From Bradyrhizobium sp. BTAi1 (lineage in GTDB: Bacteria; Pseudomonadota; Alphaproteobacteria; Rhizobiales; Xanthobacteraceae): a stretch of DNA of 64,000 nucleotides. The notes beneath the pieces were generated by a model. That model saw nothing but the letters and a program-made list of their open reading frames with translations. It was not told the origin of the DNA and ran no database searches. The stretch covers positions 3,987,501-4,051,500 of the forward strand of contig NC_009485.1 in the NCBI RefSeq assembly GCF_000015165.1, in the 5' to 3' direction. This document shows, piece by piece, positions 1 to 64,000 of the stretch. Positions within the stretch are counted from its first letter, which is position 1. Each line of letters opens with the position of its first letter. The position numbers and the translations under genes were made by a program.

Positions 1-1719
1 GGCTGGCTGTGTGACAGCCGATTGTTGCTTCTCGGCAACCTCCATGTCCCGGTTCAACTGGTTGACCTGCGCGAGTTGAGCGTCCAGCTTGGCACGGTAG
101 GTCTGAGCACTGGAGGAAATGGCGGCAACAGCGATTTCCATGGCTGCCCCAGGCGCTGCAGTTGTGCCTTCCGCGATATGCGCGGTCTGCTTGTTTGTGT
201 CGCCCAAGCACGAAGCTGCAGCTTCCGGCGATGGCGACAATGTCATTGTCAGTCTTACAGCGCCATCTTTGGCTACCTGATTGCTCGGGTCGATCAGCAG
301 AGCATATTGATAGTCTTTTAGCGCGCCATCCATGTTTGAGCCGTAGGCTTCGAGTGCTTTGGCGCGAGAGAGGCGAGACCAGATAAAGTTCGTCTTTAGG
401 GCTATGGCCTTATTCAGTGCTGATACGGCGTTCGCCGCGTCGTTCAGGCCCAAATACGTCGCGCCGAGATTGGCGTAGGCGTAGGAGTATTTTGGGTTCA
501 GATCGATGGCAGTCTTACAATCCGACAGCGCGGATTGATATGCTTGTTTCTGATTGTAGGCGGAGCAGCGGCCATCGAAGGCATCCGCAAGGCGTACTCG
601 GTCGGCGCCTTTCGCGTCGATCACTTTAGTACAGCCGGCGAGCCTCGCTTCAGTGTCAGAAGACTGGCAATCTTTCCAGGGGTCAGGTGGCACCTGCGGC
701 GACAGATTGGCATTCGCCTGTGGACCCACTGTCGGTCGTGTGGCCAGAGTCGATGCATCGATAGCGAAGAAGCGCAGTCGCCCAACCCCACTGGTATCAT
801 GGCTTTCTGCCCACACGAAGCCGGGACCGCCGGAGACTCGGTATATGGGAAGGTTCTGACGTATGGACTCTTGGTAGTTTCCTGCGAAATCGACGAGTAA
901 GCCTCCAGGGGCGCGGCCCGAAGCGATCGTCGCGATGGCAGTTGCATCCAGCTGCTCCAGAACGACATCGCCCCAATAGGCGATAACGCCGCTCATTCCG
1001 GCCGCACGCTGGGGTCTGGAAATGATGCGAGGCTGCTCGCCGTAGGTCCGCGACAGACGATCGATATCCTCGTTTGCTTCTCCAGGGTCGAAGAAAGCGG
1101 GGTCCAGGGAGCGATTCAGGTAGTAAACGCGCCCTTCGTCGGTGTGCAACAGGCTGTACGAAGAAAGGTACTCTCCTCGTGAGGTGCGCTCAGTTCGCTG
1201 CTTTTGACACCATGTGAAGCCGGAAAACTGGTCGCTTGGTCGGCATTGGTACTCTTTATAGTTGGCCGTTTCGAACGAAATGGTGCTGCCCAGCGGGACC
1301 TTGTCCACTCTATATTTGAAAGGACCGCCGTTGGGCTGAGACAGTTGAGGAACTGCGGGACTGATCCGACCAGGCTCCGGCGCCGGTTGGGATCGGGTGT
1401 TCGCCTGCCGTAGCTCGCCCTGGGCGCGGCAGTTTGCGATGACGTCGGAGACTCGCGTGTCTGTTGGGCCAATACCGTTATTCACCAGAACCTGGACGCT
1501 GATGCCGCGCTGACGGAGTGTCTCGTCGACGCAGGTCAATGTGATCGGAGGAAGCTTACGCCATTCAGTTTGAGTCGCTTGAACCATCGCCGACTGCATG
1601 ATGGCGCCAAACATGTTCATCAGGTCTCGCGAACTCTGGGCGAACGACGCGCTTGCAATGGGTCCACATCCAATGATTGTTAAAAAGCCAATGATCGACG
1701 CGCTGTGAAACCTGCGCAT
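1..1719 (-). CDS. Secreted TPR-repeat protein, C-terminus beyond the left edge
   Basis: An uninterrupted frame of 573 codons runs from an ATG at 1719 off the left edge with no stop. The N-terminus is a basic start plus hydrophobic stretch (about residues 8-26) ending near ASASFAQ, which fits a signal peptide; IIGC inside it could also be a lipobox. A Cys-containing middle region of no family I recognise follows, up to about residue 350. Next come two or three TPR-like helical pairs (YNQKQAYQSALSDCKTAIDLNP, then YANLGATYLGLNDAANAVSALNKAI, cut here to their pattern: alternating Ala/Tyr/Leu helices). The visible end (about 535-573) is Gln/Glu/Lys-rich and coiled-coil-like. I infer an exported protein-interaction scaffold; the missing C-terminus may hold the effector domain. 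GC content is lower than in neighbouring housekeeping genes, which suggests accessory DNA. Function unknown. Confidence 0.8.
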   Translation of the reverse strand, partial: MRRFHSASIIGFLTIIGCGPIASASFAQSSRDLMNMFGAIMQSAMVQATQTEWRKLPPITLTCVDETLRQRGISVQVLVNNGIGPTDTRVSDVIANCRAQGELRQANTRSQPAPEPGRISPAVPQLSQPNGGPFKYRVDKVPLGSTISFETANYKEYQCRPSDQFSGFTWCQKQRTERTSRGEYLSSYSLLHTDEGRVYYLNRSLDPAFFDPGEANEDIDRLSRTYGEQPRIISRPQRAAGMSGVIAYWGDVVLEQLDATAIATIASGRAPGGLLVDFAGNYQESIRQNLPIYRVSGGPGFVWAESHDTSGVGRLRFFAIDASTLATRPTVGPQANANLSPQVPPDPWKDCQSSDTEARLAGCTKVIDAKGADRVRLADAFDGRCSAYNQKQAYQSALSDCKTAIDLNPKYSYAYANLGATYLGLNDAANAVSALNKAIALKTNFIWSRLSRAKALEAYGSNMDGALKDYQYALLIDPSNQVAKDGAVRLTMTLSPSPEAAASCLGDTNKQTAHIAEGTTAAPGAAMEIAVAAISSSAQTYRAKLDAQLAQVNQLNRDMEVAEKQQSAVTQPA

Positions 1720-2343
1720 TGTTGTCACCTAAAGCAAAGCGAACTTCGGATATAATCGAAAAATGACGGCTGCCCAGTTGGGCGTCAATATCAACACTCA
1801 GCTAATCTAAGCAGTAGGTTAGCATGGGTGCGCTGCAAGAGGATGTTGACCTTCCGTTCGATGGCGACGTCCGCTCGTTGCGCCAATCCGAGCTTCGTCA
1901 ATGAGACGGTTCTGTGGTTTCTAAGGTGGACGGTCGGTCAACTGGACAACCGTGCCCATCTGGGACTGGTCCGGCGAGATGGCTGGCTATGGTCGCTCGA
2001 TCAGGCGAAATTCTCCTGCAATCTCAACGCGACTCACCCTGTCCAGTCCTCCTGCCAAAAATAATCTGCTTTCGATTTTCCGAAGATCATGATTGTATGT
2101 CGTGGTCCCGCCTCGGCACGAGGGGCGTATCGCGATCGTCATGACACGCGGGGTGGGATGCGGTGGGCGCCTGGGGTCGCAGCATGGCTTGGCCGTGCGG
2201 ACGAACGGCTCGGGGCGCACGTCGAAAACGTATGGTCCTGGCATCTCGACGCTGATGCGACGCCGGCGGTGACGATGATCCGCCGGTCACGGGGACAAGA
2301 CAGCCGATCCCCGGGGAGAGTACGCATAAGACGTCAATCCATC

Positions 2344-2448
2344 GCGCAGGGAATGCCGGTTGACGGCTGGACCTGTGGTGACTGCCGCCTGCTTTTTTTG
2401 CTGCAGGCGGGCCATGGGTTGCGGCCAGCAGCCCGGCATTCCCTGCGC
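2344..2448. repeat. Large nested hairpin of a dispersed intergenic element
   Basis: The arms GCGCAGGGAATGCCGG (2344-2359) and its exact reverse complement (2433-2448) pair over 16 of 16 bases. Nested inside, CCGCCTGC (2385-2392) and GCAGGCGG (2403-2410) pair perfectly around a T-rich loop. From memory, this arrangement with the upstream GC-rich block (about 2130-2340) recurs in Bradyrhizobium chromosomes, where its translation is often annotated as spurious hypothetical proteins. It may be a transcribed structured RNA or a non-autonomous repeat. Confidence 0.75.
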
Positions 2449-2527
2449 CCTCGCTTTGAAAGAGGGTGACAACGAGATGCAGACCTCGGGCGTTTCATGC
2501 CGCGGGAACGACGGCGCATGTCTGGAC

Positions 2528-2607
2528 ATCGTCATTGCGAGCGAAGTGAAGCAATCCAGGGTGGTGGGCGGGATTCTGGATTGCGTCGCTTCGCTCGCAA
2601 TGACGAT
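2528..2607. repeat. CGTCATTGCGAGCG-type palindromic repeat
   Basis: Two 32-base arms (2528-2559 and 2576-2607) are inverted copies with two mismatches around a 16-base loop. The outer motif ATCGTCATTGCGAGCGAAG matches, from memory, a very common dispersed palindrome of Bradyrhizobium and Rhodopseudomonas intergenic regions. It lies between the large hairpin and the 3' end of alr. Confidence 0.85.
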
Positions 2608-2659
2608 GGGGAAGCAGCGGCGGGACGCCAATGCATCCGGCGAGCGTCGCTGCAGGCGA

Positions 2660-3844
2660 TCAGCTCTCCGCCGCCGCCGTGCCACCCTTGTAGATGCGGT
2701 GATAGCGGCGGCCGAGATTGGTCATAACCTCGTAGCCGATGGTGCCGAAATGATGCGCGAGTTCGTCGACGGTGATGCCTTCGCCGAGCAGGGTGGCGAA
2801 GTGGCCGCGGCGGGCGGCCTTGGGCGGCAGGTCGGTCACGTCGACCGCGATCAGGTCCATCGAGACGCGGCCGGCGACGGGGCAGCGCTGGCCGGCGATG
2901 ACGACGTCGGCGCCGCGGGTGCCGTCATTGGAACTCGCGGCGCGGAAATAGCCGTCGGCATAGCCGGCCGAGAGGATCGCGATCTTCGTCGGACGGCGCG
3001 CGGTCCAGGTGCCGCCATAGCCTACCGTGTCGCCGCGGGCGAGGTCGCGCAGCTGCACGATGCGGGCCTTGATCTCGGCGACCGGCTGCATCGGGTTGTC
3101 GGCCTCCGGCGTCGGATTGATCCCGTAGAGCGCCGCACCGGGGCGGACCATGTCGAACTGGAAGGCGGCGCCGAGGAAGATGCCGGAGGAGGCGGCCAGC
3201 GCTGCGGGCACGCCAGTGAACACGCTGGCGACCTCGCGGAAGAGGCTGAGCTGGCGCGCATTCGACGGGCTGTTGAGCTGCTCGGCCGAAGCGAGATGGC
3301 TCATGATGAGGGTGATGCCGTGGTCGCCGCTCTGGATGCGCGGGATCATGCCCTGGGCGTCGGTCGGCGTGAAGCCGAGCCGGTTCATGCCGGTGTCGAC
3401 ATGGATGGCGGCGCCGCCCTTCCAGCCGGTGCGGCGGCAGAACATGTCCCACTCGGCGAGCTCGTTGAGGTCACCGATCACCGGGCGGCAGTTGATCGCG
3501 GCGTAGTCTTCGCCGGTGTTCTGGAAGAAGCCGTCGAGCACGTAGAGCGCCGCGCTGTCGGGCAGGGCGGTGCGTGCGACCTTGGCCTCGCTCAGCGTCG
3601 CGACGAAGAACGTCTTGCAGCCGGCTGCGGCCAGCGTGCGCGCCACCTGGGGGATGCCGCAGCCATAGGCGTCGGCCTTGATGACGCCGGCGCATTCGGC
3701 CGGCACCGCGGTCTTTTCCAGCTTGCGCCAATTGGCGGCGAGCGCGTCGAGATCGATGGTCAGCACGCCGGTTGCGGCGGCGGGCACCAGATCGTCAACC
3801 GCCGCTGCCGGCGACTCGACGGGTTTCGGTTCGGGAACACTCAT
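2660..3844 (-). CDS. alr: Alanine racemase
   Basis: PLP enzyme interconverting L- and D-alanine to supply D-Ala for peptidoglycan. The 394-residue product has the family length plus an N-terminal extension of about 25 residues. The PLP-binding lysine is Lys56 in VIKADAYGCG, the family signature. The second catalytic base is the Tyr in DTVGYGGTW in the C-terminal beta domain, which ends with RRYHRIYKG. The ATG at 3844 sits 45 bases after the dnaB stop, so the two are probably cotranscribed. Codon use matches the core genome and nothing looks degenerate. Catabolic (DadX) and biosynthetic (Alr) forms cannot be told apart by sequence, but the dnaB linkage favours the housekeeping Alr. Confidence 0.95.
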   Translation of the reverse strand: MSVPEPKPVESPAAAVDDLVPAAATGVLTIDLDALAANWRKLEKTAVPAECAGVIKADAYGCGIPQVARTLAAAGCKTFFVATLSEAKVARTALPDSAALYVLDGFFQNTGEDYAAINCRPVIGDLNELAEWDMFCRRTGWKGGAAIHVDTGMNRLGFTPTDAQGMIPRIQSGDHGITLIMSHLASAEQLNSPSNARQLSLFREVASVFTGVPAALAASSGIFLGAAFQFDMVRPGAALYGINPTPEADNPMQPVAEIKARIVQLRDLARGDTVGYGGTWTARRPTKIAILSAGYADGYFRAASSNDGTRGADVVIAGQRCPVAGRVSMDLIAVDVTDLPPKAARRGHFATLLGEGITVDELAHHFGTIGYEVMTNLGRRYHRIYKGGTAAAES

Positions 3845-3889
3845 GGGGCGCTTTTACGCGCCGCAGCGCCCCGGTTCAACAGCACACGG

Positions 3890-5398
3890 TCAATAGTCGT
3901 GATGCTGCGGCGGCAGGCCGTCATGCGCGAGATCGCCGAAGCGGGTGACGGAGGCGTCGAAGTGCAGCTCGACCGTGCCGGTCGGACCGTGACGCTGCTT
4001 GCCGATGATCACCTCGGCCTTGCCGAGCGCCAGTTCCATTTCGGTCTGCCACTTCTGGTGCTCCTCGGTGCCGGGACGCGGCTCCTTGGCGGCCAGATAG
4101 TACTCGCCGCGATACACAAACAGCACGACGTCGGCGTCCTGCTCGATCGAGCCGGATTCACGAAGGTCGGACAGCTGCGGCCGCTTGTCGTCGCGGTTTT
4201 CGACCTGGCGCGACAGCTGCGACAGCGCGATGATCGGAACGTTGAGCTCCTTGGCCAGCGCCTTCAGGCTGGTGGTGATCTCGGTGATTTCCTGCACGCG
4301 GTTGTCGCTGCCGCGCTTGCCGGAGCCGGCGAGCAGCTGGATGTAGTCGATCACCAGGAGGTCGAGGCCCTTCTGGCGCTTCAGCCGGCGGGCGCGCGCC
4401 ATCACCTGCGAGATCGAGATGCCGCCGGTTTCGTCGACATAGAACGGCAGCGACTGCAGCTCGATCGAGCATTCGCGCAGCTTCTCGAAATCGGCCTCGG
4501 TGATGCCGCCGCGGCGGATGTGGCTGGAGGGAATGCCGCTGCGCTCGGCGATGATACGGGTGGCGAGCTGCTCGCCGCTCATTTCGCACGAGAAGAACCC
4601 GACCACGCCGCCCTGGGCGGCCTTGTAGGTGCCGTCCGGCTGCAGTTCCGGCACATAGGCCTGGGCGACGTTGTAGGCGATGTTGGTGGCAAGCGAGGTC
4701 TTGCCCATGCCGGGGCGGCCGGCGAGGATGATCAAGTCGGAGTGCTGCAGGCCGCCCATCTTGGCGTCGAGATCGCGCAGGCCAGTCGAGATGCCCGACA
4801 GCTTGCCGTCGCGCTGGAAGGCCTTGGCGGCCATGTCGAGCGCGGTGGTCAGCGCCTGCGAGAATTTCTGGAAGCCGCCATCATAGCGTCCGGACTCGGC
4901 GAGCTCGTACAGCCGGCGCTCGGCGTCCTCGATCTGGTTGCGCGGCGCGAAGTCGACCGGCGCGTCATAGGCGACGTTGACCATGTCCTCGCCGATGCCG
5001 ATCAGGTCGCGCCGCAACGACAGATCGTAGATCGTGCGGCCATAATCCTGCGCGTTGATGATCGTGGTCGCCTCGGCCGCGAGGCGCGCGAGATATTGGC
5101 CCACGGTCATGCCGCCGAGATCGACATCGGCGGGCAGGAACGTCTTCAAGGTGACGGGCGTCGCGATCTTGCCCATCCGGATCAGGCTGGAGGCGGTCTC
5201 GAAGATGGTCTGATGCAGCGGCTCGAAGAAATGCTTCGGCTCGAGGAAGTCGGACACGCGATAAAACGCGTCGTTATTGACCAGAATAGCCCCGAGCAGA
5301 CCCTGTTCCGCCTCGATGTTGTGAGGAGGGCTGCGGTAGGCCGGTGTCGCCGCGTCAGCCGGCGCCAGCTTGAAGACGTTCGAATCGGTAAGTGCCAT
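3890..5398 (-). CDS. dnaB: Replicative DNA helicase DnaB
   Basis: Hexameric 5'-3' helicase that unwinds DNA at the replication fork and interacts with primase and the loader. The product is 502 residues. The N-terminal helical domain begins at about residue 25 (NIEAEQGLLGAIL). The RecA-like ATPase domain holds Walker A GRPGMGKTS (about residue 230), the Walker B strand LLVIDYIQLL (about 340) and SQLSRQVENRDDKRP with the sensor and DNA-binding loop typical of DnaB. There is no intein, a common insertion at this Walker A site. It is first in a dnaB-alr pair. The ATG at 5398 is supported by the conserved domain starting shortly downstream. Essential core gene, no anomalies. Confidence 0.97.
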   Translation of the reverse strand: MALTDSNVFKLAPADAATPAYRSPPHNIEAEQGLLGAILVNNDAFYRVSDFLEPKHFFEPLHQTIFETASSLIRMGKIATPVTLKTFLPADVDLGGMTVGQYLARLAAEATTIINAQDYGRTIYDLSLRRDLIGIGEDMVNVAYDAPVDFAPRNQIEDAERRLYELAESGRYDGGFQKFSQALTTALDMAAKAFQRDGKLSGISTGLRDLDAKMGGLQHSDLIILAGRPGMGKTSLATNIAYNVAQAYVPELQPDGTYKAAQGGVVGFFSCEMSGEQLATRIIAERSGIPSSHIRRGGITEADFEKLRECSIELQSLPFYVDETGGISISQVMARARRLKRQKGLDLLVIDYIQLLAGSGKRGSDNRVQEITEITTSLKALAKELNVPIIALSQLSRQVENRDDKRPQLSDLRESGSIEQDADVVLFVYRGEYYLAAKEPRPGTEEHQKWQTEMELALGKAEVIIGKQRHGPTGTVELHFDASVTRFGDLAHDGLPPQHHDY

Positions 5399-5677
5399 GG
5401 CAATGTTTAGCAGCTTTGAAGGGGAGGGGATAAAGCGCCAGTCGCGCGCGAAGCGGAAGCGAAAGCTGGCCTCTATTCACTGTCCGGTAAATTTGGTGGA
5501 TGAATCCGGACTCGCCAGATGACGTGCTTGACGACCTCGCCTGTGGCAAGGCCGGACGTCCCGGAGCGGAACTCCGGGGCATCGACGGAGAGCGGACGGC
5601 AGGTCGCAGTCGGGGAGGCGAGAAGGAGGCCGGTGCGCCTTGGCGCGTGGCGGCTGTCGAAAGATCCGCGCGAGGCG

Positions 5678-5800
5678 TCAGACCAGCAGCAGATAGAGCA
5701 GGGCGATGAGGGAGGCGCCCACGCCGGCGGCAATCAGCGCATAATCGGTGCTGAAGTCGGTCTGGGGTTCCAGCATGGCTTGGGTCGGGCTCTTGATCAT
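5678..5800 (-). CDS. 40-residue membrane peptide, Flp-pilin-like
   Basis: A 40-codon frame starts at an ATG at 5800 and ends in TGA. The product has a short polar N-terminus (MIKSPTQAMLEPQTDFS) followed by TDYALIAAGVGASLIALLYL, one membrane helix reaching the C-terminus. The DYALIAAGV core resembles the EYALIAAGI core of Flp/type IVb pilins, but Glu is replaced by Asp and the prepilin-peptidase glycine is absent. No other tad/cpa gene is nearby and no strong Shine-Dalgarno is visible. It could instead be an unrelated single-helix membrane peptide. It lies alone between dnaB and the methyltransferase gene. Confidence 0.45.
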   Translation of the reverse strand: MIKSPTQAMLEPQTDFSTDYALIAAGVGASLIALLYLLLV

Positions 5801-6022
5801 GCCGGGACAATACGGCCGGGCTTTCCCGGGGTCTGTGAGCCAGTTCACAGATCGAACGATTTGTTCGAAAGTTTGAGATGGATGAGGGACAATTCGTGCG
5901 GAAGATGCAGGTTGAAGAACAAGCATCTTGAGATTGAACCAGACGAGGCGTGCGGGACGAGCGGAGACTGCGCGCAGCGCCTCCGCCCGTCGCCACGCCA
6001 TCGCGGAGCGCAGCGGCGCCCG

Positions 6023-7282
6023 CTACTCGCCCGCCATCCGCAGCGTTGGACGTGTGCCGCGCTCCAGAGTCCGCAGCCTTGCCTCCTCGCGCTGGATGTA
6101 GTCGCGCGTCATCGGCACGATGCCCTGGCGCTTGGTCAGCTGGATCTGGAAGTTCATCATGTTCTGTTTGCGGAATGCCATCTCCGAGGCCGCCAGATAG
6201 AACTCCCACATCCGAGCAAAGCGCTCGTCATAGAGCTGCACGGCCTCCTCGCGCCGGGCCAGGAACCGCTCGCGCCAGGCTTTCAGCGTGTCGGCATAAT
6301 GCAGGCGCAGGATCTCGATGTCGCAGACCAGCAGCCCTGCGCGTTCGATCGCCGGCAACACTTCCGACAAAGCGGGGATGTACCCGCCGGGGAAGATGTA
6401 TTTGGCGATCCACGGATTGGTGGCATCCGGCCCCTCGGAACGGCCGATCGAGTGCAGCACCATGATGCCGTCGTCGTCCAGCAGCTCGGCGCAGCGGCGG
6501 AAGAACGTGTCGTAGAAGGCGACTCCGACATGTTCGAACATGCCGACCGACACGATGCGGTCGAACGTGCCGGGGACGTCGCGGTAATCCTGCAGCAGGA
6601 AGCGCGCGGATCCCGACAGGTTGCGTTCCGCCGCTCGGGCATTGGCGACCTGCAGCTGCTCGTTCGACAGGGTCACGCCGGTCACGTCGGCTCCGGTCAT
6701 TGCAGCCAGATAGAGGCCGAGCCCGCCCCAGCCGCAGCCGATGTCCAGGATGCGATCGTTGCGGTCGATCAGCAGTTTGGCGGCGAGATGCCGCTTCTTG
6801 GCAAGCTGGGCATCGTCCAGCGTCGCATCCGGCGTTTCGAAATAGGCGCAGGAATATTGCCGGTCGGCGTCGAGGAACAGCGCGTAGAGCCGGCCGTCGA
6901 GGTCGTAATGATGCGCCACGTTCTGGCGCGACCGTCCGCGGATGTTGAGTTGGCCCAGGTGCCGGACCAGATAGCGCAGCCACCATTGCGGCTTGGCCCA
7001 GTCGGGCACGGCCGCCGGCTGACTCATGACGATCGCCAGGAAGTCCGCGACCGAGCCCTGCTCGATCACGAAGCTGCCGTCCATAAAGAGCTCGCCGAGC
7101 GCCAGTTCGGGGTTCAGCAACACCCTGCGCTCGGCGTCATGGGTGAGAAATCGCGCTGCGACGGGAACGCCGGTTCCATCCCCACAGCGGAATGTCGTGC
7201 CATCCGCGGTCGCAAAGCTGATCGACCCGCGGCAAATGAAACGAGACAAAAGACGACGCAGCAAACGGTCCATCCACACCAC
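6023..7282 (-). CDS. Cyclopropane-fatty-acyl-phospholipid synthase family methyltransferase
   Basis: SAM-dependent enzyme predicted to transfer a methylene or methyl group to unsaturated acyl chains of membrane phospholipids. The product is 419 residues, close to the usual 380-420. An N-terminal lipid-binding region (about 1-120) is followed by NVAHHYD (121-127), a family hallmark. Then come SAM motif I ILDIGCGWGGLGLYLA (about 178-193), the FDRIVSVGMFEHVG segment and the C-terminal FPGGYIPALSE block. All hallmark residues seem intact. The start at 7282 could be three codons further in (second Met). It is monocistronic by spacing. Bradyrhizobium-type genomes usually carry several paralogues, so which product this one makes is uncertain. 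Confidence 0.9.
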   Translation of the reverse strand: MVWMDRLLRRLLSRFICRGSISFATADGTTFRCGDGTGVPVAARFLTHDAERRVLLNPELALGELFMDGSFVIEQGSVADFLAIVMSQPAAVPDWAKPQWWLRYLVRHLGQLNIRGRSRQNVAHHYDLDGRLYALFLDADRQYSCAYFETPDATLDDAQLAKKRHLAAKLLIDRNDRILDIGCGWGGLGLYLAAMTGADVTGVTLSNEQLQVANARAAERNLSGSARFLLQDYRDVPGTFDRIVSVGMFEHVGVAFYDTFFRRCAELLDDDGIMVLHSIGRSEGPDATNPWIAKYIFPGGYIPALSEVLPAIERAGLLVCDIEILRLHYADTLKAWRERFLARREEAVQLYDERFARMWEFYLAASEMAFRKQNMMNFQIQLTKRQGIVPMTRDYIQREEARLRTLERGTRPTLRMAGE

Positions 7283-7692
7283 CCAACGAGCTTATCCCGT
7301 GAGATGCTGACTTTCCCGGCTGTCGCACTCGACGCGTTGAGAACCGATTGGTTCCCATTCATCAGGTCGTTATGTTACGCGGCGGGCATATGAATGCCAT
7401 TGCGTTTGTGACAAAGCGGTTATTCCGAAATCACATCCCGGGCGGAACAGCTGTGGGGCGGGACATCTGTGCGCTTTCATTCCCTCAGCGATCCGCTAAA
7501 ACGATGCCGCGCGCGGCCGGTGGTTGGCGGATGTCCGTCATGGGACGGCTGGCGGGGTCGAAGGATCGCCGTCGAGGACCGTGGAGCGGCCGCAAGGCGC
7601 GCTGTCACGTTCCGCTGATAGCGAGAGGAACACGGCAGCGGATGTCGCGCTGGCGACGCCGTGTGGGGCGAAACGATAGCTGGAGAATGAGG
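7283..7692. other. Intergenic region between divergent genes
   Basis: About 410 bases between the divergent methyltransferase and cytochrome genes. It must hold both promoters, but I see no clear promoter hexamers, repeat or small gene. A longer in-frame extension of the cytochrome frame upstream of 7693 has no ribosome-binding support. Confidence 0.5.
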
Positions 7693-8505
7693 ATGGTGGG
7701 CCGAGCGCTCAATCTGGCGACGGTGGTGGCTGCGTTCTGCGTGATGTTTGCGGGCGGGGCCGGCGCGCAGGAAAATCTCGACGCGGGCAAGAGTCCCGCT
7801 CAGATCTTCAACGGAACCTGCGTGGTCTGCCACAAATCGCCGCGCGGTCTGGCCAAGAACACGTCGGCGAGCTCGTTGCCCGGCTTTTTGCGGCAGCATT
7901 ATACGACCAGCCCTGAGATGGCTGGCGTGCTCGCCAACTACCTGATCACCAATGGCGCGGCCGATGCGCGCTCCATGGGACATTCGGGCAAGGATGGAAA
8001 AGACGGCAAGGAGACGCGGACCGAACGCCGCGCCCGGTCTGCTGTCAGCGCCGAGCCGTCCGAGGCGAAGCCTGACGATGCGGGCGGCCCGGCCGAGCCG
8101 CGCCGCCGGTCCGGCCATCACAAGCGGTCCGAGCGCTCGGCGCCGGCCGAAGGCAAGCCCGAGGCGGTTCCCGAGGCCGGCACGGCCCCGGCCGATGGCG
8201 ACGGCCAGTCTTCGGCCAAGGGCCGGCATGGCAAGCGCAAGAAGCCGGCGCCGCAGGACGGGGCGGCGGCCGACGACCCCCGCAGCGAGCCGACCGGTGC
8301 CACGCGTCCTGCCGCCGCGCGCGACGACAATGCCACGCGCTCCGAACCGCCGCGGGTCGCGCCTGCGACCTCGAGCGAGGCGGCGCCGGCACTGCGCGCC
8401 GATCCGGTTCCGCCCGTGACCCCGGCCCCCGCGACGACCCAGGCGGTGCCGACGGCTGCGAGCAGCGCCGACGATGCGTCGGCGCCGTCCTCGCCGTCGC
8501 GCTGA
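7693..8505 (+). CDS. Periplasmic c-type cytochrome-like protein with long low-complexity tail
   Basis: The predicted 270-residue product starts at the ATG at 7693, chosen because GGAG (7682-7685) lies 7 bases upstream and a signal peptide follows at once (VGRALNLATVVAAFCVMF, cleavage after about AGAQ, residue 26). An ATG two codons earlier is possible. One CVVCH haem-attachment motif is at residues 43-47. The following 55 residues (through MAGVLANYLI) make up a minimal cytochrome-c-like domain, Met in SPEMAG being a candidate sixth ligand. From about residue 100 to the end the chain is Ala/Pro/Glu/Lys/Arg-rich, with basic RRRSGHHKRS-type stretches, and looks disordered. Electron transfer or haem-dependent sensing is plausible; the partner is unknown. 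Confidence 0.75.
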   Translation: MVGRALNLATVVAAFCVMFAGGAGAQENLDAGKSPAQIFNGTCVVCHKSPRGLAKNTSASSLPGFLRQHYTTSPEMAGVLANYLITNGAADARSMGHSGKDGKDGKETRTERRARSAVSAEPSEAKPDDAGGPAEPRRRSGHHKRSERSAPAEGKPEAVPEAGTAPADGDGQSSAKGRHGKRKKPAPQDGAAADDPRSEPTGATRPAAARDDNATRSEPPRVAPATSSEAAPALRADPVPPVTPAPATTQAVPTAASSADDASAPSSPSR

Positions 8506-8517
8506 TGCGGGAAACGA

Positions 8518-8544
8518 AAAGCCCGGCTCGATGAGCCGGGCTTT
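8518..8544. terminator. Bidirectional intrinsic terminator
   Basis: AAAGCCCGGCT (8518-8528) and AGCCGGGCTTT (8534-8544) form a perfect 11-bp stem with a 5-base loop, with A residues before and T residues after. It lies between the convergent cytochrome gene and rplI and can serve both. Confidence 0.88.
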
Positions 8545-8571
8545 GTGGTCTTGCGGGGGCGCTCGTCGCGC

Positions 8572-9165
8572 TTACTGCGCGGTCTCGCCAGCGGCGGCCT
8601 CGTCCTCCTGGGCCTCCGGATCGAAGAACTCGCCGGCGGCGGCGATGGCCTCGGCGGCGGCGTCGCGATCCTCCTGGCGGGTCGAGATGTCCTCGCCGCG
8701 CTTGATGCGCTCGGCCTCGTCGGCGCTGCGGGCCACCGTCACGGTCACCGAGGTCTCGACCTCCGGATGGATCGCGATGGTGATCTTCTGCTGGCCGATC
8801 GCCTTGATCGGGGCGTCGAGCCAGACCTGCGGACGGCTGACGGTGATGCCGTCGGCGGCGAGCGCGACGACGATGTCACGCACCGAGACCGAGCCGAACA
8901 GCTGGCCGGATTCGGACGCCTGGCGGATGATGACGATGTCGCGGCCGTCGATCTTCTCGGCCACCTTGGCGGCCTCGCCTTTGGCCTTGATGTTGTTGGC
9001 CTCGAGCTCGGCCTTCATGCCCTCATACTTGGCCTTGTTCTCGGCGGTCGCCCGCAGCGCCTTCTTGCGCTTGAGCAGGAAGTTGCGGGCGAACCCGTCC
9101 TTGACCTTCACGATCTCGCCCATCTGGCCGAGCTTGGCGACACGTTCCAGCAGAATGACTTCCAT
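8572..9165 (-). CDS. rplI: Large ribosomal subunit protein bL9
   Basis: Binds 23S rRNA near the L1 stalk and spans the inter-subunit side of the 50S particle. The 197-residue product has the N-terminal signature [19 protein letters not shown] and [14 protein letters not shown], a long connecting helix (about 45-80), and a C-terminal globular domain with [20 protein letters not shown]. An acidic tail ([15 protein letters not shown]) makes it longer than the about 150-residue E. coli protein, as is usual in Rhizobiales. It is last in the minus-strand cluster rpsF-rpsR-DUF2232-rplI and ends at a bidirectional terminator. Confidence 0.97.
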
Positions 9166-9214
9166 CGATGTTCTCCTTGTGATGTTCGGAAGCGGTTGGT
9201 GAGAGGTTGAGCTT

Positions 9215-10192
9215 TTACGGTACCGGCAACGGCGGCGGCTGCCGCGGCCCGAAGCGGTGACGGAGGTCGAAGGCGGCGTCGGCGATCCCCAGCGCGATCA
9301 TCGCCAGCATCGGCAGCGGCCAGATGAAGGTGAGCATCAATGCGTAGGCGAGGCCGAGCCAGAGCGGGCGGGTTCGCAACGGCAGCGTGAGCGTATGGAG
9401 CACGGCCAGGCCGGTGAGGGCGTAGGCGGTCAGCAGTGCAGCGGCCGCGATCCGCGCCAGCAGGCCGACAACCCCGCCAGGGAAGCAGAACGCGATGATC
9501 GCGCACAGCGCGGCAAGCGTCATCGGCGGCAGCTTGGTGTCCCGCAGGCGGGGCCAGGGGCGCATCAGGCGGCCGGAAATCGCCGTGATCTTCGCCGCAA
9601 TCACGACGCTGAGCGCGAGGATCGTCGTCATGATCATCGCGGCCAGGGGAGGCGCCACGATCAGGAAGAATTCGACAAGGCGCGGAATGTCGACCGTATC
9701 CGGCGGGACGGCGCTGGTGAACACACGCGAGAGCAGGCGCCTCAGGTCATCGTTGGTGGCCGAGACGTCCGTGCCGAAGGCAAACGCAACGATGAGCGTC
9801 GCGATGGCCGCGATCCACAGCAGGATGCTGCCGGGGGGGTACCATTCCACGCCATCCTGCGGCTCGCTCATCGGCCGGCCAAGCAGAACGAGATGGCCGA
9901 GCCACCAGGCCGGCAGCGCAATCGTGACGGCAAAGGCGACGCCGCGATCCGCGCCGAAAATGGCCAGCACGGCGGCCATGGCCGCGACACCGCCGATGGC
10001 GGCGCAGAGACGTCCCCACGAGATGCCCACGACGATCAGCGGCACCGGCGCAAACAGCGCGAGCAGGATCGACATCGCCGCGCCCGACATGGGAGAGGCA
10101 AACATGAGCGCCGAGGCGGCGCCTGCGGCGAGCGCGATGAGAAACAGTCCGATCATCAGCTGTCCCGCTCCCTTCGAGCGGTTAGAGGCCAA
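9215..10192 (-). CDS. DUF2232 family integral membrane protein
   Basis: The 325-residue product is strongly hydrophobic, with about eight predicted membrane helices (for example [19 protein letters not shown] near residue 15 and [13 protein letters not shown] near 275). Sequence character and position match DUF2232 (YybS-like) proteins, found between rpsR and rplI in many alphaproteobacteria. The family's function is not established; a resemblance to ECF transporter S components has been suggested. The short C-terminal tail is Pro/Arg-rich ([14 protein letters not shown]). It starts about 105 bases after rpsR and ends 49 bases before rplI, so it is probably cotranscribed with the ribosomal genes. 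Confidence 0.85.
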
Positions 10193-10297
10193 CTCGCCCC
10201 AACTATCGGCGACCGGACGACCCGGAAGCCTTATGCGAATTCTGAGTATTCGAGACGGGAACTCGGCGGCGCAAGGCCGCCGATTCCTGACCGCCGA

Positions 10298-10537
10298 TCA
10301 GCGGATGACGTAAGGCAGCAGGCCGAGGAAGCGAGCGCGCTTGATGGCGCGGGCCAGCTCACGCTGCTTCTTGGCAGACACCGCGGTGATGCGGCTCGGC
10401 ACGATCTTGCCGCGCTCGGAGACGTAGCGCATCAGCAGCTTGGAGTCCTTGTAGTCGATCTTCGGCGCGTTCGGCCCGGAGAACGGGCAGGTCTTGCGGC
10501 GGCGGAAGAACGGGCGACGTGCGGGGGCTTCAGCCAT
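10298..10537 (-). CDS. rpsR: Small ribosomal subunit protein bS18
   Basis: The 79-residue product matches the family length. Hallmarks are [12 protein letters not shown] near the N-terminus, [20 protein letters not shown] in the middle and [19 protein letters not shown] in the conserved C-terminal RNA-binding helix. It forms a heterodimer with S6 on the platform of the 30S subunit. It starts only 4 bases after rpsF, so the two are translationally close, as expected for partners made in equal amounts. Confidence 0.98.
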
Positions 10538-10542
10538 TGATC

Positions 10543-11019
10543 TTACTCCTCGTCCGCAGTTTCTTCGTCACGGGGCCGGCGCGGGCCACGATCGCCACGG
10601 TCACCGCGATCGCCACGGAAGCCGCCGCCATCGCGCTCACCGCGGAAGCCGCCGCCGCGGTCGTCGCGCTCACGGTCGCGATCGGCCTTGCGCATCATCG
10701 CCGACGGGCCTTCCTCGAGCTCGTCAACGCGGACGCTGAGGTAACGGATGACGTCTTCGCTGATCCGCTCCTGACGCTCGATCTCGGCGATCGCCGCCGA
10801 CGGCGCGTCGATGTTGAGCAGCACGAAGTGCGCCTTGCGGTTCTTGTTCATGCGGTAGGTGAGGGAACGAACGCCCCAATTCTCAGTCTTGGTGACCTTG
10901 CCGCCGAGACCTTCGACGATACCGGTCATCTGAGTCGTCAGTTCTTCCACCTGCTGGGTGCTCGCGTCCTGACGCGCGAGGAAAACATGCTCGTAAAGCG
11001 GCATGGCTGTCCTTTCCAA
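10543..11019 (-). CDS. rpsF: Small ribosomal subunit protein bS6
   Basis: The 158-residue product begins [20 protein letters not shown] and continues with the S6 ferredoxin-like fold ([20 protein letters not shown], residues about 36-55). The last 50 residues are an Arg/Asp/Gly-rich tail of GGGFRGERD and RGDRGDRG repeats ending DEETADEE. That makes it longer than the about 100-residue core; such tails are common in Rhizobiales S6. It is first of the minus-strand ribosomal cluster. A GGAAAGGA ribosome-binding site lies just upstream and can pair with an upstream CCTTTCC (see leader hairpin), which suggests autogenous control. Confidence 0.97.
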
Positions 11020-11066
11020 GTTGGCGCAAATCCCGGCGTCAAGCCCTTCGAGCCCTTGTGGAAAGG
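11011..11066 (-). promoter_or_regulatory. rpsF leader hairpin sequestering the ribosome-binding site
   Basis: CCTTTCCA (11011-11018) and TGGAAAGG (11059-11066) are perfect inverted repeats, extendable with CAAG/CTTG pairing. In the minus-strand mRNA the second arm contains the GGAAAGGA Shine-Dalgarno of rpsF and the intervening loop contains GACGCCGGGAT. Position and layout resemble the known S6:S18 leader motif; that it binds the dimer here is inference. Confidence 0.5.
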
Positions 11067-11377
11067 ACTCGCAGACGTCAGCTCAGAAGGCGGGAACACG
11101 GGACGACGGGCCGACTGGCCCTGCCACATCAAAGTCGCCTGGAAATCACTGAGATTAGAAAATCGCTGCGATTAGACAGGGAGATTTTGCTGAGACCGTC
11201 CGTTCAGCTCCCGGCTCGGGATCCACGGATGGAGCGCCTTATACCGATTTTCGGCCCCAAGGCAAGGGAAAGTGGTCGAATTGCGCCCGTCACGCGCTTG
11301 ACATCACGGCCTTGGCCAGTGTCTTTCCGGCCAAAGTTACTCAATTCCAGGGATTTTGGAACGTTCAGGGAGCGGCC
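11020..11377. other. Divergent promoter region of the rpsF and fabD operons
   Basis: About 360 bases between the divergent ribosomal and fatty-acid operons. Apart from the rpsF leader hairpin I see no repeat or gene. The frame of fabD stays open upstream to 11312, but the start at 11378 is preferred. Confidence 0.5.
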
Positions 11378-12337
11378 ATGACGGCAGCATTCACTTTTCC
11401 GGGGCAAGGGTCCCAGGCCGTCGGCATGGGCAAGGCGTTGGCAGACGCCTTTCCGGTGGCTCGCGCCGTGTTCGAGGAGGTCGATACCGCCCTTGGCGAG
11501 AAGCTGACCGCGATCATCTGGGAAGGCCCGGCCGAAACCTTGCAGTTGACGGAAAATGCCCAGCCCGCCCTCATGGCGGTCTCGATGGCGGCCTTGCGGG
11601 TGCTCGAGGCCGAGGCCGGGTTCTCGGTCGGCCGTGACGCAGCCTTCGTTGCCGGCCACTCGCTCGGCGAGTATTCGGCGCTGGCGGCAGCCGGCAGCCT
11701 CAGCATTGCCGACACCGCCCGCTTGCTGCGGACGCGCGGCCTGGCCATGCAGAAGGCTGTTCCGGTCGGGGTCGGCGCGATGGCCGCGCTGCTCGGGATG
11801 GATTACGAGACTGCGGTGGCGGTGGCCGAGGAGGCTGCTCAAGGCGAGGTCTGCCAGGCGGCGAACGACAATGGCGGCGGCCAGGTGGTCGTTTCCGGCA
11901 ACAAGGCCGCGGTTGATCGCGCTGTCGACATTGCGCGCGCCAAGGGCGCGAAGCGCGCGATGCTGCTGCCGGTCTCGGCGCCGTTCCACTGCAAGCTGAT
12001 GCAGCCGGCGGCCGACGTCATGGCAGAGGCGCTGTCGAAAGTGACGATCAAGGCGCCGGCGTCGCCGCTGGTGTCGAACGTGCTCGCGGCACCGATCAGC
12101 GACCCCGACGAGATTCGCCGTCGGCTGGTCGAGCAGGTCACGGGCACGGTGCGCTGGCGCGAAGCGATCGCCTATATGGCAGGTCAGGGCGTGACGCGCT
12201 TTTTCGAGATCGGCGCCGGCAAGGTCCTGAGTGGTCTGGTCAAGCGGATCGCGGATGGTGCGGTCGGCGTCGCGGTCGGCGGTCCGGCGGACATTGCGGC
12301 CGCCAAGGACGCGCTGGCCGCGGCCAAAACGGCGTAA
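11378..12337 (+). CDS. fabD: Malonyl-CoA:ACP transacylase
   Basis: Transfers malonyl from CoA to acyl carrier protein, priming every elongation cycle of type II fatty-acid synthesis. The 319-residue product starts MTAAFTFPGQGSQAVGMG; the ATG at 11378 has AGGGAG 5 bases upstream and puts the family's FPGQGSQ motif near residue 7. The nucleophile is Ser95 in VAGHSLGEYSALAAAG and the catalytic His is in VSAPFHCKLM (about 207). The ending fits the family length. First gene of fabD-fabG-acpP-fabF, with fabG 34 bases downstream. Confidence 0.97.
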   Translation: MTAAFTFPGQGSQAVGMGKALADAFPVARAVFEEVDTALGEKLTAIIWEGPAETLQLTENAQPALMAVSMAALRVLEAEAGFSVGRDAAFVAGHSLGEYSALAAAGSLSIADTARLLRTRGLAMQKAVPVGVGAMAALLGMDYETAVAVAEEAAQGEVCQAANDNGGGQVVVSGNKAAVDRAVDIARAKGAKRAMLLPVSAPFHCKLMQPAADVMAEALSKVTIKAPASPLVSNVLAAPISDPDEIRRRLVEQVTGTVRWREAIAYMAGQGVTRFFEIGAGKVLSGLVKRIADGAVGVAVGGPADIAAAKDALAAAKTA

Positions 12338-12371
12338 CCGGCTGCGTGTAGCGGCATTGATGGAGAGTTGA

Positions 12372-13109
12372 ATGTTCGATCTGAGTGGCAGGACCGCGCT
12401 GGTCACCGGCGCGACCGGCGGCATCGGCAATGCGATCGCCAAGGCGATGCACGCGCAGGGCGCGACGGTTGCGATTTCCGGCACGCGCCGCGAGGTGCTG
12501 GAAACGCTGGCGGGCGAGCTGGGCAGTCGTGTGCATGTGCTGCCCTGCAACCTGTCGGATAGTGCCGAGGTCGAGGCGCTGGTGCCGGCCGCGGAACAGG
12601 CCATGGGCCAGGTCGACATTCTCGTGGCCAACGCTGGCATCACGCGTGACAACCTGTTCGTGCAACTGCGTGACGAAGACTGGGACGAGGTCATCAAGGT
12701 CAACCTGACCGCGACCTTCCGCCTGTCGCGCGCGGCGACCAAGCTGATGATGCGCAAGCGTTTCGGCCGAATCATCGCGATCACGTCGATCGTCGGCGTG
12801 ACCGGCAATCCCGGGCAGGGGAATTACACGGCGTCCAAGGCCGGCATCATTGGCATGATCAAGACGCTCGGTGCGGAATATGCCAAGCGTGGCGTGACTG
12901 CGAACTGCATTGCGCCTGGCTTCATCAAGACGCCGATGACCGACGCGCTGAACGACAAGCAGCGCGAGACGATCCTGGCCAAGGTGCCTGCGGCGCGACT
13001 CGGCACGCCGGAGGATATTGCTGCAGCTGCGGTGTACCTCGCCTCCAACGAGGCGGCCTACGTCACGGGGCAGACCATCCATGTCAACGGCGGCATGGCC
13101 ATGATCTAA
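12372..13109 (+). CDS. fabG: 3-oxoacyl-ACP reductase
   Basis: NADPH-dependent reduction of 3-oxoacyl-ACP in fatty-acid elongation. The 245-residue short-chain dehydrogenase has the cofactor loop VTGATGGIG (11-19), NAG at about 87-89, and catalytic Ser139, Tyr152 and Lys156 in NYTASKAG. The C-terminus AYVTGQTIHVNGGMAMI is the FabG signature, which separates it from other family members. ATG at 12372 follows a GGAGAG ribosome-binding site. It lies between fabD and acpP in the operon; the 438-base gap to acpP is unusually wide and suggests acpP also has its own promoter. Confidence 0.97.
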   Translation: MFDLSGRTALVTGATGGIGNAIAKAMHAQGATVAISGTRREVLETLAGELGSRVHVLPCNLSDSAEVEALVPAAEQAMGQVDILVANAGITRDNLFVQLRDEDWDEVIKVNLTATFRLSRAATKLMMRKRFGRIIAITSIVGVTGNPGQGNYTASKAGIIGMIKTLGAEYAKRGVTANCIAPGFIKTPMTDALNDKQRETILAKVPAARLGTPEDIAAAAVYLASNEAAYVTGQTIHVNGGMAMI

Positions 13110-13547
13110 GCGTTTCCCCGGCTCGGAATGCGGCGAAAAGACGTCGCAGTCGACCTCCCGGTCCGAGTCGCCAAGGATTCGCGTGTATGTTAACTGGGCC
13201 GCCGATGGGGGCACGAAGAACGCCATTGCAGGATTTCCAAACCCTGTATATTGGCGGGGCGAGCTGCCATCGTTCGCCGGGCCTCCGTCGGCTGGTGCTG
13301 CTGATCCGGGTTCCTGTTTGAGCGCTCTGGGTCGGAGGCGTGCCGGACTCGTGGAGTCCTTGAGGATTGGAGTTTGTGAGTGGCCCCGTTTCCGAAGTTT
13401 TCGGACCGCAAGTCGTCCGCCAGATTTCGGTAAAGGGGCGCTGCGGGGCAAATCTGGTTTTTCGCGATCGCGAAGGAAGTTTAACGGCCGGGGTGATGCG
13501 GATCATCCGGGGGTCGGGTCTTAAAGGAACAAGCACGAGGTTGAACG
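13110..13547 (+). promoter_or_regulatory. Long intergenic region with probable acpP promoter
   Basis: This 438-base gap inside an otherwise tight operon has no credible gene. A TATATT box (about 13246-13251) preceded by a poor -35-like TTGCAG (spacing only about 15) could be a promoter giving a long 5' leader for acpP, which is made in large amounts in most bacteria. The promoter call is tentative. Confidence 0.35.
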
Positions 13548-13787
13548 ATGAGTGAGATTGGCGAGCGGGTTAAGAAGATCGTGGTCGAGCACCTTGGTGT
13601 CGAGCCCGAGAAAGTGGTCGACAACGCGAGCTTCATTGACGATCTCGGTGCCGACAGCCTCGACACGGTCGAGCTCGTGATGGCCTTCGAGGAAGAGTTC
13701 GGTTGCGAGATCCCTGACGACGCCGCGGAGACGATCCTCACCGTCGGCGACGCCACCAAGTTCCTTGAGAAGAACGCCAAGAGCTGA
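13548..13787 (+). CDS. acpP: Acyl carrier protein
   Basis: The 79-residue acidic four-helix protein carries fatty-acid intermediates on a phosphopantetheine arm. The attachment serine is Ser37 in [20 protein letters not shown]. Helix 2 ([11 protein letters not shown]) and the C-terminal [12 protein letters not shown] are typical. GAGG lies 7 bases upstream of the ATG. It precedes fabF by 220 bases, with a hairpin between them. It belongs with the fab operon, and as the housekeeping ACP it also feeds lipid A and phospholipid synthesis. Confidence 0.98.
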
Positions 13788-13807
13788 TCCTCAGGCGAGC
13801 GTTGCGC

Positions 13808-13845
13808 GAAACCGGCCGGCCCGTCTTGTGCGGCCGACCGGTTTC
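13808..13845 (+). terminator. Hairpin after acpP, possible attenuating terminator
   Basis: GAAACCGGCCGGCC (13808-13821) pairs with GGCCGACCGGTTTC (13832-13845) at 13 of 14 positions. It is followed by a weak T-rich run (TTGCTGTTGG). It could lower read-through from abundant acpP mRNA into fabF or stabilise the acpP 3' end. Confidence 0.55.
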
Positions 13846-14007
13846 TTGCTGTTGGCGGCGTCGTAAGGAGTCGTCAGATTGGGCCGGCAGTGCACGATTC
13901 GGCTGCACGATCCGGCCAGAACGTGTTGCTCGAAACAATGACCCGAGGTGCGGCGACCGTCATCCGCCGGTCAACAACCGCCCAAGGTCGGGTCTGGAGA
14001 AACGAAC

Positions 14008-15273
14008 ATGAGGCGGGTTGTCGTCACTGGCCTTGGCATGGTTTCGCCGCTTGGCTGTGGAGTGGAAACGACCTGGCAGCGCATCCTGCAGGGTAAGAGC
14101 GGAGCGCGCAAGATCGAGACGTTCGACGTCTCCGATCTGCCGGCCAAGGTGGCTTGCCAGGTGCCGCGTGGTGATGGGACCGACGGCACGTTCAATGCCG
14201 ACCAGTGGATGGAGCCGAAGGACCAGCGCAAGGTCGACGATTTCATCATCTTCGCGATGGCCGCCGCGCGCCAGGCGCTCGACGATGCCGATTGGCACCC
14301 GTCGACGGAAGAGGACCGCTGTGCCACCGGCACCTTGATCGGCTCCGGCATTGGCGGCCTGTCGGGCATCGCCGACACCGCGATTCTCCTCAAGGAGCGT
14401 GGTCCGCGGAAGGTGTCGCCCTTCTTCATCCCCGGACGTCTGATCAACCTCGCGTCGGGCTATGTCTCGATCGAGCACGGGCTGAAGGGCCCCAACCATT
14501 CGGTGGTCACGGCGTGTTCGACGGGCGCACATGCCATCGGCGACGCCAGCCGTCTGATCGCGCTCGGCGATGCCGACGTCATGGTGGCTGGCGGCACGGA
14601 ATCGCCGATCTGCCGAATTGGCATGGCCGGCTTCTGCGCGGCGCGGGCGCTGTCCACCGGCTTCAATGAGACGCCGGAGAAGGCTTCGCGTCCCTACGAC
14701 AAGGATCGCGATGGCTTCGTGATGGGCGAGGGCGCCGGCATCGTGGTGCTCGAGGAATATGAGCACGCAAAGGCGCGCGGCGCCCGGATCTACGCCGAGG
14801 TTTGCGGTTACGGGCTATCGGGCGATGCGTATCACATCACCTCGCCATCGCCTGATGGAGACGGCGGTTTCCGCAGCATGAGCGCGGCCATGAAGCGCGC
14901 CGGAATCACGGCAGCGGATATCGACTACATCAACGCGCACGGCACCTCGACGCAGGTCGGTGACGAGATCGAACTCGGTGCGGTCGAGCGCCTGCTCGGC
15001 AACGCAGCATCGAGGATCTCGATGTCCTCGACCAAATCGTCGATCGGCCATCTGCTCGGCGCTGCGGGGGCCGTCGAAGCGATCTTCAGCATTCTCGCGA
15101 TTCGGGATAATGTCGCGCCGCCGACGATCAATCTGGAGAACCCGTCGGTCGCGACCGCGATCGACCTCGTGCCGCATAGTGCTCGCAAGCGGGAGATCAA
15201 CGTGGCGCTGTCGAACTCGTTCGGGTTCGGTGGCACCAATGCTTCGGTGATCTTGCGACGCGTGGTGGGTTAG
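14008..15273 (+). CDS. fabF: 3-oxoacyl-ACP synthase II
   Basis: Condenses malonyl-ACP with acyl-ACP to extend fatty acids. The 421-residue thiolase-fold protein begins MRRVVVTGLGMVSPLG, with GGAGA upstream of the ATG at 14008; the frame stays open further upstream but has no conserved sequence there. The nucleophile is Cys170 in VVTACSTGAHA and the catalytic histidines are His311 (INAHGTSTQVGD) and His348 (SSIGHLLGAAGAVEAI). It ends SFGFGGTNASVILRRV, the family signature. All active-site residues are present. It follows acpP and precedes mltG in the same direction, as in many alphaproteobacteria. Confidence 0.97.
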   Translation: MRRVVVTGLGMVSPLGCGVETTWQRILQGKSGARKIETFDVSDLPAKVACQVPRGDGTDGTFNADQWMEPKDQRKVDDFIIFAMAAARQALDDADWHPSTEEDRCATGTLIGSGIGGLSGIADTAILLKERGPRKVSPFFIPGRLINLASGYVSIEHGLKGPNHSVVTACSTGAHAIGDASRLIALGDADVMVAGGTESPICRIGMAGFCAARALSTGFNETPEKASRPYDKDRDGFVMGEGAGIVVLEEYEHAKARGARIYAEVCGYGLSGDAYHITSPSPDGDGGFRSMSAAMKRAGITAADIDYINAHGTSTQVGDEIELGAVERLLGNAASRISMSSTKSSIGHLLGAAGAVEAIFSILAIRDNVAPPTINLENPSVATAIDLVPHSARKREINVALSNSFGFGGTNASVILRRVVG

Positions 15274-15542
15274 TGTGGAAGGACGGATGACCGCTGCGAC
15301 TGCTTGTCGTTTCGTCACGCGGATATCCGACCACAGCCACACTAGAACCCAAGAGTTCGCGTGTCCTCGCAGGACGAGCAGGCTCGATGAGGCACGGAAC
15401 CGGCCGTCCATGGCCATGAGATCCGGCGAGAACACCTTTTCGCCGCATTCGATGATGAAGCGTGAGGGTGGGCGTAGACGTGACGTCGCCGCGTGGGGAG
15501 CGCACGGCGGCGACGAGAGCGACAGCACTGAAGGTTGCATCG

Positions 15543-16823
15543 ATGAGTGAACGGCCGCCCATCTCGCCCCGTAGTCCGCGCGCAGCGCTCGAGCCCGAGC
15601 GGGTGCCGCCGCCGCCGCGTCGGTCCGATCGGGCCCGCAATCCGTTCGTCGTCGTCGGCAATGCGATCATCACCCTGCTGCTTCTGGCTATGATCGGAGC
15701 GGGGGCTGCGTATTACTACGGACGGCAGATCCTGGAGGCTCCGGGACCGTTGCAGGACGACAAGATCGTCAACATTCCTCAGCGCGCGGGCAAGCGCGAC
15801 ATCGCGGATGTGCTGGCCCGCGAGGGCGTGATCGACGTCAATCCCTGGATCTTCATCGGTGGCGTGTATGCGTTGAAGGCGAGTTCCGACCTCAAGCCCG
15901 GCGAGTATGCGTTCCAGAAGAATGCGTCGCTGCGCGACGTGATCGGCGTGATCGTCGAGGGCAAGGTCGTGCAGCATGGGGTCACGATTCCCGAAGGTCT
16001 GACCTCCGAGCAGATCGTGGCCCGCCTCTCTGACAACGAGATATTCACCGGCAGTGTCCGTGAAATTCCGCGCGAGGGAACGCTCCTTCCTGAGACCTAC
16101 AAATTCCCGCGTGGCACGAGTCGCGAGCAGGTCATTCAGCGCATGCAGCAAGCGCAGAAGCGTGTGCTGGCCGAGATCTGGGAGCGCCGCAGCCCTGATT
16201 TGCCCGTGCGGACGCCAGAACAGCTGGTGACGCTCGCTTCGATCGTCGAGAAGGAAACCGGCAAGCCCGACGAACGCAGCCGGGTCGCCGCCGTTTTCGT
16301 CAATCGCTTGAAGCAGAAGATCAAGCTGCAGTCGGATCCCACGATCATCTACGGCCTCGTCGGAGGCAAGGGGACGCTGGGACGGCCGATCAAGCGCAGC
16401 GAAATCACACAGCCTTCGCCGTACAACACCTATGTGATCGAGGGGCTGCCCCCGGGGCCGATCTCAAACCCGGGCCGGGCGTCCCTGGAAGCCACGGCCA
16501 ACCCGGCGCGGACACGTGACCTCTATTTCGTGGCCGACGGCACCGGTGGTCACGCCTTCACCGAGACCTACGATCTGCATCAGAAGAACGTCGCCAAGCT
16601 GCGGGCGATGGAGCGGCAGACCCAGAACGACACGGTCGAGCCTGAGGAGGCGCCGGCGGCCACCGCAGCGGGCGCCGTTGATCCGGCCGCCGCGGCAGCA
16701 GCACCGCGTGCGCCGACGGGGGCCAAGAAGCCGCCGGCCAATCGCGCATCGGGCGCTCCGGCGCCTGCTGCGGGCGGCAGGCAGGGCGCGGCGCAATCGA
16801 GCCCGCCGGTCGTTCAGCAATAA
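15543..16823 (+). CDS. mltG: Endolytic murein transglycosylase MltG
   Basis: Cleaves nascent peptidoglycan strands inside the chain and is thought to set glycan length. The 426-residue product has a Pro/Arg-rich cytoplasmic N-terminus, one membrane helix (about residues 35-59, FVVVGNAIITLLLLAMIGAG) and a periplasmic YceG domain with LPETYKFPRG and LASIVEKETGKPDERSRVAAVF, whose Glu is the catalytic residue of the family. QSDPTIIYGL and PSPYNTYVIEGLPPGPI are further signatures. The last 70 residues are Ala/Pro-rich. The ATG at 15543 has GAAGG upstream; an upstream in-frame ATG at 15462 is possible but lies in non-conserved sequence. Confidence 0.94.
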   Translation: MSERPPISPRSPRAALEPERVPPPPRRSDRARNPFVVVGNAIITLLLLAMIGAGAAYYYGRQILEAPGPLQDDKIVNIPQRAGKRDIADVLAREGVIDVNPWIFIGGVYALKASSDLKPGEYAFQKNASLRDVIGVIVEGKVVQHGVTIPEGLTSEQIVARLSDNEIFTGSVREIPREGTLLPETYKFPRGTSREQVIQRMQQAQKRVLAEIWERRSPDLPVRTPEQLVTLASIVEKETGKPDERSRVAAVFVNRLKQKIKLQSDPTIIYGLVGGKGTLGRPIKRSEITQPSPYNTYVIEGLPPGPISNPGRASLEATANPARTRDLYFVADGTGGHAFTETYDLHQKNVAKLRAMERQTQNDTVEPEEAPAATAAGAVDPAAAAAAPRAPTGAKKPPANRASGAPAPAAGGRQGAAQSSPPVVQQ

Positions 16824-16946
16824 TTGTCCACGCGCCTCGGCCGCGCAGAACCGGGCTTAACATTTGGCCAAAAGGCCGTAAGGTTCGCGCACTTTTGGTG
16901 GGGCGAGTCTATCGCCCGTTCCTGATGTGCCGGAGATATTGACGAA

Positions 16947-17834
16947 ATGGCGCTGTCGAGCATGACCGGCTTTGCCCGTAGCCACGGGGCAAGCGGTCCC
17001 TACTCGTTCGAGTGGGAGTTGAAGTCCGTCAACGCCAAGGGACTGGACGTCCGCGTGCGGCTGCCGCAGGGCTGGGACGAGGTCGAGGCTTTCGCCAAGA
17101 AGCGCGCAACCGAAGTGCTGTCCCGCGGCACTGTCTACGCAAACCTGACCGTCAAGCGCACCGAGACTGGCGCGACGGTTCGCATCAACGAGGACGTTCT
17201 GGCGGCCGTGGTCAAGGTGGCGAGCTCGCTGTCGGGTCGGATCGACGCGGTCGCCCCGAGTATCGACGGGCTGCTGTCGATCAAGGGTGTGATCGAGGTG
17301 GCCGAGCCGGAGAGCGATGAGGCCGAGGACAAGGCCGCCAAGGAAGCTGCCATCGCCGCTTTCGAGACGGCGCTGAAGCATCTGGTGGAGATGCGTCGCC
17401 GCGAGGGAGAATCGCTCGGCCAGATTCTCAATCAGCGTGTCGACGAGATCGAGGCGCTGGCGGGCAGGGCGGAAGCCTCACCCGGACGCAAGCCGGAAGC
17501 GATCAAGGCGCGGCTCGCGGAGCAGGTCGCGGCCTTGCTCGAAACCTCCGATCGTTTCGATCCGGACCGCCTGGCGCAAGAGGCGCTGCTGATCGCGGCC
17601 AAGGCCGACGTCCGCGAGGAGCTCGATCGTATCGCCTCGCATGTCGCGCAGGCCCGCGAGATGCTCGGCAAGGGCGGGCCGGTCGGGCGCCGGCTCGATT
17701 TCCTCGCGCAGGAATTCCACCGCGAGGTCAACACCTGCTGCTCGAAGTCGAACGACATCGAGCTGACCAACACGGGACTCGAGCTGAAGACCGTGGTCGA
17801 GCAGTTTCGCGAACAGGTTCAGAATCTGGAGTGA
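16947..17834 (+). CDS. YicC family endoribonuclease
   Basis: The 295-residue product begins MALSSMTGFARSHG, the YicC family N-terminal signature, and ends NDIELTNTGLELKTVVEQFREQVQNLE, the conserved DUF1732 C-terminus. The segment FHREVNTCCSKSNDIE is also typical. E. coli YicC is reported to act as an endoribonuclease affecting small-RNA stability; whether this homologue does so is not shown by sequence. It starts about 120 bases after mltG and ends 3 bases before gmk, so it is cotranscribed with gmk, a linkage shared by many proteobacteria. Confidence 0.92.
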   Translation: MALSSMTGFARSHGASGPYSFEWELKSVNAKGLDVRVRLPQGWDEVEAFAKKRATEVLSRGTVYANLTVKRTETGATVRINEDVLAAVVKVASSLSGRIDAVAPSIDGLLSIKGVIEVAEPESDEAEDKAAKEAAIAAFETALKHLVEMRRREGESLGQILNQRVDEIEALAGRAEASPGRKPEAIKARLAEQVAALLETSDRFDPDRLAQEALLIAAKADVREELDRIASHVAQAREMLGKGGPVGRRLDFLAQEFHREVNTCCSKSNDIELTNTGLELKTVVEQFREQVQNLE

Positions 17835-17837
17835 TCC

Positions 17838-18497
17838 ATGGCGGCTCACGACGGAAGCTTCGACGGGGTGGAACGGCGCGGTCTGATGTTCGTGCTGTCG
17901 TCACCTTCTGGGGCGGGCAAGACGACGCTGTCGCGGCTGCTGATCGAGCGCATGCCGGGCCTGCAGATGTCGGTGTCGGCGACGACACGTCCGATGCGCC
18001 CTGGTGAGGTCGATGGACGTGACTATCACTTCGTCGACCGTGCGCGCTTCGAGGAGATGGTCAAGCGCAACGAGCTGCTCGAATGGGCGACCGTGTTCGA
18101 CAACCGCTACGGCACGCCGCGCGCGCCGGTCGAAGCGGCTCTTTCGGCCGGCCAGGATGTTCTGTTCGACATCGATTGGCAGGGCACGCAACAGCTGCGC
18201 GAGAAAGCGCGACAGGATGTCGTCAGCGTGTTCATCCTGCCGCCATCCGCTGCCGATCTCGAGAAGCGGCTGCATACGCGCGCGCAGGATTCCGACGAGG
18301 TCATTCGCGGGCGCATGAGCCGGGCCAGCCACGAGATGAGCCACTGGGCCGAGTACGACTACATCGTCATCAACCGCAATGTCGACGACGCCTTTGCCGA
18401 AGTGCAGTCGATCCTGAAGGCCGAGCGGCTCAAGCGCGAGCGTCGGACCGGATTGACGACCTTCGTGCGTGAGCTGCAGGGCCAGCTTGAAGGCTGA
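17838..18497 (+). CDS. gmk: Guanylate kinase
   Basis: Phosphorylates GMP to GDP in purine nucleotide metabolism. The 219-residue product has P-loop SPSGAGKTT (22-30), the GMP-binding SVSATTRPMRPGEVDGRDY block (about 52-70), and DIDWQGTQQLREK, all intact. A short N-terminal extension (about 12 residues) precedes the fold. Translation likely couples to yicC 3 bases upstream. It is the last gene of the fab-mltG-yicC-gmk series and converges on the minus-strand membrane protein gene, with only 9 bases between stops. Confidence 0.97.
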   Translation: MAAHDGSFDGVERRGLMFVLSSPSGAGKTTLSRLLIERMPGLQMSVSATTRPMRPGEVDGRDYHFVDRARFEEMVKRNELLEWATVFDNRYGTPRAPVEAALSAGQDVLFDIDWQGTQQLREKARQDVVSVFILPPSAADLEKRLHTRAQDSDEVIRGRMSRASHEMSHWAEYDYIVINRNVDDAFAEVQSILKAERLKRERRTGLTTFVRELQGQLEG

Positions 18498-18506
18498 CGC
18501 GTGGGC

Positions 18507-20780
18507 TCAGGCTCGGCGTCCGAGCCGCGCCAGGATGTCCTGAATACCGTCGAGCGACTCATCCTGCTGGATGTTGCGCGGCCGCGGCCGCAACGCCTGA
18601 GGGCGCGGAATGAAGTCGAGCGGCGGTGTCGCCGCATCCTCGACCGGAGGCGGGACGAACAGCGCACGTTGCGGCGGTTGGCGTCGTGACGGCTCGCGGA
18701 CGGCAGGGGCCGGCGGCAGCGAAGGCCGTGATTCCAACATACTCAACAGCTGCGCCGCCGGATCGTCCTGCTCGGTGGCGATCTGCTGCTGCGTCTGTGG
18801 TGCGAACGCCTCGTCGCGCGCGTCGGAGCCATCTGCTTCCAGTTCGTCTTGCGCCAACGCGAAGCGGGACTCCAGGAGGTTGATCAAGGCCGCGGCGGGA
18901 TCGTCGAGGTCAGCGTCGTCGCTGTGAGGCGCCGCGGGCTCCGGCCCGAAGGTCGAGGCGTCCTGCGGCTGCTGGGGTGTCTGCCGCGCCGCATGGGCGC
19001 GGAGCGTCTCGATCAGCGCCGCCGCCGGATCCGCGGATGAAGCTGCACTGGCGGCGACCGCGTCGGTGGACATCGCAGGCCTCGGGGGCGCTGCGGCGTG
19101 TCCGTTGCGGAGGCGATCGACCACGGACGGCGCTGGCGGCGCGGCCTGCGATGCGCCGATGTGGGCGGCGGGTAAGGCGTCAGCCATTTCGGGCGTGGAC
19201 GGTTGCGATGCGCGTCGCTTGGCCGCGCGGGACACCAGAAGGGCGGCAATCACCTTCGCCGCATCCACCGGCGCGGCGCCTGGCGTCTGCGACGCGGCAT
19301 TGCCGGTGCGGGCCTTGCGCAACGCCGATACGATCTCAGCGACATCCACCGGGGCGGGCGGGGGCGCCGGCGCAGCCGGCGCGCCCGTCTGGGACGGTGC
19401 CGCAGAAGCGGGGGCCGCGATCTGCGCATCAGGCGCTTGCGCGCCCGGCCAGGTCGCAGCGGGGCGGGTCTGGGCGGACCAGCCCTGGAGGGCCATCTCG
19501 GCCGAAGACGCGCTGGCCTTGGCAGCGGCCGCTGGCGGGGCCGCAAACGCGGGCGCTGTTGCTGGCGGGACCGCAGGGGCGATCTGGGCTGAGGGGATCG
19601 GCATGTCGGCCGATGTCATCGATCCCTGCGCCATCGATCCCTGGGTCTGGACGCCTTGTGAGAGGACGGCCTGGGCCATCATTGCGGAGTGGCGCCCCGC
19701 GGCACGGGCCGCGAGATCATCGGCGGCCTGCCAGACAGCCTCGGCTGGTTGCAGCTTCGGCAACTCGGCTGCCTGATCCCGATCGTGTCGGCTGGGAACG
19801 TCGTTCGAATGATCCTGATAGGGGGCGGGCGCCGCGGCTCGGGGCCTCGCGCCGGCCTGATCCTGTGTCGCGGCGGACAGCCGCGCGCTGGCGAGGTCGA
19901 GCGCCGATGCCGTCTCCTGGGTCCGAAAGCCGTCGCCCGCGCCAGATCCGTTGCGGGCGCTGCGCTGACCGAAGGCTGGCGCTTTTGCTTTTGTCCGCGG
20001 CTTCGCGCGCGAGCGCCGGGTCCGTGCCGCCATTTGCCATTCCGCGCCGCGGCGCCGCTTCCGTCCCATCCGGCTGAGACGGTAGAGGGCGCTGGCCAGC
20101 AGGCCGGAGATCGCGAGGGCGCCGAACACCACCAGCATCAGCACGTGGATGGGCGCTTCCGGCTTGGTGGACTTCGACGTCGCCGTCAACGGCCCTTCAG
20201 CCGGCGGCGCTGCATTGGAGTCCAGTTCAACGTTATCGTCCGCGGCGATCGCCGCCGCCGGCTGTGAATCGGATATCGCCGGCTCGGTCTGCGGCGGCGG
20301 CGAGGACGGCCATGGCGAGGCGTCGAGACTGCGCGGCAGGTTGGCGTCGGAGGCCGTCAATGTGGTCGGCGTGATCGCGACATTCTGCGGCTTCGGCGTG
20401 CCACGGATGGCAAGGTCCGTGCGGACACGCGGCTGAGGCGCTTCAGCCAGGGCTTCGGCGTTGGCGCGAGGCGCTGGGCCATCGGTTCGTTTTGCGGTCA
20501 GCTTGGGCGGCGCAGGCTGGGCAAAGTCCCAGGGAGCCGGCTGCTGCGGTGTCCGCGGTGGGGCCGCGATGTCACGGGTGTTCCCGTTGGCGTCCTTCAG
20601 ATACCAGCAGCGCCGATTGGTGCCGCGATCGAAGCGATAGTACCAGCGTTGCGCGTCGGACTTCTCGCCGGTCGGCTCAGTGAGGCAGTCATCCGCAGCG
20701 ATGGATACGCGCGGCGACACGGCAATCACGACGATTCCGGCTGCAATGGCGAATGCAACTCCTGCCGTTCGGCTTGCCAT
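18507..20780 (-). CDS. Unknown single-pass membrane protein with short helical repeats
   Basis: The 757-residue product starts at the ATG at 20780, which has GGAG 6 bases upstream and a signal-like helix (GVAFAIAAGIVVIAVS, about 7-22). The frame stays open upstream to 21191 but that part looks non-coding. A small exported domain follows (residues 31-70, Cys32 and Cys58, aromatic-rich AQRWYYRFDRGTNRRCWYLK), then a Pro/Ala linker, a membrane helix (about 212-232) and a basic anchor. The remainder is Ala/Pro/Gln-rich and probably disordered. The C-terminal third carries at least five copies of a motif like DPAAALINLLESR. I do not recognise a function; a scaffold linking envelope and cytoplasm is possible. 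Confidence 0.75.
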   Translation of the reverse strand: MASRTAGVAFAIAAGIVVIAVSPRVSIAADDCLTEPTGEKSDAQRWYYRFDRGTNRRCWYLKDANGNTRDIAAPPRTPQQPAPWDFAQPAPPKLTAKRTDGPAPRANAEALAEAPQPRVRTDLAIRGTPKPQNVAITPTTLTASDANLPRSLDASPWPSSPPPQTEPAISDSQPAAAIAADDNVELDSNAAPPAEGPLTATSKSTKPEAPIHVLMLVVFGALAISGLLASALYRLSRMGRKRRRGAEWQMAARTRRSRAKPRTKAKAPAFGQRSARNGSGAGDGFRTQETASALDLASARLSAATQDQAGARPRAAAPAPYQDHSNDVPSRHDRDQAAELPKLQPAEAVWQAADDLAARAAGRHSAMMAQAVLSQGVQTQGSMAQGSMTSADMPIPSAQIAPAVPPATAPAFAAPPAAAAKASASSAEMALQGWSAQTRPAATWPGAQAPDAQIAAPASAAPSQTGAPAAPAPPPAPVDVAEIVSALRKARTGNAASQTPGAAPVDAAKVIAALLVSRAAKRRASQPSTPEMADALPAAHIGASQAAPPAPSVVDRLRNGHAAAPPRPAMSTDAVAASAASSADPAAALIETLRAHAARQTPQQPQDASTFGPEPAAPHSDDADLDDPAAALINLLESRFALAQDELEADGSDARDEAFAPQTQQQIATEQDDPAAQLLSMLESRPSLPPAPAVREPSRRQPPQRALFVPPPVEDAATPPLDFIPRPQALRPRPRNIQQDESLDGIQDILARLGRRA

Positions 20781-21214
20781 TGGTGACTCCGGATACGCGA
20801 CGCAACGGCGCGTTCTCGGAAAGAAGTTAGGTCGCAATGAGCCCCAATTCCGGATTAATTCTGACTGGCCGTTTTCATTGTGGACTGAGGCATTTTTTCC
20901 ACAAGCAGATCGCCATGCAGGCTCCGCTGCTGGATCACATGGGAGCAGGCTGCGTGCTTGGCTCCACCGCGCGGCCACCATTTGTGGACAAATGAACCGC
21001 GTCGATCGATGTCGCACGCAACCCCACCCAGACACCGCTGAGGCTGCTGGATCAGCGCGCGCGACTTCTCCGCTCCGTTCCGCCACGACGGCGCGCTCGC
21101 GTTCGGCCGCGCGGCTCCGACCGCGAGCCGACGGCGCTTGTCGTTGCCGATGCTGCTTCGCGCGCGGCTCGGAGCCGCGCGCATACGGCATCTACAATGC
21201 GATGGACGGACTCA
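20781..21214. other. Gene-free region
   Basis: About 430 bases. The frames here are low-complexity and poorly supported. It must carry the promoter of the minus-strand membrane protein and the 3' end of the alcohol dehydrogenase transcript. A GC-rich stretch around 21060-21180 with CGCG-rich inverted segments could act as a terminator, but I see no clean hairpin with a T run. Confidence 0.45.
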
Positions 21215-22273
21215 TCAGTTGGTCAGCACCACGCGTCCGACGACATGGCCAGCACGGAGCTCATCGATCCACTTCTGCACGTCGGCCATCGGCGCCTCGC
21301 GCATCGGCGGCGGCTTGATCTTGCCGGCGCGGGCCAGGGCCATCAGCTCATGACCTTCGGCGAGCGTGCCGACCATGAAGCCCTCGATGGTCATGCGCTT
21401 GTACACCCACTGCACCATCGGCAAGGTGAACTGGCCGCCCATCAGGCCGGACACGACGATCTTGCCGCCGCGAGCCACGACCGACACGGCAAACGCCATC
21501 GACTTCTCATTGCCGGCGAAGTCGACGACCTCGTCGAAGCCGCCCTCGGTCTCCTTGAGGATGCGCTTGATCACGTCCGGCTCGGCCGGATCATAGGCTG
21601 TGGCCGCCCCGTTCTTCAGCGCGGTGTCGCGCGCGGCAGCCGAGAGATCGGCGACCGAGATCGGCTGCTTGAACATCGCCTGCGCGAACGACAGTCCCAT
21701 CATGCCGACGCCGCCGAGTCCGATCAGCAGCAAATTGCGCTGCCGCGGCCGGTCGACGAGACGCTTGAGCGCGCCATAGGCCGTGACACCGGAGCACATC
21801 AGGGTCGCCGCCTGATTGACCGGCAGCGGATCATATTCGAGCAGGTACTTCGCGTCCGGCACCAGCACGTGGGTGGCGAAGCCACCGTCGATCGAGACTC
21901 CGAGGAAACGCTGCTTGGCGCACAAATTCTCGTCGCCATTGGCACAGTCGCGGCACTGGCCGCAGCCGATCCATGGAAACACGGCGCGCCGGGCGCCGAT
22001 CAGTTCCCTCGGCACGGCGGGTCCGATCTCGTCGACGACACCGGCGATCTCATGTCCGAGCGTAAACGGCAGGGTCATGCCGCGGGTCGTGTCGAGGCGC
22101 TTGCCGCCGCCGAGGTCGGCATAGCCGTCCTGGATGTGCAGGTCGGAATGGCACAGGCCGCAGCGTTCGATGCGCACGAGAACTTCCCGGCCCTGCGGCT
22201 TCGGTGTCTCGACGATCGTCTCGCACAGCGGTGCATCGAATTTGACGAGCGACTGACGACGCATCAACGCCAT
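21215..22273 (-). CDS. Zinc-dependent alcohol dehydrogenase
   Basis: The 352-residue medium-chain dehydrogenase is predicted to oxidise an alcohol or reduce an aldehyde with NAD(P). The catalytic zinc site includes CGLCHSD (38-44) and the His-Glu pair in LGHEIAGVVDEIG. Structural-zinc cysteines are in WIGCGQCRDCANGDENLC. The nucleotide fold carries LIGLGGVGMMGLSF (about residue 180). Substrate cannot be predicted; it resembles the broad bacterial Adh group. It starts 26 bases after the rsmA stop on the same strand, so it may be transcribed with the LPS-export/rsmA cluster, though functionally unrelated. Confidence 0.9.
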   Translation of the reverse strand: MALMRRQSLVKFDAPLCETIVETPKPQGREVLVRIERCGLCHSDLHIQDGYADLGGGKRLDTTRGMTLPFTLGHEIAGVVDEIGPAVPRELIGARRAVFPWIGCGQCRDCANGDENLCAKQRFLGVSIDGGFATHVLVPDAKYLLEYDPLPVNQAATLMCSGVTAYGALKRLVDRPRQRNLLLIGLGGVGMMGLSFAQAMFKQPISVADLSAAARDTALKNGAATAYDPAEPDVIKRILKETEGGFDEVVDFAGNEKSMAFAVSVVARGGKIVVSGLMGGQFTLPMVQWVYKRMTIEGFMVGTLAEGHELMALARAGKIKPPPMREAPMADVQKWIDELRAGHVVGRVVLTN

Positions 22274-22299
22274 GAGAAATCTCCCTGAAATGCTTGTTG

Positions 22300-23160
22300 T
22301 TAGGTCTTGTTATCGTCGCGACTATTGGTCAATTCGCGCGCCATGGCAACAAAGCCCGACACCGGAATGGTCTCGGCGCGGCGCGTCGGATCGACGCCGG
22401 CCGCTGCGGCCAGCCGCGCGGGATCCGTCGGCAGCGACTTCAGGCTCTGGCGCAGCATCTTGCGGCGCTGGCCGAACGCGGCGGCGGCGACCTGCTCGAG
22501 CGCGCGGCGGTCGCACGGCTCCGGGGCCGTGCGCGGCACCAGCCGCACCACCGATGAGGTCACCTTCGGCGGCGGCACGAAGGCCGAGGGCGAGATGTCG
22601 AACAGGATCTTGGTCTCGCAGCGCCAATTGGCGAGCACGCCGAGCCGGCCATAGGCTTCCTCGTTCTCGCGCGCGACGATCCGCTCGGCGACCTCGCGCT
22701 GGAACATCAGCACCATCATGTCGTACCAGGGCGGCCATGGTTCGGCCGAGAGCCAGCCGATCAGCAGATGCGTCGCGATGTTGTAGGGCAGGTTGGCGAC
22801 GATCTTGGCCTTGGTGCTGCCGAGATAGGGCCGGACGTCGAAGGTGCGGGCATCGGTGCAGACGATCTCGAGCCGTCCCGGATAACGCTCCGCGATCGCC
22901 TGCAGCGCCGGGATCGCGCGCTCATCGTGCTCGACGGCGATGACGTGGCGGGCGCCGAGCGCGAGCAGCGCCCGCGTCAGGCCGCCCGGGCCCGGACCGA
23001 TCTCGACCACAGTGGCGTCCTCCAGCGGGCCGGCGGCCCGGGCAATTCGCGCGGTGAGATTGAGATCGAGCAGGAAGTTCTGGCCGAGTGCCTTGCGCGC
23101 CGACAGCTGATGCTCGCGAATGACCTCGCGCAGGGGCGGCAGGTCGTCGATCGCGCTCAT
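22300..23160 (-). CDS. rsmA: 16S rRNA dimethyladenosine transferase
   Basis: SAM-dependent N6-dimethylation of two adjacent adenosines near the 3' end of 16S rRNA. The 286-residue product includes [19 protein letters not shown] near the N-terminus, SAM motif [19 protein letters not shown] and the catalytic [11 protein letters not shown], all intact. The start at 23160 overlaps the stop of pdxA by 4 bases (ATGA), so translation is coupled; the frame is open further upstream only because it lies within pdxA. Its ksgA-pdxA-surA-lptD neighbourhood is the classic proteobacterial order. Confidence 0.96.
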
Positions 23161-24158
23161 GCCGCTTGGCTGGCCATGCGCGCGGCAAGCCGGAGGGCAG
23201 CGATCAGGCTGGCCGGATTGGCCGTGCCCTTGCCGGCGATGCCGAAGGCCGTGCCGTGGTCCGGCGAGGTGCGGATGAAGGGCAGGCCGAGCGTCACATT
23301 GACGCCCTCGTCGAAGGCCAGCGTCTTGATCGGGATCAGCGCCTGATCGTGATACATGCAGATGGCGCAATCATAGGTCTTGCGCGCGGCGTCATGGAAC
23401 ATCGTATCGGCCGGCAGCGGTCCTTGCACGTCGAGGCCGGCATTGCGCAGGGTCGCGATCGCCGGCGCGATGATCGTGTCCTCCTCCGTGCCCATCGTGC
23501 CGTCCTCGCCGGCGTGAGGATTGAGGCCCGACAAGGCGATGCGTGGCCGCGACAGGCCGAAATAGCGCCGCAGGCTCGCCGCGACGATCCGGGTCGTGGA
23601 GGTGATCAGCGGGCTCGTCAGCTGCTCGATCGCCTCGCGCAGCGCCACATGGATCGTCACCGGCACGACGGCGAGCGTCGGCGACCACAGCATCATGACG
23701 GGCTGCGGGACCACCCCGCCATCGGCGGCGAGCTCGGCGAGATACTCGGTGTGCCCGGGGTGCGTAAAACCGGCGCGGTAGAGGATGGCCTTGGCGATCG
23801 GATTGGTCACGACGGCGCTCGCCCGTCCGGCCTTGACGTCGAGGACAGCCTGGCGGATCGAGCCGATCGTGGCCTCTGCGCTCGTGACGTCGGGACGGCC
23901 GGGTTGTGCGGTGACGCGATGCCCGGTGGGCACGACCGGCAGCGCCTTGGAGAATATCTCGACGGCCTGTCCGGGATGCGTCTCCGTCACCGGAACATCG
24001 AGACCCAGCAGCGTCGCCCGCTGGCTGATGAAGCCGGGATCCCCGAGCAGATAGAACGCCGGAAGTCCAAGCTCGGTGCGACGCAGCCACGCCTGCAAGG
24101 TGATGTCGGGGCCGATGCCTGCAGGTTCGCCCAATGTGAGCGCGAGGGGCTTGCTCAT
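23157..24158 (-). CDS. pdxA: 4-hydroxythreonine-4-phosphate dehydrogenase
   Basis: NAD-dependent oxidation in the DXP-dependent pyridoxal phosphate pathway. The 333-residue product begins [19 protein letters not shown], the family start. Metal-binding histidines lie in [33 protein letters not shown] and [16 protein letters not shown]. The ATG (24158-24156) overlaps the stop of the SurA-like gene by one base (TGATG), and the stop overlaps rsmA by four, so the three genes are tightly coupled. Alanine racemase elsewhere in the window is one PLP consumer, but that link is only metabolic. Confidence 0.96.
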
Positions 24159-25096
24159 CAGCGATATTCGATCATCGCCGCCTTGCGGACTTCCTGCAGA
24201 TAGGCCTTGGACGTCGCCTCGTATTTCTTGGTGTACATCTCCTCGCGGATCTGACGCTTTTTCGGCGTGTCGACCGTCGTCGGGGTGCGGGCGCACAGCG
24301 CGACCATCTGGATTCCCTGCTTGGTCGCTTCGGGCGGCGTGAGATGTCCGATCGGGGTGTCGTCGAGCAATTTGCGGAGGTTCGGCGGAATGTCGGCGGA
24401 CGTCTTGACGACGATTTCCTTGATCACGGCGTTCGCGGTGGTCTTGAAGACATTGTTGGCGTCGGCGCAGGTCTGCACCCGCGCGCGCAGGGCTTCCGCC
24501 TCCTTGTGCCGCGCTTCCATCACCGCCTGGTTCGATGAGTTTGAAACGATCAGCACGATCGGCTGCATCTTGTATTCGAAGGCCTGGCCCTGCTGGTCGG
24601 AATCGCCGCCGGCCGCAGCAACCGCCGCGGCAACGTCCTTGTCGGACACCAGCAGGCGTTCCTTGTAGCGGCCGCGGACCAGGCTGGTCCAGACGATCTC
24701 GGCCTTGATGCGCGCCTTGAGCGTCTCAGGGCGCACGCCCTGGCTCTCCAGCGATTTCGTCAGCTGTTCGGCATTGAGCCGCATGCGCGAGCCCATGCCG
24801 GCGAACGACTGGTCGACGTCGGAGGCCGTCGGTTCGACGCCGAACTTCTTGCCTTCCTTGATCTTCACCTTGTCGTCGATCAGCTCGTTGATGACCTCCT
24901 GCCGGCTCTGCTGCTTTCGCGTGCTGAGGAAGTTGAGCTTCATCCGCTGCTCAATGTCGTAATCGGTGATGGGATCACCATTCACCATCACGACGATGCT
25001 CTGGGCCTGAGCGGGGATCAGCCCGGCACCCGATGCCAGCACCGCAAGACTGCAGATGGCCAGGGCCCGAAGGCGGGAAGAGAACGCGATCGTCAT
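24158..25096 (-). CDS. SurA-N-type periplasmic chaperone, no clear PPIase domain
   Basis: The 312-residue product has a signal peptide (about 1-31, ending AGLIPAQAQ) after an ATG at 25096; the longer open frame upstream is not signal-like. The mature protein begins SIVVMVNGDPITDYDIEQRM, the SurA/PrsA chaperone N-terminal signature, with several long helices after it. I do not see a typical parvulin domain (no GG.L.W..... LGPV pattern), so the name peptidyl-prolyl isomerase is not justified from the sequence alone. It sits between lptD and pdxA, where SurA assists outer-membrane protein folding in other proteobacteria, and LptD is an expected client. Confidence 0.85.
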   Translation of the reverse strand: MTIAFSSRLRALAICSLAVLASGAGLIPAQAQSIVVMVNGDPITDYDIEQRMKLNFLSTRKQQSRQEVINELIDDKVKIKEGKKFGVEPTASDVDQSFAGMGSRMRLNAEQLTKSLESQGVRPETLKARIKAEIVWTSLVRGRYKERLLVSDKDVAAAVAAAGGDSDQQGQAFEYKMQPIVLIVSNSSNQAVMEARHKEAEALRARVQTCADANNVFKTTANAVIKEIVVKTSADIPPNLRKLLDDTPIGHLTPPEATKQGIQMVALCARTPTTVDTPKKRQIREEMYTKKYEATSKAYLQEVRKAAMIEYR

Positions 25097-25216
25097 GACC
25101 AAGCTTCGCTGTTCGCAATGAGTCCAACCAGAAGCGGCGCGACGGCTCTCTGTCGGGACCTCTCGGACCACGGGACCTCTCGGACCAGAGGAGCACCGGT
25201 CGGAGACCGGCGCGCG

Positions 25217-27697
25217 CTACTGAAGGCCACCAGCCGCACTTCCCGTCGACGAGGAGTTCGCGAGCGTCCGAAGCCCGATCTGGAGCATATAGGCATGGCT
25301 CAGAACGGGTGGGGTGGTACCTGCCGTATAATTATAGGACGTTACATAGTTCGCGGCCAGCACGAAACAATCGTCCACATAGCCGGCGCCGATCACATAC
25401 TGGTTGATCTTGTTGGCGGCCAGATCCCAGCGCGCCGCACCGGATACGATCCAGTTGGGCGCCACCTTGACCGAGCCGCTGCCGAGGATGCCCTCACGCC
25501 GGGCGAGATAGCCGAGCGCCGGATCCGCGGCATAATTGCCGTAGGTCAGGGCCACCGACCAGCGATCGAAGTTCGCCTTCGCCTCGGCCTCGAAGCGCTG
25601 GATGTTCAGGGTCTGCTGGTCGAACCGGCTGCGCATGCTGAACGTATAGGTCCGGTTCGGCGAGTAATCGACCCGCGCCACGTAATCCGAGACGGTCTTG
25701 TCCAGGCCGGACCCGATGGCGGTATTGTTGGCGTCCTGCACCGCGAACGAGTTCAGACCGAACAGGTGGTAGGACTGGCCGAACAGCACGTTGATCGTGC
25801 CGCCGCGGTCGAACTGGGTGGTGGCCTGCACGCCGACATTGGCACGGCCGCCGCCCTCGACGCGGTCATAGCCGGAGAACTTGTCGACGCTGAACAGGTT
25901 GCTGGCGTCGAACACCATGCTCTGGGCGTCCTCGTTCGGCAGCCGGCCGGCATAGGTCTCGTTCGGCCGGATGATCACCTGCGCGATCGGTTCGATCGTC
26001 GTGGTTCCCCACGGCTGCACATTGATGAACGGGTAGCGGTATTCCAGGCCGACTGTCGGCATCAGCCGCAGCGCCTGGGTGTCGCCCGTCTGAACGAAGT
26101 TGCCGACGCCTGGCTGCGCGGTGACGTTGGCGTTGATCGCGTCCGCGCGCAGGATCGCGAACGGCGTCCAGATCTGGCCGAACGGGTCGGTATAGGACCG
26201 CCGCCACTCCGCCTGTGCGGTGAGACGGGTATAGGTGCCGGGTGTCGCGCGCAGCAGGCACTGGGTGGGCAGCCGCGCGCGCGGATCGGCCGACGTCGTC
26301 GTGCACAGGCCGGCCGTGTTGGCCGTGCTGGTGATCGGATCGAACACCGCCTGTTCACGGCTCAGATTCACGAAGTTGGTCTTGTAGCTGAACTCGCCGC
26401 CAAACACCGGGTAGTTCAGCACGTTCGAGTAATCCAGCACCGGATAGACCACCGGCACGGTCTGCTGGTTGCCCGAGAAGCTCAGATAATGGATCGCCCG
26501 GACGTCGAAGAAGCTGCGGCTGCCGACGCCGGTCAAATACAGCTGCGAGATCGCCTCTGTCGGCAGGCTCATGAACGAGTTGAACGGGTCGCGGTACTGC
26601 GCCAGCCGGTAGTCCGACAGGAACATGTAGTCGGACAGCAGGATGCCGTCCCAGCCGAACACCCATTTGTCGTTGATCGCGAACTGGCCCTTGGTGTCGA
26701 TGCCGCCGCGGAACTGCCGGTCGCCCGGCTGGCCGGCGAAGGCGTTGCGGTCGAGCTGATCGATGCCGTAGAGGCGCACCTGGTAACCGCCATTGCTGAA
26801 GCGCTGGCGGAATTCGGTCTGCAGCAGCACGCCCTGCTTGGAGGTGATGCGCGGCGTGAAGGTTGCGTCGTAGTCTGGCGCGATCGCCCAATAATAGGGG
26901 ATGTCGACGCCGAAGCCGTAGCCGCCGGTCTGGGTGATGCCCGGCATCAGGAAGCCGCTCTTGCGCTTCACCGTCGGATCGGGCGTCGAGAAGTAGGGGA
27001 TATAGGCGAGCGGAACGCCGAAGAATTCGAGCTGGGCGTTCTCGAAATACAGCATCTTCTCGGTCTGGTCATGGATGATGCGCGCACCCTTGACCTGCCA
27101 CAGCGGCGGCTTCTTCGGATCGTCCTTACAGGGCGCGCAAGCGGTGTACACGCCGTTCTCGAAGACGGTGTAATTGCCCTTGGAGCGGTCGGCGCGGGTC
27201 GCCGCCATCCGCGTCTGGTCCTCGGTCTCGACGCGCAGCGAATCGACGAAGCCGTCGCGGTAATCGTCCGACAGATCGAGGCTGTTGGCGTAGGTGATCT
27301 TGCCGTCGGCGTCGGTCATGCGGATGTTGCCTTCCGCATGCAGGCGCTTGGTCTTCTGGTCGTAGATCACCCGGTCGGCCTCGACCGAGGTGCCGTTATA
27401 GAACAGCTGAACGTTGCCGACTGCTGACACGCGCGAGTTGTTGTAGTCGTAATCGACCTCGGTCGCCTGCACCAGCATCTGGTTGTCGTTGGCGACGCGC
27501 GGCGGCGGCGCCTTCGGCGGGCGCGGATTATAGGTGAAGCTTTGCGCGGCGGCGGGCGCAGGTGCAACCAGACCGATGGTCGCCGTCAGCACGGCACCGA
27601 ACGCCAGCGCGAACACGCCCCCGAGAACGGCAGACGTGAATTGGCCAGACGTGAAGCTGCGCGGCTTGGAGCCGGGAGACCAGAACTTCCGAGACAT
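25217..27697 (-). CDS. lptD: LPS-assembly outer membrane protein LptD
   Basis: Outer-membrane beta-barrel that inserts lipopolysaccharide into the outer leaflet. The chosen ATG at 27697 gives 826 residues with a signal segment (VLGGVFALAFGAVLTATIGL, ending near APAAAQ). The frame stays open upstream to 27868 but lacks support. The N-terminal jellyroll (OstA-like) domain contains VDYDYNNSRVSAVGNVQLFY and HAEGNIRMTDADGKI. The rest alternates aromatic strands typical of a barrel and ends at YMLQIGLRTL. Cysteines such as CAPCKDD (about residue 190) and later pairs could form the inter-domain disulphides. Fourth step of the lptF-lptG-lptD-surA-like-pdxA-rsmA cluster. Confidence 0.95.
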   Translation of the reverse strand: MSRKFWSPGSKPRSFTSGQFTSAVLGGVFALAFGAVLTATIGLVAPAPAAAQSFTYNPRPPKAPPPRVANDNQMLVQATEVDYDYNNSRVSAVGNVQLFYNGTSVEADRVIYDQKTKRLHAEGNIRMTDADGKITYANSLDLSDDYRDGFVDSLRVETEDQTRMAATRADRSKGNYTVFENGVYTACAPCKDDPKKPPLWQVKGARIIHDQTEKMLYFENAQLEFFGVPLAYIPYFSTPDPTVKRKSGFLMPGITQTGGYGFGVDIPYYWAIAPDYDATFTPRITSKQGVLLQTEFRQRFSNGGYQVRLYGIDQLDRNAFAGQPGDRQFRGGIDTKGQFAINDKWVFGWDGILLSDYMFLSDYRLAQYRDPFNSFMSLPTEAISQLYLTGVGSRSFFDVRAIHYLSFSGNQQTVPVVYPVLDYSNVLNYPVFGGEFSYKTNFVNLSREQAVFDPITSTANTAGLCTTTSADPRARLPTQCLLRATPGTYTRLTAQAEWRRSYTDPFGQIWTPFAILRADAINANVTAQPGVGNFVQTGDTQALRLMPTVGLEYRYPFINVQPWGTTTIEPIAQVIIRPNETYAGRLPNEDAQSMVFDASNLFSVDKFSGYDRVEGGGRANVGVQATTQFDRGGTINVLFGQSYHLFGLNSFAVQDANNTAIGSGLDKTVSDYVARVDYSPNRTYTFSMRSRFDQQTLNIQRFEAEAKANFDRWSVALTYGNYAADPALGYLARREGILGSGSVKVAPNWIVSGAARWDLAANKINQYVIGAGYVDDCFVLAANYVTSYNYTAGTTPPVLSHAYMLQIGLRTLANSSSTGSAAGGLQ

Positions 27698-27801
27698 GGA
27701 TTCGGCAGACACGATGCCACTCACGCGCGCAAATCGACCGCATGCAATCGCATGCTGCCGGAGCACGGCAAGCGCTGTCTGACGGACGGCAACGAACGAC
27801 A

Positions 27802-28899
27802 CTAGCCGTCCTCCTGGTAGAGCAAGGCCATAAAGCCGGTCAGGCCGCCGACGAACACCGGCAGCCACGCGGCAACGATCGGATCCATCAACGCAGCCTT
27901 GCTCAAATCTTCCGTTACTTTCGACAAAACGTAGAGCAGAAAGCCGGCGCCCACGCCACTCAAAACCATTTTTTGTACGCCACCCATTCGGAAGAAGCGG
28001 AGCGACACGGACGCGGCCAGCATGACCATCGCAGCCAGCAGGAATGGCTGCGCGATCAGCTTATGATACTGCAATCGGTAGCCCGCGGTCGCGAAGCCTG
28101 AGCTCTCTGACGAACGGATGTAGCTCGGCAGTTGCCAAAACGACACAGTTTCGGGGGTCGAGAAGCTGTTGCGGACCTGTGCCGGTGTCAGGCTGGTGGG
28201 CAGAATGAAGGTCGGCTCGTCCACCGGCGGCGCATCGAGGGAGAATCGGCGCACCGATTTGAACACCCACTGGCCGTCTTCGAGGGTGGCCTCGCGCGCT
28301 TCGATTCGGTCCTTGAAATGTTTCTCCGTATCAAAACGGAACAGCGTCAGGCCGGTCAGCCGAACACCCTGCTGCTCACTGCGTGCGGCGTTGATGATGA
28401 CCGAGCCGTCCGGGTTGATCTGGTTCAGCCAGAAGCCGGACGCATCCTGCACGCCGCCGCCCGGGGCGGCGCCGAACAGCTCCGCTTCCATGCGTTTCGA
28501 CAATTCACGCAGATTGGCCGACATCGGATTGTAGAGCGTCGTCGCCATCAGGCCGAGCACGATGGCGCTGGCCAGCGCCGGCGCGATGAACTGCCAGGCC
28601 GAGACGCCGGCGGCGCGCGCCACCACGAGCTCGAGGCGACGCGACAGCGCGAGGTAGCAGGTCATGGCGCCGATCAGGACACAGAACGGCATCATCTTCT
28701 CGAGCAGTTGCGGCACGCGAAACAGCGAGGTCTCGGCGACCATCAGCGCCGAGGCGGAGGCCAGCCCCGAGGTCTTGCGGACCATCTCGATGTAATCGAC
28801 CAGGACGAGCAGCACGAAAATGCTCGCGAACACGCCGACCGCCGAGACCAGGAAGCGGCCGGCGAAATAGCGCCCCAGCGTGTTGGTGACCATGCTCAT
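27802..28899 (-). CDS. lptG: LPS export ABC transporter permease LptG
   Basis: One of two permease subunits that, with LptB, extract LPS from the inner membrane and push it onto the LptC-LptA bridge. The 365-residue product has the family topology: helices at the N-terminus (RFLVSAVGVFASIFVLLVLV), two further ones around residues 55-120, a periplasmic beta-jellyroll (about 130-265) and three C-terminal helices. The start overlaps the lptF stop by 4 bases (ATGA), so the two partners are coupled. ABC subunit LptB is not in this window. Confidence 0.95.
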   Translation of the reverse strand: MSMVTNTLGRYFAGRFLVSAVGVFASIFVLLVLVDYIEMVRKTSGLASASALMVAETSLFRVPQLLEKMMPFCVLIGAMTCYLALSRRLELVVARAAGVSAWQFIAPALASAIVLGLMATTLYNPMSANLRELSKRMEAELFGAAPGGGVQDASGFWLNQINPDGSVIINAARSEQQGVRLTGLTLFRFDTEKHFKDRIEAREATLEDGQWVFKSVRRFSLDAPPVDEPTFILPTSLTPAQVRNSFSTPETVSFWQLPSYIRSSESSGFATAGYRLQYHKLIAQPFLLAAMVMLAASVSLRFFRMGGVQKMVLSGVGAGFLLYVLSKVTEDLSKAALMDPIVAAWLPVFVGGLTGFMALLYQEDG

Positions 28900-30065
28900 G
28901 CGGCGGCCGGCCTTCTGAACAGCCGTGCGATCCGCGCATTCGACCGGTTGATCGCCTCCATCAGCCGCGCCGGCGGCTCGACCACCACGCCGCCGACGAT
29001 GATCCAGATGCTCAAGCCGAGCACGCCGAACAGCATCAGGTACTGCACCAGGGCGGCGACCGGCGTCTTCACCGTCATGACGGAGCAGGCGAAGCCGGCC
29101 ATGCGCACGCCGAACACCGCGAGAATCGCACTGCCGAACGAGAAGTTGCGGCTCTGACGCGTCGTGCGCGGCGCGCCGAGAAACGCAAAGGTCAAAGCGG
29201 CGAAGGCGAAGGGGTAGATCGGGGCGAGGAAGCGGTCATGCAGCTCCTGCCGGAATTGTCCGGGGATCTGCTTGTAGATCGGATCGTCCTCCGCCGGCGC
29301 CATCAGCTCCCACAGATAGCGCTCGCGGATGCCGAGCGTGACATCGCGGCCCTGATTCGAGAATTTCGACATGTCGAAGGCGTAGCGGGCGAACGCGACC
29401 ATTGCCGGCTCGCGCTTGCCGACTTCGAAGCGCTCGAGATTGCCATCCTCCAGCACCAGGAACGAGCCGTCGGGGTTCTTCACCACCGTGCCCTTCTCGG
29501 CGATGATCGTGATTCGCTCCTTCGGATCGCGGCGGTCGTCGATCAGAATGCCCTGCAATTCGCCGCCGGGCTGGCGTTCGCGAATCCGGATCGTGAGGTT
29601 CTGGTCGAGCTGGGCGAACCGTCCGGGCTGCAGGATGTTGGCGAGCACGTCGGCGGTGATCTCGGCGTCCCATTGCTTGATCCGGCGCAGCCCGTCGGGC
29701 GCGAAGAAGGCGGCAATGAAGGTGACCAGGATCGCGACGACGCAGGTGGCGTAGGCGAAGGGAACAAACAGCCGGATCGGCGACATGCCGGCGGCGTTCA
29801 TCACGATGATTTCCGAATCGGTCGCGAGCTTGTTGAGGGTGTGAGAGACTGCGATCATCAGCGCAATCGGCGCGATCACGCCGAGCAGCGAGGGAATCAC
29901 CAGGCCGGTAATGCCGAGAAAGGTCAGGATGGTCTGCCCCTGGCTCGTCATCAGGTCGATGCCGCGCAGCGCCTGGGTGATCCAGATCACCCCGGTGAGA
30001 CTCACCAGGACCACCGCAAACGACGCGAGCGTCGTGCGAAAGATGTACCTGTCGATGGATCCCAT
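28896..30065 (-). CDS. lptF: LPS export ABC transporter permease LptF
   Basis: Partner permease of LptG. The 389-residue product begins MGSIDRYIFRTTLASFAVVL, the LptF family start; this ATG at 30065 is preferred over the open frame upstream. Membrane helices occupy about 10-35, 55-80, 100-125 and three near 310-370, around the periplasmic domain with IIAEKGTVVKNPDGSFLVLEDGNLER. The family's MNAAGMSPIRL coupling-helix segment is present. First gene of the cluster; its promoter must lie in 30066-30382, shared with divergent pepA. Confidence 0.95.
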   Translation of the reverse strand: MGSIDRYIFRTTLASFAVVLVSLTGVIWITQALRGIDLMTSQGQTILTFLGITGLVIPSLLGVIAPIALMIAVSHTLNKLATDSEIIVMNAAGMSPIRLFVPFAYATCVVAILVTFIAAFFAPDGLRRIKQWDAEITADVLANILQPGRFAQLDQNLTIRIRERQPGGELQGILIDDRRDPKERITIIAEKGTVVKNPDGSFLVLEDGNLERFEVGKREPAMVAFARYAFDMSKFSNQGRDVTLGIRERYLWELMAPAEDDPIYKQIPGQFRQELHDRFLAPIYPFAFAALTFAFLGAPRTTRQSRNFSFGSAILAVFGVRMAGFACSVMTVKTPVAALVQYLMLFGVLGLSIWIIVGGVVVEPPARLMEAINRSNARIARLFRRPAAA

Positions 30066-30382
30066 CGTGTGCGCTCGATCCCCAATCTGCAGTCCCGGAA
30101 CGAGCGCTGCGGCCACCCTTGAAACGCCGTCACGTTCCAAGGTCAGTGAACATCCTTACCATCCCTTTGATCCGTCGACAAAATGGCTGTGGCGTGGCGT
30201 CGCTAAAATACGGCTAAAATTTCATTATTGTGACCGCCTCGACACGGGAGGCTTGGCAGCTCTGGCCGCGGCAGGCCATACTGTTGCCAAGTTGGGTTCC
30301 GAACTGCCGCCATCCTCGTCTGTCCGCTGGGATTTTGGGACGGTCGCGGCGGCCCTCACGACGAAATTTGGAGGTTTGCTTG
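30066..30382. promoter_or_regulatory. Divergent lptF / pepA promoter region
   Basis: This 317-base region separates two divergent genes. An AT-rich patch near 30195-30230 (two GGCTAAAAT-like repeats, then TTTCATTATTG) is the likeliest promoter area. I cannot assign -35 and -10 hexamers. No gene is evident. Confidence 0.45.
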
Positions 30383-31882
30383 ATGTCCGACACCGTCAAG
30401 GTCGGCTTCGTTCCGCTGTCGACTGCGCCACGCGGTATCCTGGTCGCGTTCTGCGATGAGTCCCTGCGGCTTGGTGCCGCGACCGACAAGGCGCTGGGCG
30501 GCGCCGCCGAGCTCATCCAGCGGGCGGCCGCTGCGGCGCGCTTCAAGGGCAAGGACGGCGCGGTGCTCGACCTTCTCGCCCCCCAGGGAATCAAGATTCA
30601 GCGCTTGCTCGTGATCGGCACAGGCAAAAGCGGGGATCACAAGGAAAAGGATTTCCTGAAATATGGCGGGACGTTAGCCGGGAAACTGAACGCCGGGACT
30701 GAACCCGTGATGGTGATGGCCGAGCTGCCCTCCGGGCCGATGACGCCGGACCAGGCGAGCTCGCTGGCGGCCGGGATCAGGCTGCGAGCCTATCGATTCG
30801 ACCGCTACAAGACCAAGAAGAAGGACGAGGAGGCGGCCGTCAGCGCCGCGATCTCGCTGGCCGTCGCGGACGTGGCCGCGGCCAAGAAGGCCTTCGCGCC
30901 ACGGTCGCACGTCACCGACGGCGTGATTCTGGCGCGCGATCTCGTCAACGAGCCGCCGAACGTGCTCTATCCGGAAGAGTTCGCCAAGCGCGCCAGCGCG
31001 CTGCGCAAGCTCGGCGTGACCGTCGAGATTCTCGATGTGCCGGCCATGAAGAAGCTCGGAATGGGGGCGCTGCTCGGGGTCGGGCAGGGCTCGGCGCGGC
31101 CGAGTCGCACCGTCGTCATGCGCTATAATGGCGGCAAGAAGGGTGATCAGCCGGTCGCCTTCATCGGCAAAGGCGTCTGCTTCGACACCGGTGGCATCTC
31201 GATCAAGCCGGCCGGCTCGATGGAGGATATGAAGGGCGACATGGGCGGTGCGGCCTGCGTCGTCGGTCTGATGCATGCGCTGGCCGCGCGCAAGGCCAAG
31301 GCCAATGTGATCGGCGCGATCGGCTTGGTCGAGAACATGCCGGACGGCAATGCCCAGCGCCCGGGTGACATCGTTACCTCGATGTCCGGGCAGACGATCG
31401 AGATCATCAACACCGACGCGGAAGGCCGGCTCGTGCTCGCCGACGTGCTCTGGTACGTCGCGACCAAGTTCAAGCCGAAATTCATGATCGATCTCGCCAC
31501 CTTGACCGGGGCGATCATGGTTGCGCTCGGCACCGAGCATGCGGGCCTGTTCGCCAACAATGACGATCTTGCCGAGAAGCTGTTGAAGGCGGGGCAGGAG
31601 ACCGGCGAGAAGGTTTGGCGCATGCCGCTCGGCCCCGAATACGACAAGCTGATCGATTCGCAATTCGCCGACATGAAGAACACCGGCGGGCGCCACGGCG
31701 GCTCGATCACGGCCGCGCAATTCCTGCAGCGCTTTGTCAGCGATACGCCATGGGCGCATCTCGACATCGCCGGAACCGCGATGGGCGCGCCGAAATCGGA
31801 GGTCAATCAGAGCTGGGGCTCCGGCTACGGCGTGCGCCTGCTCGACCGGCTGGTGTGGGATTGCTACGAAGCCAGGAGTTGA
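30383..31882 (+). CDS. pepA: Leucyl aminopeptidase
   Basis: Two-metal cytosolic M17 peptidase removing N-terminal residues from peptides. The 499-residue product starts at the ATG at 30383 with GGAGG 8 bases upstream. The C-terminal catalytic domain has [19 protein letters not shown] (metal-binding Lys and Asp), [16 protein letters not shown] and the hallmark [14 protein letters not shown]. Its C-terminus ([15 protein letters not shown]) is typical. It may also bind DNA, as E. coli PepA does, but nothing here shows it. holC follows 15 bases downstream, a linkage found in many proteobacteria. Confidence 0.96.
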
Positions 31883-31897
31883 GGGACCGCTGTTCGG

Positions 31898-32350
31898 ATG
31901 ACGGAAGTCCTGTTCTATCATTTGCAGAACATGACCCTGGAAGGCGTGTTGCCGCCGCTGCTGGAGAAATCGCTCGAGCGCGGCTGGCGGGTTGTGGTGC
32001 AATCGACCTCAGAAGAACGTGCAGATGCGCTTGATGCGCATCTGTGGACCTATCGTGACGATTCGTTTCTGCCGCACGCCACATGGCGGGTTGCCGATGT
32101 GGCCGACCAGCCGATCGTGTTGGCGGTGGAGGAGAGCAATCCCAACCAGGCGAATGTGCGATTCCTGGTCGACAACGCGCCGCTGCCGTCAGACGCGCAC
32201 ACTTATGAGCGCATGGTGCTCGTCTTCAACGGCGACGATGACGAAGCGCTCGCAGCTGCGAGAGCGGCCTGGACCGATTGCAAAACGCGGGGATTCGAGG
32301 TCACCTATTGGCAGGCCGATGAGCGCGGGCGGTGGCAGCGTCGGCAATGA
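31898..32350 (+). CDS. holC: DNA polymerase III subunit chi
   Basis: Clamp-loader accessory subunit linking the polymerase III holoenzyme to single-strand-binding protein. The 150-residue product begins MTEVLFYHLQNMTLEGVLPP and has QSTSEERADALDAHLWTY, DSFLPHATW and PLPSDAHTYERMVLVFNGDD, the HolC pattern. Length matches the family (about 150). It follows pepA by 15 bases and is cotranscribed with it. No intact psi partner is in the window; many alphaproteobacteria lack a recognisable one. Confidence 0.93.
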   Translation: MTEVLFYHLQNMTLEGVLPPLLEKSLERGWRVVVQSTSEERADALDAHLWTYRDDSFLPHATWRVADVADQPIVLAVEESNPNQANVRFLVDNAPLPSDAHTYERMVLVFNGDDDEALAAARAAWTDCKTRGFEVTYWQADERGRWQRRQ

Positions 32351-32617
32351 TGGCCTGCCGGTCGCGCGCTCGCCATGGCGGCGTGCCGCGATTAATGATA
32401 ATCTGTCAATGAACTGGCGGCGCGTTGGCAAAGCCACGAACGTGCCGCAAAGTGATGGTGGGACGATCCGTTCGAACAACGACTGTGCCTCGCGCATCTG
32501 AAGTGTTGCTCCCGCCGATGCGGGCAGAACATCGCTTCAAGGGCCAGGGCGCACCCGGTTACAAGATCTGCTAGTGCTTTTGAATCGAGCATTGGTTGCA
32601 ATTCAGCAAGGTTCATC

Positions 32618-33148
32618 GTGCGAGACCAGAATCAAAAGCTGACGCGCCTTCTGGCGTTCCTTGTGCTTGCACCGGTCGTGTCCGGATGCTCCGGCTCGGC
32701 TGACTTTCTCTCCAAGGATGCCGAATGGTTCAACCGGCCGCAGCGCCTGTTCATCAAGAGCATCTCGATCGACGCGCCGCCGCTGACGCCCGAAAAGCCC
32801 GTCACCGCGGAGGATCTCGTCAGCGCCGAGGGCGCCTGTCCCGGCATGGCGCCGGCCGGCGCCAATGCGATGAGCAGCGATGCGGCCGCTGCGCCGCCCG
32901 CCGCAGGCGGCACGGTTGCACTTGGTCATACCGAATGTGACGTGGTGCGCGGCATCGGCGCACCCGACAGTGTCAACATCGGCGGTAATGGCGGTGATCG
33001 CGTTGCGACCGTGACCTGGCTGCGCGGTGCGCGTGCCGGCGTCTACACGTTCACCGCGGGCCGTCTGACCTCGATCGAGCGCGCGCCCGATCCGGGCCCG
33101 GCGCCGAAGATGGCGAAGCCCGCCAAGGGCAAGAAGAAGGCGACCTGA
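32618..33148 (+). CDS. Predicted lipoprotein of unknown function
   Basis: The 176-residue product has a basic start, a hydrophobic segment (LLAFLVLAPVV) and a lipobox VSGC with Cys24, so it is probably an outer- or inner-membrane lipoprotein. The mature part includes EWFNRPQRLFIKSISIDAPP, ACPGM (one further cysteine), and a C-terminal half with LGHTECDVVRGIGAPDSVNI and VATVTWLRGARAGVYTFTAGRL. The latter resembles small BamE/SmpA-like folds in its beta-rich pattern, but I cannot confirm that. The tail is Lys-rich (PAKGKKKAT). It stands alone between holC and the convergent ABC-F gene. Confidence 0.75.
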   Translation: MRDQNQKLTRLLAFLVLAPVVSGCSGSADFLSKDAEWFNRPQRLFIKSISIDAPPLTPEKPVTAEDLVSAEGACPGMAPAGANAMSSDAAAAPPAAGGTVALGHTECDVVRGIGAPDSVNIGGNGGDRVATVTWLRGARAGVYTFTAGRLTSIERAPDPGPAPKMAKPAKGKKKAT

Positions 33149-33237
33149 GCCGGCTGCGCGAGCGGCTTCTGTCACAGTTAAACGGATCGAACCAGGTTCG
33201 GTCCCGGTGATTTGAGGAGCGGCCGTCCGGACGTTCG

Positions 33238-35106
33238 TCAGCCGGTCGTCTCGTCGTACAGCGTGCTCGCTTCCAACCACTGCTCTTCGGCGCGCGCCAG
33301 CGCCTCCGCGGCGTTCGCCCTTGCCTTCGACAATTGCGCGGCCTGCTTCGGGTCGCGGGTGAAGATGTCCGGCAACGCCAGCGCGCCGTCGATCTTGGCG
33401 ATGATCTCGGTGATGCGGGCCATCTCGGCTTCGGCGGCCGCGATCTTCTGTTTCAGTCCGCCACGCTTGTTGTCGCCACGCGGTCGCTCCGCTCGCTCGC
33501 TCGTCTGCGGACGTTCGGCATCGCGCGCCGACGCGCCGCTCCGCGACGACAAGATCATCCGCCGGTAATCGTCGAGATCGCCGTCATAGGTCTTTACGGT
33601 CCGCTCGGCGACCACCCACAGACGATCCGCGCAGGCCTCGATGAGATAGCGATCGTGCGAGACCATGATCACGGCGCCCGGAAACTCGTTGATCGCTTCG
33701 GCCAGCGCCGCACGGCTATCGATGTCGAGATGGTTGGTCGGCTCGTCCAGGATGATCATGTTGGGACCGTAGAAGGTGGCGAGCCCGAGCAGCAGCCGCG
33801 CCTTCTCGCCGCCGGACAGGCTTTTCACCAGCGTGTCGGCCGCCTTGCCGGAAAATCCGATGGCGCCGGCCCGGGCCCGCACTTTCGATTCCGGCGCATC
33901 GCCCATCAGCTGCCGGACGTGGGTGTAGGGTGATCCCTGCTCGTCGAGTTCATCGAGCTGGTGCTGGGCGAAATAGGCGATCGACAGCTTGTCGGCGCGC
34001 GTGACCTTGCCGGAGAACGGTGCCAGCCGGCCGGCGAGCAGCTTGACCAGCGTCGATTTGCCATTGCCGTTGGCGCCCAGCAGCGCGACACGATCGTCAT
34101 TGTCGATGCGCAAGGTCACCCGGTTCAGCACGGGCTGGGCAGGGTCATAGCCGACCGAGGCGTTGTCGACCGCGATAATCGGCGGCGACAGCAATTTCTC
34201 CGGTGCGGGAAAGCTGATCTCGTGCACATCCTGGGTCACGAGCGCTGTGATCGGCTTCATCCGTTCCAGCATCTTGACCCGCGACTGCGCCTGCCGCGCC
34301 TTTGAGGCCTTGGCCTTGAAGCGGTCGACGAAGGACTGCAGCCGCGCGCGCTCAGCCTCCTGGCGCTTGACCGCCTTGGCGTCGAGCATCTCGCGCGTGG
34401 CGCGCTGCTCCTCGAACGAGGAATAGCCGCCGCGGTACAGTGTCAGCTTGCCGCGATCCAGGTGCAGGATCTGATCGACCGACGTCTCCAGCAGATCGCG
34501 GTCGTGGCTGATGACGATCACCGTGCGCGGATAATGCGCCAGATGATCCTCGAGCCACAGCGTGCCTTCGAGGTCGAGATAGTTGGTGGGCTCGTCGAGC
34601 AGCAGCAGGTCGGGGGCGGCGAACAAGGTGGCGGCGAGTGCCACGCGCATGCGCCAGCCGCCGGAGAATTCCGCGCAGGCCCGCGCCTGGTCGGCGGCCG
34701 AGAAGCCGAGGCCGCTGAGGATGGCGGCGGCCCGCGCCGGCGCCGAATGCGCGTCGATATCGACCAGCCGGGTCTGGATCTCGGCGATGCGATCCGGCTC
34801 GACGGCGGTTTCGGCTTCGCGCAGCAGGGCATCGCGCTCGAGATCGGCCCGGAGGACCACCTCGATCAGGCTTTCCGGGCCGCTGGGCGCCTCCTGGGCC
34901 AGACTGCCGATCCGCCATCGCGGCGGGACGGTGATCGCTCCGTTCTCCAGCGACAGTTCGCCGCGGATCGCCTTGAACAGCGTCGACTTGCCGGTGCCGT
35001 TGCGGCCCACCAGGCCGACGCGGGCGCCGGGCGGAATCTGCACCGTGCTGTGGTCGATGAGAAGCCGTCCGGCGAGCCGGATGGAGATGTCGTTGATCGA
35101 AAGCAT
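33238..35106 (-). CDS. ABC-F family ATPase
   Basis: Soluble tandem ATPase of the ABC-F group, which acts on ribosomes rather than as a transporter. The 622-residue product has two nucleotide-binding domains: first Walker A GRNGTGKST with signature EFSGGWRMR and LLLDEPTNYLD; second GANGNGKST with SLSGGEKARLLLG and IILDEPTNHLD. A basic linker (about residues 230-290, RLQSFVDRFKAKASKARQAQSR) joins them, and a coiled-coil C-terminus (about 535-620) follows. There is no membrane domain. Which ABC-F type (Uup, YheS or another) is uncertain; the C-terminal coil is Uup/YheS-like. A small unknown gene lies 67 bases upstream on the same strand. Confidence 0.93.
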   Translation of the reverse strand: MLSINDISIRLAGRLLIDHSTVQIPPGARVGLVGRNGTGKSTLFKAIRGELSLENGAITVPPRWRIGSLAQEAPSGPESLIEVVLRADLERDALLREAETAVEPDRIAEIQTRLVDIDAHSAPARAAAILSGLGFSAADQARACAEFSGGWRMRVALAATLFAAPDLLLLDEPTNYLDLEGTLWLEDHLAHYPRTVIVISHDRDLLETSVDQILHLDRGKLTLYRGGYSSFEEQRATREMLDAKAVKRQEAERARLQSFVDRFKAKASKARQAQSRVKMLERMKPITALVTQDVHEISFPAPEKLLSPPIIAVDNASVGYDPAQPVLNRVTLRIDNDDRVALLGANGNGKSTLVKLLAGRLAPFSGKVTRADKLSIAYFAQHQLDELDEQGSPYTHVRQLMGDAPESKVRARAGAIGFSGKAADTLVKSLSGGEKARLLLGLATFYGPNMIILDEPTNHLDIDSRAALAEAINEFPGAVIMVSHDRYLIEACADRLWVVAERTVKTYDGDLDDYRRMILSSRSGASARDAERPQTSERAERPRGDNKRGGLKQKIAAAEAEMARITEIIAKIDGALALPDIFTRDPKQAAQLSKARANAAEALARAEEQWLEASTLYDETTG

Positions 35107-35173
35107 GCGCGCCTTGTCACCGCGCGCGCGACCAAACGCAACCGCTTTGTCGCAGGCTCAGCCTGGCGGAATC

Positions 35174-35359
35174 TTACTCGAAGCGCAGACTCGTCTCGTC
35201 GCGCTTGCGCAACTCGTTCATGAGATGAGCGAGCGGGGCCGGGAGGTGCGAGCCGTCCGGCGGCAGGCTGCGTTGCAGCCGTTCGCCCACGGCGTCGCAG
35301 ATCGATCGGCTCATCTTGCGATCGAGCGCCTCGCTGGATTTGGCGGTGCGGCCAGTCAT
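35174..35359 (-). CDS. Small conserved-looking protein, function unknown
   Basis: A 61-residue frame begins MTGRTAKSSEALDRKMSRSI and ends NELRKRDETSLRFE with a TAA. It is predicted mostly helical with a Pro-rich turn (LPPDGSHLPAP). It ends about 67 bases before the ABC-F start, so the two may be cotranscribed. A GGAA-containing ribosome-binding site is weak. The architecture faintly recalls small anti-sigma/NepR-type peptides, but no regulator pair is nearby and the match is not convincing. Confidence 0.5.
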   Translation of the reverse strand: MTGRTAKSSEALDRKMSRSICDAVGERLQRSLPPDGSHLPAPLAHLMNELRKRDETSLRFE

Positions 35360-35469
35360 GACAGAGTTCCACGAGCATTGTGACAGGTCCTCTATCAAGT
35401 CATGGCAGGCCGATTGGTTTCCGCGACAGCCCCGGAATGGCGTGGACTTGGTTGAAATCCAACGAAAAA

Positions 35470-35496
35470 AGCCCCGGCGTGGGGGGCGCCGGGGCT
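35470..35496 (-). terminator. Intrinsic terminator
   Basis: AGCCCCGGCG (35470-35479) and CGCCGGGGCT (35487-35496) form a perfect 10-bp stem with a 7-base loop. The plus strand has AAAAAA at 35465-35470, giving a U run for minus-strand transcripts. It fits the His/Gly-rich secreted protein gene, whose stop is 70 bases upstream. Confidence 0.88.
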
Positions 35497-35565
35497 AGGC
35501 GAGCTGTTGCGGCGGGGGGCGGGTGCCGCGACAGGGCTCGTCGGGGAAGGTGGGATCAGACGGTC

Positions 35566-35844
35566 TCAGTAGCAGCGGTTGATCCAGCGCCAGCGCGGTC
35601 CCCACGGGGTCGGAACCACGCGGCGCACGTAGCAGCCGCCATAGCCGTAGCTGTAGACCGGGCCGCCGACGAAAACGCGCGGCCCGTAGAACGGACGGTG
35701 CCAGCCATAATAACCGCCATGCCAGCCACCGTGCCAGCCGTGATGCCATCCGCCATGCCAATGGGCCGAGGCCGCGGTCGGGGCGAGGGCGGCTGCGCCC
35801 AGAGAAACGGCGGCAACCGCGGCGAGGGAGAGTTTGCGCAACAT
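35566..35844 (-). CDS. Small secreted His/Gly/Trp-rich protein
   Basis: The 92-residue product starts at the ATG at 35844, with AGGAGA 6-7 bases upstream. A signal peptide (LSLAAVAAVSLGAAALAPTA, cleaved after about ASA, residue 27) is followed by HWHGGWHHGWHGGWHGGYYG, a His/Gly/Trp repeat, then aromatic strands and two cysteines near the C-terminus. It is likely periplasmic or surface exposed. Such His-rich stretches often bind transition metals, but nothing tests this. Bradyrhizobium-type genomes carry several similar short secreted proteins. Monocistronic, with its own terminator. Confidence 0.85.
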   Translation of the reverse strand: MLRKLSLAAVAAVSLGAAALAPTAASAHWHGGWHHGWHGGWHGGYYGWHRPFYGPRVFVGGPVYSYGYGGCYVRRVVPTPWGPRWRWINRCY

Positions 35845-36121
35845 GTTCGTCTCCTGGAGTACGGCGCTGGTGGCGCTACAGTGTTGGACGCTTTGGGCTG
35901 GGAGAAGGCGGTGACCAGAGCCCGGTTCGCCTTCACCCGATGCGACCATCATATGAAGCCGAGGTGAACGCAGGTGGCATGTGCCCTTCAGACAATGTTC
36001 AGAATTGTGAAATTGTCGTAACCCGCGGCCTCTCAGAACCGGCGCGGTCGCTTGCCGACAACCGATCGCGTCGATATAAGCCCGCAACCCACCCAAATCC
36101 CGCACCTCCAAGGACGACATT

Positions 36122-36544
36122 ATGGCGATTGAGCGCACGTTTTCGATCATCAAGCCCGACGCGACCGAGCGTAACCTGACCGGCGCGATCAACGCGCTGA
36201 TCGAGAAGGCCGGTCTGCGCATCGTGGCCCAGAAGCGCATCCGCATGACCCGCGAGCAGGCCGAGACCTTCTATGCCGTGCACAAGGCCCGCCCGTTCTT
36301 CGGCGAACTGGTCGACTTCATGATCTCCGGCCCGGTCGTGGTCCAGGTTCTGGAAGGCGAGGGCGCCATCCTCAAGTACCGTGACGTCATGGGCGCGACC
36401 GATCCGTCCAAGGCCGCCGATGGCACCATCCGCAAGCTGCACGCCAAGTCGATCGGCGAAAACTCGGTGCACGGATCGGACGCCGCGGAAACCGCGGCCA
36501 TCGAGATCGCGCAGTTCTTCTCCGGCAACGAGATCGTCGGCTGA
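36122..36544 (+). CDS. ndk: Nucleoside diphosphate kinase
   Basis: Transfers phosphate from ATP to nucleoside diphosphates through a phospho-histidine. The 140-residue product begins [17 protein letters not shown], has the family length, and carries the active-site His in [13 protein letters not shown] (His117). The C-terminus FFSGNEIVG is typical. ATG at 36122 follows an AAGGACG ribosome-binding site. Monocistronic: a 277-base region without genes precedes it and a strong hairpin follows. Confidence 0.98.
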
Positions 36545-36550
36545 TCCCTC

Positions 36551-36584
36551 GGTGTGCGGCGGAGGGGCATCTCCGCCGCACACC
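36551..36584 (+). terminator. Strong hairpin after ndk
   Basis: GGTGTGCGGCGGAG (36551-36564) and CTCCGCCGCACACC (36571-36584) form a perfect 14-bp stem with a 6-base loop 6 bases after the ndk stop. There is no U run, so it may protect the ndk 3' end or end transcription with Rho. Confidence 0.7.
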
Positions 36585-36628
36585 GCGCTCGTCCGCATTC
36601 CCGCTGAACGTCTCTGAAAGGCCTGGCC

Positions 36629-37492
36629 GTGAACTGGCTGTCGCAGCTCGCTGATCCCGCCACTTTCGGCCATTTGCTCGCTCAATTTGAAGCCGACCTG
36701 CAGAGCCCCGGCTTCTGGCTCGCATTGGGCAAGATCATCTGGATCAATGTGCTGTTGTCGGGCGACAACGCCCTGGTGATCGCGCTCGCCTGCCGCGGCC
36801 TGCACGGCCGGCATCGCGTCTGGGGCATGGTGGCAGGCTCCGGCATCGCGGTGGCGCTGCGCATCGCGTTCACCGGCATCGTTGCCACCTTGATGGCGCT
36901 TCCTTATCTGAAGCTGATCGGCGGCCTGGCGTTGCTGGTGATCGCGGCCAAGCTTCTGGTCCCCGAGGATGAGAACGACGAGATCGCCGCGGGAACCACG
37001 CTGTGGCACGCGGTTCGGATCGTCGCGCTCGCCGACCTCGTGATGAGCCTCGACAATGTGATCGCGGTCGCCGCGGCCGCCAACGGCCAGGCGTCGCTGC
37101 TGATCATCGGTCTCGCCATGAGCATCCCGCTGATCATCGCCGGTGCGGCATTGATCATGCTCGTTCTCGATCGGTTTCCGCTCCTGGTCTGGCTCGGCGC
37201 GATGCTGCTTGGCTGGGTGGCCGGCGAGGTGATCGCCACCGATCCGGCGATCGAGCCGCTGCTGCACCATGTCCTGGACGGCACCGTCGTCATCACCATC
37301 GAGGCGGCCTCTGGCCTGTTCGCGGGCAAGACCAACGTTTCCAGCCATGTCGACGTCATGGAGACGCTGATGTCGCTGCTCGGCGCAGGGGTGGTGCTGG
37401 TGGCCGGGTCGATCTGGCGCGGCCGCGCGCTGCAGCGCCAGGCGGCCGGTGAGCTCGAAGCGGTGCCGGCCCGCGGCGTCGATCTGCCATAG
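36629..37492 (+). CDS. TerC family membrane protein
   Basis: The 287-residue product starts at GTG 36629 and has about seven membrane helices. The family signatures are WINVLLSGDNALVIALAC and VMSLDNVIAVAAAANGQ, each with the acidic pair (GDN, LDN) of the metal-binding core. TerC/YjbE proteins export or handle metal ions such as manganese; the substrate of this one is unknown. It sits just before the repeat that bounds the molybdenum block, but its spacing and orientation give no direct link. A C-terminal cytoplasmic tail (about 30 residues) is rich in Arg and Ala. Confidence 0.85.
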   Translation: MNWLSQLADPATFGHLLAQFEADLQSPGFWLALGKIIWINVLLSGDNALVIALACRGLHGRHRVWGMVAGSGIAVALRIAFTGIVATLMALPYLKLIGGLALLVIAAKLLVPEDENDEIAAGTTLWHAVRIVALADLVMSLDNVIAVAAAANGQASLLIIGLAMSIPLIIAGAALIMLVLDRFPLLVWLGAMLLGWVAGEVIATDPAIEPLLHHVLDGTVVITIEAASGLFAGKTNVSSHVDVMETLMSLLGAGVVLVAGSIWRGRALQRQAAGELEAVPARGVDLP

Positions 37493-37493
37493 A

Positions 37494-37588
37494 CATGATG
37501 CGTCTCCACGGAAACGCATCATGATCTAATATCTTCGTCTGAGCATGATCTTTCCGGAAAACCGGTTTCCACTGTTCCGGATCATGCT
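37494..37588 (+). repeat. Dispersed palindromic repeat, copy A
   Basis: Begins with CATGATGCGT (37494-37503) and its exact reverse complement (37514-37523). After a spacer, AACCGGTTTCCACTGTTCCG and GATCATGCT follow at the right end. Copy B (45195-45269) shares the same two-part organisation in the opposite orientation, apart from a different internal spacer. I recall similar sequences scattered in Bradyrhizobium intergenic regions. Confidence 0.8.
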
Positions 37589-37634
37589 CGAGTTCGCGAC
37601 GCGCGCTGTCGATCCTCCTGATCTCGCCGGCCCG

Positions 37635-38720
37635 TCAGGTCCCGGCATCGAACCGGTCGAGGAACTCGCGGACGGTGTGAACCGAGCCGGTGTCGGCCGG
37701 CGCGTAGCCGGGCAGGGCTGCGATCTCACGATGGAAATCGTCGCCCTTCATCACGTCGAGCACGCGCCGCATCGGATCGCTCTCCAGGAACGATTGATGG
37801 CAGGCGAAGAAGTAGTCCTCGGTGAGGATGCGGATGAAGTCGAGCCCGAACTGCCGCGCGGCAGCCTCGACGCCAAAGCTGACATCGGCCATGCCGCTCG
37901 CGACATAGGCGGCGACGGCCGCATGGGTGAACTCGATCTGCTGCGCGCCGTTGATCTGCTGTTCGTCCAGGCCATGCGCTGCGAGCAACTGATCGAACAG
38001 CAGGCGGGTGCCCGAGTCATGATCACGATTGACGAACCGCGCTTTGCCTTCGGCGAGATCGGCCAATGATCGGATGGACAGCGGATTGCCGCGTTTGACC
38101 ATCAATCCCATCTCGCGTGTCACGAAACTGATGACACAGTCCCGCTCGGGATCGAGCCAGTCTCGGCAGGCCTGAATGCTCTGTGCCCGGAGCTCGCCCC
38201 GTGGCAGGTGCAAACCCGAAAGATCGCAGGCGTCCTGCGCGAGCGAGGCCAGCGAATGTTGGCTGCTGACGTAGCGAAGGTCGATGCCGACACCCGGTGC
38301 GCGATCCAGCAACTCACGCAGCTTGGCCACGGCAAAGCCATGACTGGCGTGAACGCGGATCAGCGCCGGGTGTGGCTGAAGGAACGGTTTGATCTCGGTG
38401 ACGAGCTCCTGCGCGAGATTGTCGAGCTGAGGACCGAGCCGCGCATGCATGCGCTCGCCCGCCCACACCAGCTTGTCTCCGAATGCGGTCAGTCGCGATC
38501 CCTTGCCGCGCTGGGCTTCCACCAACGGCACGCCGAAAAATGCCGACCATTGCTCGATCAGATTCCAGACATGCCGATAGGAGAGCTGGGCATCGGTGGC
38601 TGCGCTCGTGATCTTGCCCGTCCGCCTGATCTCGCTGAGCACGCGGAGCATCACGACGATGCTGTGCGGGTCATCATCCTTGGAGAAGCGCCAGACAGGT
38701 TCGATCGCGATCCGCAACAT
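37635..38720 (-). CDS. ModE-type HTH regulator with periplasmic-binding-like sensor domain
   Basis: The 361-residue product has an N-terminal winged helix like that of ModE (about residues 15-90): IVVMLRVLSEIRRTGKITSA, then SYRHVWNLIEQWSAFFGVPL and GSRLTAFGDKLVW. In place of the two Mop/TOBE molybdate-binding domains of ModE, the remainder (about 120-350) is a substrate-binding-protein-like domain (GLMVKRGNPLSIRSL, DSGTRLLFDQLL, VAAYVASGMADVSFGVEAAA). Such fusions are known as a separate family, but their ligand is usually undefined. It is divergent from the first aldehyde dehydrogenase across a 111-base gap and adjacent to mosBA, so it probably controls this locus in response to an oxyanion or a metabolite. 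Confidence 0.85.
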   Translation of the reverse strand: MLRIAIEPVWRFSKDDDPHSIVVMLRVLSEIRRTGKITSAATDAQLSYRHVWNLIEQWSAFFGVPLVEAQRGKGSRLTAFGDKLVWAGERMHARLGPQLDNLAQELVTEIKPFLQPHPALIRVHASHGFAVAKLRELLDRAPGVGIDLRYVSSQHSLASLAQDACDLSGLHLPRGELRAQSIQACRDWLDPERDCVISFVTREMGLMVKRGNPLSIRSLADLAEGKARFVNRDHDSGTRLLFDQLLAAHGLDEQQINGAQQIEFTHAAVAAYVASGMADVSFGVEAAARQFGLDFIRILTEDYFFACHQSFLESDPMRRVLDVMKGDDFHREIAALPGYAPADTGSVHTVREFLDRFDAGT

Positions 38721-38764
38721 CAGGGCCTGCTCTTGAAGACGGCTTCATGTGATCGCCTGCAATA

Positions 38765-38810
38765 GGCAACCCATATCATATTTACGAACTCATATTTGCT
38801 CCTACGTTGG
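38765..38810. promoter_or_regulatory. AT-rich operator-like direct repeats
   Basis: In the divergent gap, CATATTTACGAACTCATATT contains a direct repeat: TCATATTTAC and TCATATTTGC, 14 bases apart. It lies between the regulator (start 38720) and the first aldehyde dehydrogenase (start 38832). It could be a binding site for the regulator or a -10 region for either gene. No Mo-box palindrome is present here. Confidence 0.4.
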
Positions 38811-38831
38811 CATACAACAAGCGGAGGAAAT

Positions 38832-40322
38832 ATGATGTCCATTGCATATGAGTACGAGCGCAGCTCCGCGCTATCGTCGGATCTGACGAAGCCGCTGCAA
38901 CTTCTGATCGGCGGACGGCACGTTCCGTCGGTCTCGGGGCGCACCTTCACGACGCTCAATCCCGCCACGGAGCAACCGCTCGCGACCATTGCCGAGGGCA
39001 ATGCCGAGGATGTCGATCTTGCCGTCGCAGCCGCGCGGCGTGCCTTCGAAGGTCCTTGGCGCACGATGCGTGCGGCCGAGCGCGGCGCGATCCTGCTCAA
39101 ATGGGCGCAGCTGGTGCGTGATCGGTCCGCTGAGATCGTCGAGCTGGAAAGCCTGGACGCCGGCAAGCCGGTGTCGGCGATCCTGCGCCAGGATCTTCCT
39201 GCGGCGATCGACACGCTGACCTACTACGCCGGCTGGGCCGACAAGATCAGCGGCGAGGTTGTCTCCACCCGCGACGATGCCCTGACCTATACGGTGCGCG
39301 AGCCGGTCGGCGTGGTCGCCGCGATCGTGCCCTGGAACTTTCCTTTGATGATCGGGATGTGGAAGCTTGCCCCGGCACTGGCCTGCGGTTGCACGGTGGT
39401 GATGAAACCGGCCGAGCTGACCTCGCTGTCCGCGCTGCGCATCGCTGAGCTGGCACTCGAAGCCGGTCTGCCACCGGGCGTTCTCAACATCGTGACCGGA
39501 CCCGGGCGCATCGTCGGCGAGGCGCTGGTCAACCATCCCGATGTCGACAAAGTGACGTTCACCGGCTCGCCCGGCGTTGGCCGCGGCATCATGAAGGCGG
39601 CCGCCGGCAACTTCAAACGGGTGTCGCTCGAGCTCGGCGGCAAGTCCGCCAACATCATCTTCGATGATGCGAATATCGAGGCGGCGGCCAAAGCTGCGGC
39701 CAGCGGCATCTTCTTCAACGCCGGGCAGGTTTGCTCCGCGGGCTCCCGCGTGCTGGTGCAGGAGCGCGCCTATGACGAGGTCGTCGAACGCCTGACCGCG
39801 CGGGCACGCGCGTTGCGGATCGGAGATCCGCTCGATCGCGCGACCTCGCTCGGTCCGGTGATCTCCGAGCGGCAGATGAAGACGATCCTCGACTATGTCG
39901 ACATCGGCCGACGCGAGGGCGCCACGCTCGTGACCGGGGGCGAGCGCGCCGCGGCGCGGGGCTATTTCATCAGCCCGGCGGTGTTTGCCGGCGTCACGCA
40001 TGAGATGCGGATCTCGCAGGAGGAGATCTTCGGTCCTGTGGTCAGCGTGATCAAGTTCAAGGACGAGGCCGATGCGCTGCGCATGGCGAACGGCACCGCC
40101 TACAGCTTGGCGGCCGGCGTCTGGAGCCGCGACCTGGGGCGCGTACAGCGCTTCGCCAAGCGGCTGCGCGCCGGCACGGTGTGGATCAACACCTATGGCT
40201 ACACCGACGTCCGGTTGCCCTGGGGCGGCGACCGCGACTCCGGTCTCGGCCGCGAGCACGGCACGGCGGCATTGGACAATTTCACCGAGCCGAAGGCGGT
40301 GTGGATGAACCTCGCAGTGTGA
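38832..40322 (+). CDS. Aldehyde dehydrogenase (first of two in the molybdenum locus)
   Basis: The 496-residue NAD(P)-dependent enzyme is predicted to oxidise an aldehyde to the acid. ATG at 38832 (or 38835) follows GGAGGA. Hallmarks are PWNFPLMIGMWKLAPALA, FTGSPGVGRGI (Rossmann cofactor loop), catalytic Glu in SLELGGKSANII, and catalytic Cys in FNAGQVCSAGSRVLV. The C-terminus matches the family. The substrate is unknown. It is divergent from the ModE-like regulator and convergent with mosA (85 bases between stops). Why an aldehyde dehydrogenase sits with molybdenum genes is not explained by the sequence. Confidence 0.93.
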   Translation: MMSIAYEYERSSALSSDLTKPLQLLIGGRHVPSVSGRTFTTLNPATEQPLATIAEGNAEDVDLAVAAARRAFEGPWRTMRAAERGAILLKWAQLVRDRSAEIVELESLDAGKPVSAILRQDLPAAIDTLTYYAGWADKISGEVVSTRDDALTYTVREPVGVVAAIVPWNFPLMIGMWKLAPALACGCTVVMKPAELTSLSALRIAELALEAGLPPGVLNIVTGPGRIVGEALVNHPDVDKVTFTGSPGVGRGIMKAAAGNFKRVSLELGGKSANIIFDDANIEAAAKAAASGIFFNAGQVCSAGSRVLVQERAYDEVVERLTARARALRIGDPLDRATSLGPVISERQMKTILDYVDIGRREGATLVTGGERAAARGYFISPAVFAGVTHEMRISQEEIFGPVVSVIKFKDEADALRMANGTAYSLAAGVWSRDLGRVQRFAKRLRAGTVWINTYGYTDVRLPWGGDRDSGLGREHGTAALDNFTEPKAVWMNLAV

Positions 40323-40406
40323 GGTTGCGAGATCCATCTGCGAGCAGGGCCGCGATGTCGCACTCGCGGCCCTGCAAGGGGCGTCGTTCAGTCGATCTTT
40401 GTCGTC

Positions 40407-41237
40407 TTAGTCCATTGCGCCCGTCGTGATGATCGAGCCGACGTGATGGCCGCGCAACGCTGCCGTGAGCCGTCCGGGAACCAATCCGTTGATGAGCTGG
40501 ATGCGCGTCAGGTGGCGGGCATTGGCCATCACCTCGACCAGCGTGCGGTCGAACGGCAGCGTGCCCTCCTGCTTGGCAAGCGCATCGAAGCTGGTGCGGT
40601 CCAGCAGTTTCGCCTGAGCTGCGTCCGGCCCCTTCGGGTCTGCGGTGTAGACGCCATCCACATCCTCGACGATGGTCAGGCCGGCAGCGCCGAGCGCGTC
40701 GGCGATCAGGAAGGCGCCGGTGTCGGCCCGATGCGGTGGGATGCGCGAGGTCGGGAATTCATGGTGGTGATAGGGCGGAAAGGCGCTGCCGACCACGGCG
40801 CGCGCGGCGGTGAGATGGATCGCGAGCTGGTTGGCGATGGTCGGATGTTCGATATAGGAGACACCTTCCGACGCCAGCAGCGCGGCCAGGATATGGCCGT
40901 TCTGGCCGGCTTCGCTGGCTGCCAGCGGCGCGAGCGAGCCGACCGGCAGGCCGAGATCGAGGCCGACGCCATACAGGTGGCGGGCGCGGATGCCGGCGCC
41001 GGTCAGGATCAGCAGGCGGTGCTCGGGCAGCAGCGTCTTGATCTCCTCAACCAGGGGCAGGATCGCCTCTGCGCCGCGGTCCATGATCGCGCGGCCGCCG
41101 ATCTTGATGACCTGCAGCCACGGCAGCAGCGCGATCGGGCGCTTGCCGGCCACGGGACGGGTGAGCTTGTTGTCGAGCAGTGTCTGGCGCGCGAGCGGCG
41201 AGGCGACGTGCTTGATGGTGTTGGCGGTCTCAGCCAT
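40407..41237 (-). CDS. mosA: Molybdenum storage protein subunit alpha
   Basis: With MosB it forms a hexamer that stores large numbers of Mo (or W) atoms as polyoxometalate clusters in an ATP-dependent way. The 276-residue product has the UMP-kinase-like amino-acid-kinase fold: [13 protein letters not shown] (44-56), [13 protein letters not shown], and the subunit hallmark [21 protein letters not shown] (154-174), whose His cluster corresponds to cluster-binding histidines of the Azotobacter protein as I recall it. Similarity to the remembered A. vinelandii sequence is high over the whole length. The start at 41237 gives exactly the family length. Second gene of mosB-mosA, 13 bases after the mosB stop. 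Confidence 0.93.
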
Positions 41238-41250
41238 GGATATGGGCCTC

Positions 41251-42063
41251 TCAGCTCGCAGTGATGATCGTGCCGACATGCTCGCCGGCGAGCGCGCGGG
41301 TCAGATTGCCGGGCACGAGGCCGTTGACGACCTGGACCTCGCGGACATGGCGTGAGGCTTCGAGCAGATCGAGCATCGGAAACTCCAGGATGGAGTCGGC
41401 GAGACCCTTGGCCTTCATCTCGGCGACCGAGATCTTCGGAATGAAGGTGGCGTTCTTCTCGGTCTTCGGATTGGCGGTATAGAGGCCGTTTTCGTCCTTC
41501 ACATAGATCATCGCCTTGCAGCCGAACTGCTCGGCGACCAGGAAGCAGCCGGCGTCGGTGCGGTAGGGCGGGATCACGCCGTCGGCGGCGGGGCGCATCC
41601 ACAGGCCGTAGGGTGGCATGCCGCTGAAGACGACGGCGTTCACTTCGGCAAGATACAGCGGCACGGCGGACAGGCCGGCGCCGTCGACCGCCGAGATGCC
41701 GTGCTTGGCGAGCAACTGTCCCAGCATCGCCGCGTTCTGATCGGCGACCGAGGCGCCGAGCTGCGACAGCACGCCGGCGGGCAGGTTGAGGCCGGCGGCG
41801 ATCGAATAGAGGTGGCGAGCGCGCGTCCCGGCGCCGGTCCCGATCAGCATCTTGTGCGCCTTGCGGGCGGCTACGATCTCCTCAACCAGCGGATAGACGG
41901 CGGCGCGCCCGCGGTCGATCATGCTCTGGCCGCCGATCTTGATCACATTGGCGTCAGGAAGGATGCGGAAATCAATTGCCGTCTCCGCCGCCGCGATCAA
42001 TTGGGCGTCGGTCAGCGAGCGCTGCATCAGCAGCGTCTCGAGCTCGGCCGTCGTGCTTGCCAT
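41251..42063 (-). CDS. mosB: Molybdenum storage protein subunit beta
   Basis: Partner of MosA. The 270-residue product starts [20 protein letters not shown], close to the remembered A. vinelandii MosB start, and has the same length. Kinase-fold motifs are [13 protein letters not shown] (40-52) and [15 protein letters not shown]. The subunit-specific [20 protein letters not shown] and CEQFGC-like segment ([20 protein letters not shown]) follow, and it ends [10 protein letters not shown]. The ATG at 42063 is preceded by AAGGGATC. A palindrome resembling a Mo-box lies 257 bases upstream. MosC, an ABC-ATPase-like assembly partner in Azotobacter, is not in this window. Confidence 0.93.
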
Positions 42064-42435
42064 CGAACAGGATCCCTTATGCTTGTCGACATCCGTCAGC
42101 GCGCCGGCATGCCACCGCCGCCGCCCGTTGTGGGCTCCTGAACGTTTCCTGGAGGGGAGGGCCGGGAGCTCAAGCCCCGGCCTCGATCGCGTGCTGTCCA
42201 TGGACGACGCGATCCTTTGTGGCGTCGGCCGCTCGCTTGGCTGCCAACACGCGGCGAAAATGATCGCTCCGGTTCCGGACGTCAACCGCGATCAGAGCAA
42301 TTCTTTTGATGTTTCAATGAGCTATATCGTTATTGATACAGCTTTGGTGGGTCCCGAAGCCGCCCCCATCGCGGCTGCTCGAATATTGAGCAGGTCGTGA
42401 ACGGCGCGTGCGAGCGCCCTCGCGTCGGTGCCAAG
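42064..42435. other. Gap between mosB and the DUF2478 gene
   Basis: About 370 bases with no credible gene. It must carry the mosB-mosA promoter, and it contains the Mo-box-like palindrome at 42320-42343 and an AT-rich patch (42290-42345). Confidence 0.55.
42320..42343. promoter_or_regulatory. Mo-box-like palindrome before mosB
   Basis: AGCTATATC, 6 bases, then GATACAGCT. The half-sites match at 8 of 9 positions as inverted repeats, with the same 6-base spacer as ModE boxes. The outer CG of the consensus is replaced by AG. It lies 257-280 bases before the mosB start. Confidence 0.5.
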
Positions 42436-42999
42436 CTATTTCAGCATCTCGCAGATCGTTGGGCGGACATCATCGAACCCTGGGTAACGCCGCGACACGG
42501 TTTGCCACCAAGCATTCAACGCACGATGCGTGCAGGGCAGTCGCACACTCATGCCGTGCGCGAACCGGATCCATTCCACAAATCGGAAGCTTGGGACCGC
42601 GATCACGACAGGGATATCTGATGCCAGTGCCTGCTCGATCAGGAAGGTGAGGCCTTTGCCTTCGCTTTCCTGACGGCCGAAGCGGTTGATGATGAGAAGA
42701 TCGGCGCCGTCGCTGAGGGCGTTCGCGACCTCGGCACCAGCCTGCAGCAGCTGGCCGACATCGAGCCGGCGGCCGCTCGCATGATGTCCAAGTTGCAGCA
42801 GCAGGGGACGCTCGACACCGTTGTGCACCAGCATCGCTGCGATGCCGTCAGCGTCGACGGCGTGTCGGACCTGTTGGATCAGGCCGACGGCGCGAACGCC
42901 GCGGGCCTGCAGGCTCTGCGCGAAATTGCGCAGCACAGTGTCAGGGTCGTCGCCGCGGTCATAGACCACGGCAGCGAGATCGCATTCGGCATCGAACAT
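42436..42999 (-). CDS. DUF2478 family protein
   Basis: The 187-residue product begins MFDAECDLAAVVYDRGDDPD and continues with VLRNFAQSLQARGVRAVGLIQ, DLLIINRFGRQESEGKGL and PVVIAVP, the DUF2478 pattern as I know it. These proteins resemble P-loop NTPases of the nucleoside-triphosphatase type, though I see no classical Walker A here. The family is often encoded next to molybdate transport or molybdenum storage genes. Its precise role is not established. It starts 66 bases after the stop of the second aldehyde dehydrogenase on the same strand, so they are probably cotranscribed. Confidence 0.82.
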   Translation of the reverse strand: MFDAECDLAAVVYDRGDDPDTVLRNFAQSLQARGVRAVGLIQQVRHAVDADGIAAMLVHNGVERPLLLQLGHHASGRRLDVGQLLQAGAEVANALSDGADLLIINRFGRQESEGKGLTFLIEQALASDIPVVIAVPSFRFVEWIRFAHGMSVRLPCTHRALNAWWQTVSRRYPGFDDVRPTICEMLK

Positions 43000-43065
43000 T
43001 GCGCGCTCCGAATGGCAATGGAGATCGACGAGGCCGCGGCTGTTGTCCCGCGGCCTCGCGGTGGC

Positions 43066-44478
43066 TCAGGCGGCGACGCCGGGTCCGTTGATGATCTGCA
43101 GCTGGGTGAATTCGGCGAGGCCTTCCTCGGCGAATTCGGTGCCGATGCCGGATTGCTTGGCGCCGCCGAACGGGATGTGCGGCGCCATGTCGAGATGCTT
43201 GTTGATCCATACCGTGCCGGCCTCGATCCGCGTGGCGATCTCGTGGGCGCGTTTCGGATCTGACGACCACACCGAGGCGCCGAGCCCGTAGCTGGAAGCA
43301 TTGGCGCGGCGGATCACGTCGTCGGAATCGGAGTATTTGATCACGGGCAGCACCGGTCCGAACTGCTCCTCGTCGACCAGCTTGGAGCCTTCCGCGATGT
43401 CGCGCACGATGGTCGGCGCGATGAAATAGCCGGGGCGGTCCATCGCCGCGCCGCCGGCGATCACCTTGCCGTTCTTGTGCGCGTCGTCGAGAAACGCCTT
43501 CACCTTCTCGTACTGCATCTTGTTCTGCAGCGGTCCGAGCTTGGTGCCCTGCTTGGAGCCGTCATCGACGACCGTGCTCTTGGCGATCGCGACCAGCTCG
43601 TCGCAAATCTCGTCATAGACGCTTTCATGGACATAGAGCCGCTTGATCGCGAGGCACACCTGGCCTGAGTTCTGGAAGGCGCCGTCGAAGATGCCGGGCG
43701 CGACCGTCTTCGGATCGACGTCGTCGAGCACGATGCCGGCGTCGTTGCCGCCCAGCTCGAGCGTGATGCGCTTCAAGGTCTGGGCGGCGCTCGCCATCAC
43801 CTTCTGGCCGGTGGCGGTCGAGCCCGTGAACGAGATCTTTCGGATGTCCGGATGCTTCGTCATGGGATCGCCGAGATCGTTGGCGTCAGCGATCACGTTG
43901 AGCACGCCGGCGGGGAGCACATCCTTGACCAGCTCGGCGAAGCGCAGCGTCGATAGCGGCGTCGTCGGCGCCGGCTTGACCACCAGCGTGTTGCCGGCGA
44001 GCAGGGCAGGTGGCAGCTTGAAGCCGAGGATCAGCAGCGGGAAGTTCCAGGGGATGATGGCGCCGACCACGCCCAGGGGGCGCCGATAGGCTTCGACCTG
44101 CCGGTCGCCCGAACGCTCCAGCACCCGCATCGGCAGATCCAGTGACGCCAGATAGCGGAAGAAGCCGGCCATGCCGAGCACCTCGCCGGTGGCGTCGGCG
44201 AGCGGCTTGCCTTGTTCGCTGGTCAAGATCCGGGCGAGGTCGTTGGCATGGGCCTCGATGATGTCCGCCATCTTGCCGATCAGGCGGCGGCGTTCCGTGA
44301 TCGGGGTGGCGGCCCAGGCCGGAAAGGCGGCCTTGGCGGCGGCCACCGCCGCGTCGAGCTGGTCCTTGGATGCTCGCGGACAATCGGTCAGCACCTCCTC
44401 GGTCGCGGGATTGATGACCGGCATGGTCGTCTCGCCCGGCACCAACGCCCCGCCGATCAGAAGATGATAGTCACTCAT
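43066..44478 (-). CDS. Aldehyde dehydrogenase (second in the molybdenum locus)
   Basis: The 470-residue product is closest in character to succinate-semialdehyde-type dehydrogenases: PWNFPLLILGFKLPPALLAG, FTGSTATGQKVMASAA, catalytic Glu in TLELGGNDAGIVLD and catalytic Cys in FQNSGQVCLAIKRLYV. The C-terminal PFGGAKQSGIGTEFAEEGL is standard. Substrate not predictable. Its ATG at 44478 is preceded, at 44516-44539, by a near-perfect Mo-box, so it should respond to a ModE-type regulator and is first of an operon with the DUF2478 gene. It is only a distant relative of the first aldehyde dehydrogenase, not a recent duplicate. Confidence 0.93.
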   Translation of the reverse strand: MSDYHLLIGGALVPGETTMPVINPATEEVLTDCPRASKDQLDAAVAAAKAAFPAWAATPITERRRLIGKMADIIEAHANDLARILTSEQGKPLADATGEVLGMAGFFRYLASLDLPMRVLERSGDRQVEAYRRPLGVVGAIIPWNFPLLILGFKLPPALLAGNTLVVKPAPTTPLSTLRFAELVKDVLPAGVLNVIADANDLGDPMTKHPDIRKISFTGSTATGQKVMASAAQTLKRITLELGGNDAGIVLDDVDPKTVAPGIFDGAFQNSGQVCLAIKRLYVHESVYDEICDELVAIAKSTVVDDGSKQGTKLGPLQNKMQYEKVKAFLDDAHKNGKVIAGGAAMDRPGYFIAPTIVRDIAEGSKLVDEEQFGPVLPVIKYSDSDDVIRRANASSYGLGASVWSSDPKRAHEIATRIEAGTVWINKHLDMAPHIPFGGAKQSGIGTEFAEEGLAEFTQLQIINGPGVAA

Positions 44479-44515
44479 GGCATGCCTCTCCCTGCAATAT
44501 GTGACGCTTCGGTCA

Positions 44516-44539
44516 CGTTATATACAAAGCTATATCACG
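44516..44539. promoter_or_regulatory. Mo-box (ModE-type operator)
   Basis: CGTTATATA (44516-44524), a 6-base spacer CAAAGC, then TATATCACG (44531-44539). The halves are inverted repeats at 8 of 9 positions and match the known ModE operator CGTTATATA-N6-TATATAACG closely. It begins 38 bases before the second aldehyde dehydrogenase start and probably overlaps its promoter. Confidence 0.8.
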
Positions 44540-44598
44540 CAAAATACAGCAGCGCCATCGTTAGATGGCCGTGGGGCAGGTAGACGCTGCTCCGTTTT

Positions 44599-44622
44599 CG
44601 ATATATTCATGCGGGAATAACG
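44599..44622. promoter_or_regulatory. Weak Mo-box-like site
   Basis: CGATAT (44599-44604) and ATAACG (44617-44622) are separated by 12 bases, the spacing of the core hexamers in a Mo-box; one position of the outer core differs and the inner halves do not match. It lies 23-46 bases before the small gene that starts at 44645. Confidence 0.35.
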
Positions 44623-44644
44623 GTGAATTGAAGCGGAGCGCGTG

Positions 44645-45025
44645 ATGCAATTGCGGGCGAAGGCGCTGACCTGTTGCGAGGTGGTGGATGACGGCGAGAC
44701 GATCTCGCTCGGCTTCGAGGACGCCGCAGGTCAGCCGATCGCGCTCAGCCTCTCGGTCAGCCAGGCCGGTGCGCTGATCATGACCCTGCCGGGCCTTCTC
44801 GAAATGGCACTGCGCGCGCGCTATGGCGATCAGGCGCTGCGCTATGCCTATCCGCTGGCATCCTGGACCATCGAGCAATCCACCGACGCCGCCCAGCGCA
44901 TCATGACGCTCGCCACCGCCGACGGCTTCAGCGTCCGCTTCGCGATCCCGACGGCCGAGCAGAACGTGCTCGGCGAGGCGCTGCTGGCGCAGTACCCGAC
45001 GCTCATGGCTGTCCGGCCCAATTGA
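44645..45025 (+). CDS. Small unknown protein at the edge of the molybdenum locus
   Basis: The 126-residue product (ATG at 44645; a GTG one codon earlier also fits) is soluble, with mixed alpha/beta character: CEVVDDGETISLGFEDAAGQ, LSVSQAGALIMTLPGLLEMA and TADGFSVRFAIPTAEQNVLG. I do not recognise a family. It is divergent from the second aldehyde dehydrogenase, with a good and a weak Mo-box between them, so it may belong to the same regulon. Codon use resembles the neighbours. Its downstream gap carries repeat copy B. Confidence 0.7.
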   Translation: MQLRAKALTCCEVVDDGETISLGFEDAAGQPIALSLSVSQAGALIMTLPGLLEMALRARYGDQALRYAYPLASWTIEQSTDAAQRIMTLATADGFSVRFAIPTAEQNVLGEALLAQYPTLMAVRPN

Positions 45026-45358
45026 AGCGGTCGGGCGACCGGGTGTGGTTTGGGCCGCAGGGCCGACGGCCTGAGCTTGTCAGTATTATGATCTTGACCA
45101 GCACCCGCCGGCCCGCGGCGATGTGCTCACGGCGGCTGCGGCACGGTGCCGCGCTCTGGGAGCGCGGGGGTGGATGACCACCCTCGTCCTCCACAGCATG
45201 ATCCGGAAAAGTGGAAACCGGTCGTCCGACAGGATCATGATGCGTTTCCGTGGAAGCGCATCATGATCTGGACTTGAACCGCTTGCGGCCTCCGCGATAC
45301 CACAACATCGTATGTTATTTGCCGCCCGGGATAGGGCTTTTCGAAGTTGGACTCGTGA
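45026..45358. other. Intergenic region with repeat copy B
   Basis: About 330 bases before the globin gene. Apart from the repeat copy (45195-45269) I see no gene. The short stretch 45290-45355 should hold the globin promoter. Confidence 0.5.
45195..45269 (-). repeat. Dispersed palindromic repeat, copy B
   Basis: AGCATGATCCGGAAAAGTGG at the left is followed by AACCGGT, then the hairpin CATGATGCGTTTCC with GGAAGCGCATCATG (14-bp stem, one mismatch). Read in reverse it has the order and sequence of copy A (37494-37588), except that copy A has about 25 more bases in the middle. The copies are inverted relative to each other. Confidence 0.8.
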
Positions 45359-45781
45359 ATGTTGACCGCCGAGGAGATTGCCTGCGTCAGGTCGTCGTTC
45401 GACATGGTGTTTGCCAATGCCACGGACATGACCACGACATTCTATCAGCGGCTTTTCGAACTGGCGCCGGAATGCCGCTCGATGTTTCCCGACAACATGG
45501 ATGTGCTGAAGCGGGACTTCATCGCTACGCTGGCGGTGCTCGTCGGCAGCCTCGATCGGATGACCGGTTTGCTGTCGAGCACCGACATCCTCGGCCGCAA
45601 CCATGCGCGCTACGGTGTCAGGCCTGAGCATTATCCGCTGGTCGGCGAGGCCCTGCTGTGGAGCCTCGCCAAGGGTCTCGGACCGCAATGGACGGCGGAA
45701 GTGGAGCAGGCCTGGCGCAAGGTCTACGAGATCATCTCCCAGCGTATGATCGCGATTTCAGCCGGCCCTCGTCTGCCTTGA
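45359..45781 (+). CDS. Single-domain globin
   Basis: The 140-residue product has the globin pattern MLTAEEIACVRSSFDMVFAN at the start, TFYQRLFELAPECRSMFPDN (helices B-C, with Phe and Pro of the CD region), and RNHARYGVRPEHYPLVGEALLWSLAKGLG containing the proximal His. It resembles single-domain myoglobin/flavohaemoglobin-type globins; there is no reductase domain. It may bind oxygen or nitric oxide. It lies outside repeat copy B, alone, convergent with ppx. No linked denitrification or regulator gene is visible. Confidence 0.85.
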   Translation: MLTAEEIACVRSSFDMVFANATDMTTTFYQRLFELAPECRSMFPDNMDVLKRDFIATLAVLVGSLDRMTGLLSSTDILGRNHARYGVRPEHYPLVGEALLWSLAKGLGPQWTAEVEQAWRKVYEIISQRMIAISAGPRLP

Positions 45782-45849
45782 ACCGATCGGGCCAGCGGCA
45801 CGCGCGCCGGATCCGTGGCATCCGTTGCAACGTCCGGCCGACGTGGCCG

Positions 45850-47349
45850 TCAGCTCAGCACCACCGAGCCTGAGCGTCCGAGCAGCCGGGCGAGCTGCTT
45901 GAAGCGGCCGCCGACGCGGTCGGCGACGAGATCCACCATCTGATGCTCGAACACCAGCATCAGCTTGCGATCCTGGGTGCGGAAATGGGTCGCCGGCAGC
46001 ACGCCCGGACGGGCCGCGGAGACCAGATGGGCGACGCGGAAGGCGGTGCCGAGCAGACGGGCGCGGTCGATCGCGGCGGGGCTCAGCTGTTCCGTCAGGG
46101 CCGGCGGCGCGGCTTCGTCGCGCAGGCCCTCGTAGCGGAAGAACACCGAGAGCGCGACGAAGATGCGGCCGTCATGGCTGATCGATCCGAAATTGCCGTT
46201 GAGGATGATGCCGTAGGTCTGCTCGCCGCGGTGGTCCGGATGCATGCGCCAGCCGATGTCGGACAACAGGCAGGCGGCGTGACGCAGCCGGCGCTCCTCC
46301 TCGGTCTCGCGAAGATGGACCACCCGGAACAGGCGGTCGGTCCAGTCGATCAGCTCGCGGGCATGCTGGGCCGAGCGTGACAGCAGCTCGTTCAGTCCCT
46401 GGGCGGCGCAGAGCAGACCGTCCTTGGCCCGCTCGATATCCGGCAGCTTGGAGTAGAGCAGGCCCTCGCGCACCCCGAACGTGGAGAAGACCACCATCTT
46501 CGGTTTCGCGACCCGGATGATGTGTTCCAGCACCAGCGCGGCATAAGCGAGCAGCGGCCGGCGTGCTTCGGCGACCACTTCGATGTCGGCCAGCATGTCG
46601 GCGGCGACGAGACGGCGCAGCCGCCGGACAAAGGCCAGGGCCTCCACGGCCGGAATCGCGTAGCCATGCATGACCCCGAGCGGATAGCCGCTCTGGAGGA
46701 TGTGGATCCGGGCCAGCGCGCGCCAGGTGCCCCCGACCGCGTAGAAGGTGCGGTTCTCGCCGGCCAAAAGCTGCGGCAGGTCGGTCAGCGCATCGCTTGC
46801 GATCCGCTGCGCCTTCTTCAGCGATTTCTCCGCGAGATCCTGCAGCGCCAGGCTGCCGAGCGGCAGGGTCACGCCGCTGCGCACCTGGTGGCCGCGCACG
46901 TCGATCAGCTCCAGCGAGCCGCCGCCGAGATCGCCGACGATGCCGTCAGGCTTGTGGATCCCCGAGATCACGCCGAGTGCGGAGTAACGCGCCTCTTCGG
47001 GGCCCGTCAGGATCTGGATCTCCGCGCCGCAGATCTTCTCGGCCTTGGCGATGAAGTCAGGGCCGTTGGAGGCATCGCGGCAGGCCGCCGTGGCAATGGC
47101 GTGGATACGCCCGACCTTCTGGACCTTGCACAGCGCCCGGAAACGCCGCAGCGCGGTCAGCGCCTTCTCGACGGCATCGGCGGCGAGCAGGCCCGTGGTC
47201 TGCACCTCGCGTCCGAGCCCGCACAGCGCCTTCTCGTTGAAGACCGTGACGAGGCTGCGTTCCATCGCCTGGTAGACGACGAGACGGACCGAGTTCGAGC
47301 CGATGTCGATGACGCCAACGCTTGCGGCCCTGGCAGCGGGCCGTTTCAC
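45850..47349 (-). CDS. ppx: Exopolyphosphatase / Ppx-GppA family phosphatase
   Basis: Hydrolyses polyphosphate (and possibly pppGpp). The 499-residue product has the ASKHA fold: VGVIDIGSNSVRLVVYQ at the N-terminus, EEARYSALGVISG, and GIVGDLGGGSLELIDV. The C-terminal HD-like part includes LRHAACLLSDIGWRMHPDHRGEQ. The N-terminal frame begins after a basic KRPAARA stretch. It starts 27 bases after the ppk stop, so the two enzymes of polyphosphate turnover are an operon. In this family Ppx and GppA activities cannot be separated by sequence alone. Confidence 0.94.
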   Translation of the reverse strand: MKRPAARAASVGVIDIGSNSVRLVVYQAMERSLVTVFNEKALCGLGREVQTTGLLAADAVEKALTALRRFRALCKVQKVGRIHAIATAACRDASNGPDFIAKAEKICGAEIQILTGPEEARYSALGVISGIHKPDGIVGDLGGGSLELIDVRGHQVRSGVTLPLGSLALQDLAEKSLKKAQRIASDALTDLPQLLAGENRTFYAVGGTWRALARIHILQSGYPLGVMHGYAIPAVEALAFVRRLRRLVAADMLADIEVVAEARRPLLAYAALVLEHIIRVAKPKMVVFSTFGVREGLLYSKLPDIERAKDGLLCAAQGLNELLSRSAQHARELIDWTDRLFRVVHLRETEEERRLRHAACLLSDIGWRMHPDHRGEQTYGIILNGNFGSISHDGRIFVALSVFFRYEGLRDEAAPPALTEQLSPAAIDRARLLGTAFRVAHLVSAARPGVLPATHFRTQDRKLMLVFEHQMVDLVADRVGGRFKQLARLLGRSGSVVLS

Positions 47350-47376
47350 CGGGACGTCCTCTGATGACAGGAGCCG

Positions 47377-49572
47377 TTACGACGGGTTGCGTTCGTTCCG
47401 GCGCGTGAGGCGACGCGGTGATGATTCCTTGAGCGACTTTCCACGGCCGGACAGACTCGGATTCGTCATGAAGTAATTGTGCAGGTTGAACGGCTCTTCG
47501 CCCTTCGCCGCCTTCATACGCGTTGACGACCCGTCCGGCAACAATTGCCAGCTTTGCTCGGTGTCCTTCAGGTTCGCGACCATGATCTGCTCGAGAACCT
47601 GCTGATGCACCGTCGGATTTTGCAGCGGACACAGCACCTCGACGCGACGGTCGAGATTGCGCGGCATCATGTCGGCCGAGGAGATGTACACGGCGGCCTT
47701 GGCGCTCGGCAGGCCCTGGCCCATACCAAAGCAGTAGATGCGGCCATGCTCCAGGAAGCGGCCGATCACCGATTTGACCCGGATGTTCTCGGACAGCCCG
47801 GGCAGGCCCGGGCGCAGGCAGCAGATTCCGCGCACGATCAGGTCGATCGAGACGCCGGCCTGCGACGCTTCATAGAGCGCGTCGATGATGTCGGGATCGA
47901 CCAGCGAGTTCATCTTCATCCAGATCACGGCCGGCTTGCCCTGGCGCGCGAAACTGGTCTCGCCGTGGATGTGCTCGATCATGCGCTTGCGAAGCGTGAG
48001 CGGCGACACCGCCATCTTCTCGATGTCGATCGGCTCGGCATAGCCCGTGATATAGTTGAAGACCCGTGTCACGTCGCGGCCGATCACCGGATCGGAGGTG
48101 AAGTAGGAGAGGTCGGTGTAGATGCGGGCGGTGACCGGGTGATAGTTGCCGGTCCCGGTATGCACATAGGTCGTCAGGCCGCCGCCCTCGCGGCGCACGA
48201 CCATCGACAGCTTGGCATGGGTCTTCAGCTGCAGGAAGCCGTACACGACCTGCACGCCCGCGCGCTCGAGATCGCGCGCCCAGCGGATATTGGCTTCCTC
48301 GTCGAAACGGGCCTTCAGCTCGACCAGCGCCGTCACCGATTTGCCGGCCTCGGCGGCCTCGGCGAGCGCGCGCACGATCGGCGAATTGTTCGAGGTGCGG
48401 TACAGCGTCTGCTTGATTGCGACCACGTCGGGGTCGCGGGCCGCCTGCTGCAGGAACTGCACGACGACGTCGAACGACTCGTAGGGGTGATGGACGATCA
48501 GGTCCTTCTGCCGGATCGCGGCGAAGATGTCGCCGCCATGGTCGCGGACGCGCTCGGGATGCCGCGGCACATAGGGCGCGAATTCGAGGTCCGGCCGGTC
48601 GACACGCGTCAGCTGCGACAGCTCATTCATCGCCAGCACGCCGTCGACGACAAACACTTCGTCGTCGGTGGTCGACAGCGCGTCCTGCACGAAGGCACGC
48701 AGCTCCTCCGGCATGTTGGCCTCGATCTCGAGCCGGATCACCGAGCCACGGCGGCGGCGCTTGAGCGCGGTCTCGAATAGCCGCACCAGGTCCTCGGCCT
48801 CTTCCTCGATTTCGATCTCGCTGTCGCGGATGATCCGGAAGGCGCCCTGGCCCTTGACGGTGTAGCCGGGAAACAGCCGGCCGATGAACAGGCTCGTGGC
48901 CTGTTCAAGCGTGATCAGGCGGATCACGCCATCCTTGCTGCCGGGGAAGCGGATGAAGCGATCGATCTTGCCGGGCATGCGGATCAGCGCATTCATCGGC
49001 CTGCCGTCGGAGGTGCGCATCAGCTGCAGCGCGACGGTGAAGCCGAGACTCGGAATGAACGGGAACGGATGCGCCGGATCGATCGCGAGTGGCGTGAGCA
49101 GCGGGAAGATGCTGGCGAGGAAATGGTCCTCGATCCAGGCGCGCTCGCTCTTGGTGACGTCCTGGCCGTCGACCAGCACGATGCCGAGCTCGGCGAGGAA
49201 CTTGCGCAGGTCGCGCCAGATCGCCTGCTGGTCGATCGCGAGCTGCGACACGCTTTCGTTGATGACCTTGAGCTGCTCCAGCGGCGTCAGGCCGTCCGGG
49301 CTGCGCTCGGCGATGCCCTCGCGCACCTGGGCCCGAATACCGGCAACGCGGACCATGAAGAATTCATCAAGGTTGTTGGCGGAAATCGACAGGAACCGCA
49401 CCCGCTCCAGCGCCGGATGGCGCGGGTTGACCGATTCCTCCAGGACCCGGCGGTTGAAATGCAGCCAGGAGAGTTCTCGATTGATGAAGCGCTCGGGGCT
49501 GGATGCGATCTCGGCCGGAGGCGAGGAAACCGGATCTTTTTCTTGAATTTCAATCGCTTGTTCGGTGTCCAT
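47377..49572 (-). CDS. ppk1: Polyphosphate kinase 1
   Basis: Reversibly polymerises the terminal phosphate of ATP into polyphosphate. The 731-residue product has the PPK1 layout: N-terminal [20 protein letters not shown] (about 27-46), head domain, and a catalytic half with [20 protein letters not shown], whose first His is the expected phospho-histidine, then [20 protein letters not shown]. The C-terminus carries a short basic extension ([19 protein letters not shown]). It is first in ppk-ppx and 141 bases after the Hda-like gene, possibly in the same transcript. Confidence 0.96.
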
Positions 49573-49713
49573 CGGAAAATCGTTCCATCGCCGGCAACGG
49601 CGTCAAATCAGTCCTGCGTAGCGGCGGACCGTAGACTAAACTAAATGACCAGGGGATGACGTTCCCGGCACCATTGAGGTTCCCCGGCGCCTCTCCGTCA
49701 AGATGGCAGGCGG

Positions 49714-50451
49714 TCACATGCCTTCGGAGGGCCGGAGCAGTTCGGCCGCGAGCGCCCGGGTGACGGGGCGTCCAAGCCGCAACGATTCATTGTCCAGCAG
49801 GGCGACCGTCTGACGGGCGGCGGCATAGGATCGCTCGATCCGGGTGGCGAGATAGCTCACCACGGCTTCGTCGATGGTCAACTGCCGGTCCGCGGCCAGC
49901 TTGACGATCAGGGCCCGAAACAGCTGGTCGTCGGGTGGCAGCAGTGTCACCACTGGACAGGCGCGCAGGCGCGACCGGAGGTCGCTGAGCGCGACCGGCA
50001 TGGTCGCGGGGGCCTCGCGCGCCGTGATCAGGATGTAGGCCTCGTCCTGCCGTGCCAGATTCAGCAGGTGGAACAGCGCGCGCTCGTCGAAAGCGGTGGG
50101 GCTGAGGTCCTCCAGCACCAGCGCGCCGGTGGCCAGCGCGCGGGGGACGGCGGCGATGTCGAGAGCCTGGGCTGAGAGCGAGCGGGCTCCGGACTGCTCG
50201 GCCCAGATCGCGGCGAGATGGCTCTTGCCGGACCCGTCCGGTCCGACCAGGAACATGGTGCGCGCCGGCCATTCCGGCCAGGCATCGACCAGCGCCAGTC
50301 CTGCCGCGTTGCCGGCGCCTTCGAGGAAGTTGTCCCGCGTCAGACTTTCCGCGTGCGGCAGCGCGAAGGCCAATTGACGGGGGGGAAGATGGCCGACCAA
50401 GTTTGACGTGCTCCGTATCGTGCGCAGGGGCCTTGCGGGAGGCCAAGCCAC
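49714..50451 (-). CDS. DnaA-related replication regulator (Hda-like)
   Basis: The 245-residue product is an AAA+ domain like that of DnaA without its DNA-binding domain IV: Walker A FLVGPDGSGKSHLAA (about 82-96), ALVLEDLSP and LRARLRACPVV-like arginine-finger region. A DnaA-like ALPHAESLTRDNFLEGAGN precedes it. In alphaproteobacteria Hda proteins stimulate hydrolysis of DnaA-bound ATP to limit initiation. The chosen start is GTG 50451, immediately after the stop of the phosphatidyltransferase; an internal TTG nearer the conserved part is possible. The Caulobacter-type location beside ppk agrees. Confidence 0.87.
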   Translation of the reverse strand: MAWPPARPLRTIRSTSNLVGHLPPRQLAFALPHAESLTRDNFLEGAGNAAGLALVDAWPEWPARTMFLVGPDGSGKSHLAAIWAEQSGARSLSAQALDIAAVPRALATGALVLEDLSPTAFDERALFHLLNLARQDEAYILITAREAPATMPVALSDLRSRLRACPVVTLLPPDDQLFRALIVKLAADRQLTIDEAVVSYLATRIERSYAAARQTVALLDNESLRLGRPVTRALAAELLRPSEGM

Positions 50452-51006
50452 TCATCGCACTTCGATGGTGCTCATGTGGCGCACCCATTCGACCAGGTAA
50501 AGCCCGACGGATACGAGGGTAAAGATCGTGACCAGGGTCATCAGCAGAATATCGTAGGGCTTCGGCTCGAAGCCGAAGCTGAGCGAGGCCAGCACCAGCG
50601 CGGCAAAGGCGACCTGCGCCGCTGTGTTCAGCTTCGACACCATCAGCGGCCGCATTGCGACCGGGCGGTCGAATAGCCAGGACACAATCACCGCGGCGAC
50701 GATCATGATGTCGCGCGAGACCACCAGGATCACGATCCAGCGCGGGATCGCGCCCCAGATGCCGAGCGTCACGAAAATCGAGACCAGAAGCGCCTTGTCG
50801 GCAAGCGGATCGAGGAGGGCGCCGAGTTCGGATCGCAGGTTGAAGCGCCGGGCGAGAAAGCCGTCGACCGCGTCGCTTACGCCGGCGACGACGAAGACCA
50901 GGAACGCGATTTCGGTCTCGCCGGCGGCGATCGCCCAGACGACGATCGGAACCAGCAGGATTCGGCCGAGCGTAATCAGATTGGGGATACTGTGAGGGAT
51001 GGTCAC
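50452..51006 (-). CDS. CDP-alcohol phosphatidyltransferase
   Basis: The 184-residue membrane enzyme transfers a phosphatidyl group from CDP-diacylglycerol to an alcohol. The catalytic motif D-x2-D-G-x2-A-R-x8-G-x3-D-x3-D is intact in DAVDGFLARRFNLRSELGAL and LDPLADK. Six membrane helices are predicted. It starts at GTG 51006 (VTIPHSIPNLITLGRI), because no ATG gives a plausible N-terminus; the frame is open upstream but polar. It could be phosphatidylglycerophosphate synthase or a related enzyme; the sequence does not decide. It is divergent from purM across a short gap and precedes the Hda-like gene directly. Confidence 0.87.
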   Translation of the reverse strand: MTIPHSIPNLITLGRILLVPIVVWAIAAGETEIAFLVFVVAGVSDAVDGFLARRFNLRSELGALLDPLADKALLVSIFVTLGIWGAIPRWIVILVVSRDIMIVAAVIVSWLFDRPVAMRPLMVSKLNTAAQVAFAALVLASLSFGFEPKPYDILLMTLVTIFTLVSVGLYLVEWVRHMSTIEVR

Positions 51007-51163
51007 GCAGCAGGTCCCGACGATAACTCGATCAACATTCAACCCGATTCCGAAGCGGGGCGAACCGGTCCAGTTCCTAGATAGTGTGGGGACGAGCCCC
51101 TTGCGAGCCATTGCGCGCGGCCGGATTCCGACGTAACCAGCGGTCAGATTAGGGGTTTTTACC

Positions 51164-52237
51164 ATGACCGAGCGCAAGAACGGGCTCACTTATGCAGATT
51201 CGGGCGTCGATATCGATGCCGGCAATCGTCTGGTCGATCTGATCAAGCCGATGGTGCGCGCGACGGCCCGTGCGGGCGCGGATGCCGAGATCGGCGGGTT
51301 TGGCGGCCTGTTCGACCTCAAGGCCGCCGGCTTCAAGGATCCGGTCCTGGTGGCCGCCACCGATGGCGTCGGTACCAAGGTCAAGATCGCGATCGAGACC
51401 GGTCTGCATTCCGGGATCGGCATCGATCTGGTGGCAATGTCGGTCAACGATCTCGTGGTGCAGGGCGCCGAGCCGCTGTTCTTCCTCGACTACTTCGCCT
51501 GCGGCAAGCTCGACCCGGAGGCGACCGCGTCGATCGTGGCCGGCATCGCCGAGGGCTGCCGCGAGTCGGGTTGTGCGCTGATCGGGGGCGAGACGGCGGA
51601 AATGCCGGGCCTCTACAAGGATGGCGACTATGACCTCGCGGGGTTCGCGGTCGGCGCGGCCGAGCGTGGCACCCTGCTGCCGTCGGCCGATATCGCCGCG
51701 GGCGATTTGGTGCTCGGCCTCGCATCGTCAGGCGTGCACTCCAACGGCTATTCGCTGGTGCGCAAGATCGTCGCGCAATCGGGCCTCGGCTTCGAGGCGC
51801 CGGCGCCCTTCGCACCGGTGATGACGCTCGGCGGTGCACTGCTGACGCCGACGCGCCTTTACGTGAAATCCTGCCTGCGGGCGATCCGCGAGACCGGCGC
51901 GGTGAAGGGGCTGGCGCATATCACCGGCGGCGGCTTTACCGACAACATCCCGCGCGTGCTGCCGAAGGATCTGGGCGTGTCGATCGATCTCGCCCGTCTT
52001 CCCGTGCTGCCGGTGTTCAAATGGCTGGCGGCGCAGGGCGGCATTGCCGAGCTCGAGCTGCTGCGCACCTTCAACTGCGGCATCGGCATGATCGCGATTG
52101 TCAAGGCCGAGGCGGTTGATGCGGTCAAAGCGGTGCTGACCGAGAGCGGGGAGCATGTCGCGCTGCTCGGCGAGGTCGTTCCTGCGGTTGGGGATCAGCG
52201 CGTGATCTACAACGGCGCCCTCGATCTGTCGCTGTGA
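51164..52237 (+). CDS. purM: Phosphoribosylformylglycinamidine cyclo-ligase
   Basis: Fifth step of purine synthesis, an ATP-dependent ring closure to AIR. The 357-residue product begins with [20 protein letters not shown], the PurM start, followed by [44 protein letters not shown] and [16 protein letters not shown]. All expected motifs are intact. purN follows 13 bases downstream, so the two purine genes form a small operon. The promoter lies in the gap shared with the divergent phosphatidyltransferase. Confidence 0.97.
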
Positions 52238-52250
52238 GACGAGCACGCCA

Positions 52251-52913
52251 ATGAAGCGCCGCGTCGCCATCCTGATCTCCGGTCGCGGCTCGAACATGGC
52301 CGCGTTGATCCGTGCCGCCGCGGAGCCGGACTTTCCGGCCGAGATCGCGGTCGTGATCTCCAACCGGGTCGATGCGGCCGGCCTGCAGAAGGCGGCTGCG
52401 AGCGGCATCGCCGTCGAAATCATCGAGAGCAAGCCGTTCGGCAAGGATCGCGCCGGCTTCGAAGCCAAGCTGCAGCAGGCGCTCGACGCCCGCGGCATCG
52501 AGATCATCTGTCTTGCCGGCTTCATGCGGCTGTTCACCGCCGCGTTCGTCCAGCGCTGGTATGGCCGGATGCTCAACATCCATCCCTCGCTGCTGCCGTC
52601 CTTCCCCGGCCTCGATCCGCATGGTCAGGCGCTGCGCGCCGGCGTGAAGCTCTCGGGCGCGACGGTGCATTTCGTCATTCCGGAAACGGATGCGGGGCCG
52701 ATCGTCATGCAGGGCGCGGTCGTCGTCAAGGATGACGACACGCCGGAGACCCTGTCGGAGCGAATTCTCGGCGTTGAGCACCGCATCTATCCCGACGCGC
52801 TGCAACTGTTGGCGAAAGGTCTCGTGCGGCTCGAGGGCGATCTGTGTAGGACATCGACCGTGGAGCAGGCGGAGCAATCGCTGATCTGGCCGCAGGTCTC
52901 CGCCGCGCGCTGA
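52251..52913 (+). CDS. purN: Phosphoribosylglycinamide formyltransferase
   Basis: Third step of purine synthesis, using 10-formyl-tetrahydrofolate. The 220-residue product has KRRVAILISGRGSNMAALI at the start, the catalytic Asn-His in NIHPSLLPSFPGLDPHGQAL, and GATVHFVIPETDAGPIVMQ with its Asp. The motif set matches PurN, not Fmt or PurU. It is cotranscribed with purM. No other pur gene is in the window. Length slightly above the family's 190-215 owing to a C-terminal tail (AEQSLIWPQVSAAR). Confidence 0.97.
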   Translation: MKRRVAILISGRGSNMAALIRAAAEPDFPAEIAVVISNRVDAAGLQKAAASGIAVEIIESKPFGKDRAGFEAKLQQALDARGIEIICLAGFMRLFTAAFVQRWYGRMLNIHPSLLPSFPGLDPHGQALRAGVKLSGATVHFVIPETDAGPIVMQGAVVVKDDDTPETLSERILGVEHRIYPDALQLLAKGLVRLEGDLCRTSTVEQAEQSLIWPQVSAAR

Positions 52914-52935
52914 GGCGGCGGCCGGCGAAAAAAAT

Positions 52936-52952
52936 CCCCGGCAAGGCCGGGG
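52936..52952 (-). terminator. Intrinsic terminator for the cold-shock gene
   Basis: CCCCGGC (52936-52942) and GCCGGGG (52946-52952) form a 7-bp stem with a 3-base loop. The plus strand has seven or more A residues just before it (52928-52934), so the minus-strand transcript ends in a U run. It lies about 100 bases after the cold-shock gene stop. Confidence 0.8.
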
Positions 52953-53054
52953 AACATCAAGGCTGACCAAGTCCGATCATCTGCTTCGGCGAGGGGCGCG
53001 ACGCTTGCGGGGTTGCATCAAAGCGTGCGCGATGGTCTCCCGCCGGGAGCATTC

Positions 53055-53264
53055 TTACGAGAGCTTGAGGTTCTCGGCCGATGTCTTGCCGCGGCTCTCC
53101 ACGAGATCATATTCGATCGCCTGGTTCTCGTTGAGCGTCGTCAGTCCGGCCCGCTCGACGGCCGAGATGTGAACGAACACATCCTTGTCTCCGCCTGCCG
53201 GCTTGATGAACCCATAGCCCTTGGTCGGGTTGAACCATTTCACGCTGCCTTTGTAGCTCGGCAT
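53055..53264 (-). CDS. Cold-shock domain protein
   Basis: The 69-residue product is a single OB-fold cold-shock domain with the two RNA-binding motifs KGYGFI (RNP1) and VFVHIS (RNP2), preceded by GSVKWFNPT. It ends ENQAIEYDLVESRGKTSAENLKLS. Such proteins bind single-stranded nucleic acid and act as RNA chaperones; whether this copy is cold-induced cannot be told. ATG at 53264 has AGGAGAC upstream. A gap of about 540 bases lies upstream; on the minus strand it must include its promoter and 5' leader. Confidence 0.96.
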   Translation of the reverse strand: MPSYKGSVKWFNPTKGYGFIKPAGGDKDVFVHISAVERAGLTTLNENQAIEYDLVESRGKTSAENLKLS

Positions 53265-53808
53265 CGGTGTCTCCTCCGTCTAGACGAAAAAAAGACGCGG
53301 CCACGCTCGCGCGTGCCACGCCACAATACGGGCTTCCCGAAGTCTGCTGAATTTCAGATGTCACGAAACGCACAGTCGAACGGCCAGATCCGATTGCGCT
53401 GGGGATTGCAACACGATTTTTAGTCGATATCAAGTTCGTGGGACCGGCGGGAACGCGTCGCGACGTCGCGTCTCGCCAGCCCTCTCGTTGGTGCATGAAA
53501 CCGCCGCGGAACCGGCATTTTCGTGCCGGCTGCGGGCCCGGCGGGTGTCAGCAGCCGGGAACTGGGACGGCCGAGCCCGCCGAACGAAGGATATCTGCTG
53601 CTCTCGCCGGGCCGGGCGGCCATGCGGTGGTCGTACCGGCCGATCACGCCCCCGCGCATGGAACGCTCATGCCGTCGGTCCGGCGGAACCCGCACGTTTG
53701 CACCCCGGCCAACGTCTCGGGCAGCTGAGCGGGGGGGGGGGCGGGTCACCCGGTGGCTTGGGCGGCCCGGAGTGTGCCGAGATCGAGCCTCGGCTGCAGC
53801 GCAGCGTC
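53265..53808. other. Gene-poor region with an 11-G tract
   Basis: About 545 bases between the cold-shock gene and the LysR gene. The frames here are Pro/Arg/Gly-rich and unsupported. The run of 11 G residues at 53731-53741 is notable. The right-hand part carries the 3' end of the LysR transcript and no clear hairpin. Confidence 0.5.
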
Positions 53809-54885
53809 CTAGATCGGCCTGGGGGCGATGTAGTTGTGAAAGCCCGCGGTCTCCCGCGTCTGCTCCATCATCGGAACGAGGTGGAGCGGATGGATGAACT
53901 CGTCGCGAAAGCAGGCGTGGATCTTCGGATCAAAGATGCGCTTCAGCCATTCGATGACGATCTTGTGTCGTTCCGACGTACGAAATTCCTTATGATAGGT
54001 CAGCCACAGATCCATGTGGTAGTTGATGCCGAGATCGACAGGCACCAGCGGTGCCCCGAGCGCGACCGCCGATGTCGGCAGGAAGCCGATGCCTGCGCCG
54101 CGCTCCACCGCGTAGAGAACCGCCACGCTCGAATTGGTGGAGATGCCGACGATGCCATCGAGCGAGTCGAGGCCGAGAATTCGCGCATAGCCGGTCTCGT
54201 CCAGCTGCACGCCATGCTGCTTGATGATGCGGTGATTGCGGAGATCGGCAAGCGAGGTCGGCAAGCCATACGCGTCACGATAGGCCTCGGATACGAAGCC
54301 GTGGATGTGAAGCCGGCCGAGCTTGCTGACGATCACGTCGGGATTTGTCGGGCGCGCGAACTGGATCGAGACGTCCGCTTCGAGGCGCGACACGTCAGCC
54401 TGCTCCATCGCACAACTGAGTTCGACAGTAATCCGCCGATAGGTCTTCTGGAAATCGATCAGTCTTGGCAGGATCCAGAAATTGCCAGGGCCTTCAGTCA
54501 CGGCGACGCGGACCGAGCCCTGGCTGTCTGTGGCGAGCGAGGCGCGGCGGAAGATGTTGAAGCTCAGGCGCTCCATCTGCTCGACATCGAACAACAGCGA
54601 CCGTCCTTCATCGCTCAGCGACAGGCCCGACTGATCGCGGATGAAGACCTTGAATCCGAGCTCTTCCTCGAGCCGGTCGATCTTGCGCATGAGGGTGGTG
54701 CCGGTCAGTCCTAGAACTTCCGCCGCATTTCTGAAGCTCTGATGCCGTGCGCAAAGGAGAAATGCTCTTAAATCTTCCCACGACGCATTAAGGTTTTCGT
54801 CAGATTTCCGGCGCTGCGTAGATGCAGCACCCCGATGCAAATGTTGCCGCATACACTCCAGCCCCGACAAGTATGATGACGTCAT
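53809..54885 (-). CDS. LysR family transcriptional regulator
   Basis: A 358-residue product from the ATG at 54885 (MTSSYLSG), or 347 residues from the ATG at 54852 (MRQHLHRGA); the palindrome at 54874-54887 spans the first start, so the second may be the real one. The winged helix-turn-helix is ASWEDLRAFLLCARHQSFRN and AAEVLGLTGTTLMRKIDRLE, followed by the LysR substrate-binding domain (GSVRVAVTEGPGNFWILPRL and VAVLYAVERGAGIGFLP). Its inducer is unknown. It is divergent from the two GNAT-fold genes across a very short gap that contains the palindrome, the classic layout for a LysR regulator controlling its neighbour. Confidence 0.88.
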   Translation of the reverse strand: MTSSYLSGLECMRQHLHRGAASTQRRKSDENLNASWEDLRAFLLCARHQSFRNAAEVLGLTGTTLMRKIDRLEEELGFKVFIRDQSGLSLSDEGRSLLFDVEQMERLSFNIFRRASLATDSQGSVRVAVTEGPGNFWILPRLIDFQKTYRRITVELSCAMEQADVSRLEADVSIQFARPTNPDVIVSKLGRLHIHGFVSEAYRDAYGLPTSLADLRNHRIIKQHGVQLDETGYARILGLDSLDGIVGISTNSSVAVLYAVERGAGIGFLPTSAVALGAPLVPVDLGINYHMDLWLTYHKEFRTSERHKIVIEWLKRIFDPKIHACFRDEFIHPLHLVPMMEQTRETAGFHNYIAPRPI

Positions 54886-54887
54886 CA
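54874..54887. promoter_or_regulatory. Perfect 14-bp palindrome in the LysR/GNAT divergent region
   Basis: TGATGACGTCATCA is self-complementary over all 14 bases. It spans the first possible LysR start (54885) and lies 21 bases before the first GNAT-fold gene. It suits a dimeric repressor or activator; LysR sites usually have T-N11-A, which this does not clearly match. Confidence 0.5.
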
Positions 54888-54907
54888 AAGCCAAGCTGGA
54901 AACATAG

Positions 54908-55549
54908 ATGCAGAACCCCCGCTTCGGAAGCACGGAATCTACGCGAAGACACCAGCTTGACATGTTGCCGCGGACGGATCTCGTCGCGGCGCGCCCTGTC
55001 ACGCCGGATCGGCTCGGCGAGCTCGCGGCGTTGGCAAGGCGGGAAATTCCAGGCGTTCGTGCCTCCGAGCAGGATCTGGCGGAATTCCTGCGGCACGACC
55101 CGAACTCGATCTTCGTCCTGTGCCGAGGCCGCAATCTGCTCGGCGGCATCGCCTTTCTCTATTTGAACTGCGCCGGCCTCGATGCGCTCCTCTTGGATGA
55201 GTTCAGCTTGTACGATCCGCCGCGCAAATATCTTGCGCGGCCCGATGAGGATGTTGCTGCTATCTATGTCTGGGCGCTTGTTGCGCAAGGACGAGGAGCC
55301 GTCGGCCTGGGCAACGTTGCTGATATCCTGCGGGGACCGCGATTCCGCGCTGCTGACTACTATGCGCAGCCGTCGAGCTCGGATGGGCGCGCGTTCCTGG
55401 GCGCGCTGGGCTTTACGCCTGTTCCCAGCTTTCAGCCGGATCTCTGGTGGTACCAGCGACCGTGGAATCGATTGCACCAGGTAATTGCGCCGTCGTTGCA
55501 GTTGGTCGAAACTTTCTCAGAAAGGGGTGCAGCGGATGCACGATATTAG
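54908..55549 (+). CDS. GNAT-fold-like protein 1, function unknown
   Basis: The 213-residue product has a GNAT-like secondary-structure order: DLVAARPVTPDRLGELAALA, SIFVLCRGRNLLGGIAFLYL, AAIYVWALVAQGRGAVGLGN and AFLGALGFTPVPSFQPDLWW. The acyl-CoA motif [RQ]-x-x-G-x-[GA] expected after the YVWALV strand is not clear. A short polar N-terminus precedes it. The stop overlaps the next GNAT gene by 14 bases, so they are translated together. I cannot name a substrate; membership in the GNAT family is inferred from pattern only. Confidence 0.65.
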   Translation: MQNPRFGSTESTRRHQLDMLPRTDLVAARPVTPDRLGELAALARREIPGVRASEQDLAEFLRHDPNSIFVLCRGRNLLGGIAFLYLNCAGLDALLLDEFSLYDPPRKYLARPDEDVAAIYVWALVAQGRGAVGLGNVADILRGPRFRAADYYAQPSSSDGRAFLGALGFTPVPSFQPDLWWYQRPWNRLHQVIAPSLQLVETFSERGAADARY

Positions 55550-56162
55550 TTCGAGCAAGCTGGAGCGGAATCCGAAATCGCGCGCCATCTCGGTCCGTAT
55601 TGCACGTGATGCAAACGATCTCATGTTGGTGACGGCGATCCGTTCGGCGGTCTATCTGGCCGAGCAGGATTGTCCGATGGAAGAAGAGTTCGATGGCAAC
55701 GACCTCGTCGCCGCGCATTTCCTCGGCTTCGTCGGCAATGAGCCGGCCGGTTGCGTGCGCGTGCGCTTCTTCGGTGAGTTCGCCAAGGTCGAGCGGCTGG
55801 CTGTTCGCCATCAGCACCGGCGGTCGCGCCTGTCGTTCAAGCTGGTGCGGGAAGCGCTGGATTATTGCCGGCGCAAGGGCTTCAAGAAGGCCTATGGCCA
55901 TGCTCAGGATCGTCTAGTGGACTTCTGGGCGCATTTCGGCGCAAAGCCGCTCGGTCACAACCGCAAGCTCACCTTCTCGGATTTTTCCTACACGGAAATG
56001 GTGGTGGATCTCGCGCCCTGCGAAGATGCGATCACGCTCGACAGCGATCCCTATCTGATCATCCGTCCGGAGGGGGATTGGGATCGGCCGGGCGTGCTCG
56101 ATCTCTCGGCCGGCCGGCCGGCGTCCTCGCCCTTGCGCGATCTTGCCGCCGCGGGGCGATGA
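55536..56162 (+). CDS. GNAT-fold protein 2 with altered acyl-CoA motif
   Basis: The 208-residue product has FVGNEPAGCVRVRFFGEFAK, VERLAVRHQHRRSRLSFKLV and DFWAHFGAKPLGHNRKL, a GNAT acyltransferase pattern. The family's phosphate-binding [RQ]-x-x-G-x-[GA] is R95-R-S-R98-L-S100 here, with Arg and Ser where Gly residues are expected. The C-terminal 50 residues (LIIRPEGDWDRPGVLDLSAG) are unlike typical GNATs. AAAGGGG lies upstream of the ATG at 55536. It overlaps gene 1 by 14 bases and the isochorismatase-fold gene by 4. Autoinducer- or N-acyl-amino-acid-synthase-like folds are alternatives. Confidence 0.72.
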   Translation: MHDISSSKLERNPKSRAISVRIARDANDLMLVTAIRSAVYLAEQDCPMEEEFDGNDLVAAHFLGFVGNEPAGCVRVRFFGEFAKVERLAVRHQHRRSRLSFKLVREALDYCRRKGFKKAYGHAQDRLVDFWAHFGAKPLGHNRKLTFSDFSYTEMVVDLAPCEDAITLDSDPYLIIRPEGDWDRPGVLDLSAGRPASSPLRDLAAAGR

Positions 56163-56740
56163 TGTCGTACCGAGACCCGCTCGGTGAGTCCGCAACGGAC
56201 CCGCCGGTTCTGGTGTGTGCCGATCTGCAGTGCGAGTATCTCGCCGAAGGGCGCAAGCATCTGATTGCCGACGGCGACCTGATCATGTCGCGCTGTCGGC
56301 AGTTGATTGCGTTGTGGCGCGGCAATCTATGGCCGGTGCTTCACCTCAAGCGGATTGCGCAGGCCGCCTGGTTCAATCCGGCTTCCAATCTGACGAATTG
56401 GCTTCCTGAGGTCAGGCCGACGCCTGGCGAACTGACGTTCGAGCATCCGCTGCCATCGGCCTACAGCTCGGCGCGGTTTGCCGAGTACATGTCGAACATG
56501 CGCGGCATCCGCTGCGTGCTGCTTGGCTTCTCGCTGGACGAGACGATCCTCTCGACAGTTGTGGAAGGCTTCCATCGCAGCCACCGTTATCAGGTGATCG
56601 AGGACGCCGTGGCCTGCCGCCTGGCATGTGACGGCGATGTCGCCGCCTACAAGCTGGTTGTCACCCGGGTGATCAGCAACTTCGCCGGCGTGCTCGACAG
56701 CGCCGACCTGACAAGATCCTGCGGCCGTCTCGCGGTGTGA
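56159..56740 (+). CDS. Isochorismatase-fold protein lacking catalytic Cys and Lys
   Basis: The 193-residue product follows the isochorismatase-like hydrolase layout: VLVCADLQCEYL with the catalytic Asp (Asp22), FEHPLPSAYSSARFAEYM, GIRCVLLGFSLDETILSTVV and YQVIEDAVACR. In active members the second segment has Lys (K-P) and the third has CV; here they are His96 and Thr129, so two of three triad residues are changed. It may be a non-catalytic binding protein or use different chemistry. It starts by overlapping the previous stop (ATGA) and ends the LysR-linked operon. ATG at 56162 is an alternative start. Confidence 0.75.
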   Translation: MMSYRDPLGESATDPPVLVCADLQCEYLAEGRKHLIADGDLIMSRCRQLIALWRGNLWPVLHLKRIAQAAWFNPASNLTNWLPEVRPTPGELTFEHPLPSAYSSARFAEYMSNMRGIRCVLLGFSLDETILSTVVEGFHRSHRYQVIEDAVACRLACDGDVAAYKLVVTRVISNFAGVLDSADLTRSCGRLAV

Positions 56741-56757
56741 TCCCGGGGGCGGGGACG

Positions 56758-56964
56758 TTACCCGCCGGCCAGCCTTTCGGCCAGTTCGATCACCATGCGG
56801 CGGTCTGACGGGGCGGTGAGCTTGTCGAAGGCGACGACGAGCCTGAGGGCTTCCGCAACATGTAAATCCACCGGATTTTCGCTGAGAAGCCGCAGCAACT
56901 TCTGTCGCGGCGGCTCGCAATCGTCTTTGCTCACACGGCAGCTCCAGCAACGAGAATCGGACAT
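56758..56964 (-). CDS. Small helical protein, head-to-head with its neighbour
   Basis: The 68-residue frame begins MSDSRCWSCRVSKDDCEPPR, with four cysteines in the first 17 residues (CWSC and a lone C), followed by helices (LLRLLSENPVDLHVAEALRL, SDRRMVIELAERL). The Cys pattern could bind a metal. A longer open frame starting upstream at 57036 is possible. Its ATG (56964-56962) shares two bases with the opposite-strand ATG at 56963. The Shine-Dalgarno is unconvincing. Confidence 0.45.
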   Translation of the reverse strand: MSDSRCWSCRVSKDDCEPPRQKLLRLLSENPVDLHVAEALRLVVAFDKLTAPSDRRMVIELAERLAGG

Positions 56965-57130
56965 GACCCGAGAGGAAGAGCTCAAAGAGCTGGCGAGCAG
57001 CCTTCGGGCGGCCCTCGACAGGGCACGCCGACTCAACCTGCCGACCAGCGCCTACATCCTGTCGATGGCCCTGGTTGAGGTATCCCAGACAATCGAGGCA
57101 GAGTTGAGGGGACGGGCCGACCCCGAATGA
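56963..57130 (+). CDS. Small soluble helical protein
   Basis: The 55-residue frame begins MTREEELKELASSLRAALDR and continues ARRLNLPTSAYILSMALVEV to the end ELRGRADPE. It reads like a real small protein: charged, helical, Leu/Ala-spaced, with no stop-like interruptions. I recall similar peptides in Bradyrhizobium, but a search is needed. Its ATG overlaps that of the opposite-strand small frame. It lies between the isochorismatase-fold gene and rnd. Confidence 0.6.
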   Translation: MTREEELKELASSLRAALDRARRLNLPTSAYILSMALVEVSQTIEAELRGRADPE

Positions 57131-57213
57131 TCGATTCCAATGCACCGTGGCTGGGTGCATCGTTTCCTGCAATAAACTGGATCAACGTCCGGGCAAGCTG
57201 CGACGCCGCCGGC

Positions 57214-58368
57214 TCATGGGATCAGGCGATCGACCCGGATCACGCGGCCCTTGTCGATGGCGAGCGCGAGCTTGCCATGCTTCAGCGCCAAGGCGGCCTC
57301 GCCGAACAGCTCGCGGCGCCAGCCCTGCAGCGCGGCAACGTCGGCCTGATCGTCGGCGGCAATCTGTTCGAGGTCGTCGACGGTCGCGATCACCTTGCTC
57401 GCCACCGCATGACGCTCCGAGGTCATGCGCAGCAGCACCTTGAGCAGCTCGACGATCGCGGCGCCGTTGGCGTTGTTGCGTGGCTTCTCCAGCTTCGGCA
57501 GCGCCGCGAGATCGCGGGCCAGGCCGCGCTGTACCGCCGCGACGATGTCGGAGCCCCATTTCGAGCGTTCGAATCCCTTGGGCAGCGAGCGCAGATTGCC
57601 GAGCTTCTCGATCGAGGTCGGGGCATGCGTGGCGATGTCGCCGACGGCATCGTCCTTGAGCACGCGGCTGCGCGGCACGTCTCGGCTCTGCGCCTCCTGC
57701 TCGCGCCAGGCTGCGACCTCCATCAGCACGGCTAGCTCTTTCGGCTTGCGCACGCGCGTCTTCAGCCGTTCCCAGGCGCGTTCGGGGTGGAAGTCGTAGG
57801 TCCTGGGCGAGGTCAGAATTTCCATCTCCTCGCTGACCCAGTCGCTGCGGCCGCGCTTCTTGAGGTCGGCATCGAGCGCTGCGAACACGTCGCGCAGATG
57901 GGTGACGTCAGCCTCGGCGTAGTGCACCTGTTCCTTGGAAAGCGGGCGCCGTGACCAGTCGGTGAAGCGATGGGTCTTGTCGGGCCGGTGGCCGGTGATG
58001 CGTTCGACCAGCTGGTCGTAGGCAATGCTGTCGCCATATCCCAGCACCATCGCGGCGACCTGGGTGTCGAAGATCGGATGCGGAACGATGTTGGCGCGGT
58101 GCCAGATGATCTCGATGTCCTGCCGGGCGGCGTGGAAGACCTTCAGGACTTTCTCATTGGCCATCAGCTCGAAGAACGACGTCAGATCGATGCCCTCGGC
58201 CAGGGCGTCGATCACCAGGGCCTCGTCGGGGCTTGCCATCTGCACGACGCAGAGCAGAGGATAGTAGGTGGTTTCCCGCAGGAACTCGGTATCGACGGTG
58301 ATGACCGGGTGTTGGGCGAGGCGGGCGCAGGCGGCTGAAAGATCCGCAGTGGTGGTGATCAAGTCCAT
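57214..58368 (-). CDS. rnd: Ribonuclease D
   Basis: 3'-5' exoribonuclease for tRNA 3' maturation. The 384-residue product from the ATG at 58368 has the DEDD nuclease motifs [14 protein letters not shown] (Exo I), [14 protein letters not shown] (Exo II) and [20 protein letters not shown] (Exo III, with Tyr of DEDDy). The C-terminal HRDC-type helical domain includes the [20 protein letters not shown] segment. Catalytic residues are all present. A longer open frame up to 58389 is only seven codons more. It is monocistronic, convergent with the small helical protein. Confidence 0.95.
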
Positions 58369-58547
58369 GAACGATCCATGACGAGGCACTTACGCCGTCG
58401 TCCGAAAGCGCTGACAAGTCAAGGGTGTCGGCAAAGGGTACGGGACGAAATTCATCTCCGCTTGTCGGCCCAATCGGGCTGGAAGGCAAGCGCCGCAATA
58501 TCAGCCGATCGGCCTATGGTTGATGCCGGGCCGGCCCCGGACGCCGT

Positions 58548-58658
58548 TCAATGGTGGCGGACGCGGCCGGAGGGCCGCCGCCCGGAGGGTACGGCGAGCA
58601 CGATCAGGCACAGCGCGATCATCGCCAGACCCATGAATTCGAACACCAGCGCGTCCAC
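58548..58658 (-). CDS. 36-residue membrane peptide with strong ribosome-binding site
   Basis: A frame too short for most predictions: GTG at 58658, MDALVFEFMGLAMIALCLIV continuing to AVPSGRRPSGRVRHH and TGA. One membrane helix (about residues 4-23) is followed by a basic tail, predicted cytoplasmic by the positive-inside rule. GAGGAGG lies 8 bases upstream of the GTG, a better ribosome-binding site than many large genes here have. It lies between selO and rnd on the same strand as both. Function unknown; conservation is untested. Confidence 0.5.
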   Translation of the reverse strand: MDALVFEFMGLAMIALCLIVLAVPSGRRPSGRVRHH

Positions 58659-58776
58659 GTTCGCGACCTCCTCGACCTGTTGGTTCAACTTGTCGGGGCT
58701 GCGTTGATCGTTTCTTAAGGACCCGGGCGCCGTCAGGGCGATGGTGGACGCGCGGTTAACAGCGTCTGGTCCGGGT

Positions 58777-60252
58777 TTACGTTCCGCAGAACGTCTGGAG
58801 CACGCGCTCGTCGGGTTGCGGCGGCTCGGCGTAGGCCGAGAACGCCGGCTGGTCGTCATACGGCCTGGCCAGCACCGCATGCAGCTCTTCGAACGGCGCG
58901 TAGTCGTCGTTCTCGACCGCCGCCGTGATGACAGCCTCGATGCGGTGGTTGCGTGGGATGAAGGCCGGATTGACCTGGCGCATGGCCGCAGCGCGCTCGG
59001 CGGCCGTCTGCGGCTCGTCGGCGAGGCGCTGGCGCCAGCGCGGCAGCCATTCGTCGAGCCCCGTCGGGTCCTCGAACAGCGCCCGCACCGGGGCGTCGTC
59101 GCCGCTGCCCGCCGCGTCGCTCAGCCTGCGGAAGGTGAGGGTGAAGTCCGCCTTCACCGCCGCCATGGCATCAAACAGCGCCTGCGCCAGCGGCTGGTCG
59201 CCCTCCACTTGCGTGAACAGGCCGAGCTTGCGCCGCAGTCCGGCCTGGTGCGCGTCGGTGAACTGCGCGGCAAAGCCGTCGAGTGCGGCCTCGGCCTCCT
59301 TGATCGCCTGGTCCTTGTCGTCGCCGAACAGCGGCAGCAGGCATTCGGCCAGCCGGGTCAGGTTCCACAGCGCGATGCGCGGCTGGTTGGCGAAGGCGTA
59401 GCGGCCGAACTCGTCGATCGAGGAGAACACCTGCTTGGGATCGTAGCCGTCCATGAAGGCGCAGGGGCCGTAATCGATGGTTTCGCCCGACACCGAGGTG
59501 TTGTCGGTGTTCATGACGCCATGGATGAAGCCGACCAGCAGCCAATCGGCGATCAGCTTCGCCTGGCGCGCGATCACGGCATCCAGCAGGGCATGATAGG
59601 GCCGCTCGGTGCCGGCGAGGTCAGGATAGTGCCGGCTGATGACGTGGTCGGCGAGCCGGCGCACGGCCTCGACGTCCTGGCGTGCCGCGAAATATTGGAA
59701 TGTGCCGACCCGGATGTGGCTGGTCGCGACCCGCGTCAGCACCGCGCCGGGCAAGGCGATGCCGCGATAGACCTGCTCGCCGGTCACGACCGCCGCCAGC
59801 GAACGGGTGGTCGGAATCCCCAGCGCCGCCATCGCCTCGCTGACGATGTATTCGCGCAAGACGGGCCCGAGGGCCGCCCGGCCGTCGCCGCGGCGGGAGA
59901 ACGGGGTCGGGCCGGAGCCCTTGAGCTGGATGTCGCGGCGGACGCCGTTCTTGTCGACGACCTCGCCGAGCAGGACCGCCCGGCCGTCGCCGAGCTGCGG
60001 CACGAAATGGCCGAACTGGTGGCCGGCATAGGCCATCGCGATCGGCTCGGCGCCCTCAGGCACGGTCTTGCCGGCCAGGATCTCGGCTCCCTCCGCCGTC
60101 TCCAACTCGGCCGGGTTCAGCCCGAGCTCGGCGGCCAGCGGCCGGTTCAGTTTGATCAGCCGGGGGGCGGCGACAGGGGTCGGCGCCACCCGGGCAAAGA
60201 AATTGTCCGGCAGCGCGGCGTAGGAGTTCTGGAAGGGGAAATGCACGGTCAT
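58777..60252 (-). CDS. selO: SelO (YdiU) family pseudokinase-type AMPylase
   Basis: SelO proteins transfer AMP to hydroxyl side chains of target proteins, using ATP in an inverted orientation. The 491-residue product has FQNSYAALPDNFFARV near the start, AYAGHQFGHFVPQLGDGRAV, LKGSGPTPFSRRGDGRAALG and DNTSVSGETIDYGPCAFMDG, the family hallmarks. It is similar in length to bacterial SelO. The C-terminal Cys near the end (QTFCGT) corresponds to the eukaryotic selenocysteine region. Linked to oxidative-stress functions in other bacteria. Divergent from aspS, with about 250 bases between starts. Confidence 0.93.
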   Translation of the reverse strand: MTVHFPFQNSYAALPDNFFARVAPTPVAAPRLIKLNRPLAAELGLNPAELETAEGAEILAGKTVPEGAEPIAMAYAGHQFGHFVPQLGDGRAVLLGEVVDKNGVRRDIQLKGSGPTPFSRRGDGRAALGPVLREYIVSEAMAALGIPTTRSLAAVVTGEQVYRGIALPGAVLTRVATSHIRVGTFQYFAARQDVEAVRRLADHVISRHYPDLAGTERPYHALLDAVIARQAKLIADWLLVGFIHGVMNTDNTSVSGETIDYGPCAFMDGYDPKQVFSSIDEFGRYAFANQPRIALWNLTRLAECLLPLFGDDKDQAIKEAEAALDGFAAQFTDAHQAGLRRKLGLFTQVEGDQPLAQALFDAMAAVKADFTLTFRRLSDAAGSGDDAPVRALFEDPTGLDEWLPRWRQRLADEPQTAAERAAAMRQVNPAFIPRNHRIEAVITAAVENDDYAPFEELHAVLARPYDDQPAFSAYAEPPQPDERVLQTFCGT

Positions 60253-60506
60253 GGCTCCAAGATAGGCGCGGCAGGACGGCTTTTCGAGCCCAAACGGCCG
60301 TCAGATGAGCGATCCTGCGTCAGCTCAATCCGGCGGCAATGCACCGGGTTTCACGCCCCGGCGGCGTTTTCCCGGCCCTTGGCCCGAAAACGGGCGCTTC
60401 ATTCGGTTGCCGCGCCGGGGCGGCTCGGCTAAACCCAGCGCGCATTCGGAATGCGCCTTTGCGGCAGCCCCGATTCCTTCTCCTCACGACGATATTCAGG
60501 ACGACC

Positions 60507-62279
60507 ATGCATCGCTACCGGACCCATACCTGCGGCGCGCTCCGCGACAGCAACATCGGAGAGACGGTCCGGCTGTCCGGCTGGTGCCATCGCATCCGCG
60601 ACCATGGTGGCGTGCTGTTCGTCGACCTGCGCGACCATTACGGCATCACCCAATGCGTCGTCGATCCCGATTCCAAGGCGTTCGGCCTCGCCGAGAAGCT
60701 GCGCTCGGAATGGGTCGTGCGCATGGAGGGCAAGGTCCGCCGCCGCCCCGAGGGCACCGACAATGCCGAGCTGCCGACCGGCCAGGTCGAGCTTTACGTC
60801 GCCGACATCGAGGTGCTGGGCCCCGCCGCCGAGCTGCCGCTGCCGGTGTTCGGCGAGCAGGAGTATCCCGAGGACATCCGGCTGAAATACCGCTTCCTCG
60901 ATTTGCGCCGCGAGAAGCTGCACCAGAACATCATGACCCGCGGCGCGATCATCGATTCGATGCGCCGGCGCATGAAGGAGCAGGGCTTCTTCGAATTCCA
61001 GACGCCGATCCTGACCGCGTCCTCGCCGGAGGGCGCGCGCGACTTCCTGGTGCCGTCGCGCATCCATCCCGGCAAGTTCTACGCCCTGCCGCAGGCGCCG
61101 CAGCAGTACAAGCAGCTGCTGATGATGTCGGGCTTCGACCGCTACTTCCAGATCGCGCCGTGCTTCCGCGACGAGGATCCGCGCGCCGACCGTCTGCCCG
61201 GCGAGTTCTATCAGCTCGACGTCGAGATGAGCTTCGTCGAGCAGGAGGACGTGTTCGCGGCGATGGAGCCGGTGATCACCGGCGTGTTCGAGGATTTCGC
61301 CAAGGGCAAGCCGGTGACCAAGGGCTGGCCGCGCATCCCGTTCGCCGAGGCGCTGCGCAAATACGGCACCGACAAGCCGGACCTGCGCAACCCGATCGAG
61401 ATGCAGGACGTCTCCGAGCACTTCCGCGGCTCCGGCTTCAAGGTGTTCGCGCGCATGCTCGAGGACACGAAGAACCAGGTCTGGGCGATCCCAGCTCCGG
61501 GCGGCGGCAGCCGTGCGTTCTGCGACCGCATGAACTCATGGGCTCAAGGAGAAGGCCAGCCGGGCCTCGGCTACATCATGTGGCGCGAGGGCGGCGAGGG
61601 CGCAGGTCCGCTCGCCAACAACATCGGCCCGGAGCGCACCGCTGCGATCAGGACGCAACTCGGAACCAAGGAGGGCGACGCCGCCTTCTTCGTCGCCGGT
61701 GATCCCGAGAAATTCTGGAAGTTCGCAGGCCTCGCCCGCACCAAGGTCGGCGAGGAATTGAACCTGATCGACAAGGACCGGTTTGCTCTGGCCTGGATCG
61801 TCGACTTCCCGATGTACGAGTACAATGAGGACGACAAGAAGGTCGACTTCTCGCACAACCCGTTCTCGATGCCGCAGGGCGGCCTCGAGGCCCTGCAGAC
61901 CAAGGACCCGCTGACCATCAAGGCGTTCCAGTACGACATCGCCTGCAACGGCTATGAGATCGCCTCCGGCGGCATCCGCAACCACAAGCCGGAAGCGATG
62001 GTGAAGGCGTTCGAGATCGCGGGCTATGGCGAGCAGGAAGTGGTCGACCGCTTCGGCGGCATGTACCGCGCCTTCCAATACGGCGCGCCGCCGCATGGCG
62101 GCATGGCCGCCGGCGTTGACCGCATCGTGATGCTGCTCTGTGGCACCACCAACCTGCGCGAGATCTCGCTGTTCCCGATGAACCAGCAGGCCATGGACCT
62201 CCTGATGGGCGCGCCGTCGGAAGCGACCACCAAGCAGCTCCGCGAGCTGCACATCAGGACCAACCTGCCGAACAAATAG
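60507..62279 (+). CDS. aspS: Aspartyl-tRNA synthetase
   Basis: Class II synthetase charging tRNA-Asp (and perhaps tRNA-Asn, as non-discriminating enzymes do). The 590-residue product starts [20 protein letters not shown] (ATG at 60507; the longer open frame upstream has no conserved sequence). The N-terminal OB fold for anticodon binding precedes motif 2 [20 protein letters not shown] and motif 3 [16 protein letters not shown], with the bacterial GAD-type insertion between them. The C-terminal [13 protein letters not shown] is typical. Discrimination between Asp and Asn cannot be settled by eye. Divergent from selO. Confidence 0.97.
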
Positions 62280-62450
62280 GTCGGCAGCGGTCGCAGATCC
62301 TATGGGCGGCGGAGGGGCAGGGGCAAGTCGGGCGTGCGACCGCCCACTCGCCCAGAGGATCAACCGAGCGCATTGATGATACTGACGCACGCGCCCGCGA
62401 CGAGTGTGCCGCGGTTCACGGCCAATGAACGGAAGTGACCGCTCGGCATC

Positions 62451-62681
62451 ATGCTGCCCGGAACGCAGAAGCTGGGCCGCTATCGGATCGATGGCGGAGA
62501 TCTGGTGGCGTTGTCGAAGGCGCTGCTGAAGGCGCGCGAGCAGGCGGCGCGCCTCGGCAAGCCGGTTCGCGTGCTGTCCTGCTATCAGGCTGGTCTGGAT
62601 GAACACTGGCTGCGCTGCTGGCCCACGGGGCGGCAATTTCACGGGCCAGCGCATCCGCGATGCAGCCCGCGCTCAGGGTGA
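62451..62681 (+). pseudogene. Remnant of an IS110-type transposase
   Basis: The open frame MLPGTQKLGRYRIDGGDLVA through ALLKAREQAARLGKPVRVLS to CYQAGLDEHWLRCWPTG matches, from memory, the N-terminal region of IS110-family transposases (QKLxRxxxPGGD, RVxSCYEAGxDGxWLHR). Downstream the match ends abruptly and the frame stops at 62681, so only about 60 residues of a protein of about 300-400 remain. An in-frame TGA sits at 62436. No inverted repeats are expected for this family. It overlaps the lipase 3' end by a few bases. Confidence 0.55.
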
Positions 62682-63596
62682 TAGCGCCTTCCAATACGAG
62701 TCCTGCAGGTGATCCCTGATTTCAGGCGGAATGAACCTGAACAAGGACCCAAATGTACCTGGTCCGGCTGGCGACAGAAGATGACCCGATAAAAGATTCC
62801 CGAATCCTCGCTCGATCATCTTGGCGAGTTGTTGGCTGAACTGAGGATCGTCGGTCCCGATCGGCGTCAATGGCTGCGCCTCGTCGAATTTCGCTCCCGC
62901 GTCACATAGGAGGGCTCGCCCCAAATGGCGAAATCCGGCGAGCGACGGCGGCACTCGCGCGACGAGATCAAGTCCGTAAACCAACCGATAGGTCAACGCC
63001 CCAAGACTCGGATCATAGGCCGCGCGAAATTGTTCTCCGCCGACGCGGGGCATGCCGAATGCATATATGGCGGTGGGCGGCGAGTTCTTGGCCAGGGCTG
63101 TTGTGGCAGCGAGCGCCGCGAGTGCGGCACCAAGGCTATGACCTGCGATGAAGAACGCTTTACGCGTCTGCTGGGCCAGCTGGATGGCCGCTTCGATCTC
63201 GGACTGCGCGGCCGCCGCGGCACGCCGGAAACCCTCGTGGATGTCCGAACCGGCGCGCGGCAAGAGGGTGAGATCCGTCGCGAGATTCTGCCAGATGCCT
63301 GGATCAGTTCCGGCAAAGGCCAGGATCACCGCGTCGTCCCGCTCACCGATCAGCCCGCAGGTTTCAAAACTGCCGTTCAGGCTGGACTTGCGCGCGATGA
63401 AGGGGACCACGGATCTGAAGCCCCATAACGGGTATACGGCTTGGACGGTCGCGATCCGATGCGTCTCATAGGCAAGCTGGCAAAACCACATCAGCGCCCG
63501 CGCATTGGCGACCTTGAAGCCAGCTGCCGTTGCACTGAAGCCTTCAAATGCCGCAGGATCATATTCGTCCGGGTCGATTTCGACGAGTGTACTCAT
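62673..63596 (-). CDS. Class-3-type lipase family protein
   Basis: The 307-residue product from the ATG at 63596 (GGGAG about 8 bases upstream; a GTG three codons earlier is possible) has the alpha/beta-hydrolase nucleophile GHSLG in FFIAGHSLGAALAALAATTA (about residue 155) and AFAGTDPGIWQNLATDLTLL, typical of class 3 lipases. The Asp and His of the triad are expected downstream (LDLVARVPPSL; LSGHLLSPAG). No signal peptide is apparent, so it is likely cytosolic. Substrate unknown. It appears to stand alone beside an IS remnant, suggesting an acquired region. Confidence 0.85.
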   Translation of the reverse strand: MSTLVEIDPDEYDPAAFEGFSATAAGFKVANARALMWFCQLAYETHRIATVQAVYPLWGFRSVVPFIARKSSLNGSFETCGLIGERDDAVILAFAGTDPGIWQNLATDLTLLPRAGSDIHEGFRRAAAAAQSEIEAAIQLAQQTRKAFFIAGHSLGAALAALAATTALAKNSPPTAIYAFGMPRVGGEQFRAAYDPSLGALTYRLVYGLDLVARVPPSLAGFRHLGRALLCDAGAKFDEAQPLTPIGTDDPQFSQQLAKMIERGFGNLLSGHLLSPAGPGTFGSLFRFIPPEIRDHLQDSYWKALSP

Positions 63597-64000
63597 AGGG
63601 CCCACTCCCGAAGGACCGATGCGCAGGGAGGTTCAGCTCGTTGTTCGGCACGCCGTGCACCTGGAAAAGATCGAAGAGCTGATCGCTACAATCGAGCGAA
63701 GCCCATTCTCTGAGTGAGGCCAATGCTTGGCCGCGAGTCGATCGCGCGTCAGCCCATTCGCGATCGATGTCGTTGTCCTGTCAGATCAATATCAACAAGG
63801 CGCGACAGTTACGGCCGTCACGCCTCCGGCGCTGGTGACCAAAACATCGCGACCAAAACATTGGCCCAAGCACTAGAGTTCATCGCTCAGCTGGACCATG
63901 CCGTGCCGGGTACGACCGGCGTCAATGCTGACGATCACAGCAAACAAAACCGCGAGGGAAAGCGTATTTGTGAAACACATCACTTGTCAAGGAGCGCGTC
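63597..64000. other. Right-end region with no clear gene
   Basis: About 400 bases. One short frame (63619-63717, MRREVQLVVRHAVHLEKIEE, 32 residues) is weakly plausible but unsupported. The last bases include CAAGGAGCGCG, perhaps a ribosome-binding site for a gene starting beyond the window. Confidence 0.45.

Follow-up and report, generated by a model that had tools for sequence, protein, structure and literature searches.

What a molybdenum (Mo) store does beside aldehyde dehydrogenase (ALDH) genes in Bradyrhizobium sp. BTAi1, and whether the genes around it answer to Mo, are the questions raised by one locus in a 64,000-nucleotide stretch of DNA (the window; positions 3,987,501 to 4,051,500 of NC_009485.1). 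The genes of the store adjoin a conserved ALDH gene set that is probably controlled by Mo, and the position of the Mo storage protein (MoSto) beside Mo-free aldehyde-oxidising enzymes suggests a switch that saves Mo when it is scarce. The genes listed in an earlier note on this DNA (mosBA, a DUF2478 gene, two ALDH genes and a small gene) are all present, so that its observation is confirmed; its interpretation, a Mo storage regulon, is supported in part.

The MoSto locus and its genes

The features of the locus are the following:
37635..38720, minus strand: regulator with a ModE/LysR-like HTH (PF00126) and a PBP_like domain (PF12727, E 5e-60), divergent from ALDH1
38835..40322, plus strand: ALDH1, aldehyde dehydrogenase (PF00171, E 6e-184; StyD and BADH are its nearest NCBIfam models, both scoring under the cut-off)
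40407..41237, minus strand: mosA, MoSto alpha subunit (best PDB match 2ogx_A, E 1.6e-142; HHH stretch in the alignment)
41251..42063, minus strand: mosB, MoSto beta subunit (best PDB match 2ogx_B, E 4.4e-150)
42320..42343: variant Mo-box-like palindrome, AGCTATAT-N8-ATACAGCT, 256 bp ahead of the mosB ATG
42436..42999, minus strand: DUF2478 protein (PF10649, E 2e-41; 141 bits against a Pfam gathering score of 22.3)
43066..44478, minus strand: ALDH2, aldehyde dehydrogenase (PF00171, E 4e-159), encoded by aldh2
44516..44539: Mo-box 1, CGTTATAT-N8-ATATAACG, 1 mismatch, 37 bp ahead of the ALDH2 ATG
44599..44622: Mo-box 2, 22 bp ahead of the small-gene ATG, with 3 mismatches and a matrix score of 21.4
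44645..45025, plus strand: small orphan gene, 126 aa, which may alternatively start one codon earlier

The mosB gene comes first and is followed by mosA after 13 bp, and the same order, B ahead of A on one strand, is found in 80/80 MoSto loci compared. The closest PDB entries of the two products are the alpha and beta subunits of Azotobacter MoSto, which bears out the proposed identity; UMP kinases appear only at E 5e-6 or worse, far behind, so the kinase half of the refutation test in the earlier note fails and kinases are out as candidates. The locus resembles that of A. vinelandii (2ogx; described in PMC6448029) in both subunits, in the gene pair and in the HHH stretch of the alpha subunit, but differs from it in its neighbours, in a possible variant box and, within Bradyrhizobium, in having no tie to nifD. 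MoSto is presented in PMC6448029 as a protein without known homologues; a database search returned 194 DNA stretches that code for MosA relatives, the best 80 of the 194 at 78-91% identity, and MoSto genes also turn up in Nitrobacter and Nitrotoga records.

The DUF2478 protein is predicted to adopt a THEP1-like NTPase fold (model pLDDT 84), with Foldseek matches to 2i3b (E 4e-6) and 1ye8 (E 2e-5) at TM 0.55-0.65, although the window protein differs from THEP1 in lacking a Walker A motif in its sequence and shares only 13-16% identity with it. Three DUF2478 genes are present in the BTAi1 genome, each in a Mo context: one with MoSto, one at a modABC locus that includes a ModE-like gene, and one adjoining genes for a TOBE (Mop-like) protein and a QRPTase, 35 kb from nifD. 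The product of the small gene has no match in Pfam and NCBIfam, and its predicted structure (pLDDT 57) is too low in confidence to use; the gene is matched in 72/195 Bradyrhizobium genomes.

The regulator had been called ModE-type, a description that needs correction: it joins a ModE/LysR-like HTH to a PBP_like domain, and its score against the ModE model TIGR00637 is 44.6 bits, under the curated cut-off of 98.5. A Mo-box was found neither upstream of the ALDH1 genes (0/15, that of the window included) nor at the regulator's own promoter (0/15), and the regulator-ALDH1 pair exists in mosB-minus genomes too, such as those of loci L155 and L168. Elsewhere in BTAi1, two genes, one at 1.72 Mb (92 bits) and one at 2.15 Mb (61 bits), code for HTH-only ModE-like proteins; the score of 92 bits is the best in the genome, so that no match to the ModE model attains the cut-off of 98.5. 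As had been claimed, the window holds no modABC: in a tblastn search with the genome's own ModABC, the only match, at 33.6-34.7 kb, was a general ABC protein, and ModA and ModB gave nothing; yet the genome carries modABC at 2.15 Mb.

Mo-boxes in BTAi1

Two sites with up to 3 mismatches to the Mo-box occur in the window, against 0 in 100 shuffles. In the 8.5-Mb genome, Mo-box 1 and a site at 4,351,168 are the only two with at most 1 mismatch, which upholds the near-perfect Mo-box of the earlier note and, together with the shuffles, rules out a chance origin for the 1-mismatch site. A stricter pattern retains the 4,351,168 site only, and at up to 3 mismatches there are 6 sites compared with 4 in a reversed control, so weak sites alone tell little. 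Mo-box 2 and the variant palindrome had not been listed before; the latter ranks third in the window by matrix score, and its position before mosB is common to three photosynthetic strains (BTAi1, STM 3809 and G179). A sigma-70 promoter scan of 42040-44660 gave no match, so that any description of the boxes as lying in a repressor position depends on their nearness to the ATG.

Mo-boxes across Bradyrhizobium loci

Comparison of relatives shows a conserved unit, in which the small gene and aldh2, the latter followed by the DUF2478 gene, diverge from an intergenic region with two Mo-boxes. Within 120 bp upstream, a box with at most 2 mismatches precedes 33/33 aldh2 genes, in 32 of which its end lies 37-41 bp from the ATG, and 43/49 small genes (47/49 at up to 3 mismatches), where most boxes end about 20-24 bp ahead of the ATG; Mo-box 2 has the same position in most relatives. 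Only 4/1829 other genes in these loci have a box by the same measure. For this count, identical regions were taken once, genes with less than 100 bp upstream were dropped, and the boxed DUF2478 gene of locus L026 was placed among the other genes. Neither mosA nor mosB is preceded by a standard box (0/213, both genes pooled), which places the store mostly outside the regulon and leads to rejection of its genes as members of the standard set; the idea of a storage regulon is thus not borne out, the variant palindrome of three strains being the only candidate site.

A box with up to 3 mismatches also lies before the small gene in 40/40 further small-gene loci, and the second box is present in the 24/24 of them with an adjacent aldh2. 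Since loci were picked for mosAB or the small gene, genome-wide scans of BTAi1 and six relatives, which are not locus-selected, provide a separate view: the six relatives hold 30 boxes at up to 2 mismatches versus 3 in the reversed control. Every box of G162, which has 2, and of G084, which has 1, is at a small-gene or aldh2 promoter; each of these two genomes also gave 1 reversed-control match. Boxes thus stand at the putative target promoters above chance, as expected of a ModE regulon.

Further ALDH genes are preceded by boxes, including GATase-ALDH3 in L156, ALDH3 alone in L283, a 498-aa ALDH in many loci (mostly with 3 mismatches), a 513-aa ALDH, and an ExaC-like ALDH divergent from the small gene with a perfect box (L274); some boxes lie ahead of non-ALDH genes, for example in L292. 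Genes of relatives were called by codon usage, in place of a GC-based caller that chose antisense frames, and the 513-aa ALDH, WD40, lactonase-like and fixABCX genes were read by eye from the sequence, as was the SDR or old-yellow-enzyme gene beside the 1.72-Mb ModE.

The sign of the control can be considered from these positions. Some ModE-type regulators are able to activate, as at R. capsulatus mop, and Mo-loaded ModE might turn on aldh2, the DUF2478 gene and the small gene along with Mo enzymes, the ALDHs then handling aldehydes from molybdoenzymes or Mo stress. High-Mo activation, or mixed control, is compatible with the variant mosB box far upstream (256 bp), but the close spacing of the boxes ahead of the small gene and aldh2 is repressor-like, which makes it quite improbable.

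Linkage and co-occurrence with mosB

The small gene is found in 34/39 genomes with mosB, being absent from 5, and in 38/156 others. On a tree of 78/195 genomes (those with even handles among the matches listed, plus G161, G167, G179 and G065), built from one gene, ppk, this association was reached in 0/2000 simulations in either direction. The Mo-box unit therefore co-occurs with mosB beyond phylogeny on this one-gene tree. Presence and absence were entered by hand for both the association and the tree tests; for the tree, G138, G144 and G154, with weak small-gene matches, were coded as lacking the gene and G176 as having nifD.

A plain Mo buffer for nitrogenase in a diazotrophic symbiont, with incidental neighbours, would be the simplest role for MoSto; BTAi1 carries nifD, and A. 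vinelandii MoSto donates Mo to FeMo-co in vitro, as stated in PMC6448029. Nevertheless, nifD is present in 28/39 genomes with mosB and 99/156 others (p=0.35; on the tree, phi 0.16, P 0.23 and 0.14), it is missing above the cut-off in 11/39 mosB genomes, one of which (G176) has a partial nifD, and the Nitrobacter and Nitrotoga records also speak against this role, which is very unlikely. A nitrogenase-only function is unsupported by counts and tree alike, and the suggestion of a role other than or beyond nitrogenase holds to the extent that mosB is not associated with nifD.

Linkage with MoSto is conserved for aldh2, the DUF2478 gene and the small gene, but the exact order is local: aldh2 lies within the examined span in 16/39 Bradyrhizobium mosB genomes, and directly upstream of mosBA in BTAi1 and STM 3809 only. 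In the MAG locus L023, aldh2, DUF2478, ModA, mosB, mosA, modA and modB follow in a row, and G179 keeps mosAB and the small gene, this without a box at up to 3 mismatches, but lacks aldh2 and most of the DUF2478 gene. The small-DUF2478 unit also occurs in at least 13 mosB-minus genomes (56 of the 72 small-gene genomes counted).

The ALDHs may also be neighbours with another job, the DUF2478 and small proteins being accessory factors of MoSto or of the Mo cofactor under control of the Mo supply. This is unlikely, although the three Mo contexts of DUF2478 in BTAi1 agree with it, as do the divergent DUF2478-small pairs with no ALDH between them (L266-L270, L272) and L026, where mosBA and a pair of transporter genes lie close to the small gene, a 1-mismatch box and the DUF2478 gene. 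In 13/63 small-gene loci no ALDH is found within 6 kb. The strictest box is nevertheless that of aldh2, and several other ALDH genes are boxed.

A proposed Mo-sparing regulon

The reading preferred here, with a probability of just under 0.6, is a ModE-controlled Mo-sparing regulon that trades molybdoenzymes for Mo-free NAD dehydrogenases and travels with the Mo store. The enzymes of the ALDH family are taken here to be Mo-free; the BTAi1 genome has 15 matches to Ald_Xan_dh_C, 12 of them strong. With ample molybdate, Mo-loaded ModE would occupy both boxes between the small gene and aldh2, so that neither operon would be expressed. A drop in Mo would make ModE leave the DNA, and Mo-free NAD-type ALDHs (aldh2 here, further ALDHs in relatives) would be made and stand in for molybdoenzymes, xanthine-oxidase-family enzymes among them. 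The DUF2478 and small proteins would be produced at the same time and might help the cell in moving Mo or releasing it, for example from MoSto. Gene identities, the boxes with their conserved placement, the linkage and the co-occurrence are observed, whereas repression by Mo, ModE as the binding protein, the substrates of the enzymes and what the DUF2478 and small proteins do are inferred.

By analogy, the scheme would transfer to aldehyde oxidation the ModE repression of Mo-free nitrogenase, which is reported for many diazotrophs in PMC7294313. The ModE/MopA/MopB-anfA system of Rhodobacter capsulatus, as outlined in that source, is alike in its Mo-box-type sites at genes of Mo-independent enzymes, and ModE-like genes lie near many Bradyrhizobium loci as well, a label that may include PBP regulators; in contrast to anfA control, the putative targets here are ALDHs, DUF2478 and an orphan gene. 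Molybdoenzymes perform the same aldehyde oxidation in P. putida KT2440, where disrupted molybdate uptake largely halted furfural oxidation according to PMC7545826, and in E. coli (PaoABC), whereas the box-preceded enzymes here belong to the Mo-free ALDH family. No link between Mo-boxes and ALDHs was found in a literature search of top-ranked matches and few subscription papers, in which 'ModE' also matches 'mode'.

A broader version, less likely than not, is put forward tentatively: a general Mo-sparing response in Bradyrhizobium and some of its order, in which ModE derepresses several Mo-free ALDHs, some families also with a metal-free formate dehydrogenase, to replace molybdoenzymes, and DUF2478 and the 126-aa orphan are new Mo-handling proteins that mobilise MoSto Mo. 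In G304 the small gene lies behind a metal-free NAD-formate dehydrogenase gene, together with ModE, DUF2478 and boxes, and in G343 such a gene is two genes from it; neither of these dehydrogenase genes has a box immediately before it, and no box at up to 3 mismatches occurs anywhere in the G343 locus.

Switching between a metal enzyme and a metal-free substitute is known for nitrogenase, and the genomes compared here point to a switch of this kind in aldehyde oxidation, in a genus that matters for the nitrogen supply of legumes and in soils where a shortage of Mo is common. For DUF2478 and an unnamed small-protein family, this provides the first role in Mo handling that can be put to the test, and MoSto, called homologue-free in 2019, is widespread and, in Bradyrhizobium, not tied to nitrogenase.

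Layout of the locus

The window spans positions 3,987,501-4,051,500 of a contig of 8,264,687 bases, in a genome of 8,493,513 bases and two contigs. In plus-strand order, the genes of the locus are:

PBP-type regulator (-), with a ModE/LysR-like HTH and a PBP_like domain
ALDH1 (+)
mosA (-), MoSto alpha subunit
mosB (-), MoSto beta subunit
DUF2478 gene (-)
ALDH2 (-), here aldh2
44645-45025 (+), orphan gene of 126 aa, here small

Judged by their sequences, MosA and MosB are storage subunits. The 114-bp gap between the PBP regulator and ALDH1 and the gap between aldh2 and small are divergent promoters, and mosB is preceded by a 372-bp gap of its own. Since only 66 bp separate aldh2 from DUF2478 in the window, the latter could use the aldh2 promoter. 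Short hairpin-like repeats lie on both sides of the 8-kb locus (37512-37570 and 45213-45268), with no other copy in the window at ≤2 mismatches; among relatives, L168 has one weak copy and L118, L119 and L120 have none. A single-domain globin gene (45359-45781) lies immediately 3' of small; no globin lies between small and ppx in the L119 and L168 maps.

Mo-boxes in the window and the genome

Two window sites fit the Mo-box pattern CGTTATAT-N8-ATATAACG at ≤3 mismatches; 100 shuffles produced no such site. In the whole genome, two sites reach ≤1 mismatch; at ≤3 mismatches the count is six, and the reversed control gives four. With a symmetrised matrix built from 68 sites of other loci, the top three window scores are 30.5 (Box 1, 44516-44539), 21.4 (Box 2, 44599-44622) and 14.5 (42320-42343). 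The third is a variant palindrome, likewise found upstream of mosB in the relative STM 3809 and in G179, and better kept than its flanks across these three strains; among 124 mosB upstream regions (same-strain repeats counted), eight score >8. The sole other Mo-box of the genome at ≤1 mismatch (G000:C1:4351168-4351191; L001, L117) stands before a short ORF that has no annotation and a gene that weakly matches CxxCxxCC.

A conserved box-bearing unit

Canonical mosB occurs in 39 of 195 Bradyrhizobium genomes (86-100% identity), small in 72, at least one DUF2478 in 119 and nifD over the cut-off in 127. Within the fetched spans, which usually reach 5 kb upstream and 15 kb downstream of mosAB and less near contig ends, aldh2 (≥70%) is found in 16 of the 39 mosB genomes, the window's included: 7-15 kb downstream of mosAB in 14, and directly upstream of mosBA in the window genome and STM 3809. 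A MAG locus (L023) reads aldh2 (cut by the contig end), DUF2478, ModA, mosB, mosA, modA and a modB-like gene.

Around small, 40 additional loci were fetched, 21 from mosB genomes and 19 from genomes without mosB. A box at ≤3 mismatches precedes small in all 40, and a second precedes aldh2 in all 24 in which it is adjacent (18/21 and 6/19, respectively). The earlier note was right about the genes and the box, but its label of a molybdenum storage regulon does not hold: in upstream regions pooled from the fetched loci, a box at ≤2 mismatches was found before 33/33 aldh2 and 43/49 small genes, 4/1829 other genes, and 0/213 mosA/mosB, 0/33 DUF2478, 0/15 ALDH1 and 0/15 PBP-regulator genes.

mosB is associated with small, present in 34/39 genomes with mosB against 38/156 without (odds ratio 21); small with a nearby DUF2478, among the matches listed, occurs in at least 28/39 against at least 13/156. 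Trait simulations on a tree of 78 genomes, built from one gene (ppk), matched the mosB-small and mosB-(small plus DUF2478) associations in 0/2000 runs in either direction. No mosB-nifD association was found among the 195 genomes (28/39 against 99/156, p=0.35), and simulations reached the observed degree of overlap in 23% and 14% of runs in the two directions.

Boxes and neighbours beyond the unit

Scanned outside the locus restriction, six relatives gave 30 boxes at ≤2 mismatches against three for the reversed control. All boxes of G162 (two) and G084 (one) lie at small/aldh2 promoters, with one reversed-control match in each. Other boxed ALDH genes are a GATase-ALDH3 pair (L156), an ALDH3 (L283), and a 513-aa and an ExaC-like ALDH (L274); 498-aa ALDHs carry a box at a constant ~40 bp ahead of the gene, mostly with three mismatches (1-2 in L268, L273 and L295). 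Some boxes in relatives precede non-ALDH genes.

Within 6 kb of 63 distinct small genes lie an ALDH (50/63), a ModE-like gene (45/63) and DUF2478 (35/63). The small family occurs in 7/297 genomes of the order, four of them (G304, G343, G448 and G358) from other families. A metal-free NAD-formate dehydrogenase adjoins small in G304, where ModE, DUF2478 and boxes are present, and lies two genes away in G343, which has no box; no box lies immediately before the formate dehydrogenase genes themselves. In G448 a 3-mismatch box separates small from an ALDH and a ModE-like gene is adjacent, and the 13 kb of G358 lack formate dehydrogenase, ALDH, ModE, DUF2478 and box. Elsewhere in the window genome (G000:C1:1717828, L174), an HTH-only ModE-like gene adjoins genes that, read by eye, are short-chain-dehydrogenase-like and old-yellow-enzyme-like, as in L091.

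Evolution of the locus

Three genomes differ in arrangement. G146, with no mosB match, has ALDH1 joined straight to small at the same terC-ppx site, and lacks window ~40,323-44,594 (mosA, mosB, DUF2478, aldh2 and Box 1). G084 likewise has no mosB; its small gene, PBP regulator and ALDH1 are neighbours of one another and of an HTH-only ModE. G179 keeps mosBA and small, and misses the PBP regulator, ALDH1, aldh2 and most of DUF2478. By these comparisons the window is a compact, lineage-specific layout of genes from a wider conserved set.

Five Bradyrhizobium genomes (G094, G117, G043, G187, G124; L109-L113) carry a second MoSto-like gene pair, which is divergent (53-57% to mosB). It lacks the alpha-subunit HHH stretch and, in the L109 and L112 maps read by eye, lies downstream of modABC-like genes and a WD40-type gene. 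A mosA relative (L065, 78% identity) on a contig labelled Chloroflexota MAG may reflect mis-binning or transfer.

Proposed regulatory logic

Azotobacter MoSto is described as a Mo buffer (PMC6448029), and ModE as a repressor that, with Mo available, acts on Mo-free nitrogenase (PMC7294313). A case of aldehyde oxidation that needs molybdate uptake is also described (PMC7545826). By analogy, nitrogenase-type ModE logic before Mo-free aldehyde dehydrogenases would form a Mo-sparing switch. The window genome has 15 Ald_Xan_dh_C matches, 12 of them strong. Its DUF2478 genes occur in three contexts: one accompanies MoSto, one is found with modABC plus a YqeB-like gene and a ModE-like gene, and one sits beside a TOBE (Mop-like) gene and a gene for QRPTase. 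The DUF2478 structure model resembles the THEP1 NTPase; the window sequence lacks a Walker A motif. We infer the sign of control, which protein binds the boxes, and the helper roles of DUF2478 and small. It is the aldehyde side that forms the conserved Mo-box set; MoSto accompanies it.
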